64,000 nucleotides of DNA from Methanolobus sediminis (lineage in GTDB: Archaea > Halobacteriota > Methanosarcinia > Methanosarcinales > Methanosarcinaceae), in contig NZ_CP133592.1 in NCBI RefSeq assembly GCF_031312595.1, positions 558,001-622,000 of the forward strand. Direction: 5' to 3'. A program made the translations under genes and the position numbers. The stretch's first letter is position 1; the number at the start of each line of letters is the position of its first letter. Under the pieces are notes generated by a model. The model was not told the DNA's origin, ran no database searches, and saw nothing but the letters and a program-made list of their open reading frames with translations. Positions 1 through 64,000 of the stretch are shown here, in pieces.

Positions 1-141
1 AGTAAATCCTGGTGGAACAGGGATTCCCAGATTGGCCATCTCTGCTAGGTTGGCTCCTTTGCCACCCAGCAGATCTTTCATACTATTTTTACCTTCAGTT
101 TCTTCGTTTCCGAAAAAATATACGAATTTGTTATCTGCCAC
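1..141 (-). CDS. ppdK: Pyruvate, phosphate dikinase, N-terminal fragment
   Basis: The first 47 codons of a gene that continues beyond the left edge. The peptide contains [13 protein letters not shown] followed by [16 protein letters not shown] and GIPVPPGFT, the conserved opening of pyruvate phosphate dikinase, which is part of the ATP-grasp nucleotide-binding domain. The enzyme interconverts pyruvate, ATP and phosphate with phosphoenolpyruvate, AMP and pyrophosphate, and serves gluconeogenesis in methanogens. The start is taken as GTG at 141 because a GGAGG ribosome binding site lies 7 bases upstream (149-153). An in-frame ATG at 159 lies ahead of that site and is less likely. Only the fragment is visible, so completeness cannot be judged. 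Confidence 0.9.
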
Positions 142-519
142 CGAATTTCCTCCATGCATAGAACATATGATGGACATTCAATTAGTATTAAGTCGTGCCA
201 CAATTGTTCTTTTATAACTTTAAGGTTGTGGTCTGTGATTGAGTGTCATAGTCACTACATATTTATCAAAACATGAACATAAAAACAAGATTGGTGTCAT
301 GATTGGTGTCATTAAATTTGAGTTATAATTAAATGAGAAAACAGGCAACTACAATCAAAATAATACGGCATCATATAGTGGTATAATTCAGGGATAGCCC
401 CGAGGATAATAGATATGTTTTTGTACTGAAAAAAACTAATATTAAAATGCTTACGATAGGTTTATATACAATAAGCAGGACATATAGTACAAAAACCTAA
501 ATACAATAAACGAAGACAT
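142..519. other. Divergent intergenic region
   Basis: AT-rich spacer between the minus-strand ppdK and plus-strand gar1. No open frame in it resembles a known protein. It must hold promoters for both directions; only the gar1 TATA box is clear. Confidence 0.6.
461..468 (+). promoter_or_regulatory. TATA box of gar1-tfb
   Basis: TTTATATA is a perfect archaeal TATA element. It would place transcription initiation near 490, about 30 bases before the gar1 start. Confidence 0.6.
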
Positions 520-780
520 ATGAAAAGATTAGGTCAGATACTGCATATTTCTAAGCAGAATGAAATCGTCGTCAGAGGCGATGAAAAACAGTTCTCCGGG
601 TCAATGAGGGACTTGCCGCGAATAAACTCTTTTGTTCTTGACAAATCCATAAAACCCATCGGAAAGGTTTCCGGCATATTTGGTCCAGTGGATCAGCCTT
701 ATTTTACTCTGAAGCCTGACAAGAAAGTTGTAGCTTCCGGATTGGAACGACTTGTGAATGAACGGGTTTACGTTCAATGA
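520..780 (+). CDS. gar1: H/ACA ribonucleoprotein subunit Gar1-like protein
   Basis: An 86-residue protein matching archaeal Gar1: a single small beta-barrel with a central GKVSGIFGPVDQPYFTLKP stretch (roughly residues 49-67), the hallmark of the Gar1/Naf1 family. Gar1 binds the Cbf5 pseudouridine synthase and helps turnover of H/ACA guide RNA complexes that modify rRNA. It lacks the glycine/arginine-rich tails of the eukaryotic protein, as is usual in archaea. It lies 104 bp before the TFB gene on the same strand. The gar1-tfb order recurs in many euryarchaea, which supports both calls. Confidence 0.88.
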   Translation: MKRLGQILHISKQNEIVVRGDEKQFSGSMRDLPRINSFVLDKSIKPIGKVSGIFGPVDQPYFTLKPDKKVVASGLERLVNERVYVQ

Positions 781-884
781 AGGATTGCAGGTTATATGAT
801 ATATTGCTTATGCTGTGAGCTGTGAATGACTGAGGATACACATATCAAATATATTTTCATGAGAGATTATTTAAAGGTGATAGA

Positions 885-1898
885 ATGGTCGAAGTAGAAA
901 GGGTACGATATTCCGATACTTCCGAAAGGGAGAAGATACGTGCAATGATCAAAGCACGTAAAGAGAAAGATAAGAGCGCTGAAGTTGAAAAAGCAAAAGT
1001 CCAGTGTCCTGAGTGTGGCAGCCGCAACCTCGTACAGGACTACGAGAGAGCTGAACTCGTATGTTCTGACTGTGGACTTGTTGTTGACGCAGAATTCGTT
1101 GATGAAGGACCAGAATGGCGTGCTTTCGATCATGACCAGAGGATGAAGCGTTCCCGTGTGGGTGCACCAATGACCTACACGATCCACGACAAAGGTCTGT
1201 CCACAATGATCGACTGGAGAAACCGTGACTCATACGGTAAATCCATTTCATCAAAGAACAGGGCACAGCTTTACAGGTTGAGAAAATGGCAGCGTAGGAT
1301 AAGAGTAAGTAACGCTACGGAAAGGAACCTTGCGTTCGCTCTGTCTGAACTTGACCGTATGGCATCAGCTCTTGGTCTGCCAAGAACTGTACGTGAAACC
1401 GCCGCTGTAGTTTACAGGAAGGCAGTTGACAAGAACCTCATCCGTGGAAGGAGTATTGAAGGTGTTGCAGCAGCAGCATTGTATGCAGCATGCCGCCAGT
1501 GCAGTGTTCCAAGAACACTTGACGAGATAGGAGAAGTATCAAGGGTAAGCAGAAAAGAGATTGGAAGGACATACCGCTTCATCTCAAGAGAGCTTTCACT
1601 GAAACTCATGCCAACATCACCAATAGACTACGTACCAAGGTTCTGTTCAGGACTTAACCTTAAAGGTGAAGTACAGTCCAGAGGTGTGGAGATTCTCAGG
1701 CAGGCTTCCGAGAAGGAGCTTACCAGTGGCCGTGGCCCAACCGGTGTAGCAGCAGCTGCAATCTACATTGCATCAATTCTTTGTGGCGAGCGCCGTACAC
1801 AGCGTGAGGTCGCCGATGTTGCAGGTGTAACAGAAGTTACCATCCGTAACAGGTACAAAGAGCTTGCTGAAGAGCTTGACATTGAGATCATTCTCTAA
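885..1898 (+). CDS. tfb: Transcription initiation factor IIB (TFB)
   Basis: A 337-residue TFIIB homologue that bridges TBP-bound promoter DNA and RNA polymerase. The N-terminal zinc ribbon uses CPEC (41-44) and CSDC (60-63), followed by the B-reader segment GPEWRAFD. Two cyclin-like repeats follow; each has the LP.T+ET..VY+KAV or [13 protein letters not shown] type helix, and the second repeat ends in the DNA-binding helices [26 protein letters not shown] precedes the ATG at 885. Length and domain order are standard, and no inactivating change is seen. The roughly 35-residue charged extension ahead of the ribbon is common in methanogen TFBs. Confidence 0.97.
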
Positions 1899-1929
1899 GC
1901 ACAGAATACGAATACAAATCTATAAAAAC

Positions 1930-1973
1930 AAAGGAAGGTTCGTACCACCACTTCCTTTGTTAAACTCTTTTTT
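1930..1973 (+). terminator. Hairpin terminator after tfb
   Basis: AAAGGAAG (1930-1937) and CTTCCTTT (1951-1958) form an 8-bp stem, followed by a T6 run ending at 1973. Confidence 0.6.
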
Positions 1974-2016
1974 ACAAATCTTTTTTAACACTTAATTCGA
2001 TTAAAGAGCGTAGACT

Positions 2017-2628
2017 ATGTTCGAACTGTTGCAAATGCTGGCAATTGGATTTGTCGTGGGAATGACCGGAGCGCTTGTACCCGGACCAATGCTTTTTGTG
2101 ACAATAGATACATCCCTGAAAAGAGGTTGGAAAGCAGGCCCTGAGATTTTTGCAGGTCATGCTATACTGGAATTCCTTGTTTGCATACTGATAATCTACG
2201 GAATTACAGCAGTCAGTGACAACACAGTCATGGCAATATCAATTCTCGGAGGAGCCACACTTGTTGTGTTTGGGATACTGACAATAAAGAACGCAAAAGG
2301 TGCTGCAAGCTCAATGCACCAGCACGACAAAGCAACATCTAAACCGGTATTAGCAGGAATAGTAACGTCGGCATCGAACCCTTATTTCTGGCTATGGTGG
2401 CTTGCAGCCGGAAGTGCTCTTATTCTTCAGGGACTTGAGATAGGCTTGATTGCAGCCGTGATGTTTATGATTGGACACTGGCTTGCTGACCTTGGATATT
2501 TCACTGTTGTTTCCACATCCTTCAGCAAGGGAAAGAAGCTCATGTCCCCAAAGGTTTATGAAAGGGTACTGCTCTCTTGTGGTCTGTTCCTTGTCCTGTT
2601 CGGGTCATGGTTTATCATAGGTACGTAG
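2017..2628 (+). CDS. LysE/RhtB-type amino-acid exporter family protein
   Basis: A 203-residue hydrophobic protein with about six membrane segments. It opens with IGFVVGMTGALVPGPMLFVTI, the G..PGP signature of the LysE/RhtB fold, and has a SNPYFWLWW motif near residue 127, also typical. Family members export amino acids or related small solutes; the substrate cannot be read from sequence. The stop codon at 2626-2628 is two bases before the trm5 start, so the two genes are probably cotranscribed, although no functional link is evident. Confidence 0.8.
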   Translation: MFELLQMLAIGFVVGMTGALVPGPMLFVTIDTSLKRGWKAGPEIFAGHAILEFLVCILIIYGITAVSDNTVMAISILGGATLVVFGILTIKNAKGAASSMHQHDKATSKPVLAGIVTSASNPYFWLWWLAAGSALILQGLEIGLIAAVMFMIGHWLADLGYFTVVSTSFSKGKKLMSPKVYERVLLSCGLFLVLFGSWFIIGT

Positions 2629-2630
2629 AC

Positions 2631-3632
2631 ATGAATAAAAGTTGCATCAAGGTTTTGAAGAAAAAAGGTGAGCCAATACGCAGGTTACTGCTGGAAATGG
2701 ACCTGCTGGATAATTCCTCACGCATTAGCTCAGTTGGAGATTTTCTCTTACTTCCACTCACAAGAAAGCCAGAAGAAGCTGAACTGAATGAACTTCCCGG
2801 AGAGTTTGAACTCACTGAGCATGAGTTTGAGGAGCAGAAAGGACAGTTAAAACTTGAAGACCTGCTGGAAGTCGTACCTCATTTTGAAGTCGTGGGAGAT
2901 ATCGCACTTATCGAAGATGACGTTGCCGAACCTGAGAAGGTGGCAGATGCCATCATGAAAGTAAAGAAGAACGTTAAGACAGTCCTTGCTGCCATGAGCC
3001 CTGTTGAGGGAGAGTTCAGAACCCGCAGGTTCAGGACTGTTGCAGGAGAGGACAGGACATCCACAATACACCGGGAATATGGTTCAAGATTCTACATTGA
3101 CCTTGAAAGAGCTTATTTCACACCACGTCTTGCAACCGAGCGATCACGCATACTTGAGCAGGTGACAGAAGGCCAGACCGTTGTGGACATGTTCGCAGGT
3201 GTCGGCCCATACAGCATAATGTTTGCCAGGAAGAGTCCTGACATCCGTGTGATTGCCATAGATAAGAACCCGGATGCTGTTGAGTTCCTGCGCCGCAATG
3301 TCGAGCTCAATTCAGTTCCAAACGTGGAAGCTATAGAAGGCGATGCTAACCTTGAAGCTGAAAAATATGCCGGTACTGCAGATCATGTGATTATGAACCT
3401 GCCTCACAACGCTAATGAATTCCTTGACGCTGCTGTGAAACTTTGTGCACCTAACTGTATCATTCACTATTACGATATTACTCCCGAGGACGACCTTTTC
3501 GAGAGTTCCCTTAAACTCATCGATGAGGCTGCAAAAAGAGCAGGAAGAATTACTGAACTTGTAGAATCCCGTGTCGTCCGTTCCTATGCACCGCACCAGT
3601 TCAATGTCTGCATTGAAGTGAGAGTGCTCTAG
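2631..3632 (+). CDS. trm5: tRNA (guanine37-N1)-methyltransferase, Trm5 family
   Basis: A 333-residue class I SAM-dependent methyltransferase. The C-terminal half has the SAM loop VVDMFAGVGPYSIMFA, the acidic IAIDKNPDA strand, and the NLPHNANEF catalytic motif characteristic of Trm5. The N-terminal domain resembles the tRNA-recognition region (CIKVLKKKGEPIRRLL). Trm5 makes m1G37 next to the anticodon, preventing frameshifting. The ATG at 2631 gives the conserved N-terminus; an upstream in-frame start at 2577 would overlap the exporter gene and add unrelated residues. Trm5a/b/c subclass is not assigned. Confidence 0.9.
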   Translation: MNKSCIKVLKKKGEPIRRLLLEMDLLDNSSRISSVGDFLLLPLTRKPEEAELNELPGEFELTEHEFEEQKGQLKLEDLLEVVPHFEVVGDIALIEDDVAEPEKVADAIMKVKKNVKTVLAAMSPVEGEFRTRRFRTVAGEDRTSTIHREYGSRFYIDLERAYFTPRLATERSRILEQVTEGQTVVDMFAGVGPYSIMFARKSPDIRVIAIDKNPDAVEFLRRNVELNSVPNVEAIEGDANLEAEKYAGTADHVIMNLPHNANEFLDAAVKLCAPNCIIHYYDITPEDDLFESSLKLIDEAAKRAGRITELVESRVVRSYAPHQFNVCIEVRVL

Positions 3633-3698
3633 CCGATATTAATATAGCTAAGCGAAATTATTAAATCATTATATAGAATTATACTGTCGTTCAGTTTT

Positions 3699-3770
3699 GC
3701 CTCTGTGGCTTAGGGGTATAGCGGCTGATTCGTAATCAGCAGGTCGGGGGTTCAAATCCCCCCGGGGGCT
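3699..3770 (+). tRNA. tRNA-Thr (anticodon CGT)
   Basis: A complete 72-nt cloverleaf: acceptor GCCTCTG pairs with CGGGGGC, the D arm is GCTTAGGGGTATAGC, the anticodon stem is GCTGA/TCAGC with loop TTCGTAA, and the T arm is GGGGG TTCAAAT CCCCC. Anticodon CGT reads ACG threonine codons, and the discriminator base T73 is the archaeal threonine identity base. No intron and no encoded CCA. A T-rich run (3771-3779) immediately follows and probably ends transcription. Confidence 0.95.
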
Positions 3771-3857
3771 TCTTTTTTCTAATCTTGAATCTGCAGGTGA
3801 ATTATTACTTTCACTTTACTAGGCTAATAGTTATAAAAATAAATTAGTTGTAGATGT

Positions 3858-3971
3858 ATGAGTATTTACAACCGTGAAAGGAACCTCAGCAAAGCTGAAA
3901 AACGGATTAAAGATACTTCATTTCTACTGGAGCTTTCAAAGCACCTTATTAGTGTAAAAATAGTGTTGTAG
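3858..3971 (+). pseudogene. Integrase/recombinase N-terminal remnant
   Basis: A 37-codon frame reads MSIYNRERNLSKAEKRIK, then LLELSKHLISVKI, then stops. This resembles the N-terminal SAM-like (core-binding) start of archaeal tyrosine recombinases, but about 10-15 residues seem deleted in the middle and the catalytic domain is absent. It lies 88 bp behind tRNA-Thr, a common type of integration site. I read it as the relic of an integrated element; the family call rests on pattern memory only. Confidence 0.35.
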
Positions 3972-4416
3972 GCCAACTGTGGCACATACATCTTAATCAT
4001 GTACCTAAGGGAACAGGGGAAAAAGCCAGAGGCGCCGTGAAGAGACGTAAATGCTGGATAGTCTGGATATTTTAGAGGAAAAGAGAATTTAGTAAAAACA
4101 GTAGCAAGGGATATTGGATATTTTGAAAAACAGATGTCTTTTACAGTTCCATAAATCCCAGTAGCTCCACCGGAAACGATGAAGAGTTCCTTTTGTTTAT
4201 TTCTTGCTTGTTGCTACAGGATTTATTCTATATAATTGAAATTTCTAAGGAATTACATTAAAAAGTGTGAATAATCTATAGCTTATGCTGTCTATAATCA
4301 ACTAATTACTCTGCTATACCTAAGTGTATTATGATTAGATCTAACTCCAATTTTACGGCAAATTCCAAGTTCCTTGAATTCTTTTGCTAATTGCTTTGCT
4401 TGACTATAACTATCAA
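3972..4416. other. Non-coding, probably decayed DNA
   Basis: No intact reading frame or known RNA is recognisable. Short frames are broken by stops on both strands. The lower AT content of a few stretches (for example 4015-4065) suggests former coding sequence. Confidence 0.4.
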
Positions 4417-4653
4417 CTATGAAAGGTTCCTGTTCTGAAAAATGTCGGGGTTAACAGGTTTCAGGTTCTTTTTGCGTTCTTTGTATGGTCGGATTACCCC
4501 GGAATCTACAAAGACGTGACCGAATATCTTTTTGAAGCCTATGTTAAAGGTGGTGCAGAAATTGATGAGAGGATCTTTTGCTTTTTCCCATAGGCGTTTG
4601 GTTTTGAAGAATACTTTAGTGCAGCTCTCGTGAGCTATGTGAGTATCCTTTCA
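4417..4653 (-). pseudogene. Unidentified open frame, probable gene relic
   Basis: About 78 codons are open on the minus strand without a good start codon or ribosome binding site. The translation includes TKRLWEKAKDPLINFCTTF and KIFGHVFVDSGVIRPYKERK. Codon use looks protein-like, but I do not recognise the family. It may be the tail of a transposon or element gene, given the integrase-like relic nearby. Confidence 0.25.
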
Positions 4654-4672
4654 ACCTCTAATAAAACCCTAC

Positions 4673-5113
4673 CTATCGACCACTATTATCCTCTAAATCA
4701 TCCTTAATATTCTCCAGGATATCCTTTTCCATCTCTTCAAGGGTATCACCGGAATCCCAGAGGAAATTAGGGAGACCATGGGTCATTCCTTCCACATGCT
4801 GTTTTCTGAAATACTCGCCAGCGGCAGTAACAAAGCCCAGCAATATTCCAATTCCTGTGAAAACATACAGAATGGTGAACATCTTACCAAGGTCGGTTTG
4901 AGGTGCAAGATCACCGTAACCTATGGTTGTCAGGGTAATCACTGAGAAATACAGGGCATCAAGCCATTTCCAGTCTTCTACCGAATGATATACAACCGTT
5001 CCAAAAGCCAGTGTAAATATAACAAGCACAAAAAAACTTCTGAATTCCGGCTGTTTGAGCATTTTGTAGAGGGAACGCAGGTATATGAAGAATGTGAGAA
5101 AGAATGGAAACAT
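4673..5113 (-). CDS. Two-TM potassium channel (Kch-like)
   Basis: A 146-residue protein with two transmembrane helices (about residues 25-43 and 82-100) flanking a pore loop. The selectivity filter TIGYGD is at residues 63-68, within LTTIGYGDLAPQTD. This is the minimal K+-channel core of the ion-channel-2 family. A first short hydrophobic stretch at residues 1-13 may be a third segment or an over-called start. The cytoplasmic tail is acidic (EEMEKDILENIKDDLEDN) and too short to be an RCK/TrkA regulatory domain, so gating is unknown. Confidence 0.85.
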   Translation of the reverse strand: MFPFFLTFFIYLRSLYKMLKQPEFRSFFVLVIFTLAFGTVVYHSVEDWKWLDALYFSVITLTTIGYGDLAPQTDLGKMFTILYVFTGIGILLGFVTAAGEYFRKQHVEGMTHGLPNFLWDSGDTLEEMEKDILENIKDDLEDNSGR

Positions 5114-5222
5114 GGTTATTCTATTACTAAATCTTTCTTCATATCCAAATACTATTCGCTATTCGTGTTAAATCATGTTAGTTAAAGGATCATACAAAGA
5201 TTCCATAATCCTCATCATCTAT

Positions 5223-7640
5223 TCAGGCACCTGTAGAAATAGGCCGCAGAACACAGGCAACCCAATTCAATCCCGGATATTCCCTGTATCCCTTGGTTCT
5301 GCATGCACCATAGATATACTTCTGGTCATTGAATTCAAAAAGACCGGAAACTTTCTCTCCAGACTGCAAAGCGGAAACTTCAACGGGAAGAGTCAGAATA
5401 GAACCTACGGAAAAATCATCCTCGCCTGTCGTCTCTATCACTTCAAAATCCCGGTTAACGTAAACAGCAACACTGCCGGAGATAACATCACCTTTGCGGT
5501 CTTTTGGCAGACATGTTTCCAAAATCGTTTTAGCTTCAGTGTCCCAATCGAACATGACACCAAGAACTCCGATGGACTTACCTTCACGTGCTCCGTGTTC
5601 ACGAACACCACCGGCATATATCAGAGAACGTGGTTTATCCTTTTCCAGAGGGGAATCCATAACGTCCTGAACAGCATACTGACTTGACCTGGAAGTACGA
5701 GCTCCCTCCTGGAACCAGATATGTTCAGACACATCAAACTCACTAAGCTCATCCATCAATTCAGTATTCGAACATGCCCTGATAACACCGTTAGAATCCG
5801 CCAGAACCAGGTTCCTGTACATGGTATAACTGCCATTGATGACTCTAAGCCGGTCGCTGGCCTTCATGAATTCCTCTTCTGAAGGGTACGAAAGAGCTTT
5901 CCAGAAATATTCATCAGTTGACCACCAGCGAATATCAGCCGCCCGTTCAAAGAGATTCCTGTCAACAAGATCGATAGCCTGTTTAGCAAAGTTTTCCAGC
6001 GTCTTTAAATTCAACTGCAATTCAACGGCTGCCATCTCCTGAAGCAGTTCTTCCATTTTAGACGTAATGAAATTGCTGGAATGAGTGATCTGACTGAAAA
6101 TAGGCCCCAATTGGTCACCCCTATTTCCCATTTTTGAAGCGTATATGGTCCCGTTAAGCGATATTAATTGAATATCATTTTTGTCATTCTGTATTTTTGC
6201 ATAGGTCTGTTTGTTTATATCCGGGTTGATATTGGAATTCATTAACTCCCTAGACTGAATATTAAACCCGCCTTCCTGTATATTTTCTGCAAAAATATGT
6301 GATTTTGGAAGAATCACATGAGAACTCCAGCCAAGCCCGCGATATTCAAGATAACCGTCAGTTCTGGAAGAAAATATAGCTGAATCTACTCCTTCAAAAG
6401 CCATATAGGTATTGACCTGCTCACCATCAGCAAGAGCACGGTTATTCCTTGGAATATGAGCTTTTTTCCCTACCTCAAGAATGTCTTCATCCGTAGAGGC
6501 AATTATTTTTCCATCGCTGCTGGTAAACATCGAATAGCAGCCATCCTGTATTACCCCTGACTCGGTCAAAGGCATATATTCATCCAGGATGATCCTGGTC
6601 TCTCCCTGAAAATCAAAAAAGATTCCCATGGTCCCAAGCACGTTTCCACGCTCATTACTATTTTCACGAACGGCAGTCGAATATACAAGAGATAATTGTT
6701 CCTCTACCTTTGATGAACAAATATCCTGTGCAACATACTCTGTCCCGTTTTGAGTTTTCAAAGCCCTGGTAAACCAGTTTTCATCATTTACATTAAGCCC
6801 TAAAACTTCCGATCTTCGAAGGCTGTTCGAATTAGCAATTATATACCCTTCTGAATCGGTAATAACAAGATCCCTATAAAGTGTGTAGGAAGTATTGATA
6901 TCTTCCAGCCTGTCGCAGGCAAAAGATATCTTGGAATCCAGATCCATCAGATCCTGCAAAAAACCTTCCAAAACCCTTTGGTCTTTTTCCTCACCCTGAT
7001 ACTTATAGCAAAGGTGTTTGAATCTTCCTATAAATTCCTTAAAAGCACCATCTTTCAATAATTCCGGGAATTTTCTGAGATCATCAGTAATTTTAAGATC
7101 GACATCCGATACTGCCAATGAAAAAGAAACATCTTGTTCACCGGTATTTTCGAAATCCCGGACTTGAGAAAGACTCTGGTTTTCATCCAGTATTCGTAAA
7201 ACAGATATTGTTTTTTGTTTGGTTTTTTCGTAAAATGAAATACAGTCGCTAAATGCAGTTTCCAGTGCCCACCATCTTACGTCACAGGTCCTCTCAAGGA
7301 GATTCCTGTCAATAGTGTTGATCTTATTATAGGCAGTAGTGAGAAGAATAGATTCATGTTGCTCTTCTTTGGCAACATAATATTGGTCAAATAGCTTCTT
7401 TGTTATCTGCAATAACTGTCTGGAGAAATCTTCCACGCGTTTCATCAATTCAGTGATCTGCTCCCTCTCCATTGTATTTTCACTGATTGCAACAGCTATG
7501 GTTTTTCCCTGAACGCATACCGGAATAATTACATTCAGTTCACTGATGATTTCTTCATAAAACTCCCGATGTTCAAAACGTATAGAGGGATCAAATACAC
7601 TAAAACTTTTTACATCACCCATCTCAATTCCCCTGGACAT
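5223..7640 (-). CDS. Soluble tandem Cache-domain sensory protein
   Basis: An 805-residue protein built from two related halves. Each half has a helical NLxER-DxRWW segment (about residues 113-125 and 556-568) followed by a PAS-like Cache domain (about 250-445 and 600-800). The Cache domains share YT-YR-LV-DS-G near their start and EYxGL-W near their end. This architecture resembles ligand-binding regions of chemoreceptors, but no transmembrane helix, HAMP, signalling or kinase domain is present, so the protein should be cytoplasmic and act through a partner. It is transcribed away from the giant PAS kinase at 8564. ATG 7640 is used; ATG 7622 is an alternative behind AGGGG. Ligand unknown. Confidence 0.65.
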   Translation of the reverse strand: MSRGIEMGDVKSFSVFDPSIRFEHREFYEEIISELNVIIPVCVQGKTIAVAISENTMEREQITELMKRVEDFSRQLLQITKKLFDQYYVAKEEQHESILLTTAYNKINTIDRNLLERTCDVRWWALETAFSDCISFYEKTKQKTISVLRILDENQSLSQVRDFENTGEQDVSFSLAVSDVDLKITDDLRKFPELLKDGAFKEFIGRFKHLCYKYQGEEKDQRVLEGFLQDLMDLDSKISFACDRLEDINTSYTLYRDLVITDSEGYIIANSNSLRRSEVLGLNVNDENWFTRALKTQNGTEYVAQDICSSKVEEQLSLVYSTAVRENSNERGNVLGTMGIFFDFQGETRIILDEYMPLTESGVIQDGCYSMFTSSDGKIIASTDEDILEVGKKAHIPRNNRALADGEQVNTYMAFEGVDSAIFSSRTDGYLEYRGLGWSSHVILPKSHIFAENIQEGGFNIQSRELMNSNINPDINKQTYAKIQNDKNDIQLISLNGTIYASKMGNRGDQLGPIFSQITHSSNFITSKMEELLQEMAAVELQLNLKTLENFAKQAIDLVDRNLFERAADIRWWSTDEYFWKALSYPSEEEFMKASDRLRVINGSYTMYRNLVLADSNGVIRACSNTELMDELSEFDVSEHIWFQEGARTSRSSQYAVQDVMDSPLEKDKPRSLIYAGGVREHGAREGKSIGVLGVMFDWDTEAKTILETCLPKDRKGDVISGSVAVYVNRDFEVIETTGEDDFSVGSILTLPVEVSALQSGEKVSGLFEFNDQKYIYGACRTKGYREYPGLNWVACVLRPISTGA

Positions 7641-8563
7641 TTACCTTTTTTATTTTTGGTTCACTTCAACATCGTGCTGATAATGTTGATATTTCTGCCA
7701 CTGAATAATCAAATTTGACTATTAAAAGAATAAATTATTCATTCATTATAGCTTTCAAGTTGAATAGGCAAATATATTCCTATAAGATATATATAAATAT
7801 GCCCATAATATGAAATGTTAAGCTTTTGCGGTTAAAACTTGTATGAAATCCTGATTTTAGAACATATGTTATAAAATAGTTAAAATTGCCGAACATATTA
7901 GAAATATTTATACACAAATACTGTATTATTACAAATGGTGGTATGAACTCTAACACAAAAATAGCGGTAGTCGTTTTCTTATATCTGCTGATGATATTTT
8001 CTATTGCTCTTTTTGCTGGTATTAGCAATACCTGACATATAAACCTGCCATAGCAAGTTTTTAGATGCAAACTGTTATACACATCAGAAATCCGTGGTTC
8101 TTTACATGACCAGGAAAAATATGTGTACATATATGCTAATTGCCTGTATTTTATGTTAAAATTAAAACATAGGCATTTTACAAAAAATAGTTGATTGTAA
8201 GTAAATAACTTACTATTTATTGTTTCCTACATTTGGGACAGAACCCAGAATAGTTTTTTGCTATCAGAATCCAGAAAATATAAATATATAAAAAAAAACT
8301 GCAAGCGCAAACTAACAAAATCAACATCCAGCTACATAAATCAGTAGATTAATATAATATCGTGTATCCATATAATAGTATAGAGATGAATATTCGGCAG
8401 AACAATTGAATACGCAATTGTCCTGATAGTGGGATCAGAATTAGTTTATTAACCAGGGGTTGGGAATCTGTTTACATCAGGCAAACTTAGTAAGACTGGA
8501 TGCAATTACCAGGGATCATGAAACTGATTTTACACATATATTGAAAACAAGATAGTCAAGAAT
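7641..8563. other. Long divergent intergenic region
   Basis: About 920 AT-rich bases between two divergent sensory genes. The only coding signal seen is the 30-codon frame at 7943-8035, listed separately. The size leaves room for regulatory sites or small RNAs, but I could not recognise any. Confidence 0.5.
7943..8035 (+). CDS. Tiny single-TM membrane protein, 30 aa
   Basis: Encodes a 30-residue peptide: a short polar head (MNSNTKIA) then one hydrophobic helix, ending in LYLLMIFSIALFAGISNT. A paralogue with the same plan and ending (LYTLMLMAIVLIAGLVNT) is at 18972-19079. Conservation of the LY-LM core and the AG--NT C-terminus between two otherwise different loci is the reason for calling a gene this short. 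GGTGG lies very close to the start. Function unknown. Confidence 0.5.
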   Translation: MNSNTKIAVVVFLYLLMIFSIALFAGISNT

Positions 8564-11500
8564 ATGGAAATAAAAACAGTAGGTAATAGCATGCACAGGG
8601 ATTCAGCCGGATACAGGGCATTGTTTGAAAATAAACATACTGCAATGATCATAATAGATCCTTCTACCCTTGATATCATAGACGCAAACGTTGCTGCCTG
8701 TAACTATTATGGATTATCCTATGAGGAACTTACCAAAAAGAAAGTATTTGAAATAAGTTCTTTATCCGAAGAAAAGATGAAGCTATGTGTAAAAAAAGCG
8801 ATCACAGGAACACAGGACCACTTCTTCGGAAGCTTCAACCTGCCTGATAAAAAGAAACACGATGTTGAAGTATACACAACGCCTCTAAAAATAAAAGATC
8901 AGGAACTACTTTGCTTAACCATCCATGATATAACAAGAATAAAAAATGCAGAGGAAAAGCTACACCTCAGGGAGAACAGACTGAAAACACTAGTGGAAAT
9001 ATTGCATTCAAAACATGGTTCCATCAAAGAAGCACTTGATTATGCACTTGAAAAAGCAATCGAATTAACTGAAAGCAAATATGGATACATATTTTACTAT
9101 AGTGAAAAAGAAGAATTGTTCACTGTAAATACATGGTCTGCAAGTGCGATGAAAGAATGTGACATTCATGAAATACAAACCACCTACAGACTAAATGAGA
9201 CCGGGATCTGGGGAGAGCCGGTCAGACAACGTAAAGCAATTATCATTAATGACTTCCATGCTCCGGATCCGCTAATAAAAGGATATCCGCAGGGACATGT
9301 TAAAATTCACAAATTAATGAGCATACCTGTTTTCATGAACAAGAAAATTGTCGCTGTAGTAGGAGTTGCCAACAAAGAATCTGATTACTGTGACAATGAT
9401 ACACTCCAGCTTTCCCTGCTTATGAATTCAGTATGGAACATCATAGGGCAGATCGGTACAGAGGAAGCTCTCAGAAAAAGCGAAAAGAAGTACCGTGGCC
9501 TTTTTGAGAACAACATAAGCGGGGTAGTGATCACTGAGATCATCAGAGATGAAAAAGGTACTCCAATAGATTTTGTTTTTCAGGAAGTAAATGAGACTTT
9601 TGAAAAGAACACCGGGCTTAAAGCTGATGATCTGATAGGGAAACATGCAAGTGAAGTTTATCATGACATGGAGCTGCAGGATAACATACTTCTTGACCTG
9701 CATCTGAAAGTGGCGACTAACGGAATCCCAATTACCATCGAAACATATTCGGAAAACTTGAGAAAATACTTTGATATTAATGTGTACCCGATCGAAAAAG
9801 ATATCGTTGCCAGTGTTTCCCGGGATATTACCAAAAACAAGCTGACCGAACAGGAACTGGCAGAAAGTCAGGAAAAGTACCAGATGCTTTCAGATCTGAC
9901 TTTTGAAGGTATAACTATTCATGATAACGGAATTATCCTTGAGGTTAATGAAGCTGTAACTCGCCTGACAGGATATACTAAAGAAGAACTTATAGGGAAA
10001 AATATCCTGGAAGTCCTGGCACATCCTGATGATCTTGCTAACATAAAACAGCAGATGAAAAGGGAGAACACAAAACCTTATGAGATCCGCACTATCAGAA
10101 AAGATGGAACTGTAATTATAACTGAGATTGAATCCCATGCAATCACATACAAAGGAAAGAAGGTTCGTGTAGCTGCAGCAAGAGACATCACGGAGCGGAA
10201 AAAGGTAGAGCAGGAACAAAGGGAAATAGAAGAGAGATTCAAGACACTCCATAGCACATCTTTTAGTGGTATTTTCATCCACAAAGACAACATTATAATT
10301 GACTGTAACCAGGGACTTGCAGACATGACTGGCTACACGGTTGAAGAACTTATTGGAATGAATGGACTGCTGCTTACAGATGAAAGTTACAGAGATGAAA
10401 TCGTAAACAAGATTAACATAGATTATCACAAATTATATGAAGTAATTGGAGTCAGAAAAGACGGAAGCAAGTATCCACTTAGTGCACATGGAAAAGATAT
10501 CCCATACAAAGGTGAGAAAGTCAGAGTTGTTGAGTTCAGGGATATAACTGAGCAAAAGAAAGCAGAAGAAAGACTGCTTGAGAGTGAGGAAAAACTAAGG
10601 TTGTTCATAGAACATGCACCTGTGTCGCTGGTGATGTTGGACCGTGATATGCGACACATAGCTGTAAGCCGTCAGTTTCTCGATGATTTTTCCCTTGGTG
10701 ACAGAGATATAATAGGACTAAATCATTATGATGTCATCCCTCTTGATGAGAAATATAAAAAAATGCATCTACGTGCACTTCAAGGAGAAATTGTACCAAT
10801 AGAAGAAAACTATTTTGTGGGAGAAGATGGAAAAGAATATTGGACATGTGGGGAAGTCCGGCCATGGAAAATGGCAGATGGAAACATCGGCGGAATTATA
10901 GTTTTCGTCGAACACATCACAGAGCGCAAAGAAGTTGAAATAGCACTTCGGGAAAGTGAAGCTCTCCTGAATGAGGTAGGGATACTCGCCAGAGTAGGAG
11001 GATGGGACTTTGATGTGGCAAGCGGAGTCGTTAAGTGGACACCTGAAGTTTACGAGATATTAGACCTCGAGCCTGATTTCAAACTTGCTTACGGAAATAC
11101 ACTGGAATTCTATTCTTCTGGCTCAAGGAAAAGTGTGGAAAAAGCATTCAAGGATGCTATTGAGAAAGCTGAACCATATGACCTCGAACTTGACTTCACG
11201 ACTCCAAAAGGCAATCATAAATGGATAAGGACCATCGGACATCCAACAATCAAAAACGGAAAAGTGGTAAAGGTAACCGGCTCATTCCAAGACATAACTA
11301 TAATTAAAGAAGCAGATATAAAACTTCTTGAAAGTGAGAGTCGTGTAAGGCGCAAGTTAAATGCTATTATGGAACCGGATGGGGACATCGGTGAACTGGA
11401 ACTTGCAGACATCATTGACAGCCAAATTCTGCAATCCCTTATGGATGATTTTTACCGATTGACCCACATTGGAAGTGCTATAATTGATAACAAAGGAGAA

Positions 11501-14500
11501 ATCCTAGTTGCTACTGGATGGCAAGACATCTGCACAAATTTCCATCGAACACACCCAGAGACATGTAAATATTGTGAAGAGAGTGATACACAATTCTCCA
11601 AAGATATATCTCCGGGAACATTCAAGATTTACAAGTGCAAAAATAACATGTGGGATATCGCAACACCCCTAATGGCTTCAGGAATACATTTAGGCAATCT
11701 GTTTCTGGGACAGTTTTTCTTTGATGACGAAGATATTCCATACGATACTTTCAGGTTTCAGGCAAAAAAATATGGGTTTGATGAAAAAGAATATATGGAC
11801 GCACTTGAGAAAGTGCCCCGCTGGAGTAGAGAAACCGTCAATACCGTCATGAATTTCTATAGCCAATTAACGTCTTTCGTCTCCTCGCTGAGCTACAGCA
11901 ATATCAAACTTGCACGGACACTGAATGAACGTGACAATCTGCTCACCTCTCTGCACGAGAGTGAGGAAAGGTTGAAGATATTCATAGAACATGCACCTGC
12001 TTCTCTGGCAATGTTCGATCGAAATATGCGATATATAGCCGCCAGCAACCGTTGGATGAATGACTACTTCCTTGGTGATCAAAATGTAATTGGAATATCA
12101 CATTACGAAATATTCCCCGAAATCGGTGACGAATGGAAAGCAGTGCATAGGCGAGCTATGGAAGGAGAGGTTGTTCGTAATGAAGACGACCGTTTCGAAC
12201 GGGCAAACGGAACTATACAGCACTTGCGCTGGGAAGTAAGACCATGGAAAGCGGCTGATAGTACCATTGGTGGCATTGTCATTTTCTCAGAAGATATTAC
12301 TGAGCGCAAGAAGATAGAAAAGGAACTCCGGGAAAGCCAGAAAAAGTACCAGATGCTCTCTGATGCTACCCTGGAAGGTATTGTCTTCCATGATAATGGC
12401 ATAGTTCTTGATGTTAATCAAGCCGTGATCCGTGGTACAGGGTATTCAAAAGATGAACTTTTGGGAAAGAATATTCTTAAAATGGTCCTGCATCCTGACG
12501 ACATAGGCATAGCTATCCATAAAATGAAAAATAAAGTTTCAAAACCCTATGAAGTTCGTTGTATCAGGAAAGACGGATCAGAATTCCCAGTTGAAATTGA
12601 ATCCTATAGTATTACCTATAAAGGAAAACAGGTGCGTGTCGCGGCAATAAGGAATATCACAGAACGCAAAAAAGCTGAACATGAACTTAAAGAAAGTGAA
12701 GAAAGGTTCAGAGTTCTCCATAATGCTTCTTTTGGTGGCATCCTTATCCATGAAAATAAACTGATCCTTGATTGCAACCAAGGTCTATCTGAAATGACTG
12801 GCTATTCATATGAAGAATTGATAGGTATGAACGCGTTGCTGCTGATAGCCGAGAGCTATAGGGACCTTGCTATGTCAAATCTCCGTGCAGGCTCTGAAGA
12901 ACCATATGAAGCAATGGGACGACGCAAAGATGGAACTGAGTATCATATCAGACTTGAAGGAAAGAATATACCATACAAAGGAAAACAGGTAAGGGTAGTC
13001 GAGTTCAGGGATATTACAGAACAGAAATTAGCTGAAAAGAACTTGCATGAGAAAACCGAAGAACTTGAAGCTTATTTTACATCCAGTCTTGATCTTCTGT
13101 GCATCGCCAATAACAAAGGAGAATTCATCCGCCTTAATCCTGAATGGGAAAACGTACTTGGATATTCCATGGAAGAACTTGTAGGACGTACCTTCCTGGA
13201 CTTTGTGCATCCTGACGATCTGGAAGCAACTATAGAAGTAATGGGTAAACTGAAAAAGCAGGAAAAAATTATTCGTTTTGAAAACCGCTACCTTGCCAAA
13301 GATGGATCTTATCGCTGGATTGAATGGCGTTCTGTGCCTATTGGTAATGTAATATACGCAGCTGCAAGGGATGTTACCCAGCGAAAAGAAGCAGAAGAAA
13401 AACTGATGGAAAGGGAAGCGCTTCTTAATGAGGTAGGAGATATTGCAAAGATAGGAGGATGGGAGATTGATCTTATATCTAACAAACCCACCTCGACACC
13501 CGAAGTTGCAAAGATATACGAGCTTGATACTGATGATGCAATAAATAGAGAGATGGGATTATCATACTACCCTCCTACATCCAGGGAAATACTTGAAAAA
13601 GCTATTAATAAGCTCATCGAAAAAGGAGAGCCATATGAACTCGAACTTGAATTAATATCAGCCAAAGGAAAACATAAATGGGTTCGAACAAGTGGTTTTC
13701 CGAAGGTAGTAAATGGAAAGATTGTCAAAATAACCGGAACACTGCAGGACGTTACAGAGCGTAAGTGTGCTGAAGAAAAACTGTTGGAGTATGCTGAGGA
13801 ACTTGAAGACAAGAACATCGAGCTTGACCAGGCACTGATAAAAGCAGAAGAAGCCACCAGAGCAAAAAGTGAGTTCCTTGCCAACATGTCACATGAGATA
13901 CGTACACCAATGAACGGTGTGATAGGAATGACAAACCTGCTCCTTACTACAAAACTAGATGAAGAGCAGGAGCACTATGTCGATACAGTAAAGAAAAGTG
14001 GAGAAAACCTACTTGAGCTTATCAATGATATTCTTGATATCTCTAAGATAGAAGCTGGAAAGCTGGATATTGATGAAGTGGACATCGACCTCCAGAAAGT
14101 TCTTGAAGAGCTGGCATCTCTTTTGTCTATAAGAGCATATGAAAAAGGACTAGAGTTTATATGCATAGCTGATCCTGAAGTACCACTTTACATCAAAGCA
14201 GACCCTGCAAGGTTAAAACAGATACTGATAAATCTTGGTGGCAATGCAATTAAATTCACAAACGAAGGAGAAGTTGCTATCCAGGTCACACTTGAATCTG
14301 AAAGGGATTCAGAGGCAACACTATGTTTCTCTGTAAGAGATACAGGTATAGGAATCCCTGATGATAAAAAGAACTTGCTTTTCCAGAAATTCACCCAGGT
14401 TGATGCTTCAACAACACGTTATTACGGAGGAACCGGGCTTGGGCTTGTAATCTCAAAAGAACTTGTTGAACTGATGAACGGTGAAATAGGTTTTGAAAGT

Positions 14501-15793
14501 GAGGAGGGTAAAGGTTCTGAGTTCTGGTTCAAACTAAGCTTTGAAAAGCGTCCTGGAAGTGAAATCCCGGAAAAACAGTACTCAGAGATTGAAGGCATTC
14601 GCGTACTTGTTGTTGATGATAACGAGACTAAACGCGAAGTGTTGGTGAAGCTGCTGGATTCATGGAATATGAAAGTTGAGGAAGCAAAAGATGGATCTTC
14701 AGCCCTCCAGAAACTTTTCAAAGCACACGAAGAAGGAGAACCATTCCAGATAGCTATTCTGGATATGCAAATGCCGGGAATGGATGGAGCACTGCTTGGA
14801 CGTGTTATAAAATCAGACAAGGATCTGAATAATATTTCATTGATAATGCTTAGCTATGCAGGAAATATGCCTGAAAGCTGGAATCTGAATAAAAGTAATT
14901 TTGCAGCTTGCCTTTCAAAACCCCTCAAAGTCTCAGAACTATTCACTAAATTATCATCACTGTATTCCGCTACTCAAAAGGCTGAAAGAGAAGAGGTTTT
15001 TGGAGAAGAACTTGAAACATTCGGCATTAGCGGCAAAGAAAGAATCCTGCTTGTGGAGGACAATGTTGTAAACCAGCATGTTGCTCAGGCTATGCTCCAG
15101 AAACTTGGTATTACTGCAGATGTTGCAAACAACGGACTGGAAGCTATCGAAGCTCTTGAAACAATACCTTATGACCTTGTATTTATGGACATACAGATGC
15201 CTGAAATGGATGGAATGGAAGCAAGTAAGCATATACGCAACAAGCAATCCTCGGTCATAAACCATGACATCCCAATCATTGCTATGACCGCACACGCAAT
15301 GAAAGGGGACGAAGAAAAGTGTATAGAAGCAGGTATGAACGACTACATACCAAAACCTATTAATCTGAAATTACTTGCCGGTAAAATTAACAAATGGATG
15401 GATCATGATCCGAAAAAGAACTATTCAATAAATCTCCCGGATAAAAACAACAAAGAGCCCCTGGTATTTGACTATAAGCTATTTATGGAAAATATCATGG
15501 ATGATATTGTTGTGGCCAGAGGGATTATTGAGATCTTCAATAGAAATGCACCTCGTCAGATTGAGGAGCTGAAGGAAGCTATTGATAAAAAGGAGATGAC
15601 TGATATCGTAAATAACGCACATTCACTAAAAGGTGCTGCTGCAAGTGTTGGTGGAATGGCGTTGAGTGATATTTCTGCTAAAATTGAGATGCAGGCAAAA
15701 TCCGGACAAATAAATCAGATAATAGAAATGCTTCCAGACCTGGATAACAATTATGAACTTCTTATACAAGAACTAGAGAAATGGCAAAGCTGA
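8564..15793 (+). CDS. Giant hybrid sensor histidine kinase (11 PAS, GAF, PocR, two REC, HPt)
   Basis: A 2409-residue cytoplasmic phosphorelay protein with no transmembrane segment. Order, approximate: PAS1 13-125, GAF 150-298, PAS2 306-425, PAS3 435-545, PAS4 556-662, PAS5 675-786, PAS6 801-913, PocR-type ligand domain 944-1103, PAS7 1136-1249, PAS8 1261-1369, PAS9 1380-1489, PAS10 1502-1610, PAS11 1620-1734, HisKA with phospho-His1777 (NMSHEIRTPMNG), HATPase (DTGIGIP, GGTGLGL), REC1 with Asp2067, REC2 with Asp2209, HPt with His2353 (NAHSLKGAAA). All relay residues are present, so it should be active. PAS3-4 resemble PAS8-9, PAS5 resembles PAS7 and PAS6 resembles PAS11, indicating block duplication. 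The PocR domain has CxxC-type cysteines. Output partner not adjacent. Confidence 0.93.
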   Translation: MEIKTVGNSMHRDSAGYRALFENKHTAMIIIDPSTLDIIDANVAACNYYGLSYEELTKKKVFEISSLSEEKMKLCVKKAITGTQDHFFGSFNLPDKKKHDVEVYTTPLKIKDQELLCLTIHDITRIKNAEEKLHLRENRLKTLVEILHSKHGSIKEALDYALEKAIELTESKYGYIFYYSEKEELFTVNTWSASAMKECDIHEIQTTYRLNETGIWGEPVRQRKAIIINDFHAPDPLIKGYPQGHVKIHKLMSIPVFMNKKIVAVVGVANKESDYCDNDTLQLSLLMNSVWNIIGQIGTEEALRKSEKKYRGLFENNISGVVITEIIRDEKGTPIDFVFQEVNETFEKNTGLKADDLIGKHASEVYHDMELQDNILLDLHLKVATNGIPITIETYSENLRKYFDINVYPIEKDIVASVSRDITKNKLTEQELAESQEKYQMLSDLTFEGITIHDNGIILEVNEAVTRLTGYTKEELIGKNILEVLAHPDDLANIKQQMKRENTKPYEIRTIRKDGTVIITEIESHAITYKGKKVRVAAARDITERKKVEQEQREIEERFKTLHSTSFSGIFIHKDNIIIDCNQGLADMTGYTVEELIGMNGLLLTDESYRDEIVNKINIDYHKLYEVIGVRKDGSKYPLSAHGKDIPYKGEKVRVVEFRDITEQKKAEERLLESEEKLRLFIEHAPVSLVMLDRDMRHIAVSRQFLDDFSLGDRDIIGLNHYDVIPLDEKYKKMHLRALQGEIVPIEENYFVGEDGKEYWTCGEVRPWKMADGNIGGIIVFVEHITERKEVEIALRESEALLNEVGILARVGGWDFDVASGVVKWTPEVYEILDLEPDFKLAYGNTLEFYSSGSRKSVEKAFKDAIEKAEPYDLELDFTTPKGNHKWIRTIGHPTIKNGKVVKVTGSFQDITIIKEADIKLLESESRVRRKLNAIMEPDGDIGELELADIIDSQILQSLMDDFYRLTHIGSAIIDNKGEILVATGWQDICTNFHRTHPETCKYCEESDTQFSKDISPGTFKIYKCKNNMWDIATPLMASGIHLGNLFLGQFFFDDEDIPYDTFRFQAKKYGFDEKEYMDALEKVPRWSRETVNTVMNFYSQLTSFVSSLSYSNIKLARTLNERDNLLTSLHESEERLKIFIEHAPASLAMFDRNMRYIAASNRWMNDYFLGDQNVIGISHYEIFPEIGDEWKAVHRRAMEGEVVRNEDDRFERANGTIQHLRWEVRPWKAADSTIGGIVIFSEDITERKKIEKELRESQKKYQMLSDATLEGIVFHDNGIVLDVNQAVIRGTGYSKDELLGKNILKMVLHPDDIGIAIHKMKNKVSKPYEVRCIRKDGSEFPVEIESYSITYKGKQVRVAAIRNITERKKAEHELKESEERFRVLHNASFGGILIHENKLILDCNQGLSEMTGYSYEELIGMNALLLIAESYRDLAMSNLRAGSEEPYEAMGRRKDGTEYHIRLEGKNIPYKGKQVRVVEFRDITEQKLAEKNLHEKTEELEAYFTSSLDLLCIANNKGEFIRLNPEWENVLGYSMEELVGRTFLDFVHPDDLEATIEVMGKLKKQEKIIRFENRYLAKDGSYRWIEWRSVPIGNVIYAAARDVTQRKEAEEKLMEREALLNEVGDIAKIGGWEIDLISNKPTSTPEVAKIYELDTDDAINREMGLSYYPPTSREILEKAINKLIEKGEPYELELELISAKGKHKWVRTSGFPKVVNGKIVKITGTLQDVTERKCAEEKLLEYAEELEDKNIELDQALIKAEEATRAKSEFLANMSHEIRTPMNGVIGMTNLLLTTKLDEEQEHYVDTVKKSGENLLELINDILDISKIEAGKLDIDEVDIDLQKVLEELASLLSIRAYEKGLEFICIADPEVPLYIKADPARLKQILINLGGNAIKFTNEGEVAIQVTLESERDSEATLCFSVRDTGIGIPDDKKNLLFQKFTQVDASTTRYYGGTGLGLVISKELVELMNGEIGFESEEGKGSEFWFKLSFEKRPGSEIPEKQYSEIEGIRVLVVDDNETKREVLVKLLDSWNMKVEEAKDGSSALQKLFKAHEEGEPFQIAILDMQMPGMDGALLGRVIKSDKDLNNISLIMLSYAGNMPESWNLNKSNFAACLSKPLKVSELFTKLSSLYSATQKAEREEVFGEELETFGISGKERILLVEDNVVNQHVAQAMLQKLGITADVANNGLEAIEALETIPYDLVFMDIQMPEMDGMEASKHIRNKQSSVINHDIPIIAMTAHAMKGDEEKCIEAGMNDYIPKPINLKLLAGKINKWMDHDPKKNYSINLPDKNNKEPLVFDYKLFMENIMDDIVVARGIIEIFNRNAPRQIEELKEAIDKKEMTDIVNNAHSLKGAAASVGGMALSDISAKIEMQAKSGQINQIIEMLPDLDNNYELLIQELEKWQS

Positions 15794-15929
15794 CAAATGC
15801 TGGCGTTTATTGATATACACCTTTTTTATTTTTCAGTAATGCCACTATTATATACTGCTCTATAGTACATGTACTTCTATAGAAAATATGCAACATAGGT
15901 ATAAATTCAATTTGAAACTTTAATTAAAC

Positions 15930-16148
15930 ATGGAGATATGTAATAACGGGAAGGAGTTTGTGCACTGTAACAGTGAAAATTATACCCGTATAAGCTCTTA
16001 TTCTGATAGATGGTTACGCATCAGGAAATGCAATCGTCACACTGGTGAAGATGTCTTCATGTATTTCTCACTAGGTGAAATGGCATTCATTCAAAAAACT
16101 GTTGCATCTTTTCTGAATGAGAAAAATAGGATAACAAATCCAGAATAA
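15930..16148 (+). CDS. Small hypothetical protein, 72 aa
   Basis: A 72-residue polar protein (KCNRHTGEDVFMYFSLGEMAFIQKTVASFLNEK in its second half) with two cysteines and a predicted mixed alpha/beta content. I recognise no family. A TATA-like TTATATACT lies about 80 bases upstream (15849-15857), but there is no clear ribosome binding site, so the start is uncertain. It stands alone between the giant kinase and rubrerythrin. Confidence 0.45.
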   Translation: MEICNNGKEFVHCNSENYTRISSYSDRWLRIRKCNRHTGEDVFMYFSLGEMAFIQKTVASFLNEKNRITNPE

Positions 16149-16205
16149 AAAATAGTTCAGGAGATAAGCTTAGTGCTTATGCCCTCATTATTATCTTAAT
16201 TGATT

Positions 16206-16697
16206 TCAATCAATTCTATCGAATTTACTTGCAGGTGCTCCGCAAACCGGACATTTATCTTCAGGTTTACCTTCATGAGTGTGCCCACAGACACTGCATA
16301 CATAATAATCGACCTCTGCATTGCTGCCAATTTCAGCCAGTGCTTTTTCAAAGAGGCTTGCGTGTACTTTTTCAACCTTGTTTGCAACCTCAAAGCTCCA
16401 GAGAGCACGGTTGTCACCCTCTTCTTCTGCTTCTTTTATAAATTGAGGATACATTTCTTCAAATTCATATGTTTCCCCGTTGATAGCTTCTTTAAGATTG
16501 TCCATTGTGGTTCCAATACCACCCATACGCTGAAGATGGTTCAAAGCATGGACTGTTTCAGCTGCAGCTGCAGCCCTGAATAGTTTCGCAATCTGTGGGT
16601 AACCTTCTGAATCTGCCTTCTTTGCAAAAGCCAGATATGTTCTGTTTGCCATTGACTCGCCGGTAAATGCTGCTTTAAGGTTATCTTTGGAACTCAT
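16206..16697 (-). CDS. rbr: Rubrerythrin
   Basis: A 163-residue protein: an N-terminal ferritin-like four-helix diiron domain (ESMANRTYLAFAKKADSEG at the start, E..H pairs such as AAETVHALNHL) and a C-terminal rubredoxin-like iron site with CSVCGH and CPVCGA. Rubrerythrin reduces hydrogen peroxide to water in anaerobes, drawing electrons from rubredoxin or NADH-dependent donors. The start at 16697 is chosen because AAAGGAGA lies just upstream; an earlier in-frame start at 16742 lacks this. It sits next to the Cache-cupin lipoprotein but has its own ribosome site. Confidence 0.95.
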   Translation of the reverse strand: MSSKDNLKAAFTGESMANRTYLAFAKKADSEGYPQIAKLFRAAAAAETVHALNHLQRMGGIGTTMDNLKEAINGETYEFEEMYPQFIKEAEEEGDNRALWSFEVANKVEKVHASLFEKALAEIGSNAEVDYYVCSVCGHTHEGKPEDKCPVCGAPASKFDRID

Positions 16698-16800
16698 AAT
16701 AATCTCCTTTAATGTTGTCAATATGATTACGTGTTCCTGCATATATCAGATTAACGCTGTAAAAATAGTAAAAATGAAGAAATATGAATGAGGAGAGAGA

Positions 16801-17739
16801 TCACTCCACAATAACCTCATTCTCCTCTGCCCATGCAGGCTGGTCAATTGCAAAGAACTCAAGATCCGCATCCCCTGTGTTTTCAATACTTTGCACTGCA
16901 TTGGCAGGTATAACAACAAGGTCACCTGCTTTTACATCAAAAGGAACATTGTCAATGTAAAGCACTCCTTCCCCTGAGATCACATAATAGGTTTCCGGGT
17001 TTTTCATAATGTGTGCTTCAATAGAAGCACCAGATTTAATGATCACATGTGCAATGCTGTAATCAATTCCAAGATCATGGTCAACGTTAGAAGGATGAAG
17101 CAGATTTCCAAGAGAAACTGTGTCAAAACGTGTGAAATATTCTATGTCATCAAGACTGTTGGTATAGACATAGTCATCAACATAGAATCCTGATGTAACC
17201 AGGTATTCCTGATCGCCTATTGAAGCTTTCTTAACGAATGTATATTTCATTGAAGGAACTGTTTCTCCTGGCTTTGGCCACTGATAAGTTACCCAGCCCT
17301 CACCTTCTTCACTTGTGGCAGTATCTATGAATAACTGACCGAGAGGATTGCCGTTGTAATCCTTAAGGCCTGAAGCATCCTCGCCTTCACTACTTACATT
17401 TGGAGCGTAGACTGTTCGGATACCATCTATGGTCCATATACTGAGATAAGTATCATCATGGAACCATTTGCTGTCTGCCTGCCTGAACTCATCAAAAGTA
17501 TCTGTACCCTGTTTATCCATAAGGGCAATTGCATCATTGACAAGTGACTCTGTACTTGTCATTACAGACTGCAGACTGTCCTGCCCCGAAGTGTTAATAT
17601 CCGTTCCCTGTTCTCCAACTGACGAAACGTTCTCATTCTGGTCGCTTATACCTGAACCATCTGTTTGTACACAACCAGCGACCATAAGTAAAAGGATAGA
17701 TAAAGAAATTGCAAATATTATTTTTCTTATAGAAATCAT
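16801..17739 (-). CDS. Lipoprotein with Cache-like domain fused to a cupin
   Basis: A 312-residue exported lipoprotein. The signal peptide (IIFAISLSILLLMVAGC) ends in a VAGC lipobox. Residues about 55-205 resemble a single Cache-type sensor domain (GWVTYQWPKPG, followed by YVKK-like beta strands and the DDYVYTN edge). Residues about 215-305 form a cupin_2 barrel (GASIEAHIMKNPETYYVISGEGVLYID then GDLVVIPANAVQSIENTG). In the cupin the usual second metal histidine is missing, so metal binding is doubtful. ATG 17739 has AGGTG 5 bases upstream, which is better than GTG 17748. Probably binds a small ligand at the cell surface; role unknown. Confidence 0.7.
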   Translation of the reverse strand: MISIRKIIFAISLSILLLMVAGCVQTDGSGISDQNENVSSVGEQGTDINTSGQDSLQSVMTSTESLVNDAIALMDKQGTDTFDEFRQADSKWFHDDTYLSIWTIDGIRTVYAPNVSSEGEDASGLKDYNGNPLGQLFIDTATSEEGEGWVTYQWPKPGETVPSMKYTFVKKASIGDQEYLVTSGFYVDDYVYTNSLDDIEYFTRFDTVSLGNLLHPSNVDHDLGIDYSIAHVIIKSGASIEAHIMKNPETYYVISGEGVLYIDNVPFDVKAGDLVVIPANAVQSIENTGDADLEFFAIDQPAWAEENEVIVE

Positions 17740-18007
17740 TTTTAACACCTGTTCTTTGAATTGATGGACAGAAATAACTTAATGGAATGTCTTGATGGAC
17801 CATCATTTTATTACAAATCAAATTGAAGATTACTTATTAAAAATATAAATAGATTCATGTTAAAGATAGTGACAATATCCCTACATGGCGAATTGATTCT
17901 AAAATCACTACTCGAATAATTCTAAATTATATAGTGTTTGCGATATATAATTTTGCAAAGTTTTATATGAATTGCCTGCCATTAAATGTATGGAATGGGA
18001 TAAAAAT

Positions 18008-18334
18008 ATGAAATTCAACGAAAAAGCTATCAATTCAATAATGAAATGGATAATCCTGGCACTAGTTGTACTGATAATAATTCCTTTTACCTTTCATATC
18101 GGCCAATTGCTTTGGGGAATAATAATTCTGTTCTTTACATTCTGGATGACGATGCTGGTTGATTGCCTGCAGAGAAATGAAAATGACTTTCCTGCAAAAG
18201 GACATAATAAAAAACTTATCTGGTCAATGGTCCTGGTCTTTCTTAATTTGATAGGAGCATTTCTCTATTTTGTGCTTGTATTCACAAAATACAATGAAGT
18301 TACTGACCTTCAGGTCAGCAAAAATACGAATTGA
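18008..18334 (+). CDS. Small PLDc_N-type membrane protein
   Basis: A 108-residue protein with three hydrophobic stretches. The central MLVDCLQRNENDFP and KLIWSMVLVFLNLIGAFLYFVLV segments match the phospholipase-D N-terminal (PLDc_N) membrane hairpin, found as stand-alone small proteins in many prokaryotes. No catalytic domain is present and the function is unknown. The start is uncertain: ATG 18008 gives a compact N-terminus, ATG 17990 is also in frame. It converges with the next minus-strand gene, one base apart. Confidence 0.65.
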   Translation: MKFNEKAINSIMKWIILALVVLIIIPFTFHIGQLLWGIIILFFTFWMTMLVDCLQRNENDFPAKGHNKKLIWSMVLVFLNLIGAFLYFVLVFTKYNEVTDLQVSKNTN

Positions 18335-18335
18335 A

Positions 18336-18581
18336 TTACGAGAAGAAATATGATTTGATAGTCCACATAACTCCGATAAGTAACATAAGAATTCCAGTTA
18401 GCCCCACATTAAAAAAAATCGAAGGCAACGTATGAGGATTTCCGGTTGGATTACCTGCTGCATCACATGCACTTTCAGTCAGATCGATCCCGGCAATATT
18501 GCATATTGACAACACGCTTGCAACAAGAAAGATAATTACAAGTCCGGCTGCCACCATATACATCGGCGTTTTTAAATTCAT
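18336..18581 (-). CDS. Small two-TM membrane protein
   Basis: An 81-residue protein with two hydrophobic helices (MYMVAAGLVIIFLVASVLSIC and VGLTGILMLLIGVMW) separated by a polar loop with two cysteines. No family recognised. ATG 18581 follows a GGGG stretch by 3 bases; an upstream TTG at 18602 is possible. The structured RNA element at 18697-18815 lies upstream on the same strand, 116 bases from this start, and could be its leader. Confidence 0.5.
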   Translation of the reverse strand: MNLKTPMYMVAAGLVIIFLVASVLSICNIAGIDLTESACDAAGNPTGNPHTLPSIFFNVGLTGILMLLIGVMWTIKSYFFS

Positions 18582-18696
18582 TTGCCCCGTAATGGCATTC
18601 AAATAATATAACTCTTTACAAAAGCACCCATAAGTCGATCGATCTCAGCTAACACATTATTTCCAGATAAAGAAAATGAAGAGAAAAGTATCTTTT

Positions 18697-18815
18697 GTGG
18701 GGGTGTATGTTGTTATGATCCTTATCTAACCTTCCTATTTGTTCAAGCAGGAAGGCAGGCCACCTGTTCAGACTAATGCCTTTTGAGATGGTCTGCCTGG
18801 TGAGACCACCCCCAC
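18697..18815 (-). ncRNA. Compact multi-stem structured RNA
   Basis: A perfect 9-bp closing stem, GTGGGGGTG (18697-18705) with CACCCCCAC (18807-18815), encloses at least two inner hairpins: CCTTCC/GGAAGG (18730-18735 with 18750-18755) and CAGAC/GTCTG (18769-18773 with 18791-18795). An AGGCAG/CTGCCT pairing is also possible. On the minus strand a TATA box (18846-18853) lies about 30 bases before the stem, and T-rich sequence follows it, so I assign the minus strand. It could be a stand-alone small RNA or the 5-prime leader of the membrane protein at 18336-18581. It matches no RNA family I know. Confidence 0.5.
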
Positions 18816-18845
18816 GTCTGATAGAATTATTTCAGTAAACAATGT

Positions 18846-18853
18846 AATATAAA
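18846..18853 (-). promoter_or_regulatory. TATA box of the structured RNA
   Basis: TTTATATT on the minus strand, preceded by A-rich bases, at the right distance (about 25-30 bases) to start transcription just before the closing stem. Confidence 0.45.
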
Positions 18854-18971
18854 GTTTGTGAAATTGACCGGGATAGACAAGGTCTTTAGGAAATTATCCG
18901 GTTAATTGTAGATATTTCATAGCAAATAATCATTATATCCATTAAAAACCTATAATAGTATGGGGTTAATA

Positions 18972-19079
18972 ATGAATAACAACGCAATCATCAGTGCCAG
19001 GAAAGTAGGACTAATGTTCTTCCTTTATACCCTTATGCTGATGGCAATAGTCTTAATAGCAGGACTTGTCAATACCTGA
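18972..19079 (+). CDS. Tiny single-TM membrane protein, 35 aa
   Basis: Encodes 35 residues: a polar head (MNNNAIISARK) and one hydrophobic helix ending LYTLMLMAIVLIAGLVNT. It is a paralogue of the 30-residue protein at 7943-8035, sharing the LY-LM core and the AG--NT end directly before the stop. ATG 18960 is in frame and would add four residues. Function unknown; the size and topology suit a subunit stabiliser or membrane-protein regulator. Confidence 0.5.
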   Translation: MNNNAIISARKVGLMFFLYTLMLMAIVLIAGLVNT

Positions 19080-19163
19080 TAGTTTACGGCACCAGCAAAC
19101 TGAAGTATGCACATCAATTTACTAGTGCTTATTTACATTATTTCTATATTTGCATTCGTACGT

Positions 19164-19796
19164 TCAGGCAGTTGGAACTACGTAGGGTATTTCCTCATAA
19201 GGCTGGATTACCACAAATCCTTCACCCTTAAAGACCATCTGTATGCTTTCACCACTTGACCTTCCAACTAATGTTTTCAGGGAAATATCAGTTTTGATGT
19301 CAGGTGCTAAGTTTCCAGACCAGGCCACCGTTGCATTCGGATCGGTAAATACCGGTCTGTCAGGAGTTACCATAAGTGTAAGCGGGTCATAATGAGTCGT
19401 AATAGCAACCATGCCAGTGCCTTCAAATTTCACATTGAAAAGTCCCCCAGCCATCATTCCAGCCACTTTTTTCATCATTTTAATATCCAAGGTAATGCTT
19501 TCCTCAAAAGCCAGAAGGTCATTTCCATTCACATAGATTGCCTCATTTTTGAGGTTAAGTACGGATATTTTCTTGCCATTATCAGCAAGATAAACTTTCC
19601 CGGCACCTTCTGCTTTCGTAAGGGAAACTCCTTCACCGGTAACTGCTTTTTTCATCATCTTTCCAAGACCATGTTCCAGCACACCTTCTCTGGTGAATTT
19701 AACATCACCCAAGTATGCAACCATTGAACCTCTCGTGATCCATACATGACCATCAAGGTTTACTTCAAGCATGCGGTCTCTTTCCAGCTCGAGCAT
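19164..19796 (-). CDS. AIM24 family protein
   Basis: A 210-residue beta-rich protein of the AIM24 (formerly DUF124) family, recognised by [13 protein letters not shown] near the N-terminus, the [22 protein letters not shown] stretch, [10 protein letters not shown], and the C-terminal [24 protein letters not shown]. The family forms a tandem double-stranded beta-helix and is of uncertain function; the yeast mitochondrial member affects inner-membrane complexes. No signal peptide. ATG 19796 is used; the internal ATG at 19772 behind GGAAAGAG is an alternative. Confidence 0.85.
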
Positions 19797-19926
19797 ATAT
19801 AGTTGTGGGTATGTTCTATAATGACAGATTATTTTTCGATATTATGCACCCTTTTTTTTGGCTAGTAAGACTGATATAGTATTGTAAATAGTACTTTTAA
19901 CAGTACTACAAATTGAAGGTGCTTTT

Positions 19927-20070
19927 ATGACAACAACACTGCAAGAATCAAACGGTCAATACAGACTTACCATACCTAAAAATCTGATCGAGTATGAAGG
20001 TTTCAAGAAAGGTCAGAAATTCAATATCATAAAAGTACAAGGTTATCTTGCACTAGAACCGGTGCAATAG
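19927..20070 (+). CDS. AbrB/SpoVT-type DNA-binding domain protein, 47 aa
   Basis: A 47-residue protein whose whole length is one swapped-hairpin domain: GQYRLTIPKNLIEYEGFKKGQKF then NIIKVQGYLALEP. The pattern of beta strand, TIPK, short helix and KG-K-- is that of AbrB/MazE-like DNA binders. It could be a stand-alone transcription factor; no toxin gene follows. GGTG lies 7 bases before the start. The duplicated leader region begins just downstream. Confidence 0.75.
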   Translation: MTTTLQESNGQYRLTIPKNLIEYEGFKKGQKFNIIKVQGYLALEPVQ

Positions 20071-20095
20071 GGTTTTTTTGACATATTGATGCTTT

Positions 20096-20218
20096 GATAC
20101 GTCTGATAGCTTTGACCCTCTGTGAGCGATTGTAGTGAGAACTTGTCAAGGTGAAATATTTGTTTCGGATTTTATTCTTTGCATGCTTGTGAAGGGATAT
20201 AGGTAACAGTAAAAAAAC
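20096..20218 (+). repeat. Duplicated upstream element, copy 1
   Basis: Shares GATACGT-TGAT, GAGCGATTGT-GTGA-AAC and TTCGGATTTTATTCTTT-CATG-TT blocks with 22419-22551. In both places it precedes a secreted-protein gene and its second conserved leader block. Purpose unknown; it may carry an upstream transcript end or a regulatory site. Confidence 0.6.
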
Positions 20219-20279
20219 AAACTTTTTACAAAAATATTACCTTCGAGCTCATAAAATTTATTGATAATTACTATATACA

Positions 20280-20446
20280 ATGAAACACGAATTATTTATG
20301 GGAGTTTATATTGGTCTGTGGGGGTTGGCAAGGCATAACTGCCTCTTTTTTTGAATGTGGTGATTCTTGGCATGTCCTGCCTTATTGATAGTTGTCTCTA
20401 TAGATGTAGATGACTCTTCATATTTTAACATAAGGTGGGAGGAATA
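20280..20446 (+). promoter_or_regulatory. Duplicated structured leader, copy 1
   Basis: About 140 bases closely matching 22691-22828. A TATATACA element at 20272-20279 would start transcription near 20300, leaving a leader of about 145 nt before the start at 20447. The leader holds a short hairpin, GGCA (20327-20330) with TGCC (20340-20343), followed by T7 (20346-20352), which looks like an attenuator or terminator, and a second GGCA/TGCC hairpin at about 20369-20381. The first hairpin covaries with copy 2. Confidence 0.55.
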
Positions 20447-20962
20447 ATGAGAATTAAACAAAATATTACATTTTGTGGTATAGCTTTGATATTCCTGATA
20501 ATGTTTACAGGAATTGCTGTAGCACCTCCAGTGGATGCACCAGCCATTAGTTTTGAGAAATCTACATTGGGCACAGACGGAGTTTGGTATGATGCCGATG
20601 TAGCACCTGGACCATCCATCCCTATTGGTGGATCGGTTGAGTGGAAATATGTGGTTACAAACATTGGTAATGTGCCTTTGACCGATATTTATGTTGATGA
20701 TGATCAGATTGGTAATGTCGCCTATATAGCGACACTTGAAGTAGGTCAATCCGTGACAGTTACCGTCTCTGGTGTAGCTGTAGCTGGCCAATACGAAAAT
20801 ATTGGTTCTGCTTCAACTTCATACTATTCAATATATCTCTATGAAGAGGATCCCAGCCACTATTATGGTTATGACAATAAAATACCAGAATTCCCAGCAA
20901 TTGCACTCCCTATAGTTGCAATTATTGGACTTGCATTCATAATGCAGCGTAGAAGAAACTAA
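20447..20962 (+). CDS. Secreted PEF-CTERM protein with DUF11-like domain
   Basis: A 171-residue exported protein. It has an N-terminal signal peptide (ITFCGIALIFLIMFTGIAVA), an Ig-like DUF11/DUF7507-type domain (GGSVEWKYVVTNIGNVPLTDIYVDDD then LEVGQSVTVTVSG), a Tyr-rich linker, and the C-terminal sorting signal IPEFPAIALPIVAIIGLAFI followed by basic residues. That tail is a PEF-CTERM, processed by an archaeosortase and linked to surface anchoring in Methanosarcinales. The start at 20447 has GGGAGG upstream. The archaeosortase is not in this window. Confidence 0.85.
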   Translation: MRIKQNITFCGIALIFLIMFTGIAVAPPVDAPAISFEKSTLGTDGVWYDADVAPGPSIPIGGSVEWKYVVTNIGNVPLTDIYVDDDQIGNVAYIATLEVGQSVTVTVSGVAVAGQYENIGSASTSYYSIYLYEEDPSHYYGYDNKIPEFPAIALPIVAIIGLAFIMQRRRN

Positions 20963-20963
20963 T

Positions 20964-20982
20964 TGAAGGGAATATCCCTTCA
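20964..20982 (+). terminator. Hairpin terminator of the PEF-CTERM gene
   Basis: TGAAGGGA and TCCCTTCA form a perfect 8-bp stem around an ATA loop directly after the stop codon. T-rich sequence follows shortly. Confidence 0.55.
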
Positions 20983-21109
20983 CCCTATTTTATACTGTAT
21001 GATTTGTTGAAGAATAGAGATAAACTGAACTTTGATTAAAAATATCTGTTGTTTATAAATCTTAATATGAAATAACATATATTTGAAACAATTTTAACAT
21101 GAAAAGGAG

Positions 21110-21137
21110 AACACCGGCAAAACAAACCGGTGTTTTA
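21110..21137 (+). terminator. Hairpin with T-run
   Basis: AACACCGG (21110-21117) pairs with CCGGTGTT (21127-21134) and is followed by T residues. A TTTATAAAT element about 55 bases upstream suggests it could end a very short transcript of its own. Confidence 0.4.
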
Positions 21138-21287
21138 TGAAGTACCAATCCCTAGTCTTACCCAAACCAATTATAGATAGTAATACTTAAAATATAAATT
21201 ATTGCTTAACAGTGTTACTTGACAAAAAGATGGATTTTATACATATCTAATCAAAATGGTTATTCTGCAGAATAATTGAAAATTGCA

Positions 21288-21361
21288 TGAGGCATGTGAT
21301 TTAGGGAGTGGTGGGTTATTGTATGGGGGTGGTAGGTAAAATGAGATGTGTACATGCCTCA
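21288..21361. ncRNA. Stem-loop with G-rich loop, possible small RNA
   Basis: TGAGGCATGT (21288-21297) and ACATGCCTCA (21352-21361) are perfect 10-bp complements enclosing a 54-nt loop rich in GG/GGG runs (GGGAGTGGTGGG, GGGGGTGGTAGG). TATA-like elements lie on both sides, so the strand is unresolved. The rest of the 500-bp spacer shows no gene. Confidence 0.35.
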
Positions 21362-21461
21362 ATTTCAGTACGAGAGACTATTATTTATAGGTATCTATAA
21401 TAATATAATATAAAATGATTAATATATATCAAAAATCTACCAATCTACACAACGACAAAGT

Positions 21462-21659
21462 TCATCTATCTTTGAATCTAGTTCTATCGCCTTGATCATC
21501 AGCATTTGATTTTCCAGGACCGATATCTACTCCTATACCTGGCTGTTCACCATCTTCCCCATTATAATTTTCACCGCCTGATTCTTCCGTTCCATCAAAA
21601 TAAGCAGCAGCTATGAGCAAAATCAGTATCATGATTAGTACTTTTTTTACATTTCTCAT
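21462..21659 (-). CDS. Small membrane-anchored acidic protein, 65 aa
   Basis: A 65-residue protein with an N-terminal basic-hydrophobic anchor (MRNVKKVLIMILILLIAAAYF) and a hydrophilic Gly/Asp/Glu-rich tail (GTEESGGENYNGEDGEQPG) that would lie outside the cell. No cysteine lipobox. No family recognised. No clear ribosome binding site precedes ATG 21659, so the message may be leaderless. The in-frame sequence upstream (to 21749) contains a fragment of the tiny-ORF family seen at 22269 and 23672, and is probably not translated as part of this gene. Confidence 0.5.
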   Translation of the reverse strand: MRNVKKVLIMILILLIAAAYFDGTEESGGENYNGEDGEQPGIGVDIGPGKSNADDQGDRTRFKDR

Positions 21660-21722
21660 GTATGATAATATGTAATTATCTCTTATAATAAGGATATGAC
21701 AATTAGATTTTAAAGTAAAAGA

Positions 21723-21749
21723 CATGTCAGCTTCAGCATTCATCTGCAT
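21723..21749 (-). pseudogene. Fragment of the MKKN-ADKSFILN tiny-ORF family
   Basis: Nine codons reading MQMNAEADM, then SF, match the start of the peptides at 22269-22361 and 23672-23752. The similarity stops after about 12 codons, so this is a truncated copy. Confidence 0.35.
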
Positions 21750-21777
21750 GTAATGGAGAGTACGATTGTTAGCATTT

Positions 21778-22218
21778 CTACTTCGTAGATGCTTGAAATT
21801 CAGCTTCCACTGTTTTTAAGTCAATTGCTCCTAAGATTGCACTTTCCAATTTTTCAGGTTCATCTGTACCTATCCTGTATATCTTACCGTTTTTCATCTT
21901 AATCTCAACTGCATCAAAACCGGAAACATTGAATATCCACATTTTAGGCCATAGCCATAGTCTTATTCCCCAGCCATAATACCAATGATTCTTTACGGTT
22001 CTTGCTGAAACAATCTCATTAAGCGAAAACTTCTTACGAAATATGCCATAACCGAATTTTATTCCAAGGTATTTTTGGTCAATCGTTACGTTAAGGCTTG
22101 AAAATGAAAGGATAATTAACACAACGATTACCATCACAGCAAAGGTCATTGGTTCAAAATTTGTCGTTGGTAACATATATGCAAAAAGCAAAACAAGTGC
22201 AAGTACGACGTATCTCAT
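21778..22218 (-). CDS. Membrane protein with PH-like domain
   Basis: A 146-residue protein with two N-terminal transmembrane helices (YVVLALVLLFAYMLP and MTFAVMVIVVLIILSF) followed by a soluble domain with the pattern of bacterial/archaeal PH-like folds: LNVTIDQKYLGIKFG, FSLNEIVSARTVK, then VSGFDAVEIKMKNGKIYRIGTDEPEKLESAI. Such proteins are of unknown function at the membrane. ATG 22218 follows AAAAAGGA by 6 bases; the upstream ATG at 22251 lacks such a site. Confidence 0.65.
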   Translation of the reverse strand: MRYVVLALVLLFAYMLPTTNFEPMTFAVMVIVVLIILSFSSLNVTIDQKYLGIKFGYGIFRKKFSLNEIVSARTVKNHWYYGWGIRLWLWPKMWIFNVSGFDAVEIKMKNGKIYRIGTDEPEKLESAILGAIDLKTVEAEFQASTK

Positions 22219-22268
22219 TAAACGTCCTTTTTGAGTGTGATTATAGTTCATATTATTACGTTAGTTAG

Positions 22269-22361
22269 TCAGGTTAAAAGCTTTGCTTCCCACATCTCTA
22301 ACCTTTCCTTTACATGAGTATTCAAAATAAACGATTTGTCTGCTTTAACATTCTTCTTCAT
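22269..22361 (-). CDS. Tiny ORF, 30 aa (MKKN-ADKSFILN family)
   Basis: Thirty codons: MKKNVKADKSFILNTHVKER then LEMWEAKLLT. A second full copy (23672-23752) and a truncated one (21723-21749) occur nearby. GAGGG lies about 7 bases before the ATG, so this copy may be translated. The peptide is basic with an amphipathic helix and an LEMWE motif. I do not recognise it; it could be a real small protein or the conserved end of a mobile or decayed gene. Confidence 0.4.
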   Translation of the reverse strand: MKKNVKADKSFILNTHVKERLEMWEAKLLT

Positions 22362-22418
22362 ATAGTACCCTCAAATAGCTATGAAAGCTGCTAGGTAGGG
22401 ACTTTTTACGGTGGTTCA

Positions 22419-22551
22419 GGATACGTATGATCTGAAAAACGGTGCTGTTAGGAGCGATTGTGGTGACAACTCGTTAGGGTGCTTACTGAATAAATTGGTT
22501 CGGATTTTATTCTTTTCATGTTTAGGGGATGTAGGTAAGCAGAAAAAACGG
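22419..22551 (+). repeat. Duplicated upstream element, copy 2
   Basis: Matches 20096-20218 in several blocks (GATACGTATGAT, GAGCGATTGTGGTGA, TTCGGATTTTATTCTTTTCATG). It again lies upstream of the structured leader and a secreted-protein gene, though the gap to the leader is about 80 bases longer than in copy 1. Confidence 0.6.
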
Positions 22552-22690
22552 AAATCTTAAAATTTACAACACATGTTTTTCAGTAAATAATTGGATACTA
22601 TTATTTTACAGTTATCAGTGTCAATATTATTATATTCATATCATATATTATCCCACAACAGATATAATTATTTATTAATGTATAAATAGG

Positions 22691-22852
22691 ATGAAATACG
22701 AATTGTATATGGGAGTTCATATTGGTCTGTGGGGATTGGTAAGGCATAACTACCTATTTTTTTGAATATTGTGATTCTAGGCATGTCTTGCCTTGTCGAT
22801 AGTTGTCTCCATAGATGTAGATGACTCTATTGAACAATTTAAAGGGGAAGGA
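22691..22852 (+). promoter_or_regulatory. Duplicated structured leader, copy 2
   Basis: Counterpart of 20280-20446. TATAAATA at 22681-22688 would start transcription near 22710, giving a leader of about 140 nt. Its first hairpin is GGTA (22738-22741) with TACC (22751-22754), followed by T7 (22757-22763). Compared with copy 1 the third base pair changes from C-G to T-A with the loop AGGCATAAC unchanged, a compensatory substitution. The second hairpin is AGGCA/TGCCT at about 22779-22793. Confidence 0.55.
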
Positions 22853-23551
22853 ATGATGAATCGAATGGAAATTATCTTAGTCGTGCTCTGTGTCCTTCTA
22901 CTCACAACCGTTGGTGTGAGCGCCGCTGACGACCAGCAGAAGCTGCCTCCGAAGTATCGCGTGATACAGTTTGACGTGACATACTCCGGTGAGGTCGTCG
23001 GCGAGTTGAGCATAAACACTAATCAATGGACATACGTCCTGAATGCACACGGACTGGAACCCGGCACAGAATACTACTTCTACTCTCTGGGGCGGTTCCC
23101 CCAGATCAGTACAGGAACGGCTAATGAAAACGGCGATCTGCACTTGAAAGGCGAATGGCCGCAGGAGATAAATATTATAGAAAATGAGTTGTCAGCTCCT
23201 AAGTTTATTGTGTCGACAATACCGCTAACAGGCATCATTGCTTGGACACCGCAACTGACGGCAAAATGCCACATAGGACTGTTTCAGACGTCTGTCTGGG
23301 GCACGCTCACAGATTCCAATGGAAATCCGTTACCAGGCCAAACCATAAGGGTCGAGGGGTACGTGAAGAAAACTGACACATGGAGCGTGTGGTATTCGAT
23401 AGAAACCGATGCTTACGGCACATTTAAAAAGACAAAATTTGGTACCCCTGACTCTCTTCTGGTACGCTACCAAGGAGGCGAATATGATGGAACCCTGTAT
23501 CTTAGTACATGGGTCGTCCCTACTTTATCAGCAGTAGTTCCAGCATTTTGA
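22853..23551 (+). CDS. Secreted protein of unknown function, 232 aa
   Basis: Begins with a cleavable signal peptide (MEIILVVLCVLLLTTVGVSA, cleavage before ADDQQ). Residues about 35-105 look like a beta-sandwich domain (LNAHGLEPGTEYYFYSLG, GTANENGDLHLKGEWP). Residues about 150-225 resemble a carboxypeptidase-regulatory/transthyretin-like domain (GTLTDSNGNPLPGQTIRVEG, ETDAYGTFKKTKFG). No sorting tail or anchor, so it is probably released. GGGGAAGGA precedes ATG 22853. Its codons are more GC-rich than the surroundings (for example GACGACCAGCAGAAGCTG), suggesting recent acquisition. Confidence 0.65.
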   Translation: MMNRMEIILVVLCVLLLTTVGVSAADDQQKLPPKYRVIQFDVTYSGEVVGELSINTNQWTYVLNAHGLEPGTEYYFYSLGRFPQISTGTANENGDLHLKGEWPQEINIIENELSAPKFIVSTIPLTGIIAWTPQLTAKCHIGLFQTSVWGTLTDSNGNPLPGQTIRVEGYVKKTDTWSVWYSIETDAYGTFKKTKFGTPDSLLVRYQGGEYDGTLYLSTWVVPTLSAVVPAF

Positions 23552-23579
23552 AGTAATTGCGTACCATCATACGGGAAGT

Positions 23580-23645
23580 AAAGGGAAAACGTGCGGTAGT
23601 CAGAATGAAAGCACACATAAGGAGTGTTCACGCTTCCCTTTTCAT
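23580..23645 (+). terminator. Long hairpin terminator of the secreted-protein gene
   Basis: AAAGGGAA (23580-23587) plus CGTG (23590-23593) pair with CACG (23629-23632) plus TTCCCTTT (23634-23641), with a small internal bulge. T-rich sequence follows. Confidence 0.5.
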
Positions 23646-23671
23646 TTTACCTAATGTTTTGTTTTTTTCCG

Positions 23672-23752
23672 TCATAGTTCCCACATTTCCAACCTCTTTC
23701 TCACATGAGCATTCAGGATAAATGACTTATCAGCTTCAGCATTCTTCTTCAT
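23672..23752 (-). CDS. Tiny ORF, 26 aa (MKKN-ADKSFILN family)
   Basis: Twenty-six codons: MKKNAEADKSFILNAHVRKR then LEMWEL. It is a close relative of the 30-codon frame at 22269-22361 (differences A-E for V-K, A for T, R-K for K-E). No ribosome binding site is visible, so this copy may be decayed. Function unknown. Confidence 0.35.
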   Translation of the reverse strand: MKKNAEADKSFILNAHVRKRLEMWEL

Positions 23753-24015
23753 GCAACGTATCTTAGATAGCTCTGAATGCTGTCGGTTACTCTGAATCTA
23801 GTAGAAACTGTACAAACTCATCTAAAGAATATCTTGAAATATCAATCCTTCCTTCATTCCAAATATTGTTCATTTGCGATATACTTTTTCAAATAGAAAA
23901 AATAGTTTTGAACGCATACAGGAAGTTAACAGTGATAATTAACTTTTCACAGTCATTAATTTGATATACTCTCCTAACTAATAGATAATTGACCAATACA
24001 AGGAGTGTGGAAAAT

Positions 24016-24264
24016 ATGGTAAAGGTTACTTTAGTCCATTCGGAATGGTGTCATTTTTGCCCGACTGCAAAGAAAATGTGGCGAGAATTACATGAGCAGT
24101 GTGATTTTGAGTATGAGGAAGTAGAACTGGACACTCCTGAGGGTAAAGAACTTGCAAAGAAGTTCAAGATCCGCTCAATACCAACAACTATCATTGATGA
24201 CAAGGTTGCCTTTGTAGGAGTTCCAGACAAAGCACAGGCAAGTAATGTTTGTGACGCAAAATGA
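24016..24264 (+). CDS. Thioredoxin/glutaredoxin-like protein
   Basis: An 82-residue thioredoxin-fold protein with the redox motif CHFC at residues 12-15 (HSEWCHFCPTAKK) and the cis-proline loop IRSIPTT. Short archaeal thioredoxins of this kind reduce protein disulfides. The ATG at 24016 follows GGAGTGTGG; an earlier start at 23989 would add unrelated residues. Its stop overlaps the start of the thioredoxin reductase gene by 4 bases (ATGA), so the pair is an operon and the reductase is the likely electron donor. Confidence 0.9.
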   Translation: MVKVTLVHSEWCHFCPTAKKMWRELHEQCDFEYEEVELDTPEGKELAKKFKIRSIPTTIIDDKVAFVGVPDKAQASNVCDAK

Positions 24265-25184
24265 TAAACATGTACGATCTGATAATAATTGGCGGTGGAC
24301 CTGCCGGAATGACAGCGGCCATCTATGCTGTACGGTACGGCCTTAATACCCTTGTGCTTGAAAAGAACGTTGTTCCCGGCCAGATAGCAACTGCCGACAG
24401 GGTGGAGAATTACCCCGGATTCCCTTCCATTTCGGGAATGGAACTTATGAACAAGTTCAGGGAGCATGCGGAACATACCGGCGTTAAAATCCAGAATGCT
24501 GATGTCAAAACCGTTAAAGACGAAGATGACAAGAAGGTTGTCGTCACCGATAACGGGGATTTTGAAGCTATTGCAGTCATCGTTGCCACAGGTGCCAATC
24601 CAAGAAGACTTGGAGTTCCCGGTGAAGATAAATTCCTTACAAAAGGTGTATCCTACTGTGCCACGTGTGACGGTCCTTTTTACTCAGGACTGAATGTTAT
24701 CGTGGTAGGTGGTGGAGAGTCTGCAGTTACCGATGCACTCATACTTTCCGATATTGCCGAAAAGGTCTATGTAGTGCACAGGCGCGATGAGCTGAGAGCC
24801 TGTTCTCTTCTTCAGAAAAGAGCTTTTGATAAAGAGAATATCACATTCATCTGGGACACAGTTGTCCAGGAGATAAAAGGAAGTGACCTTGTAGAGAGGG
24901 TTGTCCTCAAAAACACAAAGACCAATGAACTGACTGAAATGGAGATTGACGGTATTTTCATCTATGTAGGTATTAACCCCAACACCTCTATGGTGGATGT
25001 TGAAAAGCAGGATGCGGGCTTCATCGTGACCGATGATAAGATGGAATGTTCCGTACCCGGTATATTTGCAGCAGGCGATTGCCGCAGAACTTCCATGTGG
25101 CAGGTAGTGACAGCTGTTTCAGATGGTGCGGTTGCAGCCATGTCGGCACATGAATATATTACATCTGTTAAATTTGACAGCTAA
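24261..25184 (+). CDS. trxB: Thioredoxin-disulfide reductase
   Basis: A 307-residue flavoprotein with the FAD-binding IIIGGGPAGMTAA at the N-terminus, the catalytic CATC disulfide (SYCATCDGPF), a second nucleotide-binding VVGGGESAV, and the terminal GIFAAGDCR FAD motif. It transfers electrons from NAD(P)H, or in some methanogens F420H2, to thioredoxin. The cofactor-binding arginine pattern (HRRDELRA) is the one associated with NADPH in TrxB, so NADPH is the more likely donor. Translation is coupled to the upstream thioredoxin gene. Confidence 0.95.
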   Translation: MINMYDLIIIGGGPAGMTAAIYAVRYGLNTLVLEKNVVPGQIATADRVENYPGFPSISGMELMNKFREHAEHTGVKIQNADVKTVKDEDDKKVVVTDNGDFEAIAVIVATGANPRRLGVPGEDKFLTKGVSYCATCDGPFYSGLNVIVVGGGESAVTDALILSDIAEKVYVVHRRDELRACSLLQKRAFDKENITFIWDTVVQEIKGSDLVERVVLKNTKTNELTEMEIDGIFIYVGINPNTSMVDVEKQDAGFIVTDDKMECSVPGIFAAGDCRRTSMWQVVTAVSDGAVAAMSAHEYITSVKFDS

Positions 25185-25213
25185 ATCCTTTCCATAAAAC
25201 AAAAGGTGAGTAA

Positions 25214-25633
25214 ATGACATGCGATGAAAAATTAAATGGTGCGGTTTGCCTGAACATATGCGCAGATTCCACGGCTGATGACCTGGAACCCATAGCAACT
25301 GCTGTACACGCTCTGATAGGGATCCCAACAACTATTCGCAGTCTCAATTGCAAGGGTATCCGTATGGAAAGAGGTGTGATCATTGACAGGGACTACACGG
25401 GACCGGTTCTTGAAGAGGTCATGAGAACAAACCAAAGTATCAGGGCAGTACCAAATGAAGGTGTTTATAAGGGCAAATCAGTTATGGTTGCGCCTATAAG
25501 AACAATCAGCGGAGAAGTTATCGGTGCGATTGGTGTTGTTGATATTGTTGCAGCCCTTGATATCCTGGTGATGTTCAGGGAATATCCTGGTATCATTGAT
25601 GAAGTAGAAGAATCTAGAAAAAGAATTCAGTGA
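25214..25633 (+). CDS. DUF2111 family protein
   Basis: A 139-residue soluble protein matching DUF2111, a family essentially confined to methanogens. Visible features: an N-terminal CADSTADDLEPIATAVHALIGIPTTIR segment, a central PVLEEV, and the GEVIGAIGVVDIVAALD beta-strand block, reminiscent of a small-ligand PAS/GAF-like fold. AAAGGTGAG precedes the start 30 bp behind trxB, so it probably belongs to the thioredoxin operon. Function unknown; cotranscription hints at redox sensing. Confidence 0.85.
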   Translation: MTCDEKLNGAVCLNICADSTADDLEPIATAVHALIGIPTTIRSLNCKGIRMERGVIIDRDYTGPVLEEVMRTNQSIRAVPNEGVYKGKSVMVAPIRTISGEVIGAIGVVDIVAALDILVMFREYPGIIDEVEESRKRIQ

Positions 25634-25719
25634 GTAAATACATAAGCATGTATCACTCAAATTATTTTTTTCAAAAAGCAAGTTTATTTTTAATTTTTTT
25701 TGCAAATTCTGCAGGTTAC

Positions 25720-25929
25720 TCAAAACTTCTTCAGAGTTTGATTTTTTAGTGCTCTGCTTATTACAAAAGCTACAATAGATATTGCTATTGCAAGTAATAC
25801 AACCATCAACACGTTTCCATTTTCTGCTGCCTTCATTAGACTATAGAAAAGAAACGCACTCAAAACCATACCAACAACCAGTAGTACCGCTGTCGGCATA
25901 CTGTATATTTTACCAAGTGGCCCTTCCAT
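25720..25929 (-). CDS. Small two-TM membrane protein, 69 aa
   Basis: Sixty-nine residues with two transmembrane helices (VLLVVGMVLSAFLFYSLM and VLMVVLLAIAISIVAFVISRAL) and a basic C-terminus. No family recognised and no clear ribosome binding site. It stands alone, converging on DUF2111, with a T-rich region between the two stops that could terminate both. Confidence 0.5.
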   Translation of the reverse strand: MEGPLGKIYSMPTAVLLVVGMVLSAFLFYSLMKAAENGNVLMVVLLAIAISIVAFVISRALKNQTLKKF

Positions 25930-26065
25930 AAACCCAACAACATTTTATCCATATTATAGTTTTCTATTCATTGCTCGTTCATCAATATTATAATATAGAT
26001 TCACTTTGATTTTTGTGAGGAGTTTAGCATAAGTATTTAATATGTGCAATCCAAATCAACTGAAA

Positions 26066-26083
26066 TGACTAATCAGTCAATTG
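26066..26083 (+). promoter_or_regulatory. Weak TetR-type operator, before the ABC permease
   Basis: TGACTAATCAGTCAATTG contains the inner palindrome TGACTRRTCAGTCA but lacks the outer TCA arm of the island consensus. It lies 93 bases before the permease start. Confidence 0.45.
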
Positions 26084-26175
26084 CCAATCAACAATATAAT
26101 ACGGCAAAAATACCCATCGTTTGGCAATAATGTTATACTACACAAAGCAGAAGGACACAATTAGGAAGAAAAGCA

Positions 26176-27414
26176 ATGCGTAAAAGAACCTACCTTAAAC
26201 TTGCTACAAATATCCTGGTCCATAGTAAGATCAGAAGCTGGCTAACCATCATAGGCATCGTTATTGGTGTCGGATCGGTAGTTACCATTATGGCACTTAG
26301 CGATAGCATGGAAGCCGACATGGAAGAGAGATTAGCTGATCTTGACCTTACACTTATCACAGTCACCCCAGGTTACACACAGGCAATGTCAGGTTTTAGA
26401 GGTGGAGGAGGCGGCTTTGGCGGTAGTACCTCATCCTCGGATGCAGAATTGACTGATAAGGATATAATGGCAATAAAGCTCGTAGAGAATATTGATTATA
26501 TCTATGGTCAGATATCAGGAAGTAATCTGGATGTCTACTTCATGGGCGAGACTGCAGGACTTTCTGTGACAGGAGTAGACCCACAGGTCTGGCAGTATAC
26601 TGTAACTTATAAGGTTGAATCCGGCAGATTGCTTGAAACCACTGACAATAATGTTGTGGTTATTGGTTACAGAATAGCTCATGAGATGTATGATCAGGAA
26701 ATCGGCCTTAACCGCATACTTGCCATTGAAGGCAGATCCTACAGGGTAGTGGGTATACTGGCAGAAGGTGAAAGTGACAGTGCTATCATCATGCCCATTG
26801 ATTCAGCAGTAGATATAATCGATGATGCTGAGCCAGATGTATTTGACAGTATTGTTGTAAAAGCAGATAGTGTGGATAATGTTGAAACGGTTGTTAATGA
26901 CATTGAAGAGAAGCTCATGATATCAAGGCATGTCATGAATGACGACGACCGTGATTTCAGTGTTTCAGATTCATTATCAATGGCAGAATCTTTCAGTGAC
27001 ATGATGGCATCATTTACAATATTCCTGGGAGCAATAGCAGGTGTTTCACTTGTTGTGGGTTCTGTAGGTATCGCAAATACGATGTTCACATCCGTACTGG
27101 AAAGGACAAAGGAAATAGGCACAATGAAAGCTATTGGAGCAAAAAATAGCGATATCATGATGATATTCCTTTTCAACTCCGCTCTTGTGGGTTTTGTAGG
27201 AGGAGTGCTCGGAATAATACTTAGCCTGGTTTTGACATCATTTTTCCCTTACCTTGGGCTTCCAATGACTCGTTCATCCACAGGAATGACGGTTGCTCCG
27301 GACCTGATGGCTCTGGGGATCGGTATTGCAATGTTCATTGGAGTGATATCAGGTCTTATACCTGCATACAATGCATCAAAAATGAAACCAGTGGATGCAC
27401 TGAGATACGAGTGA
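26176..27414 (+). CDS. ABC transporter permease, MacB/FtsX type
   Basis: A 412-residue permease: an N-terminal transmembrane helix (WLTIIGIVIGVGSVVTIMAL), an extracytoplasmic MacB-type core domain (about 45-270) with a Gly-rich loop (FRGGGGGFGGS), and three C-terminal helices with the FtsX signature ERTKEIGTMKAIGAKNSDIM. The C-terminus PAYNASKMKPVDALRYE is typical. Such permeases work with a MacB/LolD-like ATPase and move peptides, drugs or lipoproteins, but no ATPase gene is adjacent. A weak TetR-type operator lies upstream. Its stop is 4 bp from that of the convergent regulator gene. Confidence 0.88.
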   Translation: MRKRTYLKLATNILVHSKIRSWLTIIGIVIGVGSVVTIMALSDSMEADMEERLADLDLTLITVTPGYTQAMSGFRGGGGGFGGSTSSSDAELTDKDIMAIKLVENIDYIYGQISGSNLDVYFMGETAGLSVTGVDPQVWQYTVTYKVESGRLLETTDNNVVVIGYRIAHEMYDQEIGLNRILAIEGRSYRVVGILAEGESDSAIIMPIDSAVDIIDDAEPDVFDSIVVKADSVDNVETVVNDIEEKLMISRHVMNDDDRDFSVSDSLSMAESFSDMMASFTIFLGAIAGVSLVVGSVGIANTMFTSVLERTKEIGTMKAIGAKNSDIMMIFLFNSALVGFVGGVLGIILSLVLTSFFPYLGLPMTRSSTGMTVAPDLMALGIGIAMFIGVISGLIPAYNASKMKPVDALRYE

Positions 27415-27418
27415 ACAA

Positions 27419-28177
27419 TTATGCCTCATTCATTCCTAGTGTTTTTACAAGTTCCAGCATGGAATTAAGAAGATGATAACCTGTAAATGTGATCTGATAT
27501 TCGCCCCGTTCTTCACGTTGGCGTATCAATCCTTTATCCTGTAATTTATCCAGATGGAAAAGAAGATTACCTGCACGGAGTTTTGTGATTTTTGAAAGTT
27601 CAGTAAATGATTTTCCATCATCATACAAGGCCTTTAAAACCTGCACTCTTACAGCACTACTTAATGCATCTCCTACCATGTTTGCAATCTGTTTTTCATG
27701 AAGGTTTTGAATTTCTAATGGTTTACTGCCCTCTTTTTGATAAAAGCCCATCTTTTCCAGCATCTCGATCTGCTGGTTAAAATACAGTTCTACGTGCTTG
27801 AAGCAATGTGTACATTGATCCAGTTTGGTTGCTTCTTCCTTCATTTTATCGAAATTTCGTCTTATATCGCCTACCTTTTTCTCGGATAGCTGACCGTTTC
27901 TGGCATAGTCTGCCAGCTCATCAAAAAACTCAACAAAAGCAGGCTTGCATTGTGTCCACATAGAACAGCTTTTTCCGTCTTCGCCACTGAGACTTAAAGC
28001 ACTATCTAAAGACCCATTTATTAGTGAAGCAGCACACTGGTTCCTGAACTCACTGAACATTGAATTTGTTCTATTCATTGTTACTTCACTTCTGAAACGA
28101 TTCAGTTCCGAACGAAGAGCAGTTATTTCCCCTTGCAATAAAGACACATTTTCTAATGCCATTTCTACTTCGCTCAT
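27419..28177 (-). CDS. ArsR-like winged-helix regulator
   Basis: A 252-residue protein. The C-terminal region (about 165-245) is a winged helix-turn-helix of ArsR type: ALSSAVRVQVLKALYDDGKSFTELSKITKLRAGNLLFHLDKLQDKGLI. The N-terminal 30 residues form a coiled coil (VSLLQGEITALRSELNRF). The middle is helical and has several cysteines (NQCAASL, KSCSMWTQC, DQCTHC), which might bind a metal or a redox signal. AGGAGGT precedes the start. Its target is not evident; the divergent neighbour is a small cysteine-rich protein gene. Confidence 0.8.
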   Translation of the reverse strand: MSEVEMALENVSLLQGEITALRSELNRFRSEVTMNRTNSMFSEFRNQCAASLINGSLDSALSLSGEDGKSCSMWTQCKPAFVEFFDELADYARNGQLSEKKVGDIRRNFDKMKEEATKLDQCTHCFKHVELYFNQQIEMLEKMGFYQKEGSKPLEIQNLHEKQIANMVGDALSSAVRVQVLKALYDDGKSFTELSKITKLRAGNLLFHLDKLQDKGLIRQREERGEYQITFTGYHLLNSMLELVKTLGMNEA

Positions 28178-28293
28178 TAAAAACCTCCTGAGATTCTATT
28201 TGTTAGAAATCTATACCAGACAAAGCTCTTGTATAATTCTATGACAAAATAGTATATTACTATGCACGTATTAATAGTATTTGGTGAATAACC

Positions 28294-28491
28294 ATGGAAT
28301 TAGAAGATCTTAACAAATACGTAGAAAACGCTAGTAAAGAAGAACTTGAAGCACTCGGTTTCCTCGGTCAGTGGTTAATGGGACTCAAACCTAAGTACTG
28401 CACATGCTCATGCAAATGCGATATGGATTGTGAGATAGTAAAAGCATTAGGTGGCGCTCTTCAAAATGCAGGTCAGAAATTGCAGGGATAA
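28294..28491 (+). CDS. Small cysteine-rich protein, 65 aa
   Basis: Sixty-five residues with a CTCSCKCDMDC cluster (five cysteines within 11 residues) in the middle, flanked by helices (KEELEALGFLGQWLMGL and IVKALGGALQNAG). The cluster suggests binding of a metal or iron-sulfur centre. GGTGA precedes the start. I recognise no family. It is divergent from the ArsR-like regulator, which may control it. Confidence 0.6.
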   Translation: MELEDLNKYVENASKEELEALGFLGQWLMGLKPKYCTCSCKCDMDCEIVKALGGALQNAGQKLQG

Positions 28492-28623
28492 GAATCAGAA
28501 TTCAGCAGGATTCTGACCTTCTCTGTTTTTATTTTTTATTGTATTAAGATTCATACAACCTGAATTCTTACATGAAATGTAGGGATATTTAGGATGAAAC
28601 AAACTACAAAAGGAGAATAAAAA

Positions 28624-28818
28624 ATGGCAAAACAAGAAAAAGCTCCGATATTTTGTGAAAAACTCTGTATTATTTGCAGAGGTGCACGTGCAGGTAATGG
28701 TCTGTGCAAAGCGTTGCAAAATATCGAACTTAAAATAACAGGTCCAAATGGTTGTCCTTGGGGGAAAGCAAGAACTAATTATTACGGTGTCACACCTGAC
28801 AAGCCAATTCCAAAGTAA
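28624..28818 (+). CDS. Small cysteine-rich protein, 64 aa
   Basis: Sixty-four residues with CEKLCIICRG near the start, then a GLCKAL and a NGCPWGKAR motif: five cysteines in all, spaced as in metal- or cluster-binding proteins. AAAGGAGA precedes ATG 28624. It follows the other small cysteine-rich gene by 132 bp but does not look homologous. Function unknown. Confidence 0.6.
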   Translation: MAKQEKAPIFCEKLCIICRGARAGNGLCKALQNIELKITGPNGCPWGKARTNYYGVTPDKPIPK

Positions 28819-28953
28819 AGAACCGATTACTTGCGGTGATCGGTTTGAATCTTTTATTTTTGATGGATATATTTAGTCAGTATTATTTTGTTGTCAATCT
28901 TAAAAAGTGCACAAAAACTATTTATACAACAAACCATTTTAATTAACATAAAA

Positions 28954-28971
28954 TGACTAACTAGTCAATAC
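28954..28971 (+). promoter_or_regulatory. TetR autoregulatory operator
   Basis: TGACTAACTAGTCAATAC, a weaker form of the island operator, ends 12 bases before the TetR start codon and lies about 34 bases after TTTATACA (28920-28927), so it would cover the transcription start. Confidence 0.55.
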
Positions 28972-28983
28972 CAGAGACAATTC

Positions 28984-29556
28984 ATGAAAAAACAGGTTGA
29001 AGATAAGAAAGCAGCCCTTCTGCAAGCGGCTTTGAAGCTTTTTAGTGAAAGAGGCTTCCACGGCACATCCACTGCCCAGATATCAAAAGAAGCAGGAGTA
29101 GCCACTGGCACGTTATTTAATTATTTTCCTACAAAAGAAGATCTTATCAATGGACTGTATTTTGAAATAAAAGGAGAATTAAGCCGTAAAATGGCGAAAG
29201 ATGTCCAGGATCAGAATACACTTCACGACAAATTCAAGAAAATATGGTATAATCTAATTGAATGGGGACTTAACAACCAGGAGCATTTTCATTTTGTAAA
29301 TCAGTTCTGCTCTTCACCTTACATAACAAACTATACCCGTGAAGTAGTCATGGATGAGTATCTTTTCTACCATGACCTTGTGAAAGAAGCTGTCACAAGC
29401 GGTGAACTCGGAGACTACCCTGGAGAAATGGTTGCTGTAATGTTCTATCAATCCAGCCGTACAATTGTGAATTTCATTCTTGATTCAGAACCACAGGATA
29501 AAGATAAGGTCATTGAAGATGGATTCCAGATCATCTGGGGTGGTCTGGTCAAATAA
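28984..29556 (+). CDS. TetR/AcrR family transcriptional regulator
   Basis: A 190-residue regulator. Residues about 8-55 form the TetR DNA-binding domain: ALLQAALKLFSERGFHGTSTAQISKEAGVATGTLFNYFPTKEDLI. The rest is an all-helical ligand-binding domain with no recognisable ligand signature. The operator overlapping its own start and similar operators before many genes up to 45.1 kb suggest it is a local repressor that frees the island when a small molecule binds. The gene starts 12 bases behind its operator, with no Shine-Dalgarno, so the message may be nearly leaderless. Confidence 0.92.
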   Translation: MKKQVEDKKAALLQAALKLFSERGFHGTSTAQISKEAGVATGTLFNYFPTKEDLINGLYFEIKGELSRKMAKDVQDQNTLHDKFKKIWYNLIEWGLNNQEHFHFVNQFCSSPYITNYTREVVMDEYLFYHDLVKEAVTSGELGDYPGEMVAVMFYQSSRTIVNFILDSEPQDKDKVIEDGFQIIWGGLVK

Positions 29557-29576
29557 TATTTTTTTCTCCATGCTTA

Positions 29577-29594
29577 TGAGTGACCAGTCACTCA
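29577..29594 (+). promoter_or_regulatory. TetR-type operator before the DUF362 operon
   Basis: TGAGTGACCAGTCACTCA, the most symmetric of the sites, 77 bases before the lipoprotein start and 20 bases after the TetR stop. It is the only one of the good sites that is not paired. Confidence 0.7.
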
Positions 29595-29671
29595 TTTAAC
29601 ATTGAAATCACACCTACTTTCACAATAAAAGTAACAAATTACCATGTACAGAAAATGGAGAGGAAATAAAA

Positions 29672-30730
29672 ATGAAAAAGCACATTACTATTTTGCTGAT
29701 TTCCATTCTGGTGTTCTCTTTAGTTGCAGGATGTATCACTGACGACAGCAAATCAGAAACGGATTATGAAACACTTGAAGTAAATAGTAACAATTTCAAT
29801 GAAGATTCACAGGCAACAACTGCTACGTATGGCATGGTAACTGAAATTCCTAAAGTCTACATGACCACTGATATCAGCCCGGAAGGCTTAATTACAGTTT
29901 ACGAAGCAATGGGTCGTGAGCTTACCGGGAACGTTGCAGTAAAAGTCCATAGCGGAGAGCCAGGTAGTGAAGATAACAATTACCTTAGACCCGAACTGAT
30001 AAAAGATCTGGTTCAACAAGTGAATGGCACTATTGTTGAATGCAATACTGCTTATGGTGGCGGCAGAGCTGAAACAGCAATGCATAAACAAGTGATGATA
30101 GATCATGGATTCACAGCTATTGCTCCAACAGACATAATGGATGAAGAAGGTGAAATGTCGCTTCCGGTAAGTAAAGGAGAACACCTTGATGAATTCATTG
30201 TTGGTTCACATTACTCAAATTATGACTCATGGTTAATTCTTTCTCACTTTAAAGGTCATGCAATGGGTGGCTTTGGCGGTGCCCTAAAGAATGTGGCAAT
30301 TGGTATTGCGTCAGCTAATGGAAAAACAAGTGTCCACAGTGCAGGTGCTTATGATGATGTAAGTCGGATATGGAGCGCATTCAGTAATATTCCTCAGGAT
30401 GACTTTCTGGAATCAATGGCAGAAGCCAATGGAGCATTCATGGATGATGTAGGAGATAATGCAGTCTACATAAATGTCTTAAACAGGATTTCTGTTGATT
30501 GTGATTGTGTTGCCAATCCGGCTGATCCGACTATGGCAGACATAGGAATCATGGCATCCCTTGACCCTGTTGCTCTTGACCAGGCATGTGTTGACCAGAT
30601 ATACGCAGCACCGGACGGACAGGATGTAATTGAGAGAATTGAATCAAGAAATGGTACACATATACTTGACTATGCAGCAAATCTTGGTCTGGGCAGTCAG
30701 GAATATGAATTGGTGATACTGGATGCTTGA
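29672..30730 (+). CDS. DUF362 domain lipoprotein
   Basis: A 352-residue lipoprotein. The signal peptide (ITILLISILVFSLVAGC) ends in a VAGC lipobox. The mature part matches DUF362: AVKVHSGEPGS, IVECNTAYGGGRAET, LSHFKGHAMGGFGGALKNVAIGIAS, and DIGIMASLDPVALDQAC. Many DUF362 proteins carry 4Fe-4S ferredoxin motifs; here only a VDCDCVANP pair remains, so no cluster is expected. Function unknown, probably redox or metal related. GGAGAGG precedes the start, and the last codons overlap the start of the permease gene by 8 bases. Confidence 0.85.
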   Translation: MKKHITILLISILVFSLVAGCITDDSKSETDYETLEVNSNNFNEDSQATTATYGMVTEIPKVYMTTDISPEGLITVYEAMGRELTGNVAVKVHSGEPGSEDNNYLRPELIKDLVQQVNGTIVECNTAYGGGRAETAMHKQVMIDHGFTAIAPTDIMDEEGEMSLPVSKGEHLDEFIVGSHYSNYDSWLILSHFKGHAMGGFGGALKNVAIGIASANGKTSVHSAGAYDDVSRIWSAFSNIPQDDFLESMAEANGAFMDDVGDNAVYINVLNRISVDCDCVANPADPTMADIGIMASLDPVALDQACVDQIYAAPDGQDVIERIESRNGTHILDYAANLGLGSQEYELVILDA

Positions 30731-31625
30731 TCTACTCCAGAAGGAGTTTATATATCTCTGGTATTATTCCAGCGTCCTGTTTAACCAGATCGCAATATAC
30801 TGGGTATTTGGTATTTTCATGGGCTCAGTAATTTCGGTATTTGGCAAAGAGAAGATTCACAAGCTGTTTGTTTCAATACAGAACAAACGCCTTGGAATAT
30901 TCGGGGTGATTCCTGCAAGCATGCTGGGAATTGCCTCCCCTCTTTGTATGTTTGGTACTATCCCTATTGCAGCTTCATTCTCTCAAAAAGGAATGAGAGA
31001 TGACTGGTTAGCTGCATTCATGATGAGCTCTATTTTACTGAATCCTCAACTTCTCATTTATAGTGCTGCTCTTGGCAAAACAGTTTTTTCCATACGCTTA
31101 GTTTTAGCTATCATTTGTGGAATTCTGGCAGGGCTCTGTGTCAGGTTATTTTTCCGGGACAAAGGATTCTTTAATTTTTCAACTCTTGTACTACCGGAAA
31201 GCAGGGATACTGACCCAAATATGCTAATGCGCCTGATAAAGAACATATGGAGAAATCTCAAGGCAACCGGAGGGTATTTTCTTCTGGGAATCTTGCTTTC
31301 AGCAATGTTTCAACGCTATGTATCCCCTGATGCGTTTGCCAGCCTTTTTGGAAACCAGCAAGGATTTGGAGTATTATTGGCAGCAACCATAGGTGTACCC
31401 TTATACGTATGTGGCGGAGGTACTATCCCTTTACTGCTGGAATGGTTACGACATGGCATGACTCTGGGTGCAGCTGCAGCATTTATGGTTACCGGACCTG
31501 CAACTAAAATAACTAATCTTGGTGCTGTGAAAATAGTCCTGGGTAAAAGGCAATTCAGTATGTATCTGGCATATACAATCGTATTTGCGATCACAACAGG
31601 AATTATTATAGATATTGCTCTTTAA
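30723..31625 (+). CDS. ArsP/DUF318-type permease
   Basis: A 300-residue integral membrane protein with about eight helices, matching the ArsP_1/COG0701 permease family: GIFGVIPASMLGIASPLCMFGTIPIAASFSQKG near the first conserved block and GVPLYVCGGGTIPLLLEWLRHGMTLGAAAAFMVTGPATKITNLG in the second. Relatives export organoarsenicals or are of unknown function; the paired cysteines in the two blocks (PLCM and YVCGGG) may carry substrate. It is translationally coupled to the DUF362 lipoprotein, suggesting a joint envelope function. Confidence 0.88.
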   Translation: MLDLLQKEFIYLWYYSSVLFNQIAIYWVFGIFMGSVISVFGKEKIHKLFVSIQNKRLGIFGVIPASMLGIASPLCMFGTIPIAASFSQKGMRDDWLAAFMMSSILLNPQLLIYSAALGKTVFSIRLVLAIICGILAGLCVRLFFRDKGFFNFSTLVLPESRDTDPNMLMRLIKNIWRNLKATGGYFLLGILLSAMFQRYVSPDAFASLFGNQQGFGVLLAATIGVPLYVCGGGTIPLLLEWLRHGMTLGAAAAFMVTGPATKITNLGAVKIVLGKRQFSMYLAYTIVFAITTGIIIDIAL

Positions 31626-31675
31626 TATCTTATAGTGGAGTAATAAACACAAGGTGTTTGGGAAATGGTGTTCTT

Positions 31676-32821
31676 GTGATTCAAAAAGTAAAACAGATCA
31701 AACTCAAAAAGATCGTATTACATTCTTTCCTGCTTTTGGTACTATTTTGTGCAGGCATTATATTATTTATGAATATAGCTCCGGCTTTTGGCGGAGATCC
31801 AACATCTGAACAAAAAGAAGCATATCAACAATTAAGTAACTATGTTGATGGACATTTTGTAAATGAATTACCCACCAGTGTTTTTGTAGATTCATCAGAG
31901 ACACCATCTGCAAATGATTCTTCAGGTTCCGAAGTTGTAGACCGTAATCCTGCAAGTCCGATCCCTGTTTCTACTATTGACTGGAACCAGATAAACCGTA
32001 AAAACGATAGCCTTACATGGTTGGGACACTCTGCTTACCTGCTTAGTATTGATGACAAAAAGCTATTGCTCGATCCGATGCTAAGTCCTGTTGCTTCACC
32101 GGTTTCATTTGTGGGAATTAACAGATATGAATATAGTGAAGATATCATGTCGAATATCATTGATGAAATGCCGCCAATTGATGCAGTTTTTATCACACAT
32201 GACCATTACGATCACATGGACTACCAATCTATTGTAAAACTGAACAGTAAAGCATCGCATTTCTTTGTTCCTCTTGGATGCGAGGCTCATCTGATACGAT
32301 GGGGTATTCCGGAGGAGAAGATCACGGAACTTAACTGGTGGGAAGAAACAGAGTATGAGGGTTTAACCGTTGTTTTGACACCATCAAGACATGGCTCAGG
32401 AAGAGATCTATTCAGCATTGATACCACACTATGGGGCGGATGGATCATCCTGGGAAGCAAAACCCGGGTATATACCAGCGGGGATGGCGGCTACGGTCCA
32501 CACTTTGAGGAGATTGGAAACCAATACGGACCTTTTGACATTACATTGATGGAAGGTGCCCAATATGACCAGAGATGGGCTGAGATCCATATGATTCCGG
32601 AACAGGCAGTACAGGCTCATCTGGATGTAAATGGTGAGACCATGATGCTGATGCATTGGGGTGCATTTACGCTGGCTAATCATGCCTGGAATGAACCAAT
32701 AGAAAGGGCGCTTGAAGAAGCAAACAAAAGAGAAGTGAACATAATTGCTCCAATGATCGGGGAGACGGTTCTGTTAGACTCAGAGTTGGAAACATCTCCA
32801 ACTTCGTGGTGGGATTTCTGA
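31676..32821 (+). CDS. Membrane-anchored metallo-beta-lactamase-fold hydrolase
   Basis: A 381-residue protein with an N-terminal anchor (HSFLLLVLFCAGIILFMNIA) and an MBL domain of the UlaG/NAPE-PLD-like group: WLGHSAYLLSIDDKKLLLDPML, the metal motif HDHYDHMD, later TPSRHGSGRD, YTSGDGGYGPHF and MLMHWGAF. The set of His and Asp ligands is complete. The active site would face outside. GTG 31676 is chosen with GGTG 5 bases upstream; a TTG at 31658 is possible. It ends the operon begun by the DUF362 lipoprotein. Substrate unknown. Confidence 0.82.
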   Translation: MIQKVKQIKLKKIVLHSFLLLVLFCAGIILFMNIAPAFGGDPTSEQKEAYQQLSNYVDGHFVNELPTSVFVDSSETPSANDSSGSEVVDRNPASPIPVSTIDWNQINRKNDSLTWLGHSAYLLSIDDKKLLLDPMLSPVASPVSFVGINRYEYSEDIMSNIIDEMPPIDAVFITHDHYDHMDYQSIVKLNSKASHFFVPLGCEAHLIRWGIPEEKITELNWWEETEYEGLTVVLTPSRHGSGRDLFSIDTTLWGGWIILGSKTRVYTSGDGGYGPHFEEIGNQYGPFDITLMEGAQYDQRWAEIHMIPEQAVQAHLDVNGETMMLMHWGAFTLANHAWNEPIERALEEANKREVNIIAPMIGETVLLDSELETSPTSWWDF

Positions 32822-32973
32822 TAAGGAAATGGAAGTTAATCCACTTTATAACTTAGCAGAGAATGAAAAGAGTCTCGTATCATTCAAGAATAAAGTAGAA
32901 CTGCGGTTAAGATTCACAGTCAATTATTCTCCAATATGCTCATCTTTATATACTAGTAAGCATAATACTTAAT

Positions 32974-32991
32974 TGACTGATTAGTCACTCA
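32974..32991 (+). promoter_or_regulatory. TetR-type operator, distal of the ADH pair
   Basis: TGACTGATTAGTCACTCA, lying 29 bases after the TATA box TTTATATAC (32945-32953). Confidence 0.7.
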
Positions 32992-33031
32992 TAAATGTAT
33001 AACGCACTACATAGTGTTAATTAACAGATGA

Positions 33032-33049
33032 TGACTGATTACTCAATCA
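33032..33049 (+). promoter_or_regulatory. TetR-type operator, proximal of the ADH pair
   Basis: TGACTGATTACTCAATCA, 58 bp downstream of its partner and 87 bp before the dehydrogenase start, thus inside the transcribed leader. Between the two lies a GTATAAC element. Confidence 0.7.
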
Positions 33050-33136
33050 TGGCGGTTGGAAGTATCCATCATTTTCTGACAAAATGATATATGCAGATAC
33101 AGTTAAAATTACAAAATAAGTATGAGGAGAATAAAT

Positions 33137-34201
33137 ATGGTAGAAAATATTCAATCAAAGGGTTATGCTGGAAAAGACGATTCAGGAAAGTTATCTCCCT
33201 GGTCTTTTGAAAGAAGACCTGTAGGAGATAATGACATCCTAATTGACATCAAATACTGTGGAGTTTGTCATTCCGACATTCATCAGATCAAAGGACACTG
33301 GGGGCCACAACAATATCCACAGGTGCCTGGTCATGAAATTGTAGGTATTGTCGCTGCTGTCGGAAAGAATGTTACAAAATTCAAAGTAGGTGATCGTGCA
33401 GGTGTCGGGTGCATGGTTGACAGTTGTATGGACTGTGAAAGCTGTAACAATGGTGAAGAACATCATTGCGACAAGGGTGAAACCATAATGACATATGGTT
33501 ATCTGGAAGAATCATCACCTACAGGTATAAGTCAGGGAGGATATTCCCAGAATATCGTTGTCACCGAGCATTTTGCGATAAAGATACCTGATTCTATTAA
33601 ACTCGAGGATGCTGCTCCATTACTGTGTGCTGGTATTACTACATATTCACCTTTAATGAAAGCTAGTATCAAAAAAGGAGATAAAGTAGGAGTTGTAGGA
33701 ATTGGCGGACTGGGACACGTAGCTATAAAACTAGCAGTATCAAAAGGTGCCGAAGTTTATGCCTTTACAACCAGTGAAAGCAAAAAGGAAGATTGTCTTG
33801 CATTCGGGGCAAAACAAGTCATTGTTGTTAATTCACCAGAAGACATGCAGCCATTAAGGGGTAAACTGGATTACATGATATCCACAGTTCCATATGCATA
33901 CGATATGTCATCATACATTGACTGCGTAAAGCCATACGGATACTTCACCCAGGTAGGACAACCAATTGGAGGAGAACTCACAATTAACAACTTCAATATG
34001 ATCTTCAACAGAGTGAACTTTAATGGATCACTTATTGGTGGAATCCCGGAAACTCAGGAAGTAGTTGATTATTGTGCGGAAAATAAGATCTATCCGGAAA
34101 TTCAAATGATTGAACCTGAAATGATCAATGAGGTATGGGAGAAGGTCGTAAATAAAGAAGCTCGCTATCGATATGTAATTGACATGTCAGCTTTGAAATA
34201 A
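33137..34201 (+). CDS. Zinc-dependent alcohol dehydrogenase (YahK/CAD type)
   Basis: A 354-residue medium-chain dehydrogenase. Catalytic zinc ligands: CGVCHSDIH and GHE; structural zinc: the CMDCESCNNGEEHHC lobe; cofactor loop: VGVVGIGGLGHVAIKLA. The layout and the CG VCHSD-H motif match the NADP-dependent cinnamyl-alcohol/YahK group, which reduces aldehydes broadly. Following the cofactor strand is TTSESKK, where Ser in place of Asp favours NADPH. ATG 33137 follows GAGGAG; ATG 33122 lies before it. First gene of a four-gene unit under paired operators. Confidence 0.93.
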   Translation: MVENIQSKGYAGKDDSGKLSPWSFERRPVGDNDILIDIKYCGVCHSDIHQIKGHWGPQQYPQVPGHEIVGIVAAVGKNVTKFKVGDRAGVGCMVDSCMDCESCNNGEEHHCDKGETIMTYGYLEESSPTGISQGGYSQNIVVTEHFAIKIPDSIKLEDAAPLLCAGITTYSPLMKASIKKGDKVGVVGIGGLGHVAIKLAVSKGAEVYAFTTSESKKEDCLAFGAKQVIVVNSPEDMQPLRGKLDYMISTVPYAYDMSSYIDCVKPYGYFTQVGQPIGGELTINNFNMIFNRVNFNGSLIGGIPETQEVVDYCAENKIYPEIQMIEPEMINEVWEKVVNKEARYRYVIDMSALK

Positions 34202-34251
34202 GACCTGACCAGGTCCTTACTTTTTTATCACAAAAAACGAGGAAAATTTCA

Positions 34252-34815
34252 GTGAGAAAAAGGGCATGGAATAAAATGATGAATTTTAATGAAGAAAAAT
34301 GTCTGATAGCCTATTTTTCACGTGCTGACAATAACTATGTCAGTGGGAAGATAGTGAATCTGACGGTTGGTAACACAAAATTAGCAGCTGGCATGATCCA
34401 TGAAATAACTAATGGTGAACTTTTTAGTATCGATACTGTACAATCCTATCCTAAGGATTATTCTGCAACCGTCAACGTGGCAAAAAAGGAATTGAATGGA
34501 AATACCAGACCTGAACTTTCCAGCCATGTGAAAGATATGGAATCTTATAATGTGGTATTTCTTGGTTACCCTAACTGGTTAGGAACCATGCCAATGCCGG
34601 TGTTCACATTCCTGGAAGAATACGACTTTTCGGGAAAGACCATTGTTCCATTCTGTACCCATGAAGGAAGTGGAATGGGTCGCAGTGAGAACGATATTGC
34701 AAATCTTTGCCCGGAATCAACAGTTTTGAAAGGACTTGCCATACACGGTTCACGTGTAAGTTCTGCAAAAAAGGATATTGAAGGCTGGTTGGAATCTATC
34801 AGCAGTATGTCTTGA
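34252..34815 (+). CDS. Flavodoxin
   Basis: A 187-residue flavodoxin-fold protein: an N-terminal strand-loop CLIAYFSRADNNYVSG with the FMN phosphate-binding loop, GYPNWLGTMPMPVFTFLEEYDFSGKTIVPFCTHEGSGMG in the core, matching the long flavodoxin_4 group found next to oxidoreductases in anaerobes. It binds FMN and shuttles electrons in the cytoplasm. The GTG start at 34252 follows GAGGA; ATG 34276/34279 are alternatives. It is placed between the dehydrogenase and the decarboxylase-like gene in one operon. Confidence 0.88.
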   Translation: MRKRAWNKMMNFNEEKCLIAYFSRADNNYVSGKIVNLTVGNTKLAAGMIHEITNGELFSIDTVQSYPKDYSATVNVAKKELNGNTRPELSSHVKDMESYNVVFLGYPNWLGTMPMPVFTFLEEYDFSGKTIVPFCTHEGSGMGRSENDIANLCPESTVLKGLAIHGSRVSSAKKDIEGWLESISSMS

Positions 34816-34844
34816 ATCATCTAATAATGAAAGTGAGGTTTATT

Positions 34845-35597
34845 ATGAGTTTAAGTGAAACAGCAAAAAAGAATGTTGAAGAATTGTTCCCTGATTGCAA
34901 GTCGGATTTGAATGTAACAGATCCGGAACTAATGGAAGTGTTCAATAATTTTGCATTTGATGAAGTGCTCAGCTATGGGAATTTAGATACAAAGACCAGA
35001 ACGATGGTAATTCTGAGCTCTCTGATAGCTAGCCAGACCTTAAGTGAATATAAAGTAATGCTCGACGGCGCACTTAACGTTGGCGTGACTCCTGTCGAGG
35101 TAAAGGAGCTTGTATATCAATCCATACCTTATGTTGGATTTGCAAAAGCAGTTGATTTCATCCATGCCACCAATGAAATACTTGAAAACAGAGGGATTGA
35201 ACTGCCACTGGAAGGCCAGTCTACAACTTCACCTGAAACACGATTTGAAAGGGGACTGGAAGTACAGAAGCAGATATTCGGCCCCATAATCGATAAAATG
35301 TACGAAGCAGCACCTGAAAACCAGATACATATTCAGAAATATCTGTCTGCAAACTGTTTTGGTGATTACTATACCAGAAAAGGTCTGGATGTAAAAACAA
35401 GAGAACTCCTTACATTTTCAATTATCCTCTCACTGGGTGGATGCGAACCTCAGTTAAAGGGACATATTATAGGTAATCTGAGTGTTGGAAACGATAAAGA
35501 AACGCTGCTCAGTACAGTTACACAGCTTTTGCCATATATCGGATATCCAAGAACCTTGAATGCGATTACATGTTTGAACGAATTGATTCCGGAATAA
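34845..35597 (+). CDS. Carboxymuconolactone decarboxylase-family protein (two CMD domains)
   Basis: A 250-residue protein carrying two CMD/AhpD-like repeats: the first (about 30-105) with TRTMVILSSLIASQTLSEYKVMLDGALNVGVTPVEVKELV, the second (about 150-245) with TRELLTFSIILSLGGCEPQLKGHI. The first repeat lacks the CxxC of AhpD and the second has a single Cys in place of the pair, so peroxidase activity is unlikely in its classic form. Homologues sit beside flavodoxins and cupins in bacterial operons. GTGAGGT precedes ATG 34845. Confidence 0.87.
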   Translation: MSLSETAKKNVEELFPDCKSDLNVTDPELMEVFNNFAFDEVLSYGNLDTKTRTMVILSSLIASQTLSEYKVMLDGALNVGVTPVEVKELVYQSIPYVGFAKAVDFIHATNEILENRGIELPLEGQSTTSPETRFERGLEVQKQIFGPIIDKMYEAAPENQIHIQKYLSANCFGDYYTRKGLDVKTRELLTFSIILSLGGCEPQLKGHIIGNLSVGNDKETLLSTVTQLLPYIGYPRTLNAITCLNELIPE

Positions 35598-35602
35598 ACT
35601 CG

Positions 35603-36202
35603 ATGGATGATCTGGAGATAGTTCCAATGAGCGAAAAAGTGTTGCATAGAGATATTTTTGAACGTGATAAATCTGGAGAAGCAGTTTCTATAGATGATCC
35701 GGAATTTCCGAAATTGAAGGAAGTCATGCTTCGCACTGCAGAACTAACCACCAGACTGAACACTTCATTTCATGATGAAGATGAAGTTAGAATTCTGGTT
35801 AGTGAACTGATTGGTTCGAAGGTTGATGAATCCACCAGGGTAACTCCTCCATTCTATACCGATTTCGGACGGAATATCAAGCTCGGCAAAAATGTGTTTA
35901 TCAATCATGCATGCACCTTTATGGATAGAGGTGGCATAACTATCGAGGATGACACCAAGATAGGACCAAAAGCCAATCTCATCACATCCAACCATCCACT
36001 TGATCCAGCCCGTAGAAAAGAATTGATATCAAATCCTATATGGATCAAAAAGAATGTATGGGTCGGTGCTGCTGCAACTATTCTACCCGGCGTAACTGTC
36101 GGAGAGAACTTTGTAATAGCAGCTGCAGCTGTCGTTACACAAGACGTTCCACCTAACACTGTTGTGGCTGGTGTACCGGCAAAGGTAATCAGAGAATTGT
36201 AA
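35603..36202 (+). CDS. Hexapeptide-repeat acetyltransferase (maltose/galactoside O-acetyltransferase-like)
   Basis: A 199-residue left-handed beta-helix transferase: PFYTDFGRNIKLGKNVFINHACTFMD, IEDDTKIGPKANLIT, the catalytic SNHPLD histidine, and the closing coils VWVGAAATILPGVTVGENFVIAAAAVV and VVAGVPAKVIREL. It transfers acetyl from acetyl-CoA to a sugar or related acceptor. ATG 35603 is 5 bases behind the upstream stop; ATG 35570 would overlap that gene. It ends the ADH operon; its substrate in this context is unknown. Confidence 0.88.
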   Translation: MDDLEIVPMSEKVLHRDIFERDKSGEAVSIDDPEFPKLKEVMLRTAELTTRLNTSFHDEDEVRILVSELIGSKVDESTRVTPPFYTDFGRNIKLGKNVFINHACTFMDRGGITIEDDTKIGPKANLITSNHPLDPARRKELISNPIWIKKNVWVGAAATILPGVTVGENFVIAAAAVVTQDVPPNTVVAGVPAKVIREL

Positions 36203-36239
36203 TGCTTAGCTATATATAGTAGTATAGAGAATATGATTC

Positions 36240-36257
36240 TGACTGATTAGTCACTCG
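36240..36257 (+). promoter_or_regulatory. TetR-type operator, distal of the hydrolase-lipoprotein pair
   Basis: TGACTGATTAGTCACTCG, about 25 bases after the TATA box CTATATATAG (36210-36219). Confidence 0.7.
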
Positions 36258-36294
36258 CGATAAACGATGCTAGCTAATAGCTTATTAACCGCGA

Positions 36295-36312
36295 TGACTG
36301 ATTACTCAATCA
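36295..36312 (+). promoter_or_regulatory. TetR-type operator, proximal of the hydrolase-lipoprotein pair
   Basis: TGACTGATTACTCAATCA, identical to the proximal site of the ADH operon, 55 bp behind its partner and 24 bp before the start codon at 36336. Confidence 0.7.
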
Positions 36313-36335
36313 CAAACAAATCAGAGAGATAAAAA

Positions 36336-37478
36336 ATGATAAAATATACTAAAACCAGATTAATTCTGCTGTGTTTTTCTTTGATGTTTATTTTTGCAGC
36401 AGGATGTATTGGTAATTCAGATAGCAAACTTGAAGCTGATACGATTTTAGCAAATGATACAGAACAAAATACAGAGGAAGATAACATGGTAGAAAATAAC
36501 GAACAAGGAAGATATGATCCTGGAGATCTTACATTCGAACTAAGTGAAAACGTAATTTTAGAAGAAGTCAGATTCAAAAACAAATTTGGAGCTGAGGTTT
36601 CAGGACACTTATACGTACCTGTAGATATAAACAGGTCAGAAAAATATCCTGCAATTATTGTAGGAACACCTTACGGTGGAGTAAAGGAACAGGGAGCAGG
36701 GCTCTATGCTCAGGAACTGGCACAGAGAGGCTTTGTTGCCATGGCTTTCGATGAATCCTATAATGGAAACAGTGGTGGAGAACCAAGACATATCTCATCC
36801 CCGGACCTGTTTGTTGAAGACTTTAGTGCAGCGGTTGATTTCATCGGTACAAGAGACTTTGTAGACAGGGAGAAGATCGGAGTTATTGGAATTTGTGGCA
36901 GTGGAGGATTTGCACTTACTGCAGCCCAGGTTGACCCACGTATCAAAGCAGTTGCTACTGCAAGTATGTATGATATAAGTAGCATGTTCAGAGATGGATT
37001 CGCATATTCTTTGACCGATGAGCAGCGTGCTGCTGCATTAGCCCAGATGGCTGAGCAGAGATGGGTAGACTTCGAGAACGGAAGTCCATTGGTGCCTGAG
37101 GGATTCCCTCGTGAACCAGCAACAGAAATTCCAGAAGGAATGGATCCTGTTACAAGTGAATTCTTTGAATACTATGCTATGGAAAGAGGATTCCATCCAA
37201 ATGCAGGAGCATCATTTACTGCAACAAGCGGTATGTCCTTTATGAACTTCCCTCTGATGAACTACATTGAGACAATTTCCCCAAGACCAATCCTTTTCAT
37301 CATGGGAGAGAATGCTCACTCCAGGTATTATACTGAAGAAGCATATGAAAGAGCAGCTGAACCAAAAGAGCTGGTAATTGTTCCGGGTGCAAGACACATC
37401 GATCTGTACGATGGCGGAGACAATGACTATATTCCATTTGACAAGCTGGAATCATTCTTCAAAGAAAACCTGAACTAA
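36336..37478 (+). CDS. Alpha/beta hydrolase lipoprotein
   Basis: A 380-residue exported lipoprotein. Signal peptide with lipobox AAGC (LILLCFSLMFIFAAGC), an acidic linker to about residue 60, then an alpha/beta hydrolase domain: oxyanion-region VGTPYGGVKEQG, nucleophile elbow GICGSGG, and the catalytic His in GARHIDLYDGG. It resembles dienelactone hydrolase/xylan-esterase-like enzymes. The cytoplasmic sister at 45165-46154 is highly similar over the whole catalytic domain. First gene of a three-gene unit under paired operators. Substrate unknown. Confidence 0.87.
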   Translation: MIKYTKTRLILLCFSLMFIFAAGCIGNSDSKLEADTILANDTEQNTEEDNMVENNEQGRYDPGDLTFELSENVILEEVRFKNKFGAEVSGHLYVPVDINRSEKYPAIIVGTPYGGVKEQGAGLYAQELAQRGFVAMAFDESYNGNSGGEPRHISSPDLFVEDFSAAVDFIGTRDFVDREKIGVIGICGSGGFALTAAQVDPRIKAVATASMYDISSMFRDGFAYSLTDEQRAAALAQMAEQRWVDFENGSPLVPEGFPREPATEIPEGMDPVTSEFFEYYAMERGFHPNAGASFTATSGMSFMNFPLMNYIETISPRPILFIMGENAHSRYYTEEAYERAAEPKELVIVPGARHIDLYDGGDNDYIPFDKLESFFKENLN

Positions 37479-37562
37479 AAACCATATGGCAAAATTGGAA
37501 AATCATTTTTCTATTTTCCAATTTTAATTTTTTCTATTATACTAACAAGTGAGGATTTAGAT

Positions 37563-37940
37563 ATGATAACTCGCGAGATTAAAAACGGAACAAAGATCAA
37601 CATGCATTTTGGTAGCACGATCATTCCCGGAATACTAAATGACAGTGAACCTGCCAGGGAACTCATCAGCAGACTACCTTATACAGTCCGTGCCAGCAGA
37701 TATGAGTTTGATGTTTGTGGTGTAATGGATGAACCATTGTCATTTGGTGACGAAGACCTGGTTCCCGGATGGAAAAATGGTGATATTGATTTCACCACAC
37801 AGGGAGATTATTTTACCATTTTGTTTGCTAATGAAGAAAATTGCTATGGTGAATTTGTAAATCTTGGTGTTATTGACTGTGACCCTTCCACGATGAATTC
37901 ATTAAATGGTAGCTTTGATATTTTGATAGAACTGGCCTGA
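37563..37940 (+). CDS. Cyclophilin-like fold protein, 125 aa
   Basis: A soluble protein of the cyclophilin-like group (formerly DUF369-type): EIKNGTKINMHFGSTIIPGILNDSEPARELISRLPYTV, ANEENCYGEFVNLGVIDCD at the end of the fold, and a final FDILIELA strand. Such proteins have the cyclophilin barrel but not a proven isomerase function, and in bacteria often neighbour flavodoxins and hydrolases. GTGAGGA precedes the start. A decayed second copy lies at 38450-38582. Confidence 0.78.
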   Translation: MITREIKNGTKINMHFGSTIIPGILNDSEPARELISRLPYTVRASRYEFDVCGVMDEPLSFGDEDLVPGWKNGDIDFTTQGDYFTILFANEENCYGEFVNLGVIDCDPSTMNSLNGSFDILIELA

Positions 37941-38003
37941 TAAATTACTTAGATATAATAACTACAATTATAACTACAATTAGAACTAGTGAGGAATAAA
38001 GCA

Positions 38004-38438
38004 ATGAAATACATGAATAAAGAAGAATTTGAAAAAGCAAATATGTTTGGAACTGGTGTGCCTAATGAAATGTTTGCACAATATTTCATAGGAAATTCTT
38101 TCCTGAATCCGTTGACAAAACCCGGAGAAACTCCTGTGTTCTTAGCAAATGTAACATTTGAACCAGGATGTCGTAATAACTGGCATATACATCATGCTGA
38201 GAGTGGTGGTGGACAGATGCTTATTTGCACTGCCGGAGAAGGCTGGTACCAGGAAGAAGGAAAAGAAGCAGTTAGTCTGCATGAAGGTTCTGTAGTATAT
38301 ATTCCAGCAGGAGTGAAGCATTGGCATGGTGCAAAGGCTGACAGTTGGTTCTCACATATTGCTTTTGAAATACCTGGAGAAAATACCCGGAACGAATGGC
38401 TAGAGACTGTTAGTGATGAGGAGTTCAATAAACTATAA
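38004..38438 (+). CDS. Cupin-domain protein (CMD-associated)
   Basis: A 144-residue cupin_2 protein: GCRNNWHIHHAESGGGQMLICTAGEGWYQEEG gives the first metal-ligand motif (H-H then E/Q), and HEGSVVYIPAGVKHWHGAKADSWFSHIAFE gives the second (H-H). All usual metal-binding histidines are present, unlike in the Cache-cupin lipoprotein at 16.8 kb. Bacterial homologues occur with carboxymuconolactone decarboxylase-like proteins. TGAGG precedes ATG 38004. Confidence 0.88.
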   Translation: MKYMNKEEFEKANMFGTGVPNEMFAQYFIGNSFLNPLTKPGETPVFLANVTFEPGCRNNWHIHHAESGGGQMLICTAGEGWYQEEGKEAVSLHEGSVVYIPAGVKHWHGAKADSWFSHIAFEIPGENTRNEWLETVSDEEFNKL

Positions 38439-38449
38439 GAGAAGAAATT

Positions 38450-38582
38450 AGATATAGCAACTCGTAAAATCAGGAATGACACAAAAATTAAAATACATCA
38501 GATAGTTAGTGACTGTGCTCCATTCACGATGGAGCCATTACATACTAACTAGCTTTGATATTTTAGTTGAACTAGTTTAGTA
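38450..38582 (+). pseudogene. Decayed copy of the cyclophilin-like gene
   Basis: Its start (ATAGCAACTCGTAAAATCAG) matches the opening of the gene at 37563 with ATG changed to ATA, its middle (GACTGTGCTCCATTCACGATG) matches the later GACTGTGACCCTTCCACGATG, and its end (AGCTTTGATATTTTAGTTGA) matches the last codons. Roughly two thirds of the gene is deleted. Confidence 0.65.
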
Positions 38583-38646
38583 TAAAAAGTGCTAGTGAAT
38601 AAAAAAGTGTCATTATGATCTTTGATTGATCTATTGAGGAACTCTT

Positions 38647-39255
38647 ATGAAAGAAATCCAATTAAGTGAATGTAACTACTTAACTTCTTCTATTTTATTA
38701 ATGGCTGACCACCTTAAAAATGTAGCAAACAAACTTGACGAGTATTCTGTCAGGCAAATGCTTGAAGATATCACGGGTGCCAAGCGTGTCTTTGTAATGG
38801 GTGCAGGACGTTCCGGTCTTGTAGGCAGGGCTTTTGCCATGAGACTTATGCACCTTGGTCTTACATCTCATGTTGTGGGAGAAACCACAACTCCTGCTGT
38901 GACCAAAGATGATGTCGTTATAGCAATATCAGGTTCAGGTAAGACTCGCTCCGTTGTAAATCTGGGAAAAGTTACCAAAGATATTGGTGCGAAACTTATT
39001 GCCATTACATCTAATAAGGAATCAACTCTTGGTGAGATGTCAGACACAGTAATTGTTCTTCCGGGAAGAACAAAGGATGATGCAGGTGGCTATGATGAAC
39101 GTCACATGCGTGGCGAATATACTTATCTTACTCCACTTGGCACTTCATTTGAAACGTCTTCAAACGTGTTCCTTGATGCTGTAGTTTCTGAGCTTATATA
39201 CATAACAGGTGCTTCTCAAGAAGATCTCACCTCAAGATATACAAATATTGAATAA
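38647..39255 (+). CDS. hxlB: 6-phospho-3-hexuloisomerase
   Basis: A 202-residue SIS-domain sugar-phosphate isomerase: AKRVFVMGAGRSGLVGRAFAMRLMHLGL, VVGETTTPAVTKDDVVIAISGSGKT, and the Glu-bearing TPLGTSFETSSNVFLDAVVSEL are diagnostic of HxlB. It interconverts 3-hexulose 6-phosphate and fructose 6-phosphate; in methanogens this ribulose-monophosphate route makes pentoses and handles formaldehyde. TTGAGG precedes the start. It carries no operator and probably is not part of the TetR regulon, though formaldehyde handling would suit the island. Confidence 0.93.
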   Translation: MKEIQLSECNYLTSSILLMADHLKNVANKLDEYSVRQMLEDITGAKRVFVMGAGRSGLVGRAFAMRLMHLGLTSHVVGETTTPAVTKDDVVIAISGSGKTRSVVNLGKVTKDIGAKLIAITSNKESTLGEMSDTVIVLPGRTKDDAGGYDERHMRGEYTYLTPLGTSFETSSNVFLDAVVSELIYITGASQEDLTSRYTNIE

Positions 39256-39370
39256 AATTCAACGTGATAGAATACCTGATCAGAAGTTTGCAAGAGGCTT
39301 TTGGGTATTGATATTCCCGGAATCTTCTGAACTTCTCCAGATATGACAAAAGTCATGAATAATTAAACCA

Positions 39371-39412
39371 GCCCGAAGGGCACGGCGAAGCCGGCACTTT
39401 CCGAAAATGTGC
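39371..39412. repeat. Tandem GC-rich mini-hairpins
   Basis: Three hairpins in a row: GCCC-GAA-GGGC (39371-39381), CGGC-GAA-GCCG (39383-39393) and GCAC...GTGC (39394-39412). A fourth, CCGCC-TGC-GGCGG, lies at 39572-39584. The rest of the 415-bp spacer shows no gene. Confidence 0.45.
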
Positions 39413-39625
39413 TATTGAAAAGATGAATGATAAATGTATTCACTTCATCTCACCTCTTTTTCTGCATAGCGGTAATTTGGTACCAGAATTTCAAATGAAA
39501 CCCTCGAGAAGACTCAATTTTCAATAACTGCATTATTCCAGTGGTTTTTAGAATCGTGGAGTTGGAACGCGCCGCCTGCGGCGGATGGTTGTGTTGTTCT
39601 TTGTTTTCTACTGAGCCGGTAAAGT

Positions 39626-39655
39626 AAAAAAGGACATGCCCTTGCAGACATGTCA
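39626..39655 (-). terminator. Hairpin terminator of the MFS gene
   Basis: GACATG and CATGTC pair on the minus strand and are followed by a T6 run, 15-45 bases behind the stop at 39672. Confidence 0.55.
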
Positions 39656-39671
39656 CTGAAACACTATTTGA

Positions 39672-41438
39672 TTAGTTCTCTATCTCGTTGTGGATATCAT
39701 GCACATAGTGCTGGCCTCTCATTGCTGATAGCAGAGCTGCGATAGCGGAAAGGAAAGCACCTATGAAGAAAGATACCCTGAGTGCTGGCATGAAAGCCTG
39801 TTGCAGTGTTTCCGGGAACCAATAGTTACCAGTCAAAGTCTCGACCACAGATTGTGGTATAGAGGCTACGATACTGTTGTCCATAACATTGAGAACAGTA
39901 CCCATTGGATTGTATCCAAGGAAAGCTGAGAACAATGCATTGGTCGGGGACATTTCTGCCATCTGATCTGCAAGGTTCTGCAGGACAGGACCAGTCTGTG
40001 TCGATGCAAAACTTGTAAATGACTCATGTATTGCACTTGGGAACGTTCCCTGAAGACCTACAATCACAATAGTGAAGAATAGTGCCATACTCAATGTCAT
40101 AGCTGAGTTCATCAGGGTTGACATCATGCCTGAAGCAACTCCCCTGTCTTCAGCTGGTACCGAGTTCATTATGGATGAACTGTTGGGTGAACTGAACATC
40201 CCGTTACCTATTCCCATAAGGAAGATAAGAATACCAAGTTCCCAATAATCGAAATTGTAAGGCAGCAGTGCAAGGCCCAGGAATACCACTGTCACAAGTG
40301 CCATTCCGGAAGTAGCTATCCATCGGGGTCCGTATTTATCTGAAAGAATTCCTGATATCGGGCCCATTATGATAAAACCAACCGTTAACGGCAGCATGTA
40401 TATACCAGCCCAGAGTGGTGTTTCCTCAAAACTATATCCATGAAGTGGCAGCCATATTCCCTGAAGCAACAAAATCAGCATGAACATTATGCCTCCACGT
40501 GCAATAGCCGCTGTGAAACTTGCAAGGTTTGCAAAAGCAAAAGCCTTTATCTTGAAGAACTCAAAGCGGAACATAGGGTTCTTTGCCCTGCGTTCTACAA
40601 ATGGGAATGCAAGAAGCAGTATTACTCCGATTGTAAGGGTAATTAGCACCAGTGGACTATTCCAGCCCATTGCATCCGTAATCCCGTTATGTTCGTAAGG
40701 CATCAGGCCGTAGGTGACACCCACCAGAAGTGATGTCAATCCACCGATGAAGAATACATTTCCAAGAATATCGATGCTTGTCTTTTTTGCCTTGAAAGAA
40801 AGTTCTTCCATTTTCCAGTATGCCCAGACGGTTCCAACAAGAGCGAACGGAATGTTTACAAGGAAAACATAGCGCCAGTTATACGTGACCAGTATGCCTC
40901 CAAGCAGGAGTCCGATAAACTGGCCTGACATCAGGGCTACCATATTGATACCAAGTGCTTTTCCCCTTTCGCTGGTGGGGAAGACATCGGTGATTATGGC
41001 CGGACCGTTAGCCATTGTCAGTGCACCACCTACTGCCTGCACGAACCTGAAGAGTATAAGTTCAATCGCTCCGATACTGCCGGTTCCAGGTGTAAGATAA
41101 AGCATGACCGATCCGATCATGAATATGAAAAATCCAAGTCTGAAAAGTCTTACTCTTCCGTAAATATCGGCAAGCCTTCCGATACTGAGAAGAATTGTAG
41201 CCATTACAAGTCCATAGCCCATTAGTATCCATAGCAGATACTGGAATGCGTCCGGTTCCATTGGATTTAAGTGAATTCCGTTGAAAATGGCAGGAAGTGA
41301 GATAAGTATAATACTGCTGTTGATGGTGGCCATAAGTGATGCAAGTGCTACGGTAAGGAGTGCCGTCCACTTGTATGAGATGCCATGTCCCTTTTTATGA
41401 GAAATGCTCTCTTTTTTTGAATTGTTTTTATTTTCCAA
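39672..41438 (-). CDS. MFS multidrug exporter, DHA2 (EmrB/QacA) family
   Basis: A 588-residue transporter with 14 predicted membrane helices. Signature regions: [16 protein letters not shown] (helix 1), the motif-A loop [16 protein letters not shown], and [27 protein letters not shown] (motif C region). DHA2 pumps expel hydrophobic cations, dyes and drugs with proton antiport. The start is TTG 41438 with AGAAGGT upstream. It follows the PadR gene on the same strand with about 100 bases between, so it is likely the target of that regulator as well as of the divergent operator pair. Confidence 0.92.
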
Positions 41439-41541
41439 ACTATTACCTTCTGTAAATCAAAATATTATTCAGAAAATCGTTATCATATCATCCTGGATTG
41501 TTCTTGTTTATTAGAAATGATCATGAGATAGATTATGTGAA

Positions 41542-41862
41542 TTAACCTTCTGTGATGCTATCGATAAGCATAGATATTTCATTAAGAAGCTCAGCTTTTT
41601 TCTGGGTCATTTCTTCTAAAGCGACTGATCCTTCAGGTGTGATCGTATAGACTTTCTTACGATCTATTTCTTCACTCAGAACATATCCTTCAGATACCAG
41701 ATAATCCAATATCGGATAGATAGAACCGTTACTTGGTTTCCATTTTCCTTTAGAAGATGTTTCGATGGTCTTGATGATCTCATAGCCATGAATGCTCTTC
41801 TTACTGATCACAGTCAAGACAATGTATTTAAGAAAGGCTCTTCTAATATCGTTATCCATCAT
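41542..41862 (-). CDS. PadR family transcriptional regulator
   Basis: A 106-residue winged helix protein: YIVLTVISKKSIHGYEIIKTIE, then WKPSNGSIYPILDYLVSEGYV, then the wing and C-terminal helix DRKKVYTITPEGSVALEEM. PadR proteins are dimeric repressors that often control multidrug pumps and respond directly to the drug or phenolic. AGAGGAT precedes ATG 41862. Its gene is cotranscribed with the MFS exporter and diverges from DUF3737; the shared spacer holds two TetR-type operators. Confidence 0.9.
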   Translation of the reverse strand: MMDNDIRRAFLKYIVLTVISKKSIHGYEIIKTIETSSKGKWKPSNGSIYPILDYLVSEGYVLSEEIDRKKVYTITPEGSVALEEMTQKKAELLNEISMLIDSITEG

Positions 41863-41960
41863 ATCCTCTTTTTATTCTGAGCTGGTTGTTTGTCGATATG
41901 TCGCCACACGACATATAGACAGGTGAAAGATAGATGGGATATCTACGATATAAATGTTCC

Positions 41961-41978
41961 TGAGTGAGTAGTCAATCA
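41961..41978 (+). promoter_or_regulatory. TetR-type operator, PadR side
   Basis: TGAGTGAGTAGTCAATCA. It lies 99 bases before the minus-strand PadR start and could serve both directions; a TATATATA follows at 41984-41991. Confidence 0.7.
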
Positions 41979-42012
41979 CAACATATATATACGAAATGTG
42001 CATATTTGCAAG

Positions 42013-42030
42013 TGACTGTTCAGTCAGTCA
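42013..42030 (+). promoter_or_regulatory. TetR-type operator, DUF3737 side
   Basis: TGACTGTTCAGTCAGTCA, 52 bp from its partner; the TATA element lies between the pair, so this site would cover the plus-strand transcription start. Confidence 0.65.
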
Positions 42031-42084
42031 TCTGATATGATATTCAAAATAACTCTTATCAATGGCGGGAAAAAAGGTAAAAAC

Positions 42085-43026
42085 ATGAGTCAAAAAACTA
42101 ATGCATTTAAGGACTTGATATTGGATGAAGAGCGTGCTCTGTATGCCATACAGAACGCTACGATCTCTCACTGTACCTTTGATGGTCCTGCAGATGGCGA
42201 GTCTGCTTTGAAGGAAAGCGCAGACATATGCGTTTCAGATTGTGACTTCAGACTTCGTTATCCATTCTGGCATGTAAAAAATGCTCAGGTCGAAAATATT
42301 CGAATGACGGATACATGCCGTGCTGCATTATGGTACAGCGAACAGGTAACAATAAAAGATAGTGATATGGGAGGCATCAAAGCTGTAAGGGAATGTAAGG
42401 ATATCACCATTGAAAACTCTACTATAGTATCACCTGAGTTTGGATGGTTATCACACGGACTGGTGATTAAGAATTCAGAACTCGAGTCTGAATATCCATT
42501 CTTCTACAGCACAGATATCCTGCTTGATAACTTTACATTAAGTGGTAAATACTCATTTCAGTATGTAGAGAATGTCGAGATCAGAAATTCCAATCTGGAT
42601 ACAAAAGATGCTTTCTGGCACAGCAAGAATGTCACAGTTTCAGACAGTATCGTTAAAGGCGAATATCTTGGCTGGTACTCTGAAAATCTCAAGCTTGTCC
42701 GTTGTAAAATAATCGGAACCCAACCACTTTGTTATGCAAAAGGTCTGGTCCTTGAAGATTGCGAGATGATCGATTGTGATCTTTCATTTGAATACAGCGA
42801 TGTCAATGCTACAATAACAGGTCTGATAACAAGTGTTAAAAATCCACGTAGCGGATATATTATTGCTGATTCCATTGACGAAGTAATATTCGATGACAAT
42901 AAAGTGGCAGACGGTTCATGTGTGATAGAAATCCGGGAAGAATTGAATAAAGAAGAAATTCGAAATTCAGATACTTATAATGAAAATATACTGAACAATA
43001 AGGATGCGCCTGTTCAGGAAACATAA
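42085..43026 (+). CDS. DUF3737 family protein, parallel beta-helix
   Basis: A 313-residue soluble protein matching DUF3737. It consists of repeated short beta-strand units of the type VENI-ITDT, ITIENSTIVS, VTVSDSIVKGEY, LVLEDCEMIDCD, which would stack into a right-handed beta-helix. Characteristic phrases: GESALKESADICVSDCDFRLRYPFWH and FQYVENVEIRNSNLDTKDAFWHSKNV. The family is common in Firmicutes and is usually beside AKR, flavodoxin and hydrolase genes. ATG 42085 follows AAAGGT; ATG 42037 is too close to the operator. Function unknown. Confidence 0.8.
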   Translation: MSQKTNAFKDLILDEERALYAIQNATISHCTFDGPADGESALKESADICVSDCDFRLRYPFWHVKNAQVENIRMTDTCRAALWYSEQVTIKDSDMGGIKAVRECKDITIENSTIVSPEFGWLSHGLVIKNSELESEYPFFYSTDILLDNFTLSGKYSFQYVENVEIRNSNLDTKDAFWHSKNVTVSDSIVKGEYLGWYSENLKLVRCKIIGTQPLCYAKGLVLEDCEMIDCDLSFEYSDVNATITGLITSVKNPRSGYIIADSIDEVIFDDNKVADGSCVIEIREELNKEEIRNSDTYNENILNNKDAPVQET

Positions 43027-43044
43027 CAAATTGAGGAGTTATCA

Positions 43045-43566
43045 ATGAAAATCACTCCGGAACATAATGATAGAACAAAAATGATGCTAATTTGTTTGGG
43101 AGTATTTTTACTGGCATTTGTAGCGATTGGATGTATTGAACAAAATAACATGGATCAAAACACCATCGACAATCAATCAGAAAATGAACAGAATGAAGCC
43201 ATCCAGGAAGAGGAGGAAACAAAAATGCAGATCAGTGTTCAAGCAAATGGAAATACAACGATCTTTGAGCTCAATGATGGAAATGCTGCAAAAGATCTCT
43301 ATGAACAATTACCCTTAACGATCGATGTTGAAGATTTCAGCAATAATGAAAAGATATTCTATCCACCAAAAAAGCTCGGTACAACTAACACACCTATGGC
43401 AAATGCAAAAGCCGGAACTCTTGCATATTATGCTCCATGGGGAGACGTGGTAATGTTTTATCAGAAATTCGGCTCTGCAGGCGGTTTGTACGAATTAGGT
43501 AATGTCGTATCAGGCGGCGAGCATATCAAAAATATGTCAGGCACAATACTCATAGAAAAAGTGTAA
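43045..43566 (+). CDS. Lipoprotein with cyclophilin-like domain
   Basis: A 173-residue lipoprotein: signal peptide MMLICLGVFLLAFVAIGC with an AIGC lipobox, an acidic linker rich in Gln/Asn/Glu to about residue 58, and a cyclophilin-like barrel (ISVQANGNTTIFELNDGNAAKDLYEQLPLTIDVEDFSNNEKIFYP, then YAPWGDVVMFYQKFG, GLYELGNVVSGGE). It is an extracellular counterpart of the cytoplasmic protein at 37563. GAGGAG precedes the start; cotranscribed with DUF3737. Confidence 0.8.
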   Translation: MKITPEHNDRTKMMLICLGVFLLAFVAIGCIEQNNMDQNTIDNQSENEQNEAIQEEEETKMQISVQANGNTTIFELNDGNAAKDLYEQLPLTIDVEDFSNNEKIFYPPKKLGTTNTPMANAKAGTLAYYAPWGDVVMFYQKFGSAGGLYELGNVVSGGEHIKNMSGTILIEKV

Positions 43567-43612
43567 ATGAATCAATAAGTTGGTTAAATTAAATACAAAA
43601 CGTCAAGAGGGC

Positions 43613-43765
43613 ATGTCAGTGACTACAAAAGAATGTACAAGTTTCGGTGAAGGTGCAAAGAAAATTAGTATAGGCACTTTTTCGCATTCCAGCAATATAC
43701 ATGAGATTGCCAGCATGATTGATCAAAAGGTGTTCCAGCCATCTCTTTGTGATTGCAGCTGTTGA
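43613..43765 (+). CDS. Small protein with CDCSC end, 50 aa
   Basis: Fifty residues: MSVTTKECTSFGEGAKKISI, then an alpha-helical HEIASMIDQKVF, ending CDCSC. Five cysteines, four in the last seven residues, suggest metal binding or redox use, or simply an out-of-frame run. GAGGG is very close to the ATG; a TTG at 43580 is also in frame. It sits in an operon between the lipoprotein and the MFS gene. No family recognised. Confidence 0.4.
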   Translation: MSVTTKECTSFGEGAKKISIGTFSHSSNIHEIASMIDQKVFQPSLCDCSC

Positions 43766-43827
43766 TTATCATACATGATAAAAACGTTATATCTTGCAGC
43801 CAAAAACAATACCATCGGATAAAATTA

Positions 43828-45033
43828 ATGACAAAAAAATTAAACTTGAATGAGAGATGGACAGGCTTTATAGCAGGAACTGTTTCTTTAGTTGTTGTAT
43901 ATGCTGCCTCGTCTGCTCCTATTCCTCTTTTAAACACGTATCTTCGGACCCTTGATCTTACAAGTGGAGATCTTTCCATGACAGCAGTTGCATACTTTGT
44001 TGGATGTGTAATATCACTGCTGACGTTTGCCAGAGTATCAAATCATTTAGGGCGGCGTCCGGTGTCACTTGCTACATTAGCACTTTCTGCAATTGCATGT
44101 ATTATATTTATTTACGTTCAGAATGCACCAATGCTTTTGACTGGAAGATTTGTACAGGGAATTGCTTCCGGTCTGGCATCCAGTACAATTACTGCATATA
44201 CTGTGGATAATGCACCAGCTTCTCCAAAATGGCTAAGCGCGGCAGTTATCAGTGGAGCACCTGTGATTGGGCTTTCAGCAGGTGCGTTTGGTGCCGGTGT
44301 TATAAAAGAGTACAATTTGGGCTCCATGTCATTCACATATGAGATATTCATTGTTGTGCTTGCTTTTTGTGCAATGCTGGTAGCAGCAGGTCCGGAGACA
44401 GTAACACGTACTAGGGGAGTTATCACTTCCATGGTTCCGCGAATATCCATACCCCGGAATATTTACTATCTTCTTCCGGCTGCAATTAGTATTTTTGTTG
44501 GAACCTGGGCTATTGGTGGATTTTATCAGGCTTTCAGTTCGACCATGGCAGCAGACCTGCTTAATTCAAATAGTATTATAGTAGCTGCAGCGGTGTTTGC
44601 CTGTTTGATGACGCCCTATGCCATAGGTGGCTGGTTAAGTGGACGTTTTGAACCTGATGAAGCTCAACGTATTGGAATAGTAGCCTTTTTCCTGTGTATT
44701 ATGGCTGTCATTTATTCACTGAAGATCAGCATCATGATTCCTTTCTTAATTGCAACTGTGCTTGCGGGAATATCGCAGGGTTTAGGATTTACTGGAAGTA
44801 TGCGGAGTTTGCTGGATAAGACCAGTCAGGAAGACAGAGCAGGGCTGCTTTCAAGTATTTATCTAATATCATATAGTGGTGCAGCCATCCCAAATCTGAT
44901 CGTAGCACGGTTAGCCAATGGTTTCACTTTATTTGAAATCGCAGTTGGATACGGCCTGCTAGTAGCATTGGCTTGCATAATTTCACTCTTCGCTTTAAGC
45001 AGAAACAAGAGACAGCATGGTTTAAAAGGGTAA
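43828..45033 (+). CDS. MFS transporter, 12 TM
   Basis: A 401-residue major facilitator with 12 helices. Helix 1 is FIAGTVSLVVVYAASSAPIPL, followed by the motif-A-like loop RVSNHLGRRPVSLATLALSA; helices 4-5 hold GRFVQGIASGLASSTITAYTVD. It resembles the DHA1 drug:proton antiporter group. ATG 43828 gives the conserved start; an upstream TTG at 43753 overlaps the small gene. It ends the DUF3737 operon, which therefore encodes a complete cytoplasm-envelope-export set. Confidence 0.88.
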   Translation: MTKKLNLNERWTGFIAGTVSLVVVYAASSAPIPLLNTYLRTLDLTSGDLSMTAVAYFVGCVISLLTFARVSNHLGRRPVSLATLALSAIACIIFIYVQNAPMLLTGRFVQGIASGLASSTITAYTVDNAPASPKWLSAAVISGAPVIGLSAGAFGAGVIKEYNLGSMSFTYEIFIVVLAFCAMLVAAGPETVTRTRGVITSMVPRISIPRNIYYLLPAAISIFVGTWAIGGFYQAFSSTMAADLLNSNSIIVAAAVFACLMTPYAIGGWLSGRFEPDEAQRIGIVAFFLCIMAVIYSLKISIMIPFLIATVLAGISQGLGFTGSMRSLLDKTSQEDRAGLLSSIYLISYSGAAIPNLIVARLANGFTLFEIAVGYGLLVALACIISLFALSRNKRQHGLKG

Positions 45034-45061
45034 ATATGCTATTAATTTTTTAACAACTATA

Positions 45062-45079
45062 TGAGTGATTAGTCAATCA
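45062..45079 (+). promoter_or_regulatory. TetR-type operator, distal of the hydrolase pair
   Basis: TGAGTGATTAGTCAATCA, 29 bases after the stop of the MFS gene. An AAATATATAC TATA element (45085-45094) follows. Confidence 0.7.
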
Positions 45080-45112
45080 CAACAAATATATACTACAAAT
45101 ACCATCTATTAA

Positions 45113-45130
45113 TGACTGGTTAGTCAGTCA
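45113..45130 (+). promoter_or_regulatory. TetR-type operator, proximal of the hydrolase pair
   Basis: TGACTGGTTAGTCAGTCA, 51 bp from its partner and 34 bases before the start at 45165; it would cover the transcription start set by the TATA between the two sites. Confidence 0.7.
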
Positions 45131-45164
45131 AACTATGATGCTTACGAGATCAGAGGTCAAAAAG

Positions 45165-46154
45165 ATGAAATCAGAAAATAACAATACAAATGCTGTAGAC
45201 CCTAGTGGTCTTACTTTTACACTGAGTGAAAATGTAACTGCAGAAGAAGTCAGATTCAAAAACAAATACGGGATCACAGTTGCAGCTCATCTGTACCTGT
45301 CAAAAGACATTGATACATCCAAACAATACCCTGCAATTATTATCGGAACTCCTTACGGTGGAGTTAAGGAGCAGGGTGCGGGTATCTATGCACAGACACT
45401 GGCACAGAGAGGTTTTGTTACCATGGCATTCGACGAGTCATATAACGGAGAAAGCGATGGAGAACCAAGACATATCTCATCTCCTGATCTGTTCGTTGAA
45501 GACTTCAGTGCAGCAGTTGACTTTATTGGAACAAGAGACTTTGTAGATAGGGAGAAGATCGGGGCGATCGGTATCTGCGGCAGTGGAGCATTTTCACTTA
45601 CTGCAGCTCAGGTTGACCCACGTATCAAAGCAGTCGCTACTGCAAGTATGTATGATATGAGCAGAATGCTGCGTAAAGGATGGATGGATTCCATGACTGA
45701 TGAACAGCGTGCTGAAACTCTGGTTCAGCTCGGCGAGCAGCGCTGGACAGATTTTGAAAATGGCGCTCCACTACTGCCTGAAGGATTCCCTCGTGAACCC
45801 GCAGATTCAGTTCCTGAAGAACTTGACCCGATCACAAGTGAATTCTTTGAATATTATGCAATGAAAAGAGGATTCCATATTAACGCAGCAGCAGCATTCA
45901 CTGTCACAAGTACCATGTCATTCATGAACTTCCCTTTGCTGAACTACATTGACACAATTTCACCAAGGCCAATTCTGTTCATCATCGGCGAGAATGCTCA
46001 CTCCAGGTATTTCAGTGAGGATGCCTATAAAATGGCTGCTGAGCCTAAAGAGCTCTACATTGTCCCAGAAGCAAGACACATCGATCTGTATGACAGGACC
46101 GATATGATCCCATTCGACAAACTGGAATCATTCTTCAAAGAAAATCTAGCTTAA
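45165..46154 (+). CDS. Alpha/beta hydrolase, cytoplasmic sister
   Basis: A 329-residue alpha/beta hydrolase very similar to the catalytic domain of the lipoprotein at 36336: the same YGGVKEQGAG, FDESYNG, PRHISSPDLFVEDFSAAVDFIGTRDF, GICGSGA nucleophile elbow and EARHIDLYDRTD histidine. It lacks any signal peptide, so the two act on opposite sides of the membrane. ATG 45165 follows GAGGTC; ATG 45135 would begin only 4 bases behind the operator. Monocistronic under its own operator pair. Confidence 0.88.
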   Translation: MKSENNNTNAVDPSGLTFTLSENVTAEEVRFKNKYGITVAAHLYLSKDIDTSKQYPAIIIGTPYGGVKEQGAGIYAQTLAQRGFVTMAFDESYNGESDGEPRHISSPDLFVEDFSAAVDFIGTRDFVDREKIGAIGICGSGAFSLTAAQVDPRIKAVATASMYDMSRMLRKGWMDSMTDEQRAETLVQLGEQRWTDFENGAPLLPEGFPREPADSVPEELDPITSEFFEYYAMKRGFHINAAAAFTVTSTMSFMNFPLLNYIDTISPRPILFIIGENAHSRYFSEDAYKMAAEPKELYIVPEARHIDLYDRTDMIPFDKLESFFKENLA

Positions 46155-46168
46155 ATAATCCTCTCTAT

Positions 46169-46227
46169 CCGGCATTTACGGTCGTGGCAGATTGCTGTTC
46201 TTATGAAGCGACGACAGTAATTGCCGG
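46169..46227. repeat. Imperfect inverted repeat, 17-bp arms
   Basis: CCGGCATTTACGGTCGT (46169-46185) and ACGACAGTAATTGCCGG (46211-46227) pair over 15 of 17 positions around a 25-nt loop. It follows the hydrolase stop and may stop transcription, but no T-run follows. Confidence 0.5.
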
Positions 46228-46282
46228 AAAGCATGTACTTAAAAACGGCTTAAAAACGATATCAATCCCGAAGAAAAAAACC

Positions 46283-46320
46283 AGAGACCTGTGAAAAAAA
46301 CGATTCGGGTCTCTTTTTCT
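46283..46320 (+). terminator. Intrinsic-type terminator
   Basis: AGAGACC (46283-46289) pairs with GGTCTCT (46308-46314), followed by a T5 run. It separates the hydrolase unit from the aldo/keto reductase genes. Confidence 0.65.
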
Positions 46321-46376
46321 TCAGGAAAGCCCGCAATTAGAGCAATTATATTCTCCTGGCAAGTGAGCGAAAAATT

Positions 46377-47471
46377 ATGGAATACAGAAGTTTGCCAAAT
46401 AGCAATGACAAAATAAGCACAATTGGCATTGGGGCAGGAAACCTGCATGAATCTACATCGCAGGAGATCGTAGACATCATCGATCATGCAATAGAAAATG
46501 GCATAAACATCATTGATGCGGTCATGCCCACTTCCAAAGCAGCAAAACCTATAGCACAGGCACTTAAAGGACGGCGGGATGAGATGAACCTGCAGATGCA
46601 TCTGGGTGCTGTCTATCCTAAAGGGACATATACGAGGGTAAGAAATCTTGAAAAAGTACAGACCGGTTTTGAGAAGGAACTCAAAAAATACGGTACAGAC
46701 TATGCTGACATCGGTATAATTCATTGTGTTGACGAAGTTGGTGATTTTGAAAAGATCATGTCAGACGGTATTTTTGACTATGCCCGAAAGCTAAAGCGCG
46801 AAGGAACAATTCGCTATCTTGGTTTTTCTTCACATTCCCCGGATATATGCAGACTCTTTCTCGATACGGGAGAGATCGATATTTTTATGTTCAGTCTTAA
46901 TGCAGCCTATGATTTTGAACCCTCCGAAGGTAAGCTGGTCTTGTCCCACAAACGCATGGAACTCTATCGGGAATGTGAAAAAAACGGAGTCGGCATTACA
47001 GTAATGAAGCCTTATGATGGTGGAAAACTGCTGAATGCAAAAACATCTCCCTTAAACGTTGAAATGAGTGTCAACCAATGCATACAGTATGCTCTGGATC
47101 GTCCGGCTGTTCTCTCATGTCTGGCAGGTGTACGTTCCAGAGACGATCTGGAGGAAGCACTCAATTATTTCTCCGCTTCTGCTGATGAAAGGAACTATTC
47201 GTTTATCGGGAATCTTCCGCATAAAAACATACAGGACACCTGTATTTATTGCAATCACTGCCAACCCTGTCCATCTGGAATCGATATTGGTTCTGTGAAC
47301 AAATATACGGATCTGGCAAAAGCAGGTGATGAACTCGCAAAAGACCATTACATGAAATTAAGCAAAAATGCAAACGATTGCACAGAATGTGGTGTTTGCG
47401 AAGAGAACTGTCCTTTCCATGTGGATGTCCGCAGCAGGATGAAAGAAGCCAGGACTTATTTTTCAAAATAA
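46377..47471 (+). CDS. Aldo/keto reductase with C-terminal ferredoxin domain (1)
   Basis: A 364-residue fusion. The AKR TIM barrel (about 1-265) shows GIGAGNLHESTSQEIVDIIDHAIENGINIID, the DYADIGIIHCVDE strand and RYLGFSSHSPDICRLFL. Several catalytic positions differ from canonical AKRs (the YTE/Y-K residues are not obvious in the first strands), so a reductase on sugars is not certain. The C-terminal tail has two 4Fe-4S motifs, CIYCNHCQPCP and CTECGVCEENCP. Such fusions receive electrons from ferredoxin-type donors. Confidence 0.88.
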   Translation: MEYRSLPNSNDKISTIGIGAGNLHESTSQEIVDIIDHAIENGINIIDAVMPTSKAAKPIAQALKGRRDEMNLQMHLGAVYPKGTYTRVRNLEKVQTGFEKELKKYGTDYADIGIIHCVDEVGDFEKIMSDGIFDYARKLKREGTIRYLGFSSHSPDICRLFLDTGEIDIFMFSLNAAYDFEPSEGKLVLSHKRMELYRECEKNGVGITVMKPYDGGKLLNAKTSPLNVEMSVNQCIQYALDRPAVLSCLAGVRSRDDLEEALNYFSASADERNYSFIGNLPHKNIQDTCIYCNHCQPCPSGIDIGSVNKYTDLAKAGDELAKDHYMKLSKNANDCTECGVCEENCPFHVDVRSRMKEARTYFSK

Positions 47472-47538
47472 CTACAGTAATTAGAGACGAAAATCTTAGT
47501 GACTAAAAATTAACAATTCAAAATACAGGAGAACTAAA

Positions 47539-48738
47539 ATGTTATACAGAAAAATGCCAAAGAATGGAGACGAACTTTCTATTCTCGGATTCGGATGCAT
47601 GCGTCTCGCATCAAAAGAAGACGGTAGTATTGATGAAGAAAGAGCTACCATGCAGGTACGTGATGCAATCGATCAGGGAGTGAACTATGTTGATACAGCC
47701 TGGCCATATCACATGGGAGCAAGCGAGCCTTTCCTTGGTCGTGCTCTTGCAGATGGATACCGTGAAAAAGTAAAGATAGCAACAAAACTTCCATCATGGC
47801 TTATAGAGAAACGTGAGGATATGGATTACTATCTGAACGCTCAGCTTGAGAAGTTGAACACCGACCATATAGACTATTACCTCATACACGCTCTTGTTGG
47901 CGACCTGTGGAACAATGTTGATAAATTAGGTGTAGCTGATTTCCTTGACAAAGCCAAAGCTGATGGTCGCATTATCAATGCAGGTTTTTCTTTCCACGGA
48001 GCATCAGAAGATTTCAACCGCATAGTAGATGCTTACAACTGGGATTTCTGCCAGATACAGTATAACTATCTGGATGAAAAGAACCAGGCAGGAAAAACCG
48101 GTCTGGAATATGCAGCCTCAAAAGATCTTGGAGTTATCATAATGGAGCCTCTTCGCGGAGGAAGCCTTACAAAAACTATACCTCAGGCGGTGGAAGAAAT
48201 ATGGAACGAGGCACCTATTAAAAGAACACCAGCAGAATGGGCTCTGCGTTGGGTTTGGAACCATCCGGAAGTTACGGTGGTCCTTTCAGGTATGAGCGAG
48301 GAAGCTCATGTTGAAGAGAATCTCAGGATTGCAGGAGAAGCACATCCAGATTCACTCACTGAAGGAGAAATGCAACTTGTGAAGAGAGTGGAAAATAAGT
48401 ACCGTGAATTGATGAAGGTAGAATGTACCGGTTGCCAGTACTGCATGCCATGTCCGGCAGGTGTGAATATTCCACTTTGTTTTGAGATGTACAACAACCT
48501 TTACCTTGAGGACGATCCAGACACAGTAAGGTTCATGTATGCTGCACGTGTGGGCGGTGCTGTTGGTACAGGTGGAGAAGAGTTTGCCTCCCTGTGTGTC
48601 CAGTGTGGACAATGTCTTGAGAAATGTCCACAGCACATTGACATACCAACAGTTCTCGGATCGGTTGTAGAAGAATTGGAAGGTTCTGATCTTGAGCAGA
48701 GAGCCACCATGGCAAGGGAGATGTTCAAGCAGGTATAA
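47539..48738 (+). CDS. Aldo/keto reductase with C-terminal ferredoxin domain (2)
   Basis: A 399-residue AKR-ferredoxin fusion: SILGFGCMRLASKEDGSIDEERATMQVRDAIDQGVNYVDTAWPYHMGASE carries the canonical Asp and Tyr of the AKR active site, followed by VKIATKLPSW (Lys) and DYYLIHALVG (His). The tail has CTGCQYCMPCPAGVNI and CVQCGQCLEKCPQHIDIP, two 4Fe-4S motifs. It is probably an oxidoreductase linking ferredoxin to a carbonyl substrate. CAGGAGA precedes the start. It follows the first fusion by 67 bp, so the two are likely one operon. Confidence 0.93.
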   Translation: MLYRKMPKNGDELSILGFGCMRLASKEDGSIDEERATMQVRDAIDQGVNYVDTAWPYHMGASEPFLGRALADGYREKVKIATKLPSWLIEKREDMDYYLNAQLEKLNTDHIDYYLIHALVGDLWNNVDKLGVADFLDKAKADGRIINAGFSFHGASEDFNRIVDAYNWDFCQIQYNYLDEKNQAGKTGLEYAASKDLGVIIMEPLRGGSLTKTIPQAVEEIWNEAPIKRTPAEWALRWVWNHPEVTVVLSGMSEEAHVEENLRIAGEAHPDSLTEGEMQLVKRVENKYRELMKVECTGCQYCMPCPAGVNIPLCFEMYNNLYLEDDPDTVRFMYAARVGGAVGTGGEEFASLCVQCGQCLEKCPQHIDIPTVLGSVVEELEGSDLEQRATMAREMFKQV

Positions 48739-48751
48739 TTCTAAAAAAGAG

Positions 48752-48847
48752 ATGAGTCAAATGATTAACTTGGCAGAAGGAGTTGCAAGAAAAACTTATT
48801 CTGCTGTTCCCAAAAGAGCTGAATTAAAAAACAAACTGGAACACTAA
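48752..48847 (+). CDS. Possible small protein, 31 aa
   Basis: Thirty-one codons, MSQMINLAEGVARKTYSAVP then KRAELKNKLEH, a basic amphipathic helix. ATG 48761 is an alternative start behind AAGAGATGA. Nothing recognised; it may be the relic of a longer gene between the reductase and flavoprotein genes. Confidence 0.3.
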   Translation: MSQMINLAEGVARKTYSAVPKRAELKNKLEH

Positions 48848-48897
48848 TAACTCTATTAACTGAAAGAACCCATTAAAGATTAAAAAGAGATGGTCAT

Positions 48898-49551
48898 ATG
48901 AAGGTAATAGCAATAAACGGAAGCCCTAGAAAGAACTGGAACACTGCAACACTTCTTGAGCATGCGCTTAAAGGAGCTGGATCCAGGGGTGCAGAAACAG
49001 AACTCATCCACCTATACGATCTGGATTATAAAGGATGTATAAGTTGCTTTGCCTGCAAGAGAATAGGCTTCCAAGATGGTATTTGTACTATGAAAGATGA
49101 CCTGAAAAATGTCCTTGAGAAAATAGAAGAAGCTGATGTTCTTATTTTTGGTTCCCCTATTTACTTCGGTGATGTGACAGGAGAGATGAGGTCTTTCCTG
49201 GAAAGATTATTTTTCCAGTACCTTGTATATGATGAGAACTACTCTGTGAACTGTCAGAAAAAGACAGCTACTGCTTTTATGTACACCATGAATGTTAACG
49301 AGCAGCAGATGAAAATGCTGGGTTATGATTCTTCTATTTTCAGGAACATGGAAATGCAGCTACAGAGGTTTTTCGGATATACGGAATCACTATGCGCATT
49401 CGACACATATCAGTTCGATGATTACTCCAAATATGTTTCAAGTGCTTTCAATGCTGAAGAAAAAGCCAGGAGACGGGAAGAAGAGTTCCCAAAGGATTGT
49501 GCTAAAGCTTTTGAGATGGGAGTCCGATTCGCTGAAAAAGCATCGGAATAA
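48898..49551 (+). CDS. Iron-sulfur flavoprotein-like NAD(P)H:FMN reductase
   Basis: A 217-residue flavodoxin-fold protein of the NADPH-dependent FMN reductase group: AINGSPRKNWNTATLLEHAL (FMN phosphate loop), a YKGCISCFACK cysteine segment with a later GICTM, and FGSPIYFGDVTGEMRSFLERL. The compact C--C--C-------C spacing resembles Isf of Methanosarcina, which binds a 4Fe-4S cluster and FMN and can reduce O2 and H2O2. Cytoplasmic. It ends the accessory island and has no operator of its own. Confidence 0.9.
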   Translation: MKVIAINGSPRKNWNTATLLEHALKGAGSRGAETELIHLYDLDYKGCISCFACKRIGFQDGICTMKDDLKNVLEKIEEADVLIFGSPIYFGDVTGEMRSFLERLFFQYLVYDENYSVNCQKKTATAFMYTMNVNEQQMKMLGYDSSIFRNMEMQLQRFFGYTESLCAFDTYQFDDYSKYVSSAFNAEEKARRREEEFPKDCAKAFEMGVRFAEKASE

Positions 49552-49636
49552 AAAACCATAGACAACAAATAATGCGGAAATCAGAATCTCCAGATTCAGT
49601 TAATTATATTATGTATCCAATGCAGAAGTGAAATAA

Positions 49637-50422
49637 ATGGATCTTAAAACTATATTAGATAAGCTGAAAAATAATGAACTTGATATTGAAACTGCAGAAT
49701 CCGATATCCGTTCAATGGGTTATGTCCCGGTCACAGACATTGCCAAGATCGATACTTTCCGCAAGCATCGTACTGGCATAATGGAAGCTATCCTTGCAGA
49801 AGGCAAGGATCCTGCAGATGTTGTGAAAATTGCAAAAGCACAGGTTGCTGCAAGTGGAAGAGTTCTCATCACAAGGCTCAATGATGGTCACAGGGAAATG
49901 ATCCAGGCCATGTTCAATTCTGATGAACTTGAATGGGACCTTCATTTAAAAGGTGTTGTAGTCCACAACGGTACACCTGTTCCAAGAACCGGAGGGGTCG
50001 TTGCGATAATAACAGCCGGTACAGCTGATATTGATGCAGCCGAAGAAGCAAGAATGGTTGCTCACGAAATGGGATGTGATACAGTTGCTATCTATGATGT
50101 AGGTGTTGCAGGATTCCACAGGCTGGTATCTGAAATGCAGATCCTTAAGGAAAAGAAACCCGATTCAATTGTCGTGGCAGCAGGAAGAGAAGGTACACTG
50201 CCAACAGTGGTTTCAGGTCTTATGGATGTACCTGTGATCGGACTGCCGGTTTCCACAGGTTATGGAGCCGGTGCAAAGGGCGAGGCTGCACTACTTTCCA
50301 TGTTGCAGTCATGTTCCGTACTTTCAGTTGTCAACATAGATGCAGGATTTGTGGCAGGTTCCTTCGCTGCAAGAATTGCAAACAGGGTTGCTGAAGCAAG
50401 GCAAAGTAATGATAAAAAGTGA
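49637..50422 (+). CDS. larB: Pyridinium-3,5-biscarboxylic acid mononucleotide synthase
   Basis: A 261-residue protein matching LarB: an N-terminal helical region (LKTILDKLKNNELDIETAESDI), then a PurE-like domain with VVAIITAGTADIDAAEEARMVAHEMG, VYDVGVAGFHRLVSEMQ and VAAGREGTLPTVVSGLMDVPVIGLPVSTGYGAG. LarB carboxylates nicotinic acid adenine dinucleotide, the first step in building the nickel-pincer nucleotide of lactate racemase. larC follows by 65 bp; larE and a racemase are not in the window. Confidence 0.93.
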   Translation: MDLKTILDKLKNNELDIETAESDIRSMGYVPVTDIAKIDTFRKHRTGIMEAILAEGKDPADVVKIAKAQVAASGRVLITRLNDGHREMIQAMFNSDELEWDLHLKGVVVHNGTPVPRTGGVVAIITAGTADIDAAEEARMVAHEMGCDTVAIYDVGVAGFHRLVSEMQILKEKKPDSIVVAAGREGTLPTVVSGLMDVPVIGLPVSTGYGAGAKGEAALLSMLQSCSVLSVVNIDAGFVAGSFAARIANRVAEARQSNDKK

Positions 50423-50487
50423 CATTTTTGTTTAACGTTTATAATTTAAAACATACAACTTCAAACATATAATCCGGGAATGATAAC

Positions 50488-51675
50488 ATGAAGTCCCTTA
50501 TATTAGATCCGTTCTCAGGTGCAGCCGGTGACATGATACTTGGAAGCCTCATAGACCTTGGAGCAGATGCTGCAAAGATATGCGAAATCATCGAGTCTGC
50601 TGTTGATGTGAAAGTGTCTGTCAGCAGAGCTAACAAAAGAGGCATATCTGCCACCGATGTTAAGATCCATGTAGCACATGAGGAACATTCCAGACATTAT
50701 CACGAGCTTGTGGATATTATCAAGTCAGCAGGACTTCATCCGCAGGTGGAAAAGAGTGCACTCGATGTTTTTGCTATTATGGCTGAAGCTGAATCAAAGG
50801 TACACGGAGAATCTCTTGAAACAATTCATTTTCATGAAGTCGGACAGAACGATGCTCTGGCAGATGTAATCGGCTCCTGTGCAGCAATCCATGAGATTGA
50901 CGCTGAAGCGATATTCTGCACACCTGTCAACGTTGGCGGCGGAAAGGTAAAAGCTGCACACGGGCTTATGGCCGTTCCGGCACCTGCAACACTGGAAATC
51001 CTGCGTTCAGGAAATCTCTCATCTTATGGTTCCGGTAAAAGAGAACTTCTCACACCAACCGGTGCCGCTTTACTATCTTATTTTGCAAAGCCCATTGATA
51101 ACCTGCCAAAAGGAAAGGTTCTTTCAATAGGATACGGTGCAGGCGATGCTGATACCGAAGACCCGAATGTCCTGAGAAGTGTGCTGGTTGAAATGCATGA
51201 TATCCTCACTAAAGACCAGATAGAAGTTCTGGAAACTAATGTTGATGATGTTACCGGTGAAGTTCTTGGAAACCTGTTCGACAAACTTCTAGCAGCAGGT
51301 GCCAGAGATGTTGCCATCACACCAACGATCATGAAAAAAGGCAGGTCAGGCCATATTATCAAGGTTATCACAAAATCCCAGAACAGTGAACGTGTTGCCA
51401 GGGAGATAATGAAAGAGACCGGTACACTGGGTATCCGTGTTATTCCAACAGTACATCGTTTTGTTGCTGACCGCAGGATGGATGAAGTAAGCATCCGGCT
51501 TAAAGGAGAGGAATTTACCAGTGCAGTGAAGATAGCACAGGATAAGACCGGAGAAATCCTGCACATTTCTGCTGAGTATGAAGACTGCCGGAAGATCGCT
51601 GATAAGGTGGGACTGCCGCTTAAAGAAGTGATTCGCAGGGTTGAGGAAGAAGCGTGGGGGAAGTTTGGATTATAA
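50488..51675 (+). CDS. larC: Nickel pincer cofactor biosynthesis protein LarC
   Basis: A 395-residue protein of the LarC (formerly DUF111) family: LILDPFSGAAGDMILGSLIDLGA at the start, the His-rich AHEEHSRHYHEL loop likely involved in nickel binding, FHEVGQNDALADVIGSCAAI, and ETNVDDVTGEVLGNLFDKLLAAGA. LarC inserts nickel into pyridinium-3,5-bisthiocarboxylate mononucleotide using CTP. Here it is a single continuous frame, without the programmed frameshift seen in some bacteria. Confidence 0.94.
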   Translation: MKSLILDPFSGAAGDMILGSLIDLGADAAKICEIIESAVDVKVSVSRANKRGISATDVKIHVAHEEHSRHYHELVDIIKSAGLHPQVEKSALDVFAIMAEAESKVHGESLETIHFHEVGQNDALADVIGSCAAIHEIDAEAIFCTPVNVGGGKVKAAHGLMAVPAPATLEILRSGNLSSYGSGKRELLTPTGAALLSYFAKPIDNLPKGKVLSIGYGAGDADTEDPNVLRSVLVEMHDILTKDQIEVLETNVDDVTGEVLGNLFDKLLAAGARDVAITPTIMKKGRSGHIIKVITKSQNSERVAREIMKETGTLGIRVIPTVHRFVADRRMDEVSIRLKGEEFTSAVKIAQDKTGEILHISAEYEDCRKIADKVGLPLKEVIRRVEEEAWGKFGL

Positions 51676-51726
51676 GTCCAATCTAACCACAAACAATCTA
51701 AACCATCCCGGCAATTAGGAATTCAG

Positions 51727-52614
51727 ATGATAGACGACGTTGTGAAGTTATTCAAGGAAATGGACAGCAAAGACCTGCGTATACTTGCAGGTATCGAGAT
51801 CGGCATGAAGCATTTCGAGTGGGTGCCTGTTGAAGAGATAATGAAATACACCCGTTTGCCTTATTCCACACTTGAGTTCAAGATAAAATCACTCATCAAA
51901 GACAACATGGTGATCGGAACCAATAATCCATATGAAGGTTACCAGATATACTTTGACGGCTACGATACACTTGCTCTTAACACACTTGTCAAAAGAGGGA
52001 CAATTAGTGCCATTGGTGATGAAATAGGCGTTGGGAAAGAGTCCGTAGTTCATGAAGCTGTGAAAGAACCTGAACTATCCTTTGGCGAAGCTCAGGGTGT
52101 TATTCTCAAGTTCCACAGGGAAGGAAGAACCAGTTTTAAGAGCGTCAAAAGAACAAGATCACACCTTGAAGGCAAGGAGCATTTTTCATGGATATATGCA
52201 GCCAGGCTGGCAGCAAAGAGGGAAGCTGAGATCATAAAAAAACTCTATCCCGATGTATCCGTTCCAAAGCTACTGGACAACAACCGTCATGCGCTTGTCA
52301 TGGATGTGGCAAAAGGGACACTCCTCTATAAAACAAAACTGGAAGACCCTGAGTGGTTCCTTAATGAGATACTCAGGCAGGTGGCTCTGGTCTATGAAAA
52401 AGGTTACATTCATTCAGACCTCAGCGAGTACAACATCTTTGTGAACGAGAACGGAGTTCAGTTCATTGACTGGCCACAGTACGTTGAAGTCAGTCATCCA
52501 CATGCTGAAGAACTACTTGAAAGAGATGTAACTAACGTCCTGAAACACTTCAAACGCAAATACAAGATAGACAAAGACCCGAAAGAAACGGTATCAGAAA
52601 TAATGAATAGCTGA
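51727..52614 (+). CDS. rio2: RIO2 serine/threonine-protein kinase
   Basis: A 295-residue RIO2 kinase. An N-terminal winged helix (about 1-85; KDLRILAGIEIGMKHFEWVPVEEIMKYTRLPYSTLEFKIKSL) is followed by the kinase: the P-loop-like GVGKESVV, the catalytic YIHSDLSEYNIF and the metal-binding FIDWPQYV. RIO2 acts in maturation of the small ribosomal subunit as an ATPase/kinase. Complete with all catalytic residues; its length is normal for archaea. Confidence 0.96.
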   Translation: MIDDVVKLFKEMDSKDLRILAGIEIGMKHFEWVPVEEIMKYTRLPYSTLEFKIKSLIKDNMVIGTNNPYEGYQIYFDGYDTLALNTLVKRGTISAIGDEIGVGKESVVHEAVKEPELSFGEAQGVILKFHREGRTSFKSVKRTRSHLEGKEHFSWIYAARLAAKREAEIIKKLYPDVSVPKLLDNNRHALVMDVAKGTLLYKTKLEDPEWFLNEILRQVALVYEKGYIHSDLSEYNIFVNENGVQFIDWPQYVEVSHPHAEELLERDVTNVLKHFKRKYKIDKDPKETVSEIMNS

Positions 52615-52671
52615 AACTGAAAATCGCCTGTGGTCATTCATATATCTTAGTAACAACATAAAATAAACTGT

Positions 52672-54651
52672 ATGCAAAACGGGGTAATTTACGGTATTGA
52701 CATAGCAAAAGGTTCATCCCGTGCTCAGGAAGTTCCCAAATATGCCGTTGCCGTACTCAGGGACGGGGAAATCAGCCATTATACCATGGTCAGGCTTCAC
52801 AGGATACTGCGGATGCTGAATATGGACAGGCCGGATTACATTGCAGTAGACAATATTTTTGAGCTTGCACCAAACAAAAAAGCACTTATTCATTTACTTG
52901 AAAAGCTCCCTGATAACACCAGACTTGTACAGGTCACAGGCGGGATACACCAGAAACCACTACTCCGGCTTGCACAGGAACACGGACTTTCCCTTAACCA
53001 GTTTGACCCCATACAGGAAGCTGAAACCTGTGCAATACTCGCAAGTCTTGGCGTGGGAGAAGAAGTTTCCCTTTTTGAAGATATTACCCGCATCAAGGTC
53101 AGTCGTGCCCGTTCCCTTGGAAGAGGTGGCTGGAGCCAGAACCGCTATAGGAGAAAGGTTCATGGTGCAGTCAAGGAAAAAAGCAGGGAAATTGAGAACA
53201 TCCTGCGCAAATTCTCCCGGGATACCGGATACGGTTATGACGAACGTTTTACCGAAGGCTTTGGAGGATATGTAAGGGCTGAATTTACGGTTAAAGCAAG
53301 ACGTGAAAGAGTTCCGATAAAACCATCGACTAATGCTGATGTACAGGTTACCGTTAAAAGTGTGGAAAGGGACAAGATACAATACATATCCCTGAAAAAA
53401 GCCGGAAGAAAGTACACTATTGTTGGTATTGACCCCGGAACTACCGTGGGAATTGCAATCCTGTCACTTGATGGGGAACTCTTGCTTTCGGAAAGTATTC
53501 GCGGTATTTCCCATGATGAAGTTGTCAGGAAGATAGCTGAATACGGTAAACCAGCTGTTGTTGCTACAGATGTTTATCCAACCCCTTCAGCCGTCGAAAA
53601 GATTCGCCGCAGTTTCAATGCAGTTGCATGGAGTCCGGGCGGAGAAATAAGGGCAGAGGACAAGATCGCTCTTGCGAGGTCATTCGGATATTCCAACGAC
53701 CACGAACGTGATTCACTTACAGCAGCAATTGCAACCTATAAATCTTACAAGAATGTGTTTTCCAGGGTTGAGAAAAGAGCACCTAAATACCTCAATATGG
53801 ATAGCATCAAATTCCATGTCATAAACGGAGATTCAATAGAGGAAGCCATTGAGAAAGTAGCTTCTGAATCAAAGATACAGGTTCGCGTTAAGCCTGAACC
53901 CGAACCGGTAAAAGAAGAACTTACAGACACTGATGAACTTGTAAAGAAACTGCGTGAGGAAATCAGGCAGAAGAATTCCCAGATAAAGCAGCTCAAAGAA
54001 TATGTTTCTGAAATCAAGTATGAATCCGGGCAGAAGGATAAGACCATAGAGAAACTTGAGATGCGTATCAACAAGATAAGGAATTCTATTTATACGCAAG
54101 TTAAGAAAGAAAGGGAGATACAGATAAGGGACACTGAGATAGATCGTCTCAATAAAGAGCTTGCAAAAACCCGCAAGAACCTGAAAAACCAGCGCAGGCA
54201 GAACAAGCGCCTGAAGCAGATACGTAAAAAGGAAGTAAAGGGCGAAGGTCTTCCTGTTAAAGTCATATATGCTTTCACAAGAGAAGCGATACAGCATACA
54301 AAAGAACTCTATGGAATCAAAGAGAACGATGTCGTCTTCCTCAAAGACCCAAGTGGTGGCGGGCCAATCACAGCATCGCTACTTGCCGAATCAAAAGTGA
54401 AAGCTGTGCTGATAACTGAAGATATGCCCCATGCTGCGCTTGAATCATTTTATGATAAGGAAATTCCGGTTTTGAAAGATATTCAGATACATCGCGTGGG
54501 AGACTTGGCTTCAGTTGACCCTGATATCCTTGAAGATGCTATTGAAACATGGGAGGAAGGAGCTGAAAAGCGCCGCCATGAAAAAGAGCACGAACAATTC
54601 CAGTCTATTCTTGATGAATACAGGAGTGAACGCAGAAGAGGTCTTGTATGA
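52672..54651 (+). CDS. DUF460 protein with RNase H-like domain and coiled coil
   Basis: A 659-residue protein conserved in archaea (DUF460, COG2433). Residues about 1-240 and 245-380 hold two RNase H-like (RuvC/YqgF-type) lobes: IYGIDIAKGSS, DYIAVDNIFEL, and YTIVGIDPGTTVGIAILSLDGE with the later DSLTAAIATYKSY. Residues about 420-525 are a charged coiled coil (ELVKKLREEIRQKNSQIKQLKEYV). The C-terminal 130 residues form an alpha/beta domain. Acidic residues of the second lobe suggest nuclease or nucleic-acid binding; activity unproven. It overlaps mobA by 4 bases. Confidence 0.88.
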   Translation: MQNGVIYGIDIAKGSSRAQEVPKYAVAVLRDGEISHYTMVRLHRILRMLNMDRPDYIAVDNIFELAPNKKALIHLLEKLPDNTRLVQVTGGIHQKPLLRLAQEHGLSLNQFDPIQEAETCAILASLGVGEEVSLFEDITRIKVSRARSLGRGGWSQNRYRRKVHGAVKEKSREIENILRKFSRDTGYGYDERFTEGFGGYVRAEFTVKARRERVPIKPSTNADVQVTVKSVERDKIQYISLKKAGRKYTIVGIDPGTTVGIAILSLDGELLLSESIRGISHDEVVRKIAEYGKPAVVATDVYPTPSAVEKIRRSFNAVAWSPGGEIRAEDKIALARSFGYSNDHERDSLTAAIATYKSYKNVFSRVEKRAPKYLNMDSIKFHVINGDSIEEAIEKVASESKIQVRVKPEPEPVKEELTDTDELVKKLREEIRQKNSQIKQLKEYVSEIKYESGQKDKTIEKLEMRINKIRNSIYTQVKKEREIQIRDTEIDRLNKELAKTRKNLKNQRRQNKRLKQIRKKEVKGEGLPVKVIYAFTREAIQHTKELYGIKENDVVFLKDPSGGGPITASLLAESKVKAVLITEDMPHAALESFYDKEIPVLKDIQIHRVGDLASVDPDILEDAIETWEEGAEKRRHEKEHEQFQSILDEYRSERRRGLV

Positions 54652-55247
54652 TCCGTTCATCACTTCTACTTGCCGGCGGACTTGGCACCCGGATGAATGG
54701 CAGGGAAAAAGCCCTGATGATGCTTGAAGATAGCACTCTGCTGGAACGTTCACTTTCTGTTCTTGATGATGTGTCAGATGAAGTGATCGTTTCCCTGCGG
54801 GATGAGCAGCAGGTTCAGGAATTCTCATCTTATCTTCAGGAAAGGAAAATCGTTACTGACAGGATAAGAAATTCAGGTCCTCTTGCCGGAATGCTCTCTG
54901 GTTTTGAAAGAGCAAGTGGAGACTATGTTTTTACTGTTGCATGTGACATGCCGTATCTTAACAGAACGCTAATTGATATGATGTTCGACATGGTCGGTGA
55001 GCATGATGCACTCATACCGATAAGTGAATACGGCACAAAAGAGCCTTTGCATGCAGTGTACAAAAGAGATGTCATGCTTGAAGCAATAGAGAATGCTCTT
55101 GGAGAGGGTAGCAGAAGTATTTTGTCTCCCGTGTCACTGCTAAGTGATGTAATTTTTCTTGATTCCGAAGTTGTACGGACTATAGACAGAGACTTTAAAA
55201 GTTTTGTTAACGTTAATACACCGGAAGATATGCTGAAACTGGAATGA
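54648..55247 (+). CDS. mobA: Molybdenum cofactor guanylyltransferase
   Basis: A 199-residue nucleotidyltransferase: LLLAGGLGTRMNGREKALMMLED at the start (the GTP-binding signature), SGPLAGMLSGFERASGDYVFTVACDMPYL with the metal Asp, and a PLHAVYKRD substrate segment. MobA links GMP to molybdopterin for tungsten or molybdenum enzymes such as formylmethanofuran dehydrogenase. The start overlaps the DUF460 stop (ATGA), so translation is coupled. Confidence 0.92.
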   Translation: MIRSSLLLAGGLGTRMNGREKALMMLEDSTLLERSLSVLDDVSDEVIVSLRDEQQVQEFSSYLQERKIVTDRIRNSGPLAGMLSGFERASGDYVFTVACDMPYLNRTLIDMMFDMVGEHDALIPISEYGTKEPLHAVYKRDVMLEAIENALGEGSRSILSPVSLLSDVIFLDSEVVRTIDRDFKSFVNVNTPEDMLKLE

Positions 55248-55306
55248 TGATCACCAATAATAGCTCTGAAAGTCATTTATATTATGTTCCGGCAGGATGT
55301 GTCTGA

Positions 55307-55840
55307 ATGATAGATAATGGAATTATTATTGAAAAAGCAATCTGGAAAATTGCCGCTGAATATGATTTAGATGTCAGAACAGTAGAAGATGCCATTAATT
55401 TTTCGGAAGTTCAACTGGACCTTGAGAAACTTGTAGGAGAAGGAATTTTCTGCTTCAGGGGACCGAATGAGAATGTAAAGTACGATAACGCATCCTTATG
55501 CCTTTCCAACAAAATACTTGCCAATGCAGGTGTTGCAAAAATATTAATTCCTTTGATCTGTGACAGGATACGCAATTGGGACCATGAAGATATTGAAGTT
55601 CTACTATCTGAACTGAAAAAGGTAATCACTATTATGGAGCTGAATCCTGATGAATATCCAGGTCTTCAGGAATGCAGTATTGGTCCAAAAGATCTGCCCA
55701 GTGAAAAAATACCGGATGATATCAAAGAGAAATGTGATGTATGGGCAATGGACAAAAAAGGCATGTGCCTTGTGGGAATCGACGCCAACAAACTAATGCA
55801 CATTGATGATATTCGCAAAGCTCCGGCTGGTTGCCCATAA
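55307..55840 (+). CDS. Hypothetical methanogen protein, 177 aa
   Basis: A 177-residue soluble protein, mostly helical in the first two thirds (IIIEKAIWKIAAEYDLDVRTVEDAI, LICDRIRNWDHEDIEVLLSELKK), with six cysteines of which three (QECS, EKCD, GMC) lie in the last third. GMCLVGIDANKLMHIDD and the PAGCP end look conserved-like, but I recognise no family. It is 59 bp behind mobA on the same strand, so it may be the last gene of that unit. Confidence 0.6.
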   Translation: MIDNGIIIEKAIWKIAAEYDLDVRTVEDAINFSEVQLDLEKLVGEGIFCFRGPNENVKYDNASLCLSNKILANAGVAKILIPLICDRIRNWDHEDIEVLLSELKKVITIMELNPDEYPGLQECSIGPKDLPSEKIPDDIKEKCDVWAMDKKGMCLVGIDANKLMHIDDIRKAPAGCP

Positions 55841-56057
55841 AATCTCTGCAGAGAACAAACTAATTACTGTTTATACTTCGTTATCATATTAAATTATTAT
55901 TTTTACAATTTTGTTAATATATACAGCCACCGTGTCCGAATAATTTCGATAAGTTAATTAATATGTTATGTACATTAAGGAAAAGTAAAAAGGGACATAG
56001 ATTGCCGTAAATGTGATAGGTAATTTATAATAATTAGCTCTGGAGTTGGTTGGTTGA

Positions 56058-56699
56058 ATGGATTCTGATAAGCCGGAAGAATGGTTCAAATTAGCATTTG
56101 ATGCAGACGATCCGGAAGAAAAAATAGAATATTTTTCACTTATCCTTGAATATGAGAATCTGGATCAGGAACTATGGAGTAATGAAGCGCTTGCGCTGGT
56201 CTGGAACAATAAAGGTATAGCGCTTTCTTTTCTTGGACGTGATGAAGAAGCCCTTGAATGCTTCATGAACTCTGTTCGTCTTAACAAAAATGATGTTGAT
56301 GTCTGGTGCAACATGGGAATCATTCATTTAAACATCGGTAACCATGAAGCTGCGATTAAATGTTATAACCGCATACTAAGGCTTGACCCATCAAATGAAA
56401 ATGCCTGGGTAAACAAGGGTGATATTCTTAGCATAATGGGAATGCACAACGAAGCCATTGAATGCTACAGTAAGGTTCACAAGGAAATAGAGCTTGACAA
56501 CAAGTTTGCAGTTGTGTGGAATAAAAAAGGTCTTGCTTATTTTGGTCTTGGAAAATACGAAGACGCTGTTGACTGTTTCAACAGGGTTCTTAAGATAGAT
56601 CCCGAACATATTGACGCAATAGAGAATCTGAAAGCTGCAATGTCAAAAGCAAAACAGATCAACGAGGAGATCAGTTACCCTGATTCCTCATGCCTGTAA
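56058..56699 (+). CDS. TPR-repeat protein
   Basis: A 213-residue protein made of at least four tetratricopeptide repeats, e.g. ALVWNNKGIALSFLGRDEEALECF, VDVWCNMGIIHLNIGNHEAAIKCYNRILRLDPSN, AWVNKGDILSIMGMHNEAIECY and AVVWNKKGLAYFGLGKYEDAVDCFNRVLKIDPEH. The consensus W-N-G-A---A-DP is kept. No signal peptide or other domain, so a cytoplasmic scaffold. Such proteins are numerous in Methanosarcinales. It stands alone. Confidence 0.93.
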   Translation: MDSDKPEEWFKLAFDADDPEEKIEYFSLILEYENLDQELWSNEALALVWNNKGIALSFLGRDEEALECFMNSVRLNKNDVDVWCNMGIIHLNIGNHEAAIKCYNRILRLDPSNENAWVNKGDILSIMGMHNEAIECYSKVHKEIELDNKFAVVWNKKGLAYFGLGKYEDAVDCFNRVLKIDPEHIDAIENLKAAMSKAKQINEEISYPDSSCL

Positions 56700-56744
56700 A
56701 AAGTAATTAATTCATGCCTATTTTTCAAATACTGGATCTATGGA

Positions 56745-57983
56745 TCATACAGTGAAACGTTCTCCCAGTTCAGGAGCATAAGCTTTCACGCCGATCTCTT
56801 CAGTAATCCAGTCTGCAAATCCTTCACAGTTGTCACCATGCATGGTAAACACATGCTCAGTTCCCCTGTCACAGAAATCTTTTACCATTTCCTTAAGCTC
56901 TTTATCGCCGGAATGAGCAGAGAAATCATATTGCTCGATCTTAGGTTTCAAGTGTTGGATAAACCCGTCATTCTCAATAATACCAGTATCCAGAGCCATT
57001 CTACCATTGGTGCCTTCTACCTGATAACCAGTAAGTATGATCTTTGATTTGGGGTCTTTGTACTTCTTATTGAGATAATATAATACAGGACCGCCATTCA
57101 GCATGCCAGCTGTTGTAACAATGACAGAAGATTCAAGATGAACTGAATCTCTTTTTCTTCCGGAAACTTCTGTTGCATTATCAAATGCTTTCTTAAGATG
57201 TGTTGGATTCCTGATATAATCCATATGTTTTGACATTACCTTGTATGCATGAACCCCCATGCCATCAACGTAAGCTCTGATTCCATGAGCATCCAGAAGC
57301 ATCAGTATTTCCTGTGTCCTTCCGATTGCAAATGCAGGCACAATAACAGTTCCGCCTATATCCAGTGTGTCCATTACAGAATCTATGAACTGGCTTTCAA
57401 CTTCCCTGCGTGGCGGGTGGTCATCACCGAAATAGGTGCTTTCAGTAATAAGAACATCAGTATTCGGGAACTCCACTGCACCGGAAACAAGTCTGGTATC
57501 AGAAGTATTGATGTCACCTGTATAGTACAGACTTTTCCCTTCTTTGTCTTTCAGGAATATCGAAGCGGCACCTGGTATGTGCCCGGCGTCAAAGAACTCA
57601 ACATCATATCCATGTGTGTGAAACGGGACACCAGTATCTATCTGCCTGGTTCGGTGTGCAAATCTGGTAAGATCAATGGAATCAAAAGCAGGCATTTCAC
57701 CTTCTCTTTCAGCTATTCTCAGGGTGTCCTGTGCCAGCATATTTGAAAGATCAAAAGTAGGTGGTGTCATGAAAACATCGGGATCAAGGTCCATAAGATT
57801 GGGAATTGCACCGGAATGGTCAATATGTGCATGTGATAAAAGAACAGCCTGCGGCCGTGATCCGTTTAAAGGATACTTAACCTCCTCTCCCGGAGATACT
57901 CCGTAATCCATCATTATTTTTTCATCAACCAAAACTGCCGATCTTCCGACCTCTCTACATGCACCCTTGAATTCCAGTTCCAT
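56745..57983 (-). CDS. Beta-CASP ribonuclease (aCPSF2-like)
   Basis: A 412-residue metallo-beta-lactamase/beta-CASP nuclease without N-terminal KH domains, the architecture of archaeal aCPSF2. Motifs: SHAHIDHSGAIP (motif 2), FFDAGHIPGAASIFLK (motif 3), YYTGDINTSDTRLVSGA (motif 4), then the beta-CASP insert and the final GTEHVFTMHGD with a C-terminal metal histidine. It should cleave or trim RNA and contribute to 3-prime end formation. Its gene is 15 bp downstream of topA's stop on the same strand. Confidence 0.9.
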   Translation of the reverse strand: MELEFKGACREVGRSAVLVDEKIMMDYGVSPGEEVKYPLNGSRPQAVLLSHAHIDHSGAIPNLMDLDPDVFMTPPTFDLSNMLAQDTLRIAEREGEMPAFDSIDLTRFAHRTRQIDTGVPFHTHGYDVEFFDAGHIPGAASIFLKDKEGKSLYYTGDINTSDTRLVSGAVEFPNTDVLITESTYFGDDHPPRREVESQFIDSVMDTLDIGGTVIVPAFAIGRTQEILMLLDAHGIRAYVDGMGVHAYKVMSKHMDYIRNPTHLKKAFDNATEVSGRKRDSVHLESSVIVTTAGMLNGGPVLYYLNKKYKDPKSKIILTGYQVEGTNGRMALDTGIIENDGFIQHLKPKIEQYDFSAHSGDKELKEMVKDFCDRGTEHVFTMHGDNCEGFADWITEEIGVKAYAPELGERFTV

Positions 57984-57998
57984 TTAACCTGTCTCCTT

Positions 57999-60242
57999 TC
58001 AGGCAATATCAGATTGCCATACTTTTATTTTCTTTACAGGTATACTTGTAACTTTTGCAAGTTCCAGTGCATCAGCTTCACACAGATCATCAACACTGCA
58101 GATTCCAGCATCTGCAAGTTTTTCCGCGGTGACCTTACCAATACCTGATATGTCATTCAGGGTCTTTGGCTTTTCCTTATCAGAAGATTCTTCTTTCTGC
58201 TTTAGTTTCTCTTCTTCCTGTGTCTTTTGCCACTCAATGAAATTACATTGCGGGCAGCCAAGGTTCCATGGCCTCTTTCCAGCATTAATGATACGTATGT
58301 GATACAGGCCATGTTCCTCACATAATTTGTCTGTGACAACAACCTGTCCCATCTTTGGAAGCGGTAGTGAGAACGTACAATCCGGATAGCCTTCACAACC
58401 TATGAAGCGCCCTCCTCGTTTTGATCTCATTACCATTAGATTTGAACCGCATTCAGAACAAACACCAATTATCTTGTCCTCACGCAAACCAGCGCGGAGT
58501 GACTCACTGATGTCATCCTTGTTCTTTCCAAGCTCATCAAAAACAAGCTCCAGCATTTCCCTGGATTCATTCAGGACTTCATCCTCCGGTATTCCGCCTT
58601 CAGCTATCCTGTCCATATCAGCTTCAAGTTTACTTGTCATATCAGGTTTGGATATAGTAGGTGCGAACTTCTCAAGCGTATCCACAACTGCAACAGCAGT
58701 TTTTGTAGGTTGCAGCGGGTTTCCATGTACATAAGCCCTTGAGTAAAGCTTACTGATAATATCGTGACGCGTGGCCTTTGTACCAAGTCCCAGCTCTTCC
58801 ATAATCTTGATGAGCCTGCCCTGACCGTATCTTCCTGGTGGTTGTGTTTCCTTTGCCTCAACATCTGCCTTGATTACGGAATGAACATCCCCTTCTTCCA
58901 TTTTTGGAAGCAGCCTGTCCTCCGGTGCGTTGTAATGATAGTACCATCTCCATCCGGGTTCCACAAGCCTTGCACCGTTTGCCTTGAACTCCTCGCCATT
59001 GATATCATATTTCGACTTGATGGTCTCCCATTTTGCAGGGTCGGCAAAAGTTGCAAAGAAACGCCTGACAACCATTTCGTAAAGCTTCCATTCCTGCTCG
59101 TTCATCTCGGATTTCTTGGCAAGGGATGCAGGGAATATTGGTGGGTGGTCTGTTGTTTCTTTCTTACCCTTTGTAGGAACAAGTTCTTTCTTCTCAAGTA
59201 ACTTGAGAGCATATTGTTTGAATGCCCCTGTCTTGAATATCTCTATCTGTGCCCTCAGGTCAATAGTGTCAGGATAAACTGTGTTGTCTGTCCTTGGATA
59301 TGAGATAAAACCGTTAGTGTAAAGTGTCTCAGCGATCCTCATGGCATTAGCTGCGGTAAAGCCAATTGAACTCGCTGCGCTGATAAATTCAGTAGTGTTA
59401 AAAGGCGTTGGTGGTTTGTCTATCTTTTCGGAAGTTGTCAGTTCTGTCACTGTGGCATTGTCACCAATGGAGATCTTTTCCATTGCAGCATCGACATCTG
59501 CCTTTTCCCAGAACCTCTTTGTACGGTGTTCAACCTTGAACTCTTCACCGCTTTTGCTCTTAAGCATGGCTGAAAGTTCCCAATATGGCCTGGGGACAAA
59601 TGCTTCCCTTTCCTTTTCACGTTCAACGATAAGCGCAAGTGTTGGGGACTGGACCCTGCCAACTGACAGGAACATCTTTCCTAAACGTCCGGCTGCAAGT
59701 GAGATATAACGAGTGAGCGATGCACCCCATACAAGATCAATGACCTGGCGGGAATGACCGGCATCTGCAAGATTGAAATCCACGTTTGTAGGATTAGAAA
59801 ACGCAGCATCGATCGCTTTGGGAGTAATGGCACTGTAATGTACACGATCAAAAACAATATCCGGATTTACCTGCTTGATGATATCAAGAGCTTCAGCTCC
59901 AATGAGTTCTCCTTCCCTGTCATAGTCAGTTGCAATGGTGACTTTTGTAGCTTCCTTTCCAAGCTTTTTAAGTGCTGATACGATCTTTACCTGAGTTGAA
60001 GCTGTGATTATCTCTGCTCCAACAAGTTCATTTGCCTCTACCTTCTGCCAGTTGTTATATGCTTTAGGGAAATCCAGTTTTACAATATGACCGCTAAGAC
60101 CTATGAATACCTTTTTTCCTTCTTCGGATTCGTATTCGTAAGTGTCTACCCCACTTACACGAACCTGTTTTATTTTTTCTGATGCCAGAATTGCGGCTAT
60201 TCTTTTTGCTGCAATGTGCTTTTCTGCTATGATGAGATGCAT
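57999..60242 (-). CDS. topA: DNA topoisomerase I (type IA)
   Basis: A 747-residue type IA topoisomerase. The Toprim domain contains TIATDYDREGELIGAEALDII; the active-site tyrosine is in LYTNGFISYPRTDNTVYP. The C-terminal region has a zinc-binding module (GVCSECGSNLMVMRSKRGGRFIGCEGYPDC, then LGCPQC) and a helix-hairpin-helix tail (DISGIGKVTAEKLADAGICSVDDL). It relaxes negatively supercoiled DNA. The stop is followed by the aCPSF2-like gene; both are probably cotranscribed. Confidence 0.95.
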   Translation of the reverse strand: MHLIIAEKHIAAKRIAAILASEKIKQVRVSGVDTYEYESEEGKKVFIGLSGHIVKLDFPKAYNNWQKVEANELVGAEIITASTQVKIVSALKKLGKEATKVTIATDYDREGELIGAEALDIIKQVNPDIVFDRVHYSAITPKAIDAAFSNPTNVDFNLADAGHSRQVIDLVWGASLTRYISLAAGRLGKMFLSVGRVQSPTLALIVEREKEREAFVPRPYWELSAMLKSKSGEEFKVEHRTKRFWEKADVDAAMEKISIGDNATVTELTTSEKIDKPPTPFNTTEFISAASSIGFTAANAMRIAETLYTNGFISYPRTDNTVYPDTIDLRAQIEIFKTGAFKQYALKLLEKKELVPTKGKKETTDHPPIFPASLAKKSEMNEQEWKLYEMVVRRFFATFADPAKWETIKSKYDINGEEFKANGARLVEPGWRWYYHYNAPEDRLLPKMEEGDVHSVIKADVEAKETQPPGRYGQGRLIKIMEELGLGTKATRHDIISKLYSRAYVHGNPLQPTKTAVAVVDTLEKFAPTISKPDMTSKLEADMDRIAEGGIPEDEVLNESREMLELVFDELGKNKDDISESLRAGLREDKIIGVCSECGSNLMVMRSKRGGRFIGCEGYPDCTFSLPLPKMGQVVVTDKLCEEHGLYHIRIINAGKRPWNLGCPQCNFIEWQKTQEEEKLKQKEESSDKEKPKTLNDISGIGKVTAEKLADAGICSVDDLCEADALELAKVTSIPVKKIKVWQSDIA

Positions 60243-60567
60243 GTTATCTCCGTGAATCTTGGAATTGTGTGATAGTATTCAAAACGTTTGAACGTTTATT
60301 TGATCCGGGACTTTCGATAGAAAATCTTTATTTTTACAGTGTTATTTAATGATAAATCTAACAAACATTCTTCTAAATATATCTATCGCAAACACATTGA
60401 AAACAAAATAACACACCGTGTTGAAAAAAACAACATCAAGCAAAGCTGTTCAATAAAAAAAAATATGTGTGCACGTGCACAGTAGAAATAAGAAAAGTAT
60501 GATAATACATTTCCTGTCCCGTTTAAAGAGACAGGAAATGTCCACTCCTTTCACCAATTAGAGAAGG
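60243..60567. other. Intergenic region with a perfect palindrome
   Basis: AT-rich spacer between the topA start and the ferritin-like stop. It contains a 14-bp perfect palindrome (60468-60481) and the terminator hairpin at 60507-60541; otherwise no gene is seen. Confidence 0.5.
60507..60541 (-). terminator. Hairpin terminator of the ferritin-like gene
   Basis: ACATTTCCTGTC (60507-60518) and GACAGGAAATGT (60530-60541) form a perfect 12-bp stem 26 bases behind the minus-strand stop; T-rich sequence follows on that strand. Confidence 0.65.
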
Positions 60568-61065
60568 TTAATCCATTCTCTGCATAAGTTCGATATCTTC
60601 CATGATGGCCTGCAGGTCATCCTCATGCTCGATCTCATCGGTAAGGATCTGTAACACGATCTCATATGTAACCGGATCCTTGTCTTTGACCTTGCCAAGA
60701 ATTGAATTGTAGACCTGGATAGCGCACTGTTCTCCTTTGATATTCTGTTCAAGGATCTTCTTGACGAAAGGGTCCTCAGGAGACTCGTATCCACAGTTGC
60801 TGAACTTCTTCCAGTCGTCCGGGGAAAGCACTGGTGTGCCTCCAAGCTGTATGATCCTGGTCGCCACCATGTCAGCATGGCGAAGTTCATCAGTAGCATG
60901 CTGAATGAGCTCTGCAACAGCAGCTTCTCTCATCGGGCCCTTGATGACCTTTGCACCAACCCAGTACTGGTAGTACGCATACCATTCATCTGCAAGCGCT
61001 TTGTTCAATAAGTCTATCAATTCATTAACATCTAAGCCTAATATTTCCACGCCTTTTGTTCCCAT
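60568..61065 (-). CDS. Ferritin-like/bacterioferritin-family protein
   Basis: A 165-residue four-helix protein: LLNKALADEWYAYYQYWVGAKVI (helix with diiron Glu), ELIQHATDELRHADMVATRIIQLGGTP (E--RH-D pair), KILEQNIKGEQCAIQVYNSIL and VLQILTDEIEHEDDLQAIMEDI. The Glu and His set of a diiron centre is complete. It resembles DPS-like/bacterioferritin proteins of anaerobes that oxidise and store iron. It lies near the PerR-peroxiredoxin operon, whose regulation it may share. Confidence 0.88.
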   Translation of the reverse strand: MGTKGVEILGLDVNELIDLLNKALADEWYAYYQYWVGAKVIKGPMREAAVAELIQHATDELRHADMVATRIIQLGGTPVLSPDDWKKFSNCGYESPEDPFVKKILEQNIKGEQCAIQVYNSILGKVKDKDPVTYEIVLQILTDEIEHEDDLQAIMEDIELMQRMD

Positions 61066-61102
61066 GACAGATCACCTATGGATTGTATCTTTTAGTCACT
61101 AT

Positions 61103-61777
61103 TTAAGACTGTTTCTTCAGGCACATGAACCAGTCGAGGCAGTACTTTCCTTCTTCCTTGCTCTCGACCCTTTCCTTTGCAGTGCCGCATGAGCCTGGAG
61201 GTGGGATAATTACGTCATCGCCTGGCTGCCAGTTTGCCGGGGTTGCGATGTGCTCTGCATCGGACTTCTGCATTGCAATAAGCAGTCTCTTAATTTCATC
61301 CATATTCCTACCATTGGATAGTGGATAGTAGAGGATGGCTCTGATGATTGCCTTTGGATCCATGATGAAAACTGCTCTGACAGCCTGTGTTGTGGAGGCG
61401 TTTGGCTGTACCATACCGAATTTCTTTGCAACTTCCATCTTAAGATCGGCAATGACCGGGAATGTGACTTCAACATCCTTCATGCCTTTGTATACAATCT
61501 TCTCTTTGATGGTGCGCAGCCATGCAATGTGAGCATAGACACTGTCAATGGACAGTCCGATAAGTTCTGTGTTTAATGCCTTGAACTCATCCTGCATTGT
61601 TGAGAAGGTCATGAACTCAGTTGTACATACAGGTGTAAAGTCTGCAGGATGACTGAAGAGAATTACCCACTTCCCCTTGTAATCTTTAGGGAAATTAATT
61701 TCTCCGGCTGTAGTCTCTGCTTTGAATGTAGGTGCATCGTCGCCGATAAGCGGCATCGTTACTATTTCTTCTTCCAT
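61103..61777 (-). CDS. Peroxiredoxin, archaeal Prx6-like type
   Basis: A 224-residue peroxiredoxin: ILFSHPADFTPVCTTEFMTF contains the peroxidatic Cys and its TPVC context, followed by ELIGLSIDSVYAHIAWLRTI and the Arg of AVRAVFIMDP. The C-terminal arm has GSCGTAKERVES and KYCLDWFMC, extra cysteines expected in archaeal 2-Cys enzymes that resolve the disulfide. It reduces peroxides using thioredoxin-like donors, perhaps the pair at 24 kb. ATG 61777 follows GGAGAAGGAG, two bases behind the PerR stop. Confidence 0.94.
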   Translation of the reverse strand: MEEEIVTMPLIGDDAPTFKAETTAGEINFPKDYKGKWVILFSHPADFTPVCTTEFMTFSTMQDEFKALNTELIGLSIDSVYAHIAWLRTIKEKIVYKGMKDVEVTFPVIADLKMEVAKKFGMVQPNASTTQAVRAVFIMDPKAIIRAILYYPLSNGRNMDEIKRLLIAMQKSDAEHIATPANWQPGDDVIIPPPGSCGTAKERVESKEEGKYCLDWFMCLKKQS

Positions 61778-61779
61778 TA

Positions 61780-62175
61780 TTACTCCTTCTCCATACATTT
61801 CTTACAAATTCCGTAAAAATTGGTATCTGCTGATTCTATTTTAAAGTCATCGATTTCTGCTGCAATCTTCATGGCATATTCGCAAAGCTCTTCTGACTCA
61901 TAGTCTTTCATTTCTCCGCACTCAAGGCACATTGTGTGGTGATGGGGTATCATGTTGGATTCGAATCTCGAAACACCCTTTACGTTCACTTCCTTGATCA
62001 GGCCTTTTTCGGACAAAAACCTCAGATTGTTGTACACCGTAGCTTTACTGATACGGGTCAGTTTTTGTCTTACTCCCTCAAAGACATCATCTACAGTAGG
62101 ATGACCATCAAATTCCTTGAGGAAATCCAGGATCTCAATCCGCTGGTTTGTATATTTGATGTCTGTTTTTTTCAT
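61780..62175 (-). CDS. perR: Fur/PerR family transcriptional regulator
   Basis: A 131-residue Fur-family protein: an N-terminal winged helix (YTNQRIEILDFLKEFDGHPTVDDVFEGV, ISKATVYNNLRFLSEKGLI) and a dimerisation domain with the HHHTMCLECG metal site and the C-terminal CKKC, forming the structural zinc site. PerR-type sensors bind iron or manganese and respond to peroxide, and coupling to peroxiredoxin supports this. ATG 62175 follows GGTGAGG; ATG 62217 would add a non-conserved leader. The Fur/PerR/Zur type cannot be settled from sequence. Confidence 0.88.
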   Translation of the reverse strand: MKKTDIKYTNQRIEILDFLKEFDGHPTVDDVFEGVRQKLTRISKATVYNNLRFLSEKGLIKEVNVKGVSRFESNMIPHHHTMCLECGEMKDYESEELCEYAMKIAAEIDDFKIESADTNFYGICKKCMEKE

Positions 62176-62230
62176 ACTTGTCCTCACCTTCCGGGTATGT
62201 ATTTGAATGGGTTTCATGTAAGAACATTTT

Positions 62231-62256
62231 CTAAATAAGAATTATTATTATTTAAG
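62231..62256 (-). promoter_or_regulatory. Candidate Fur/PerR box
   Basis: CTAAATAA and TTATTTAAG arms around an ATTATTA core, about 56 bases before the perR start, resemble the AT-rich Fur/PerR box. AT-richness makes chance plausible. Confidence 0.35.
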
Positions 62257-62416
62257 TTTTGTTCTCAACTAATATTTTTGAAAAAACATATCGTACATAA
62301 TATACATAGATTTCGAAATGGTGTTTCAGATCTCAGGTGCAAAAAAGACAGGCTGTTAAGCAAGGTACTTAACATATAAGCTCTCAAGTACTGTTCGTAA
62401 CTTGAGGAGACAAAGA

Positions 62417-63190
62417 ATGAGCAGGATCAGAATTATATCATGGAATGTAAATGGCATCAGGGCAGCTCATAAAAAAGGTTTTCTTGACTGGTTCAATGAA
62501 GAGAAAACTGATATACTCTGTATCCAGGAAACAAAAGCCAGCAGGGAACAACTCCCGGCAGACCTTCTTGAAATAGATGGTTATTACAATTACTTTGCCT
62601 CTGCTGAGAAAAAAGGCTACAGCGGCGTTGCACTTTACACCAAAAAAGAACCTGTTGACATAAAATGCGGTTTTGGAATTGAAAAGTTCGATAGTGAAGG
62701 GCGCACGCAGATCGCAGACTTCGGAGATTTTGTACTCTTTAATATATACTTCCCTAACGGCAAAGCATCTGATGAAAGACTTGCATACAAAATGGAATTC
62801 TATGATGCATTCCTTGAATATGCCAACACTCTAAAGTCAAGAGGTAAAAAGATAATCGTCTGCGGCGACGTTAACACTGCGCACAGGGAAATCGACCTTG
62901 CCCGTCCAAAAGAAAACGAAACGGTCTCAGGTTTCCTGCCTGAAGAACGCGCCTGGATAGATAAGCTGCTTGACAATGGGTATGTGGATACTTTCAGAAT
63001 GTTCAACGAAGAACCTGAGAACTATACCTGGTGGAGCATGAGGACTAAAGCCAGAGAAAGAAACGTAGGCTGGAGAATCGATTACTTCTTTGCAAGTGAT
63101 AATGCGAAAGATAACATCAAAGATGCATTCATACTACCTGATGTAATGGGTTCTGATCATTGTCCGATTGGCATTGATGTTGAGTTCTGA
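62417..63190 (+). CDS. xth: Exodeoxyribonuclease III
   Basis: A 257-residue member of the exonuclease-endonuclease-phosphatase fold: [24 protein letters not shown] (metal Glu), [67 protein letters not shown] and SDHCPIG (catalytic His). All active-site residues are present. It acts as an AP endonuclease and 3-prime exonuclease in base excision repair. ATG 62417 has GAGGAG upstream; ATG 62402 precedes it. Confidence 0.96.
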
Positions 63191-63513
63191 ATAGCTATAA
63201 ACATTCTACATTCTAGCTCTGTAAGGCAACTAGTAAAACCATCATCAATAAATGGAATTTTACAAAAACGATTATTATCGAAAATAACTCCAAGATGTTC
63301 CCCCTTACTAAAACCTAATGCGAGTATTGTCTAAAACCACACAATTTTTTAAAAAAATTGTAAATAATATTACTTTATTTTTATATACTATTAGAATATA
63401 GTGTATGCATCTAAATAAGCCTAATAGATTCGTTATTTAGTTATCCTGTGTACAAACAGAATACAACAATACACTAATTTCTGAAAAACTAAATTACTTT
63501 CTGGTTGATTGAA
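63191..63513. other. Intergenic region
   Basis: AT-rich. A TTTATATAC TATA-like element at 63380-63388 and a T-rich tract at about 63361-63378 are visible; no gene or known RNA is seen. Confidence 0.5.
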
Positions 63514-64000
63514 ATGAAGTATTTATTTGACACAAATGTTCTTTTGAAAAACCCAGCATTGCTAAGAGATTACTCAGACAGTGTTGTAATCTCACCTACG
63601 GTTTTTGATGAACTTGACTATCGAAAACGTTTCCCTGAACATCAAGAAAACTCACAACTTTCGATAAAACACATTAATCATTATCGAATCAAAATTCTTG
63701 AAAAATCCAATTCTAATAGTAAATCGAGTAATGATCAAAAAATAGTAAACGAAGTTTTAGCATACAAAATAGATCAAATTTCGATTGTCTCAGATGATGA
63801 AGGAGTACATGTTCTTGCCAGGAATAAAAATATACGCTGTATTAGCTTAGCTGCATTCCAAAAAGAAATGCTTGATTTAACAGATGTTCCTAATGAAAAT
63901 GATATTACTTTTTTTAAGATGGTACAAGAAGGAAAGCTGAAAACTGCTACCGATTATCATACAAGCCACAAAATAAATCCTAATTTTATTGGCGAGGATA
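63514..64000 (+). CDS. PIN-domain protein, N-terminal fragment
   Basis: At least 162 codons, open to the right edge. The start MKYLFDTNVLLKNPALLRDYS and ISPTVFDELDYRKRFPE, followed by IVSDDEGVHVLARNKNIRCISL, are the acidic motifs of a PIN nuclease domain (D-N, E, D-D). No preceding antitoxin gene is visible. The length beyond residue 130 (TFFKMVQEGKLKTATDYH) suggests a longer multidomain protein, possibly of the PIN-PhoH ATPase kind, but only the N-terminal part is here. Confidence 0.8.
   Translation, partial: MKYLFDTNVLLKNPALLRDYSDSVVISPTVFDELDYRKRFPEHQENSQLSIKHINHYRIKILEKSNSNSKSSNDQKIVNEVLAYKIDQISIVSDDEGVHVLARNKNIRCISLAAFQKEMLDLTDVPNENDITFFKMVQEGKLKTATDYHTSHKINPNFIGED

Follow-up and report, generated by a model that had tools for sequence, protein, structure and literature searches.

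Introduction

The closest described counterparts of the RNA reported here come from the same archaeal family. sRNA154 of Methanosarcina mazei is described in a review as acting on mRNAs via two loops (PMC5867862), and for Methanolobus psychrophilus R15 a study gives 195 intergenic small RNAs, together with TATA-box promoters for most primary transcripts (PMC5378194). Here we consider an intergenic stretch of Methanolobus sediminis, lying in a window of 64,000 nucleotides, and conclude that it is very probably an uncatalogued structured small RNA gene with start and stop signals of its own. To our knowledge, archaeal small RNAs with covariation-supported structures are few.

Results

The gene, of about 135 nt, occupies 18688 to 18822 on the minus strand, with its 5′ end near 18822 and its 3′ end near 18688, as delimited by a 13-genome alignment and by a covariance model that matched the window RNA over positions 1-138 (E 1.5e-35); the predicted transcript runs from ATCAGACGTGGGGG to a T-tract. 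Folded against shuffles, the 166-nt interval initially delimited gave -49.2 kcal/mol and a z of -3.6 on the minus strand, with a z of -1.6 on the plus strand. The trimmed RNA at 18688-18822 reached a z of -4.65, a value equalled by 0 shuffles, and all 11 of the 11 homologues folded singly gave the same architecture, with z from -4.0 to -7.6.

That architecture consists of a 9-bp clamp, a second helix and a three-way junction with two hairpins, leaving two CA-rich segments single-stranded. The clamp, P1, pairs GTGGGGGTG (18807-18815; all features of the RNA are on the minus strand) with CACCCCCAC (18697-18705), and encloses 101 nt, in good agreement with the preliminary description of this DNA, in which a 9-bp clamp was drawn around about 100 nt; 97.4% of the cells of this helix are paired, and the 5′ strand does not vary among the 11 rows of the first alignment. 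The same description spoke of a three-stem element, and its two inner hairpins are indeed P2 and P3, but it overlooked the helix P1′, by which the junction is closed, and a short outer pairing of ATC with GAT. P1′ joins TCTCAC (18800-18805) to GTTAGA (18725-18730), with one mismatch in the window genome, where most homologues have GTGAGA. P2, formed by 18786-18797 and 18754-18765, shows two-sided change in 9 of its 12 pairs in the 13-genome alignment, and P3, TCCTG-CTTGAACAAA-TAGGA at 18733-18752, in 2 of its 5. The core of the P3 loop is near-invariant (consensus YTTGAAYAMAT, with CTTGAAC, CTTGAAT, CTCGAAT and ATCGAAT as variants among carriers). Between P1′ and P1 lies a 3′ segment, TAAGGATCATAACAACATA (18706-18724), that is unpaired in the centroid folds of most homologues and has a core, TAACARCAT, conserved in most of them. 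Both open segments, the P3 loop and this 3′ strand, are G-poor and A/C-rich; the clamp is G-rich.

Across the 13 aligned rows, pairing holds in 94.3% of 455 cells, and two-sided compensatory change is seen in 20 of 35 pairs, these being counts from an alignment fitted to the covariance model, a procedure that favours the structure. Two-sided cells numbered 44; the figure for shuffles was 13.1, and 0 of 500 came as high, nor did any of the 500 reach any of five measures. Sliding the structure partner by 1-3 columns lowered pairing to 40-50%. In the homologue from a second genus (G086), P1′ is swapped as a block, from TCTCAC/GTGAGA to ACCGAC/GTCGGT. The preliminary description had staked the element beforehand on conservation of the paired positions in relatives, and that conservation is found. 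The helices behave differently, however: P2 covaries freely, and because it varies in both sequence and length it looks like a strut, whereas P1 is nearly invariant except in the two most diverged copies, so that the case for its pairing comes from few substitutions. In the G014 copy P1 is weakened and partly unpaired. Pair statistics were also searched for a pseudoknot; 43 column pairs passed, 7 of them within the structure, and they formed no coherent additional helix.

Signals for transcription flank the fold on both sides. The TATA box, TTATAT at 18847-18852 (within TTTATATT at 18846-18853), lies about 31 nt upstream, and TTATA or TTTATA starts 25-32 nt upstream in 12 of 13 homologues; the thirteenth has AATATAT by eye, which makes a TATA-like motif in 13 of 13, while a narrower pattern window counted the motif in 11 of 13. 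The RNA is followed by a T-rich tract at 18673-18687, a probable terminator, and a run of four or more Ts within 25 nt downstream recurs in 12 of 13 homologues, against 3.1 expected (P about 2e-7). The TATA box at the right place on the minus strand and the T-rich sequence after the element had both been proposed at the outset, and both hold across the homologues. The absence of a matching RNA family, likewise noted then, was confirmed with Rfam 15: at gathering cut-offs the whole window gave one tRNA and nothing at the RNA, scanning 18600-19000 with relaxed cut-offs yielded four matches at the level of chance, and 11 homologous loci had no match over the RNA. A literature search found no description of it, though published RNA-seq of some species may already contain it.

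Among 60 relatives searched with BLAST, a few Methanolobus genomes matched strongly, and when eleven loci were read on the right strand the same RNA was present in 11 of 11. A first covariance model, built from these eleven, detected among 111 genomes of the family two homologues outside the model, one in a second genus (G086, E 1.5e-14) and one in G014 (E 1.7e-11), and nothing further in 185 genomes of the order. With a second model, built from all thirteen homologues, a single copy was found in each of 12 of 27 Methanolobus genomes (E 3.4e-19 or better) and, for the second genus, in one genome out of 8 (E 3.6e-21). At the level of the class, 13 of 237 genomes carry the RNA and there is no other accepted match, and in a sample of 392 genomes drawn evenly from the phylum the 9 that matched are all known carriers; searches over more than 40 genomes had stricter filters and may miss very diverged relatives. 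Carriers include Methanolobus vulcani PL 12/M, M. bombayensis DSM 7082, M. profundi Mob M and metagenome-assembled genomes. The genome G026, which we take to be M. psychrophilus R15, has no covariance match.

Several lesser matches were set aside. The class match in G068 (E 0.0026) was not counted, being a simple T-flanked hairpin; a weak match in G063 looks coding and was judged chance, as were those inspected in G012, G004, G007 and at a second place in G014, and, from its score alone, that in G089 (E 0.68). Matches on the reverse strand overlap true copies and arise from hairpin symmetry, and weak matches in the syntenic stretches of RNA-lacking genomes were not accepted. As for a viral origin, one pattern was sought in viral contigs, with no match.

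The RNA is 77-84% identical to that of four relatives, the flanks of which are 59-73% identical. Since it is absent from 15 of the 27 Methanolobus genomes, it is dispensable. In the sister genome G022 the site is empty, the roughly 270 nt that hold the RNA being replaced by about 45 nt between flanks 77-89% like those of the window genome (77-87% in one of the comparisons); G004 also lacks the RNA between the usual neighbours, with flanks that align less cleanly. On a rubrerythrin gene tree of 22 genomes RNA presence has to change 6 times, the tree being weakly resolved and not separating loss from gain. The preliminary description had entertained a free small RNA under a promoter of its own, and this is supported by the covariation, the TATA box, the T-tract and the empty site. 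The gene, its fold, its promoter and terminator signals and its independence from the next gene are shown by comparative sequence, and the element is very probably a free-standing structured RNA gene of Methanolobus.

The surroundings of the RNA vary. Upstream there is an AIM24-like or a mechanosensitive-channel gene; downstream, a two-TM protein, a cytochrome-c-like protein, rubrerythrin, or nothing close. The two-TM protein of the window (18336-18581, minus strand) has no Pfam match and is found only in Methanolobus, in 10 of 111 family genomes. In the second genus (L048, 940-1254 and 802-886, minus strand) the neighbours of the RNA gene in divergent orientation are the SRP RNA gene and a tRNA. 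At 18972-19079 on the plus strand of the window is a conserved 35-residue single-TM small ORF, MNNNAIISARKVGLMFFLYTLMLMAIVLIAGLVNT, too short for the list of open reading frames.

A second strongly conserved intergenic stretch was noted upstream of the S15 ribosomal protein gene (L002, about 1420-1600, minus strand; also L125-L128). Besides a TATA box it contains the hairpin TTATCGAAC..GTTCGATAA, and it shares GATAAGGATCA with the small RNA. In some species the GTTCAAG loop of that hairpin is a possible pairing partner of CTTGAAC, the P3 loop; loop variants in other species are not compensated.

Discussion

What such an RNA does can be approached through its neighbours and through its open segments. 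The preliminary description had allowed that the element might be the leader of the two-TM protein, and a cis-acting riboswitch or attenuator would be in keeping with the downstream genes, which often lie on the same strand some 65-190 nt away (among the loci tabulated for open reading frames, the two-TM gene at 5, the cytochrome-c-like gene at 3 and rubrerythrin at 1). The downstream gene family differs between carriers, however, and a conserved regulated gene downstream on the same transcript was sought and not found. The gene that follows at L064 has the opposite orientation, and at L059 there is no convincing coding gene nearby. The two-TM protein is found in 7 of 13 RNA carriers and not in the other 6; in G018 its gene and the RNA are on different contigs, and G013 has a weak match to the protein. 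The two-TM gene is also present without the RNA (G022, G007), and in 7 of the 8 genomes looked at, two RNA-lacking genomes among them, a TATA box of its own (TTATAT) precedes its ATG by 29-31 nt. Moreover, the T-tracts come after the RNA. The leader proposal was therefore abandoned, and a cis-acting role for any downstream gene is improbable. Still less credible is a type I-like pair in which the RNA would be the antitoxin of the 35-residue membrane peptide. Of the 12 genus carriers examined, 9 do have the small hydrophobic ORF divergent from the RNA, about 150-200 nt away, but no consistent duplex between the RNA and the small mRNA was found in any of 9 loci, and the ORF, strongly conserved in sequence, exists also in two genomes that lack the RNA (G022, G008); we have rejected this pairing.

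Two further readings turn on the open segments and the clamp. Our overall best explanation, which we hold to be reasonably probable, is a free-standing RNA gene whose product is a trans-acting regulator working via the two open segments. Transcription would begin at the TATA promoter of the gene and end at the T-tract; the RNA would be closed on itself by P1, continue into P1′ and open into the three-way junction, the arms of which would be the long, variable P2 and the short P3 with its conserved loop. The clamp and P2 would keep the P3 loop and the 3′ strand open, these segments would pair with mRNAs in trans, and a protein would probably hold the conserved clamp and junction. Transcription, action in trans and base pairing are what we infer from the sequence, and regulation of mRNAs by base pairing, taken on its own, is put forward as a tentative proposal. 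When the neighbouring gene starts were examined as mRNA targets, 15 families with 2 segments each, or 30 tests, gave nothing beyond chance (matches starting beyond query residue 12 were dropped before the count); neither of the lowest means, for a cupin (n = 3, z -1.55) and for a second kinase (n = 4, z -1.11), is convincing after that many tests. The complement of the 3′ segment, sought as one 10-base pattern in the window genome, occurs at 24 sites against 27 for the control, which is no enrichment. Because the pairing tests are negative, an mRNA-pairing regulator is only the likeliest of several mechanisms, and a protein-binding RNA follows close behind. In the latter, a possibility to be taken seriously though we would not bet on it, the clamp, junction and open segments would bind protein, as a structural or protein-sequestering RNA, and there would be no pairing with mRNA at all. 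The failure of the local search to find an mRNA target fits such a role, as does the near-invariance of the clamp, where pairing alone would permit change of the kind that P2 displays. Against it, no partner gene travels with the RNA, and constraint at the DNA level or on transcription could also freeze P1. Rather unlikely, in our estimate, is a more ambitious combination: a new archaeal class of clamp-closed three-way-junction RNA in which a protein of its own would hold the invariant clamp and junction, the two making up a ribonucleoprotein regulator at the level of the genus that could be gained or lost as one module.

Fold, promoter and end of the RNA are all defined, it occurs as a single copy in the culturable M. 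vulcani, M. bombayensis and M. profundi, and thanks to these carriers and the sister genome with an empty site, species that have it can be cleanly compared with species that lack it.

Among known RNAs, the Methanolobus RNA resembles SRP RNA, RNase P RNA and the C/D and H/ACA guides of archaea in being a structured archaeal RNA; unlike them, it has no Rfam match and no guide-RNA architecture was seen. Membership of the H/ACA guides calls for a two-sided guide pocket, a K-turn and an ANA box; by eye, the features that bear on it are an ACA after P1, an internal loop that is one-sided and no visible K-turn, and Rfam H/ACA models gave no match at the RNA in the homologous loci. It shares with the small RNAs of M. 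psychrophilus R15 its genus and its being a small RNA. There is also a parallel with the M. mazei small RNAs such as sRNA154, which, going by their description, are likewise free-standing, intergenic and stably folded, have open loops and belong to the same archaeal family. The Methanolobus RNA, for its part, has no accepted covariance match in the remaining genera of the family beyond one genome of one other genus, and it differs from sRNA154, by that description, in being built as a three-way junction that a terminal clamp closes.

Follow-up and report, generated by a model that had tools for sequence, protein, structure and literature searches.

A candidate structured 5'-leader RNA ahead of unrelated secreted-protein genes in Methanolobus and Methanococcoides

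Within the window, the 64,000-nucleotide stretch of Methanolobus sediminis DNA analysed here, two unrelated secreted-protein genes are preceded by similar blocks of sequence, which raises the question of what the shared block does and whether it acts as DNA, as RNA or as a short coding frame. The first-pass annotation had described the two blocks as strongly similar, and this was borne out by a gap-free direct repeat of 184 nt (20234-20417 and 22645-22828, 82% identical; blastn of the repeat blocks gives 84% identity, E=1e-47), with patchy similarity further upstream (20124-20188 and 22452-22523). It had also placed each block ahead of a different secreted-protein gene and at the 5' end of a transcript. 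Both genes indeed encode a signal peptide, and in both copies a TATA-like box lies about 32 nt before the structured core, which puts the block at the predicted transcript 5' end (Table 1). A separate segment of about 60 bp upstream of copy a (20087-20146) recurs in the genome at G000:C1:2726278-2726336 with 87% identity; the models find no leader there. In our reading, the block specifies a new, lineage-restricted structured 5'-leader RNA that would act in cis on the mRNAs of secreted and surface proteins in Methanolobus and Methanococcoides, though it may have been described before. That it is a real structured cis leader is very probable from the comparisons of homologues given below.

Table 1. 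Features of the two leader copies and the genes behind them, in window coordinates. E-values of the covariance model rest on a short calibration.
Feature	Coordinates	Strand	Basis or remark
Copy a, structured leader core, 112 nt	20304..20415	+	Covariance model R3, 125.5 bits, E 7e-30
Copy b, structured leader core, 112 nt	22715..22826	+	Covariance model R3, 114.5 bits, E 5e-27
TATA-like box, copy a	20273..20279	+	Best TATA match, centred 32 nt before core
TATA-like box, copy b (TATAAATA)	22681..22688	+	Sequence; about 32 nt before core
P1 5' strand, copy a	20306..20324 (20306-20309, 20314-20324)	+	RNAalifold; pair counts; phylogeny-aware null 1/2000
P1 3' strand, copy a	20395..20413 (20395-20405, 20410-20413)	+	RNAalifold; pair counts
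P1 5' strand, copy b	22717..22735 (22717-22720, 22725-22735)	+	RNAalifold; pair counts
P1 3' strand, copy b	22806..22824 (22806-22816, 22821-22824)	+	RNAalifold; pair counts
AAGGCA, copy a	20330..20335	+	Partner either local, 20340-20343 (terminator-like), or long-range, 20378-20383 (rod)
TGCC + TC + T7, copy a	20340..20352	+	3' arm of local hairpin and T-run; alternative partner of TGCC is GGCA 20369-20372
GGCA-TGTCC-TGCCTT, copy a	20369..20383	+	Local hairpin or 3' strands of rod
AAGGCA ... TACC + T7, copy b	22741..22763	+	C-A mismatch in the local AAGGCA hairpin
GGCA-TGTCT-TGCCTT, copy b	22780..22794	+	Sequence
Gene 1: signal peptide, DUF7507-like domain, PEF-CTERM sorting signal	20447..20962	+	TIGR03024 31.3 bits against cut-off 23; PF24346
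Gene 2: secreted, signal peptide, no sorting signal	22853..23551 (start codon 22853 or 22856)	+	

Homologues were collected with covariance models, the first of which (R1) was built from 14 copies and was succeeded by R2 and R3. Together these models give 24 credible copies in 14 genomes, all of them Methanolobus (10 of 27 genomes) or Methanococcoides (4 of 11), with 1-4 copies per genome; the search of 238 genomes found no credible copy in the class beyond these two genera, and none in Methanosarcina. The cores are 98-112 nt long, and members differ by indels. Three of the 24 copies are in this genome, where blastn alone gave only two significant copies (and more in relatives); the third, at G000:C1:7715-7817 on the minus strand (32.5-33.6 bits), lies ahead of a gene for a NosD-like secreted protein. 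Homologues with paired changes had been named beforehand as the test of an RNA structure, and they were found. Weaker model matches that score no more than about 25 bits, both in Methanolobus and in other genera (L058-L070, L072, L103-L108), were set aside, since those inspected lie in coding DNA or have no signal-peptide gene downstream, and viral contigs that contain the core word do not match the model. No Rfam family (release 15) matches the window leaders or two Methanococcoides copies, permissive E-values included. The members are 24 related sequences, which limits statistical power.

The main feature of the fold is a long-range stem, P1, and not the hairpin to which the first-pass annotation had drawn attention. 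RNAalifold on 14 copies places P1 at columns 3-6/109-112 and 11-21/94-104, so that the nucleotides predicted to open the mRNA are paired with a segment a little upstream of the ribosome-binding site, over a span of about 90 nt. Its pairing is 0.906, against 0.74 in a null that preserves phylogeny and rates, and this value is reached by 1/1500 and 1/2000 replicates; the null keeps per-column change counts on the tree of a structure-blind alignment, in which one gap placement beside the T-run was shifted by hand. Between the two window copies P1 has one-sided changes only (U to C in column 4, G to A in column 21, U to C in column 98) and retains standard pairs throughout.

The minimum-energy folds of most copies extend P1 into a rod, in which AAGGCA (27-32) pairs with UGCCUU (77-82) and then ACUGCC (35-40) with GGCA-U-GU (68-74), leaving the U-run in the apical loop. 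Over 23 copies, 93.0% of the cells of the rod are paired, none of 500 shuffles reaches its pairing or its covariation score, and sliding the partner strand lowers pairing to at most 50%. Double changes are seen at 8 pairs where 3.3 are expected (23 copies), and the compensatory column pairs include 3-112, 4-111, 31-78, 35-74, 36-73 and 39-69. The full rod is reached by 0/2000 replicates of the phylogeny-aware null. Taken separately against the same null, the AAGGCA:UGCCUU helix is reached by 52/2000 and the 6-bp inner helix by 23/2000, while the 4-bp UGCC:GGCA core of the latter is not above it when scored alone (841/2000). The inner-rod pair 38-70 is broken in four copies, window copy b among them, and folding z-scores are near 0 in several members (L036, L042, L051). 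Overall pairing discriminated better in these tests than double-change counts per helix, which were mostly uninformative. Alignment A3 was fitted to the R1 structure, which consists of P1 and local hairpins without the inner rod, and the support for the inner rod is therefore independent of the fit. Judged by these comparisons, P1 is well supported and the inner rod more weakly so. The homologues keep their secondary structure through sequence change and hold a consistent position in the predicted 5' UTR before a functional class of genes, both of which are marks of a structured cis-regulatory 5' leader.

Inside P1, two mutually exclusive pairings share strands: the rod and a terminator-like local hairpin, AAGGCA-nnnn-TGCC-T7. 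A short hairpin followed by a T-run is also what the first-pass annotation had reported, and its letters are correct, with GGCA 20327-20330 and TGCC 20340-20343 in copy a, GGTA 22738-22741 and TACC 22751-22754 in copy b, the loop AGGCATAAC in both, and T7 at 20346-20352 and 22757-22763. The change from C-G to U-A on which it relied is real; as evidence of covariation it does not stand, being one pair in two copies. Nor does this 4-bp hairpin hold up as the conserved structure, since 79.5% of its cells are paired over 23 homologues, 462 of 500 shuffles reach that level, and 9 of 22 cannot form its second pair. The local hairpin pair alone has no covariation above shuffles, which favours the rod over the local hairpins. 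Against the phylogenetic null, the local hairpins together (P2+P3) are reached by 26/2000 replicates; both rod and local hairpins are modestly above that null, which does not cleanly separate them.

The exclusive pairings could serve a conditional attenuator, in which AAGGCA-nnnn-UGCC-U7 would stop transcription unless its strands were captured by the rod or by a bound factor. Terminator/antiterminator attenuators are similar in having exclusive pairings with common strands and a U-run after the hairpin. Since the two pairings cannot coexist, the arrangement has the logic of such a switch, and the result for P2+P3 is in its favour, as is L046, which has AAGGTA in place of AAGGCA and TACC at both partner sites. 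A run of at least 6 T follows within 26 nt of the local stem in 17 of the 24 members; the other seven lack one (L040 has only 3 T), unlike the known attenuators, and these also differ from the present element in that its local hairpins have no covariation above shuffles. Six members, among them window copy b at -0.8 kcal/mol, have a weak hairpin or none when it is taken in isolation (0 to -1.1 kcal/mol). Furthermore, the strand that competes with the hairpin is synthesised only after the T-run, and archaeal RNA polymerase stops at T-runs without needing a hairpin, both of which count against this explanation. A terminator hairpin with a T-run in every one of the 24 members was not found, and attenuation at the T-run, which the first-pass annotation had named as one of three possible functions, is not family-wide given the seven members without such a run. 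Attenuation may operate in some copies, but as the explanation of the element it is rather unlikely.

The position of the leader relative to promoter and gene is regular. Apart from L033, a clear exception, the homologues have a TATA-like box whose centre is 27-32 nt ahead of the core; where another AT-rich stretch scores best as TATA word, as happens in a few rows, CTTATAA or TGTATATA can still be seen at that distance. The spacing from TATA box to start in archaea is 25-27 nt, which would put the start of transcription at the core or within a few nucleotides of it. Behind 22 of the 24 copies stands a gene whose N-terminus, inspected by eye, reads as a Sec-type signal peptide; its start codon is usually 26-35 nt past the core, and the ribosome-binding site is outside the fold. 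The reported number of signal-peptide proteins in Methanolobus psychrophilus R15 is only 83 (PMC5378194). L033 (genome G021) is an orphan leader with no secreted gene behind it, and in L036 (genome G005) the signal-peptide frame behind the leader is interrupted near its start.

The mature proteins encoded behind the leader are unrelated and include PEF-CTERM proteins, NosD-like repeats, PKD domains, beta-propeller-like proteins and small secreted proteins without an assigned kind. Paralogues of gene 1 occur in this genome and a homologue in G002 (48-59% identity), and the three upstream regions of its relatives that were examined have no leader, even with filters off. The leader is therefore modular, being absent from gene 1 paralogues within one genome. 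Gene 2 has no homologue in the 26 other Methanolobus genomes. A link to PEF-CTERM and archaeosortase was considered as the unifying feature and rejected, because TIGR03024 gives no match above the search threshold in two Methanococcoides genomes that carry 4 and 2 elements. This genome has 13 PEF-CTERM (TIGR03024) matches, and of the three genes linked to elements here, gene 1 alone has the signal. With gene 2 lacking homologues in the other Methanolobus genomes, the examined relatives of gene 1 leaderless and two Methanococcoides genomes without a PEF-CTERM match, the leader is tied to neither one protein family nor one sorting system, and it behaves as a module that has been duplicated and joined to non-homologous genes. 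The number of PEF-CTERM matches across genomes of the genus ranges from 0 to 24.

A single element shared by unrelated genes of one class, those for secreted proteins, would also suit a leader that binds a ligand or a protein, with the rod and the conserved U-rich apical loop recognising a metabolite or an RNA-binding protein and so co-regulating a few envelope proteins. In its favour, positions such as the GGCAT stretch and the T-run are conserved as much as the stems or more. However, no biosynthetic or transporter gene is associated with the element, the gene set suggests no ligand, no Rfam family matches, and the element has just 1-4 copies per genome and is missing from most congeners, so that we regard this explanation as rather unlikely. 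The high sequence conservation, and the duplication of the upstream promoter region along with the block, could instead point to a promoter module at the level of DNA, a regulator-binding region downstream of the TATA box whose RNA form is incidental. This is quite unlikely, since stem partners about 90 nt apart stay paired, often via G-U intermediates, well above the rate-preserving null, which is expected of RNA and not of DNA-binding sites, and since the position is fixed to both the TATA box and the start codon. The possibility of a leader peptide arises from a small upstream frame of 24 codons (MKHELFMGV.../MKYELYMGV...), whose ATG lies shortly before the core in each window copy; the frame is open in both and ends at a TGA after T7. 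Its ATG, at 20280 or 22692, precedes the transcription start deduced from the TATA box, and ATG or frame is missing in homologues, among which indels occur; with frames that are not conserved, a leader peptide was rejected and is extremely unlikely.

The preferred explanation is that the cis leader folds into the rod and protects the 5' end of the mRNA. Transcription would begin at or a few nucleotides from the conserved block, as the TATA spacing suggests, and local hairpins, including AAGGCA-nnnn-UGCC-U7, would presumably form first as the RNA is synthesised. The finished leader would then be a long irregular rod closed by P1, with the inner helices AAGGCA:UGCCUU and UGCC:GGCA and an apical loop that contains the U-rich stretch. 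Such a rod would bury the 5' terminus of the mRNA but keep the ribosome-binding site accessible, and the buried terminus would be protected from 5'-end-dependent decay, which would set the expression of the secreted-protein gene that follows. The inner hairpins that compete with the rod may allow this protection to be adjusted. Protection of the 5' end is tentatively taken as the main mechanism and as the single likeliest mode of action, because P1 is the best supported stem, begins at the predicted first nucleotides, and stabilising long leaders have been reported in the family (PMC5378194). The explanation as a whole, combining cis leader, rod and 5'-end protection, falls somewhat short of an even chance. 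A bolder version, which we consider unlikely, is a two-state archaeal RNA switch within a portable promoter-leader module for envelope genes: hairpins formed co-transcriptionally, one of them terminator-like, would rearrange into a rod that seals the 5' end, and a signal such as cold, envelope stress or a bound factor would pick the state and so decide which secreted proteins are displayed.

Structured 5' leaders that stabilise the mRNAs of envelope-protein genes are known from E. coli ompA and the Lactobacillus S-layer gene slpA. These resemble the present element in their structured mRNA 5' end, free ribosome-binding site and cell-surface proteins behind the leader, but they are bacterial and have no sequence relation to it, and stabilisation is here a proposal from sequence. 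To our knowledge, archaea offer few examples of conserved structured RNAs that act in cis, and very few beyond the widespread riboswitch classes. In Methanolobus psychrophilus 24% of the mRNAs have 5' UTRs of more than 150 nt (PMC5378194), and work cited in that paper indicates that long 5' UTRs help to stabilise the mtaA and mtaC transcripts at low temperature in a cold-adapted methanogen. Such long structured 5' UTRs of Methanolobus and Methanosarcina are comparable as long leaders from this family with reported or cited effects on mRNA stability and translation, cold included (PMC5378194), but they have been described gene by gene, whereas here one fold recurs across unrelated secreted-protein genes. 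The element is also like the orphan cis-regulatory RNA motifs of Weinberg et al. 2010 (PMC2864571), with a conserved structure upstream of a functional gene class and no function assigned; a text search of that paper found no mention of a methanogen, Methanosarcina or Methanolobus. The element comes in 24 naturally occurring variants, is sharply positioned with respect to both the TATA box and the start codon, and has a clear target class in the secreted and surface proteins. If the proposed function is true, it would show how methanogens co-control fast-changing envelope proteins without orthology among the proteins.

Two other features of the window may be mentioned. Truncated frames at 22250-22361 (-) and 23600-23752 (-), with the near-identical starts MKKNVKADKSFILNTHVKERLEMWE and MKKNAEADKSFILNAHVRKRLEMWE, lie on either side of gene 2 and are apparently decayed copies of one small gene, with 79% DNA identity over 75 nt. 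At 8564-15793 (+), a single open frame of 2409 aa resembles a sensor histidine kinase with multiple PAS domains plus response-regulator and Hpt parts.
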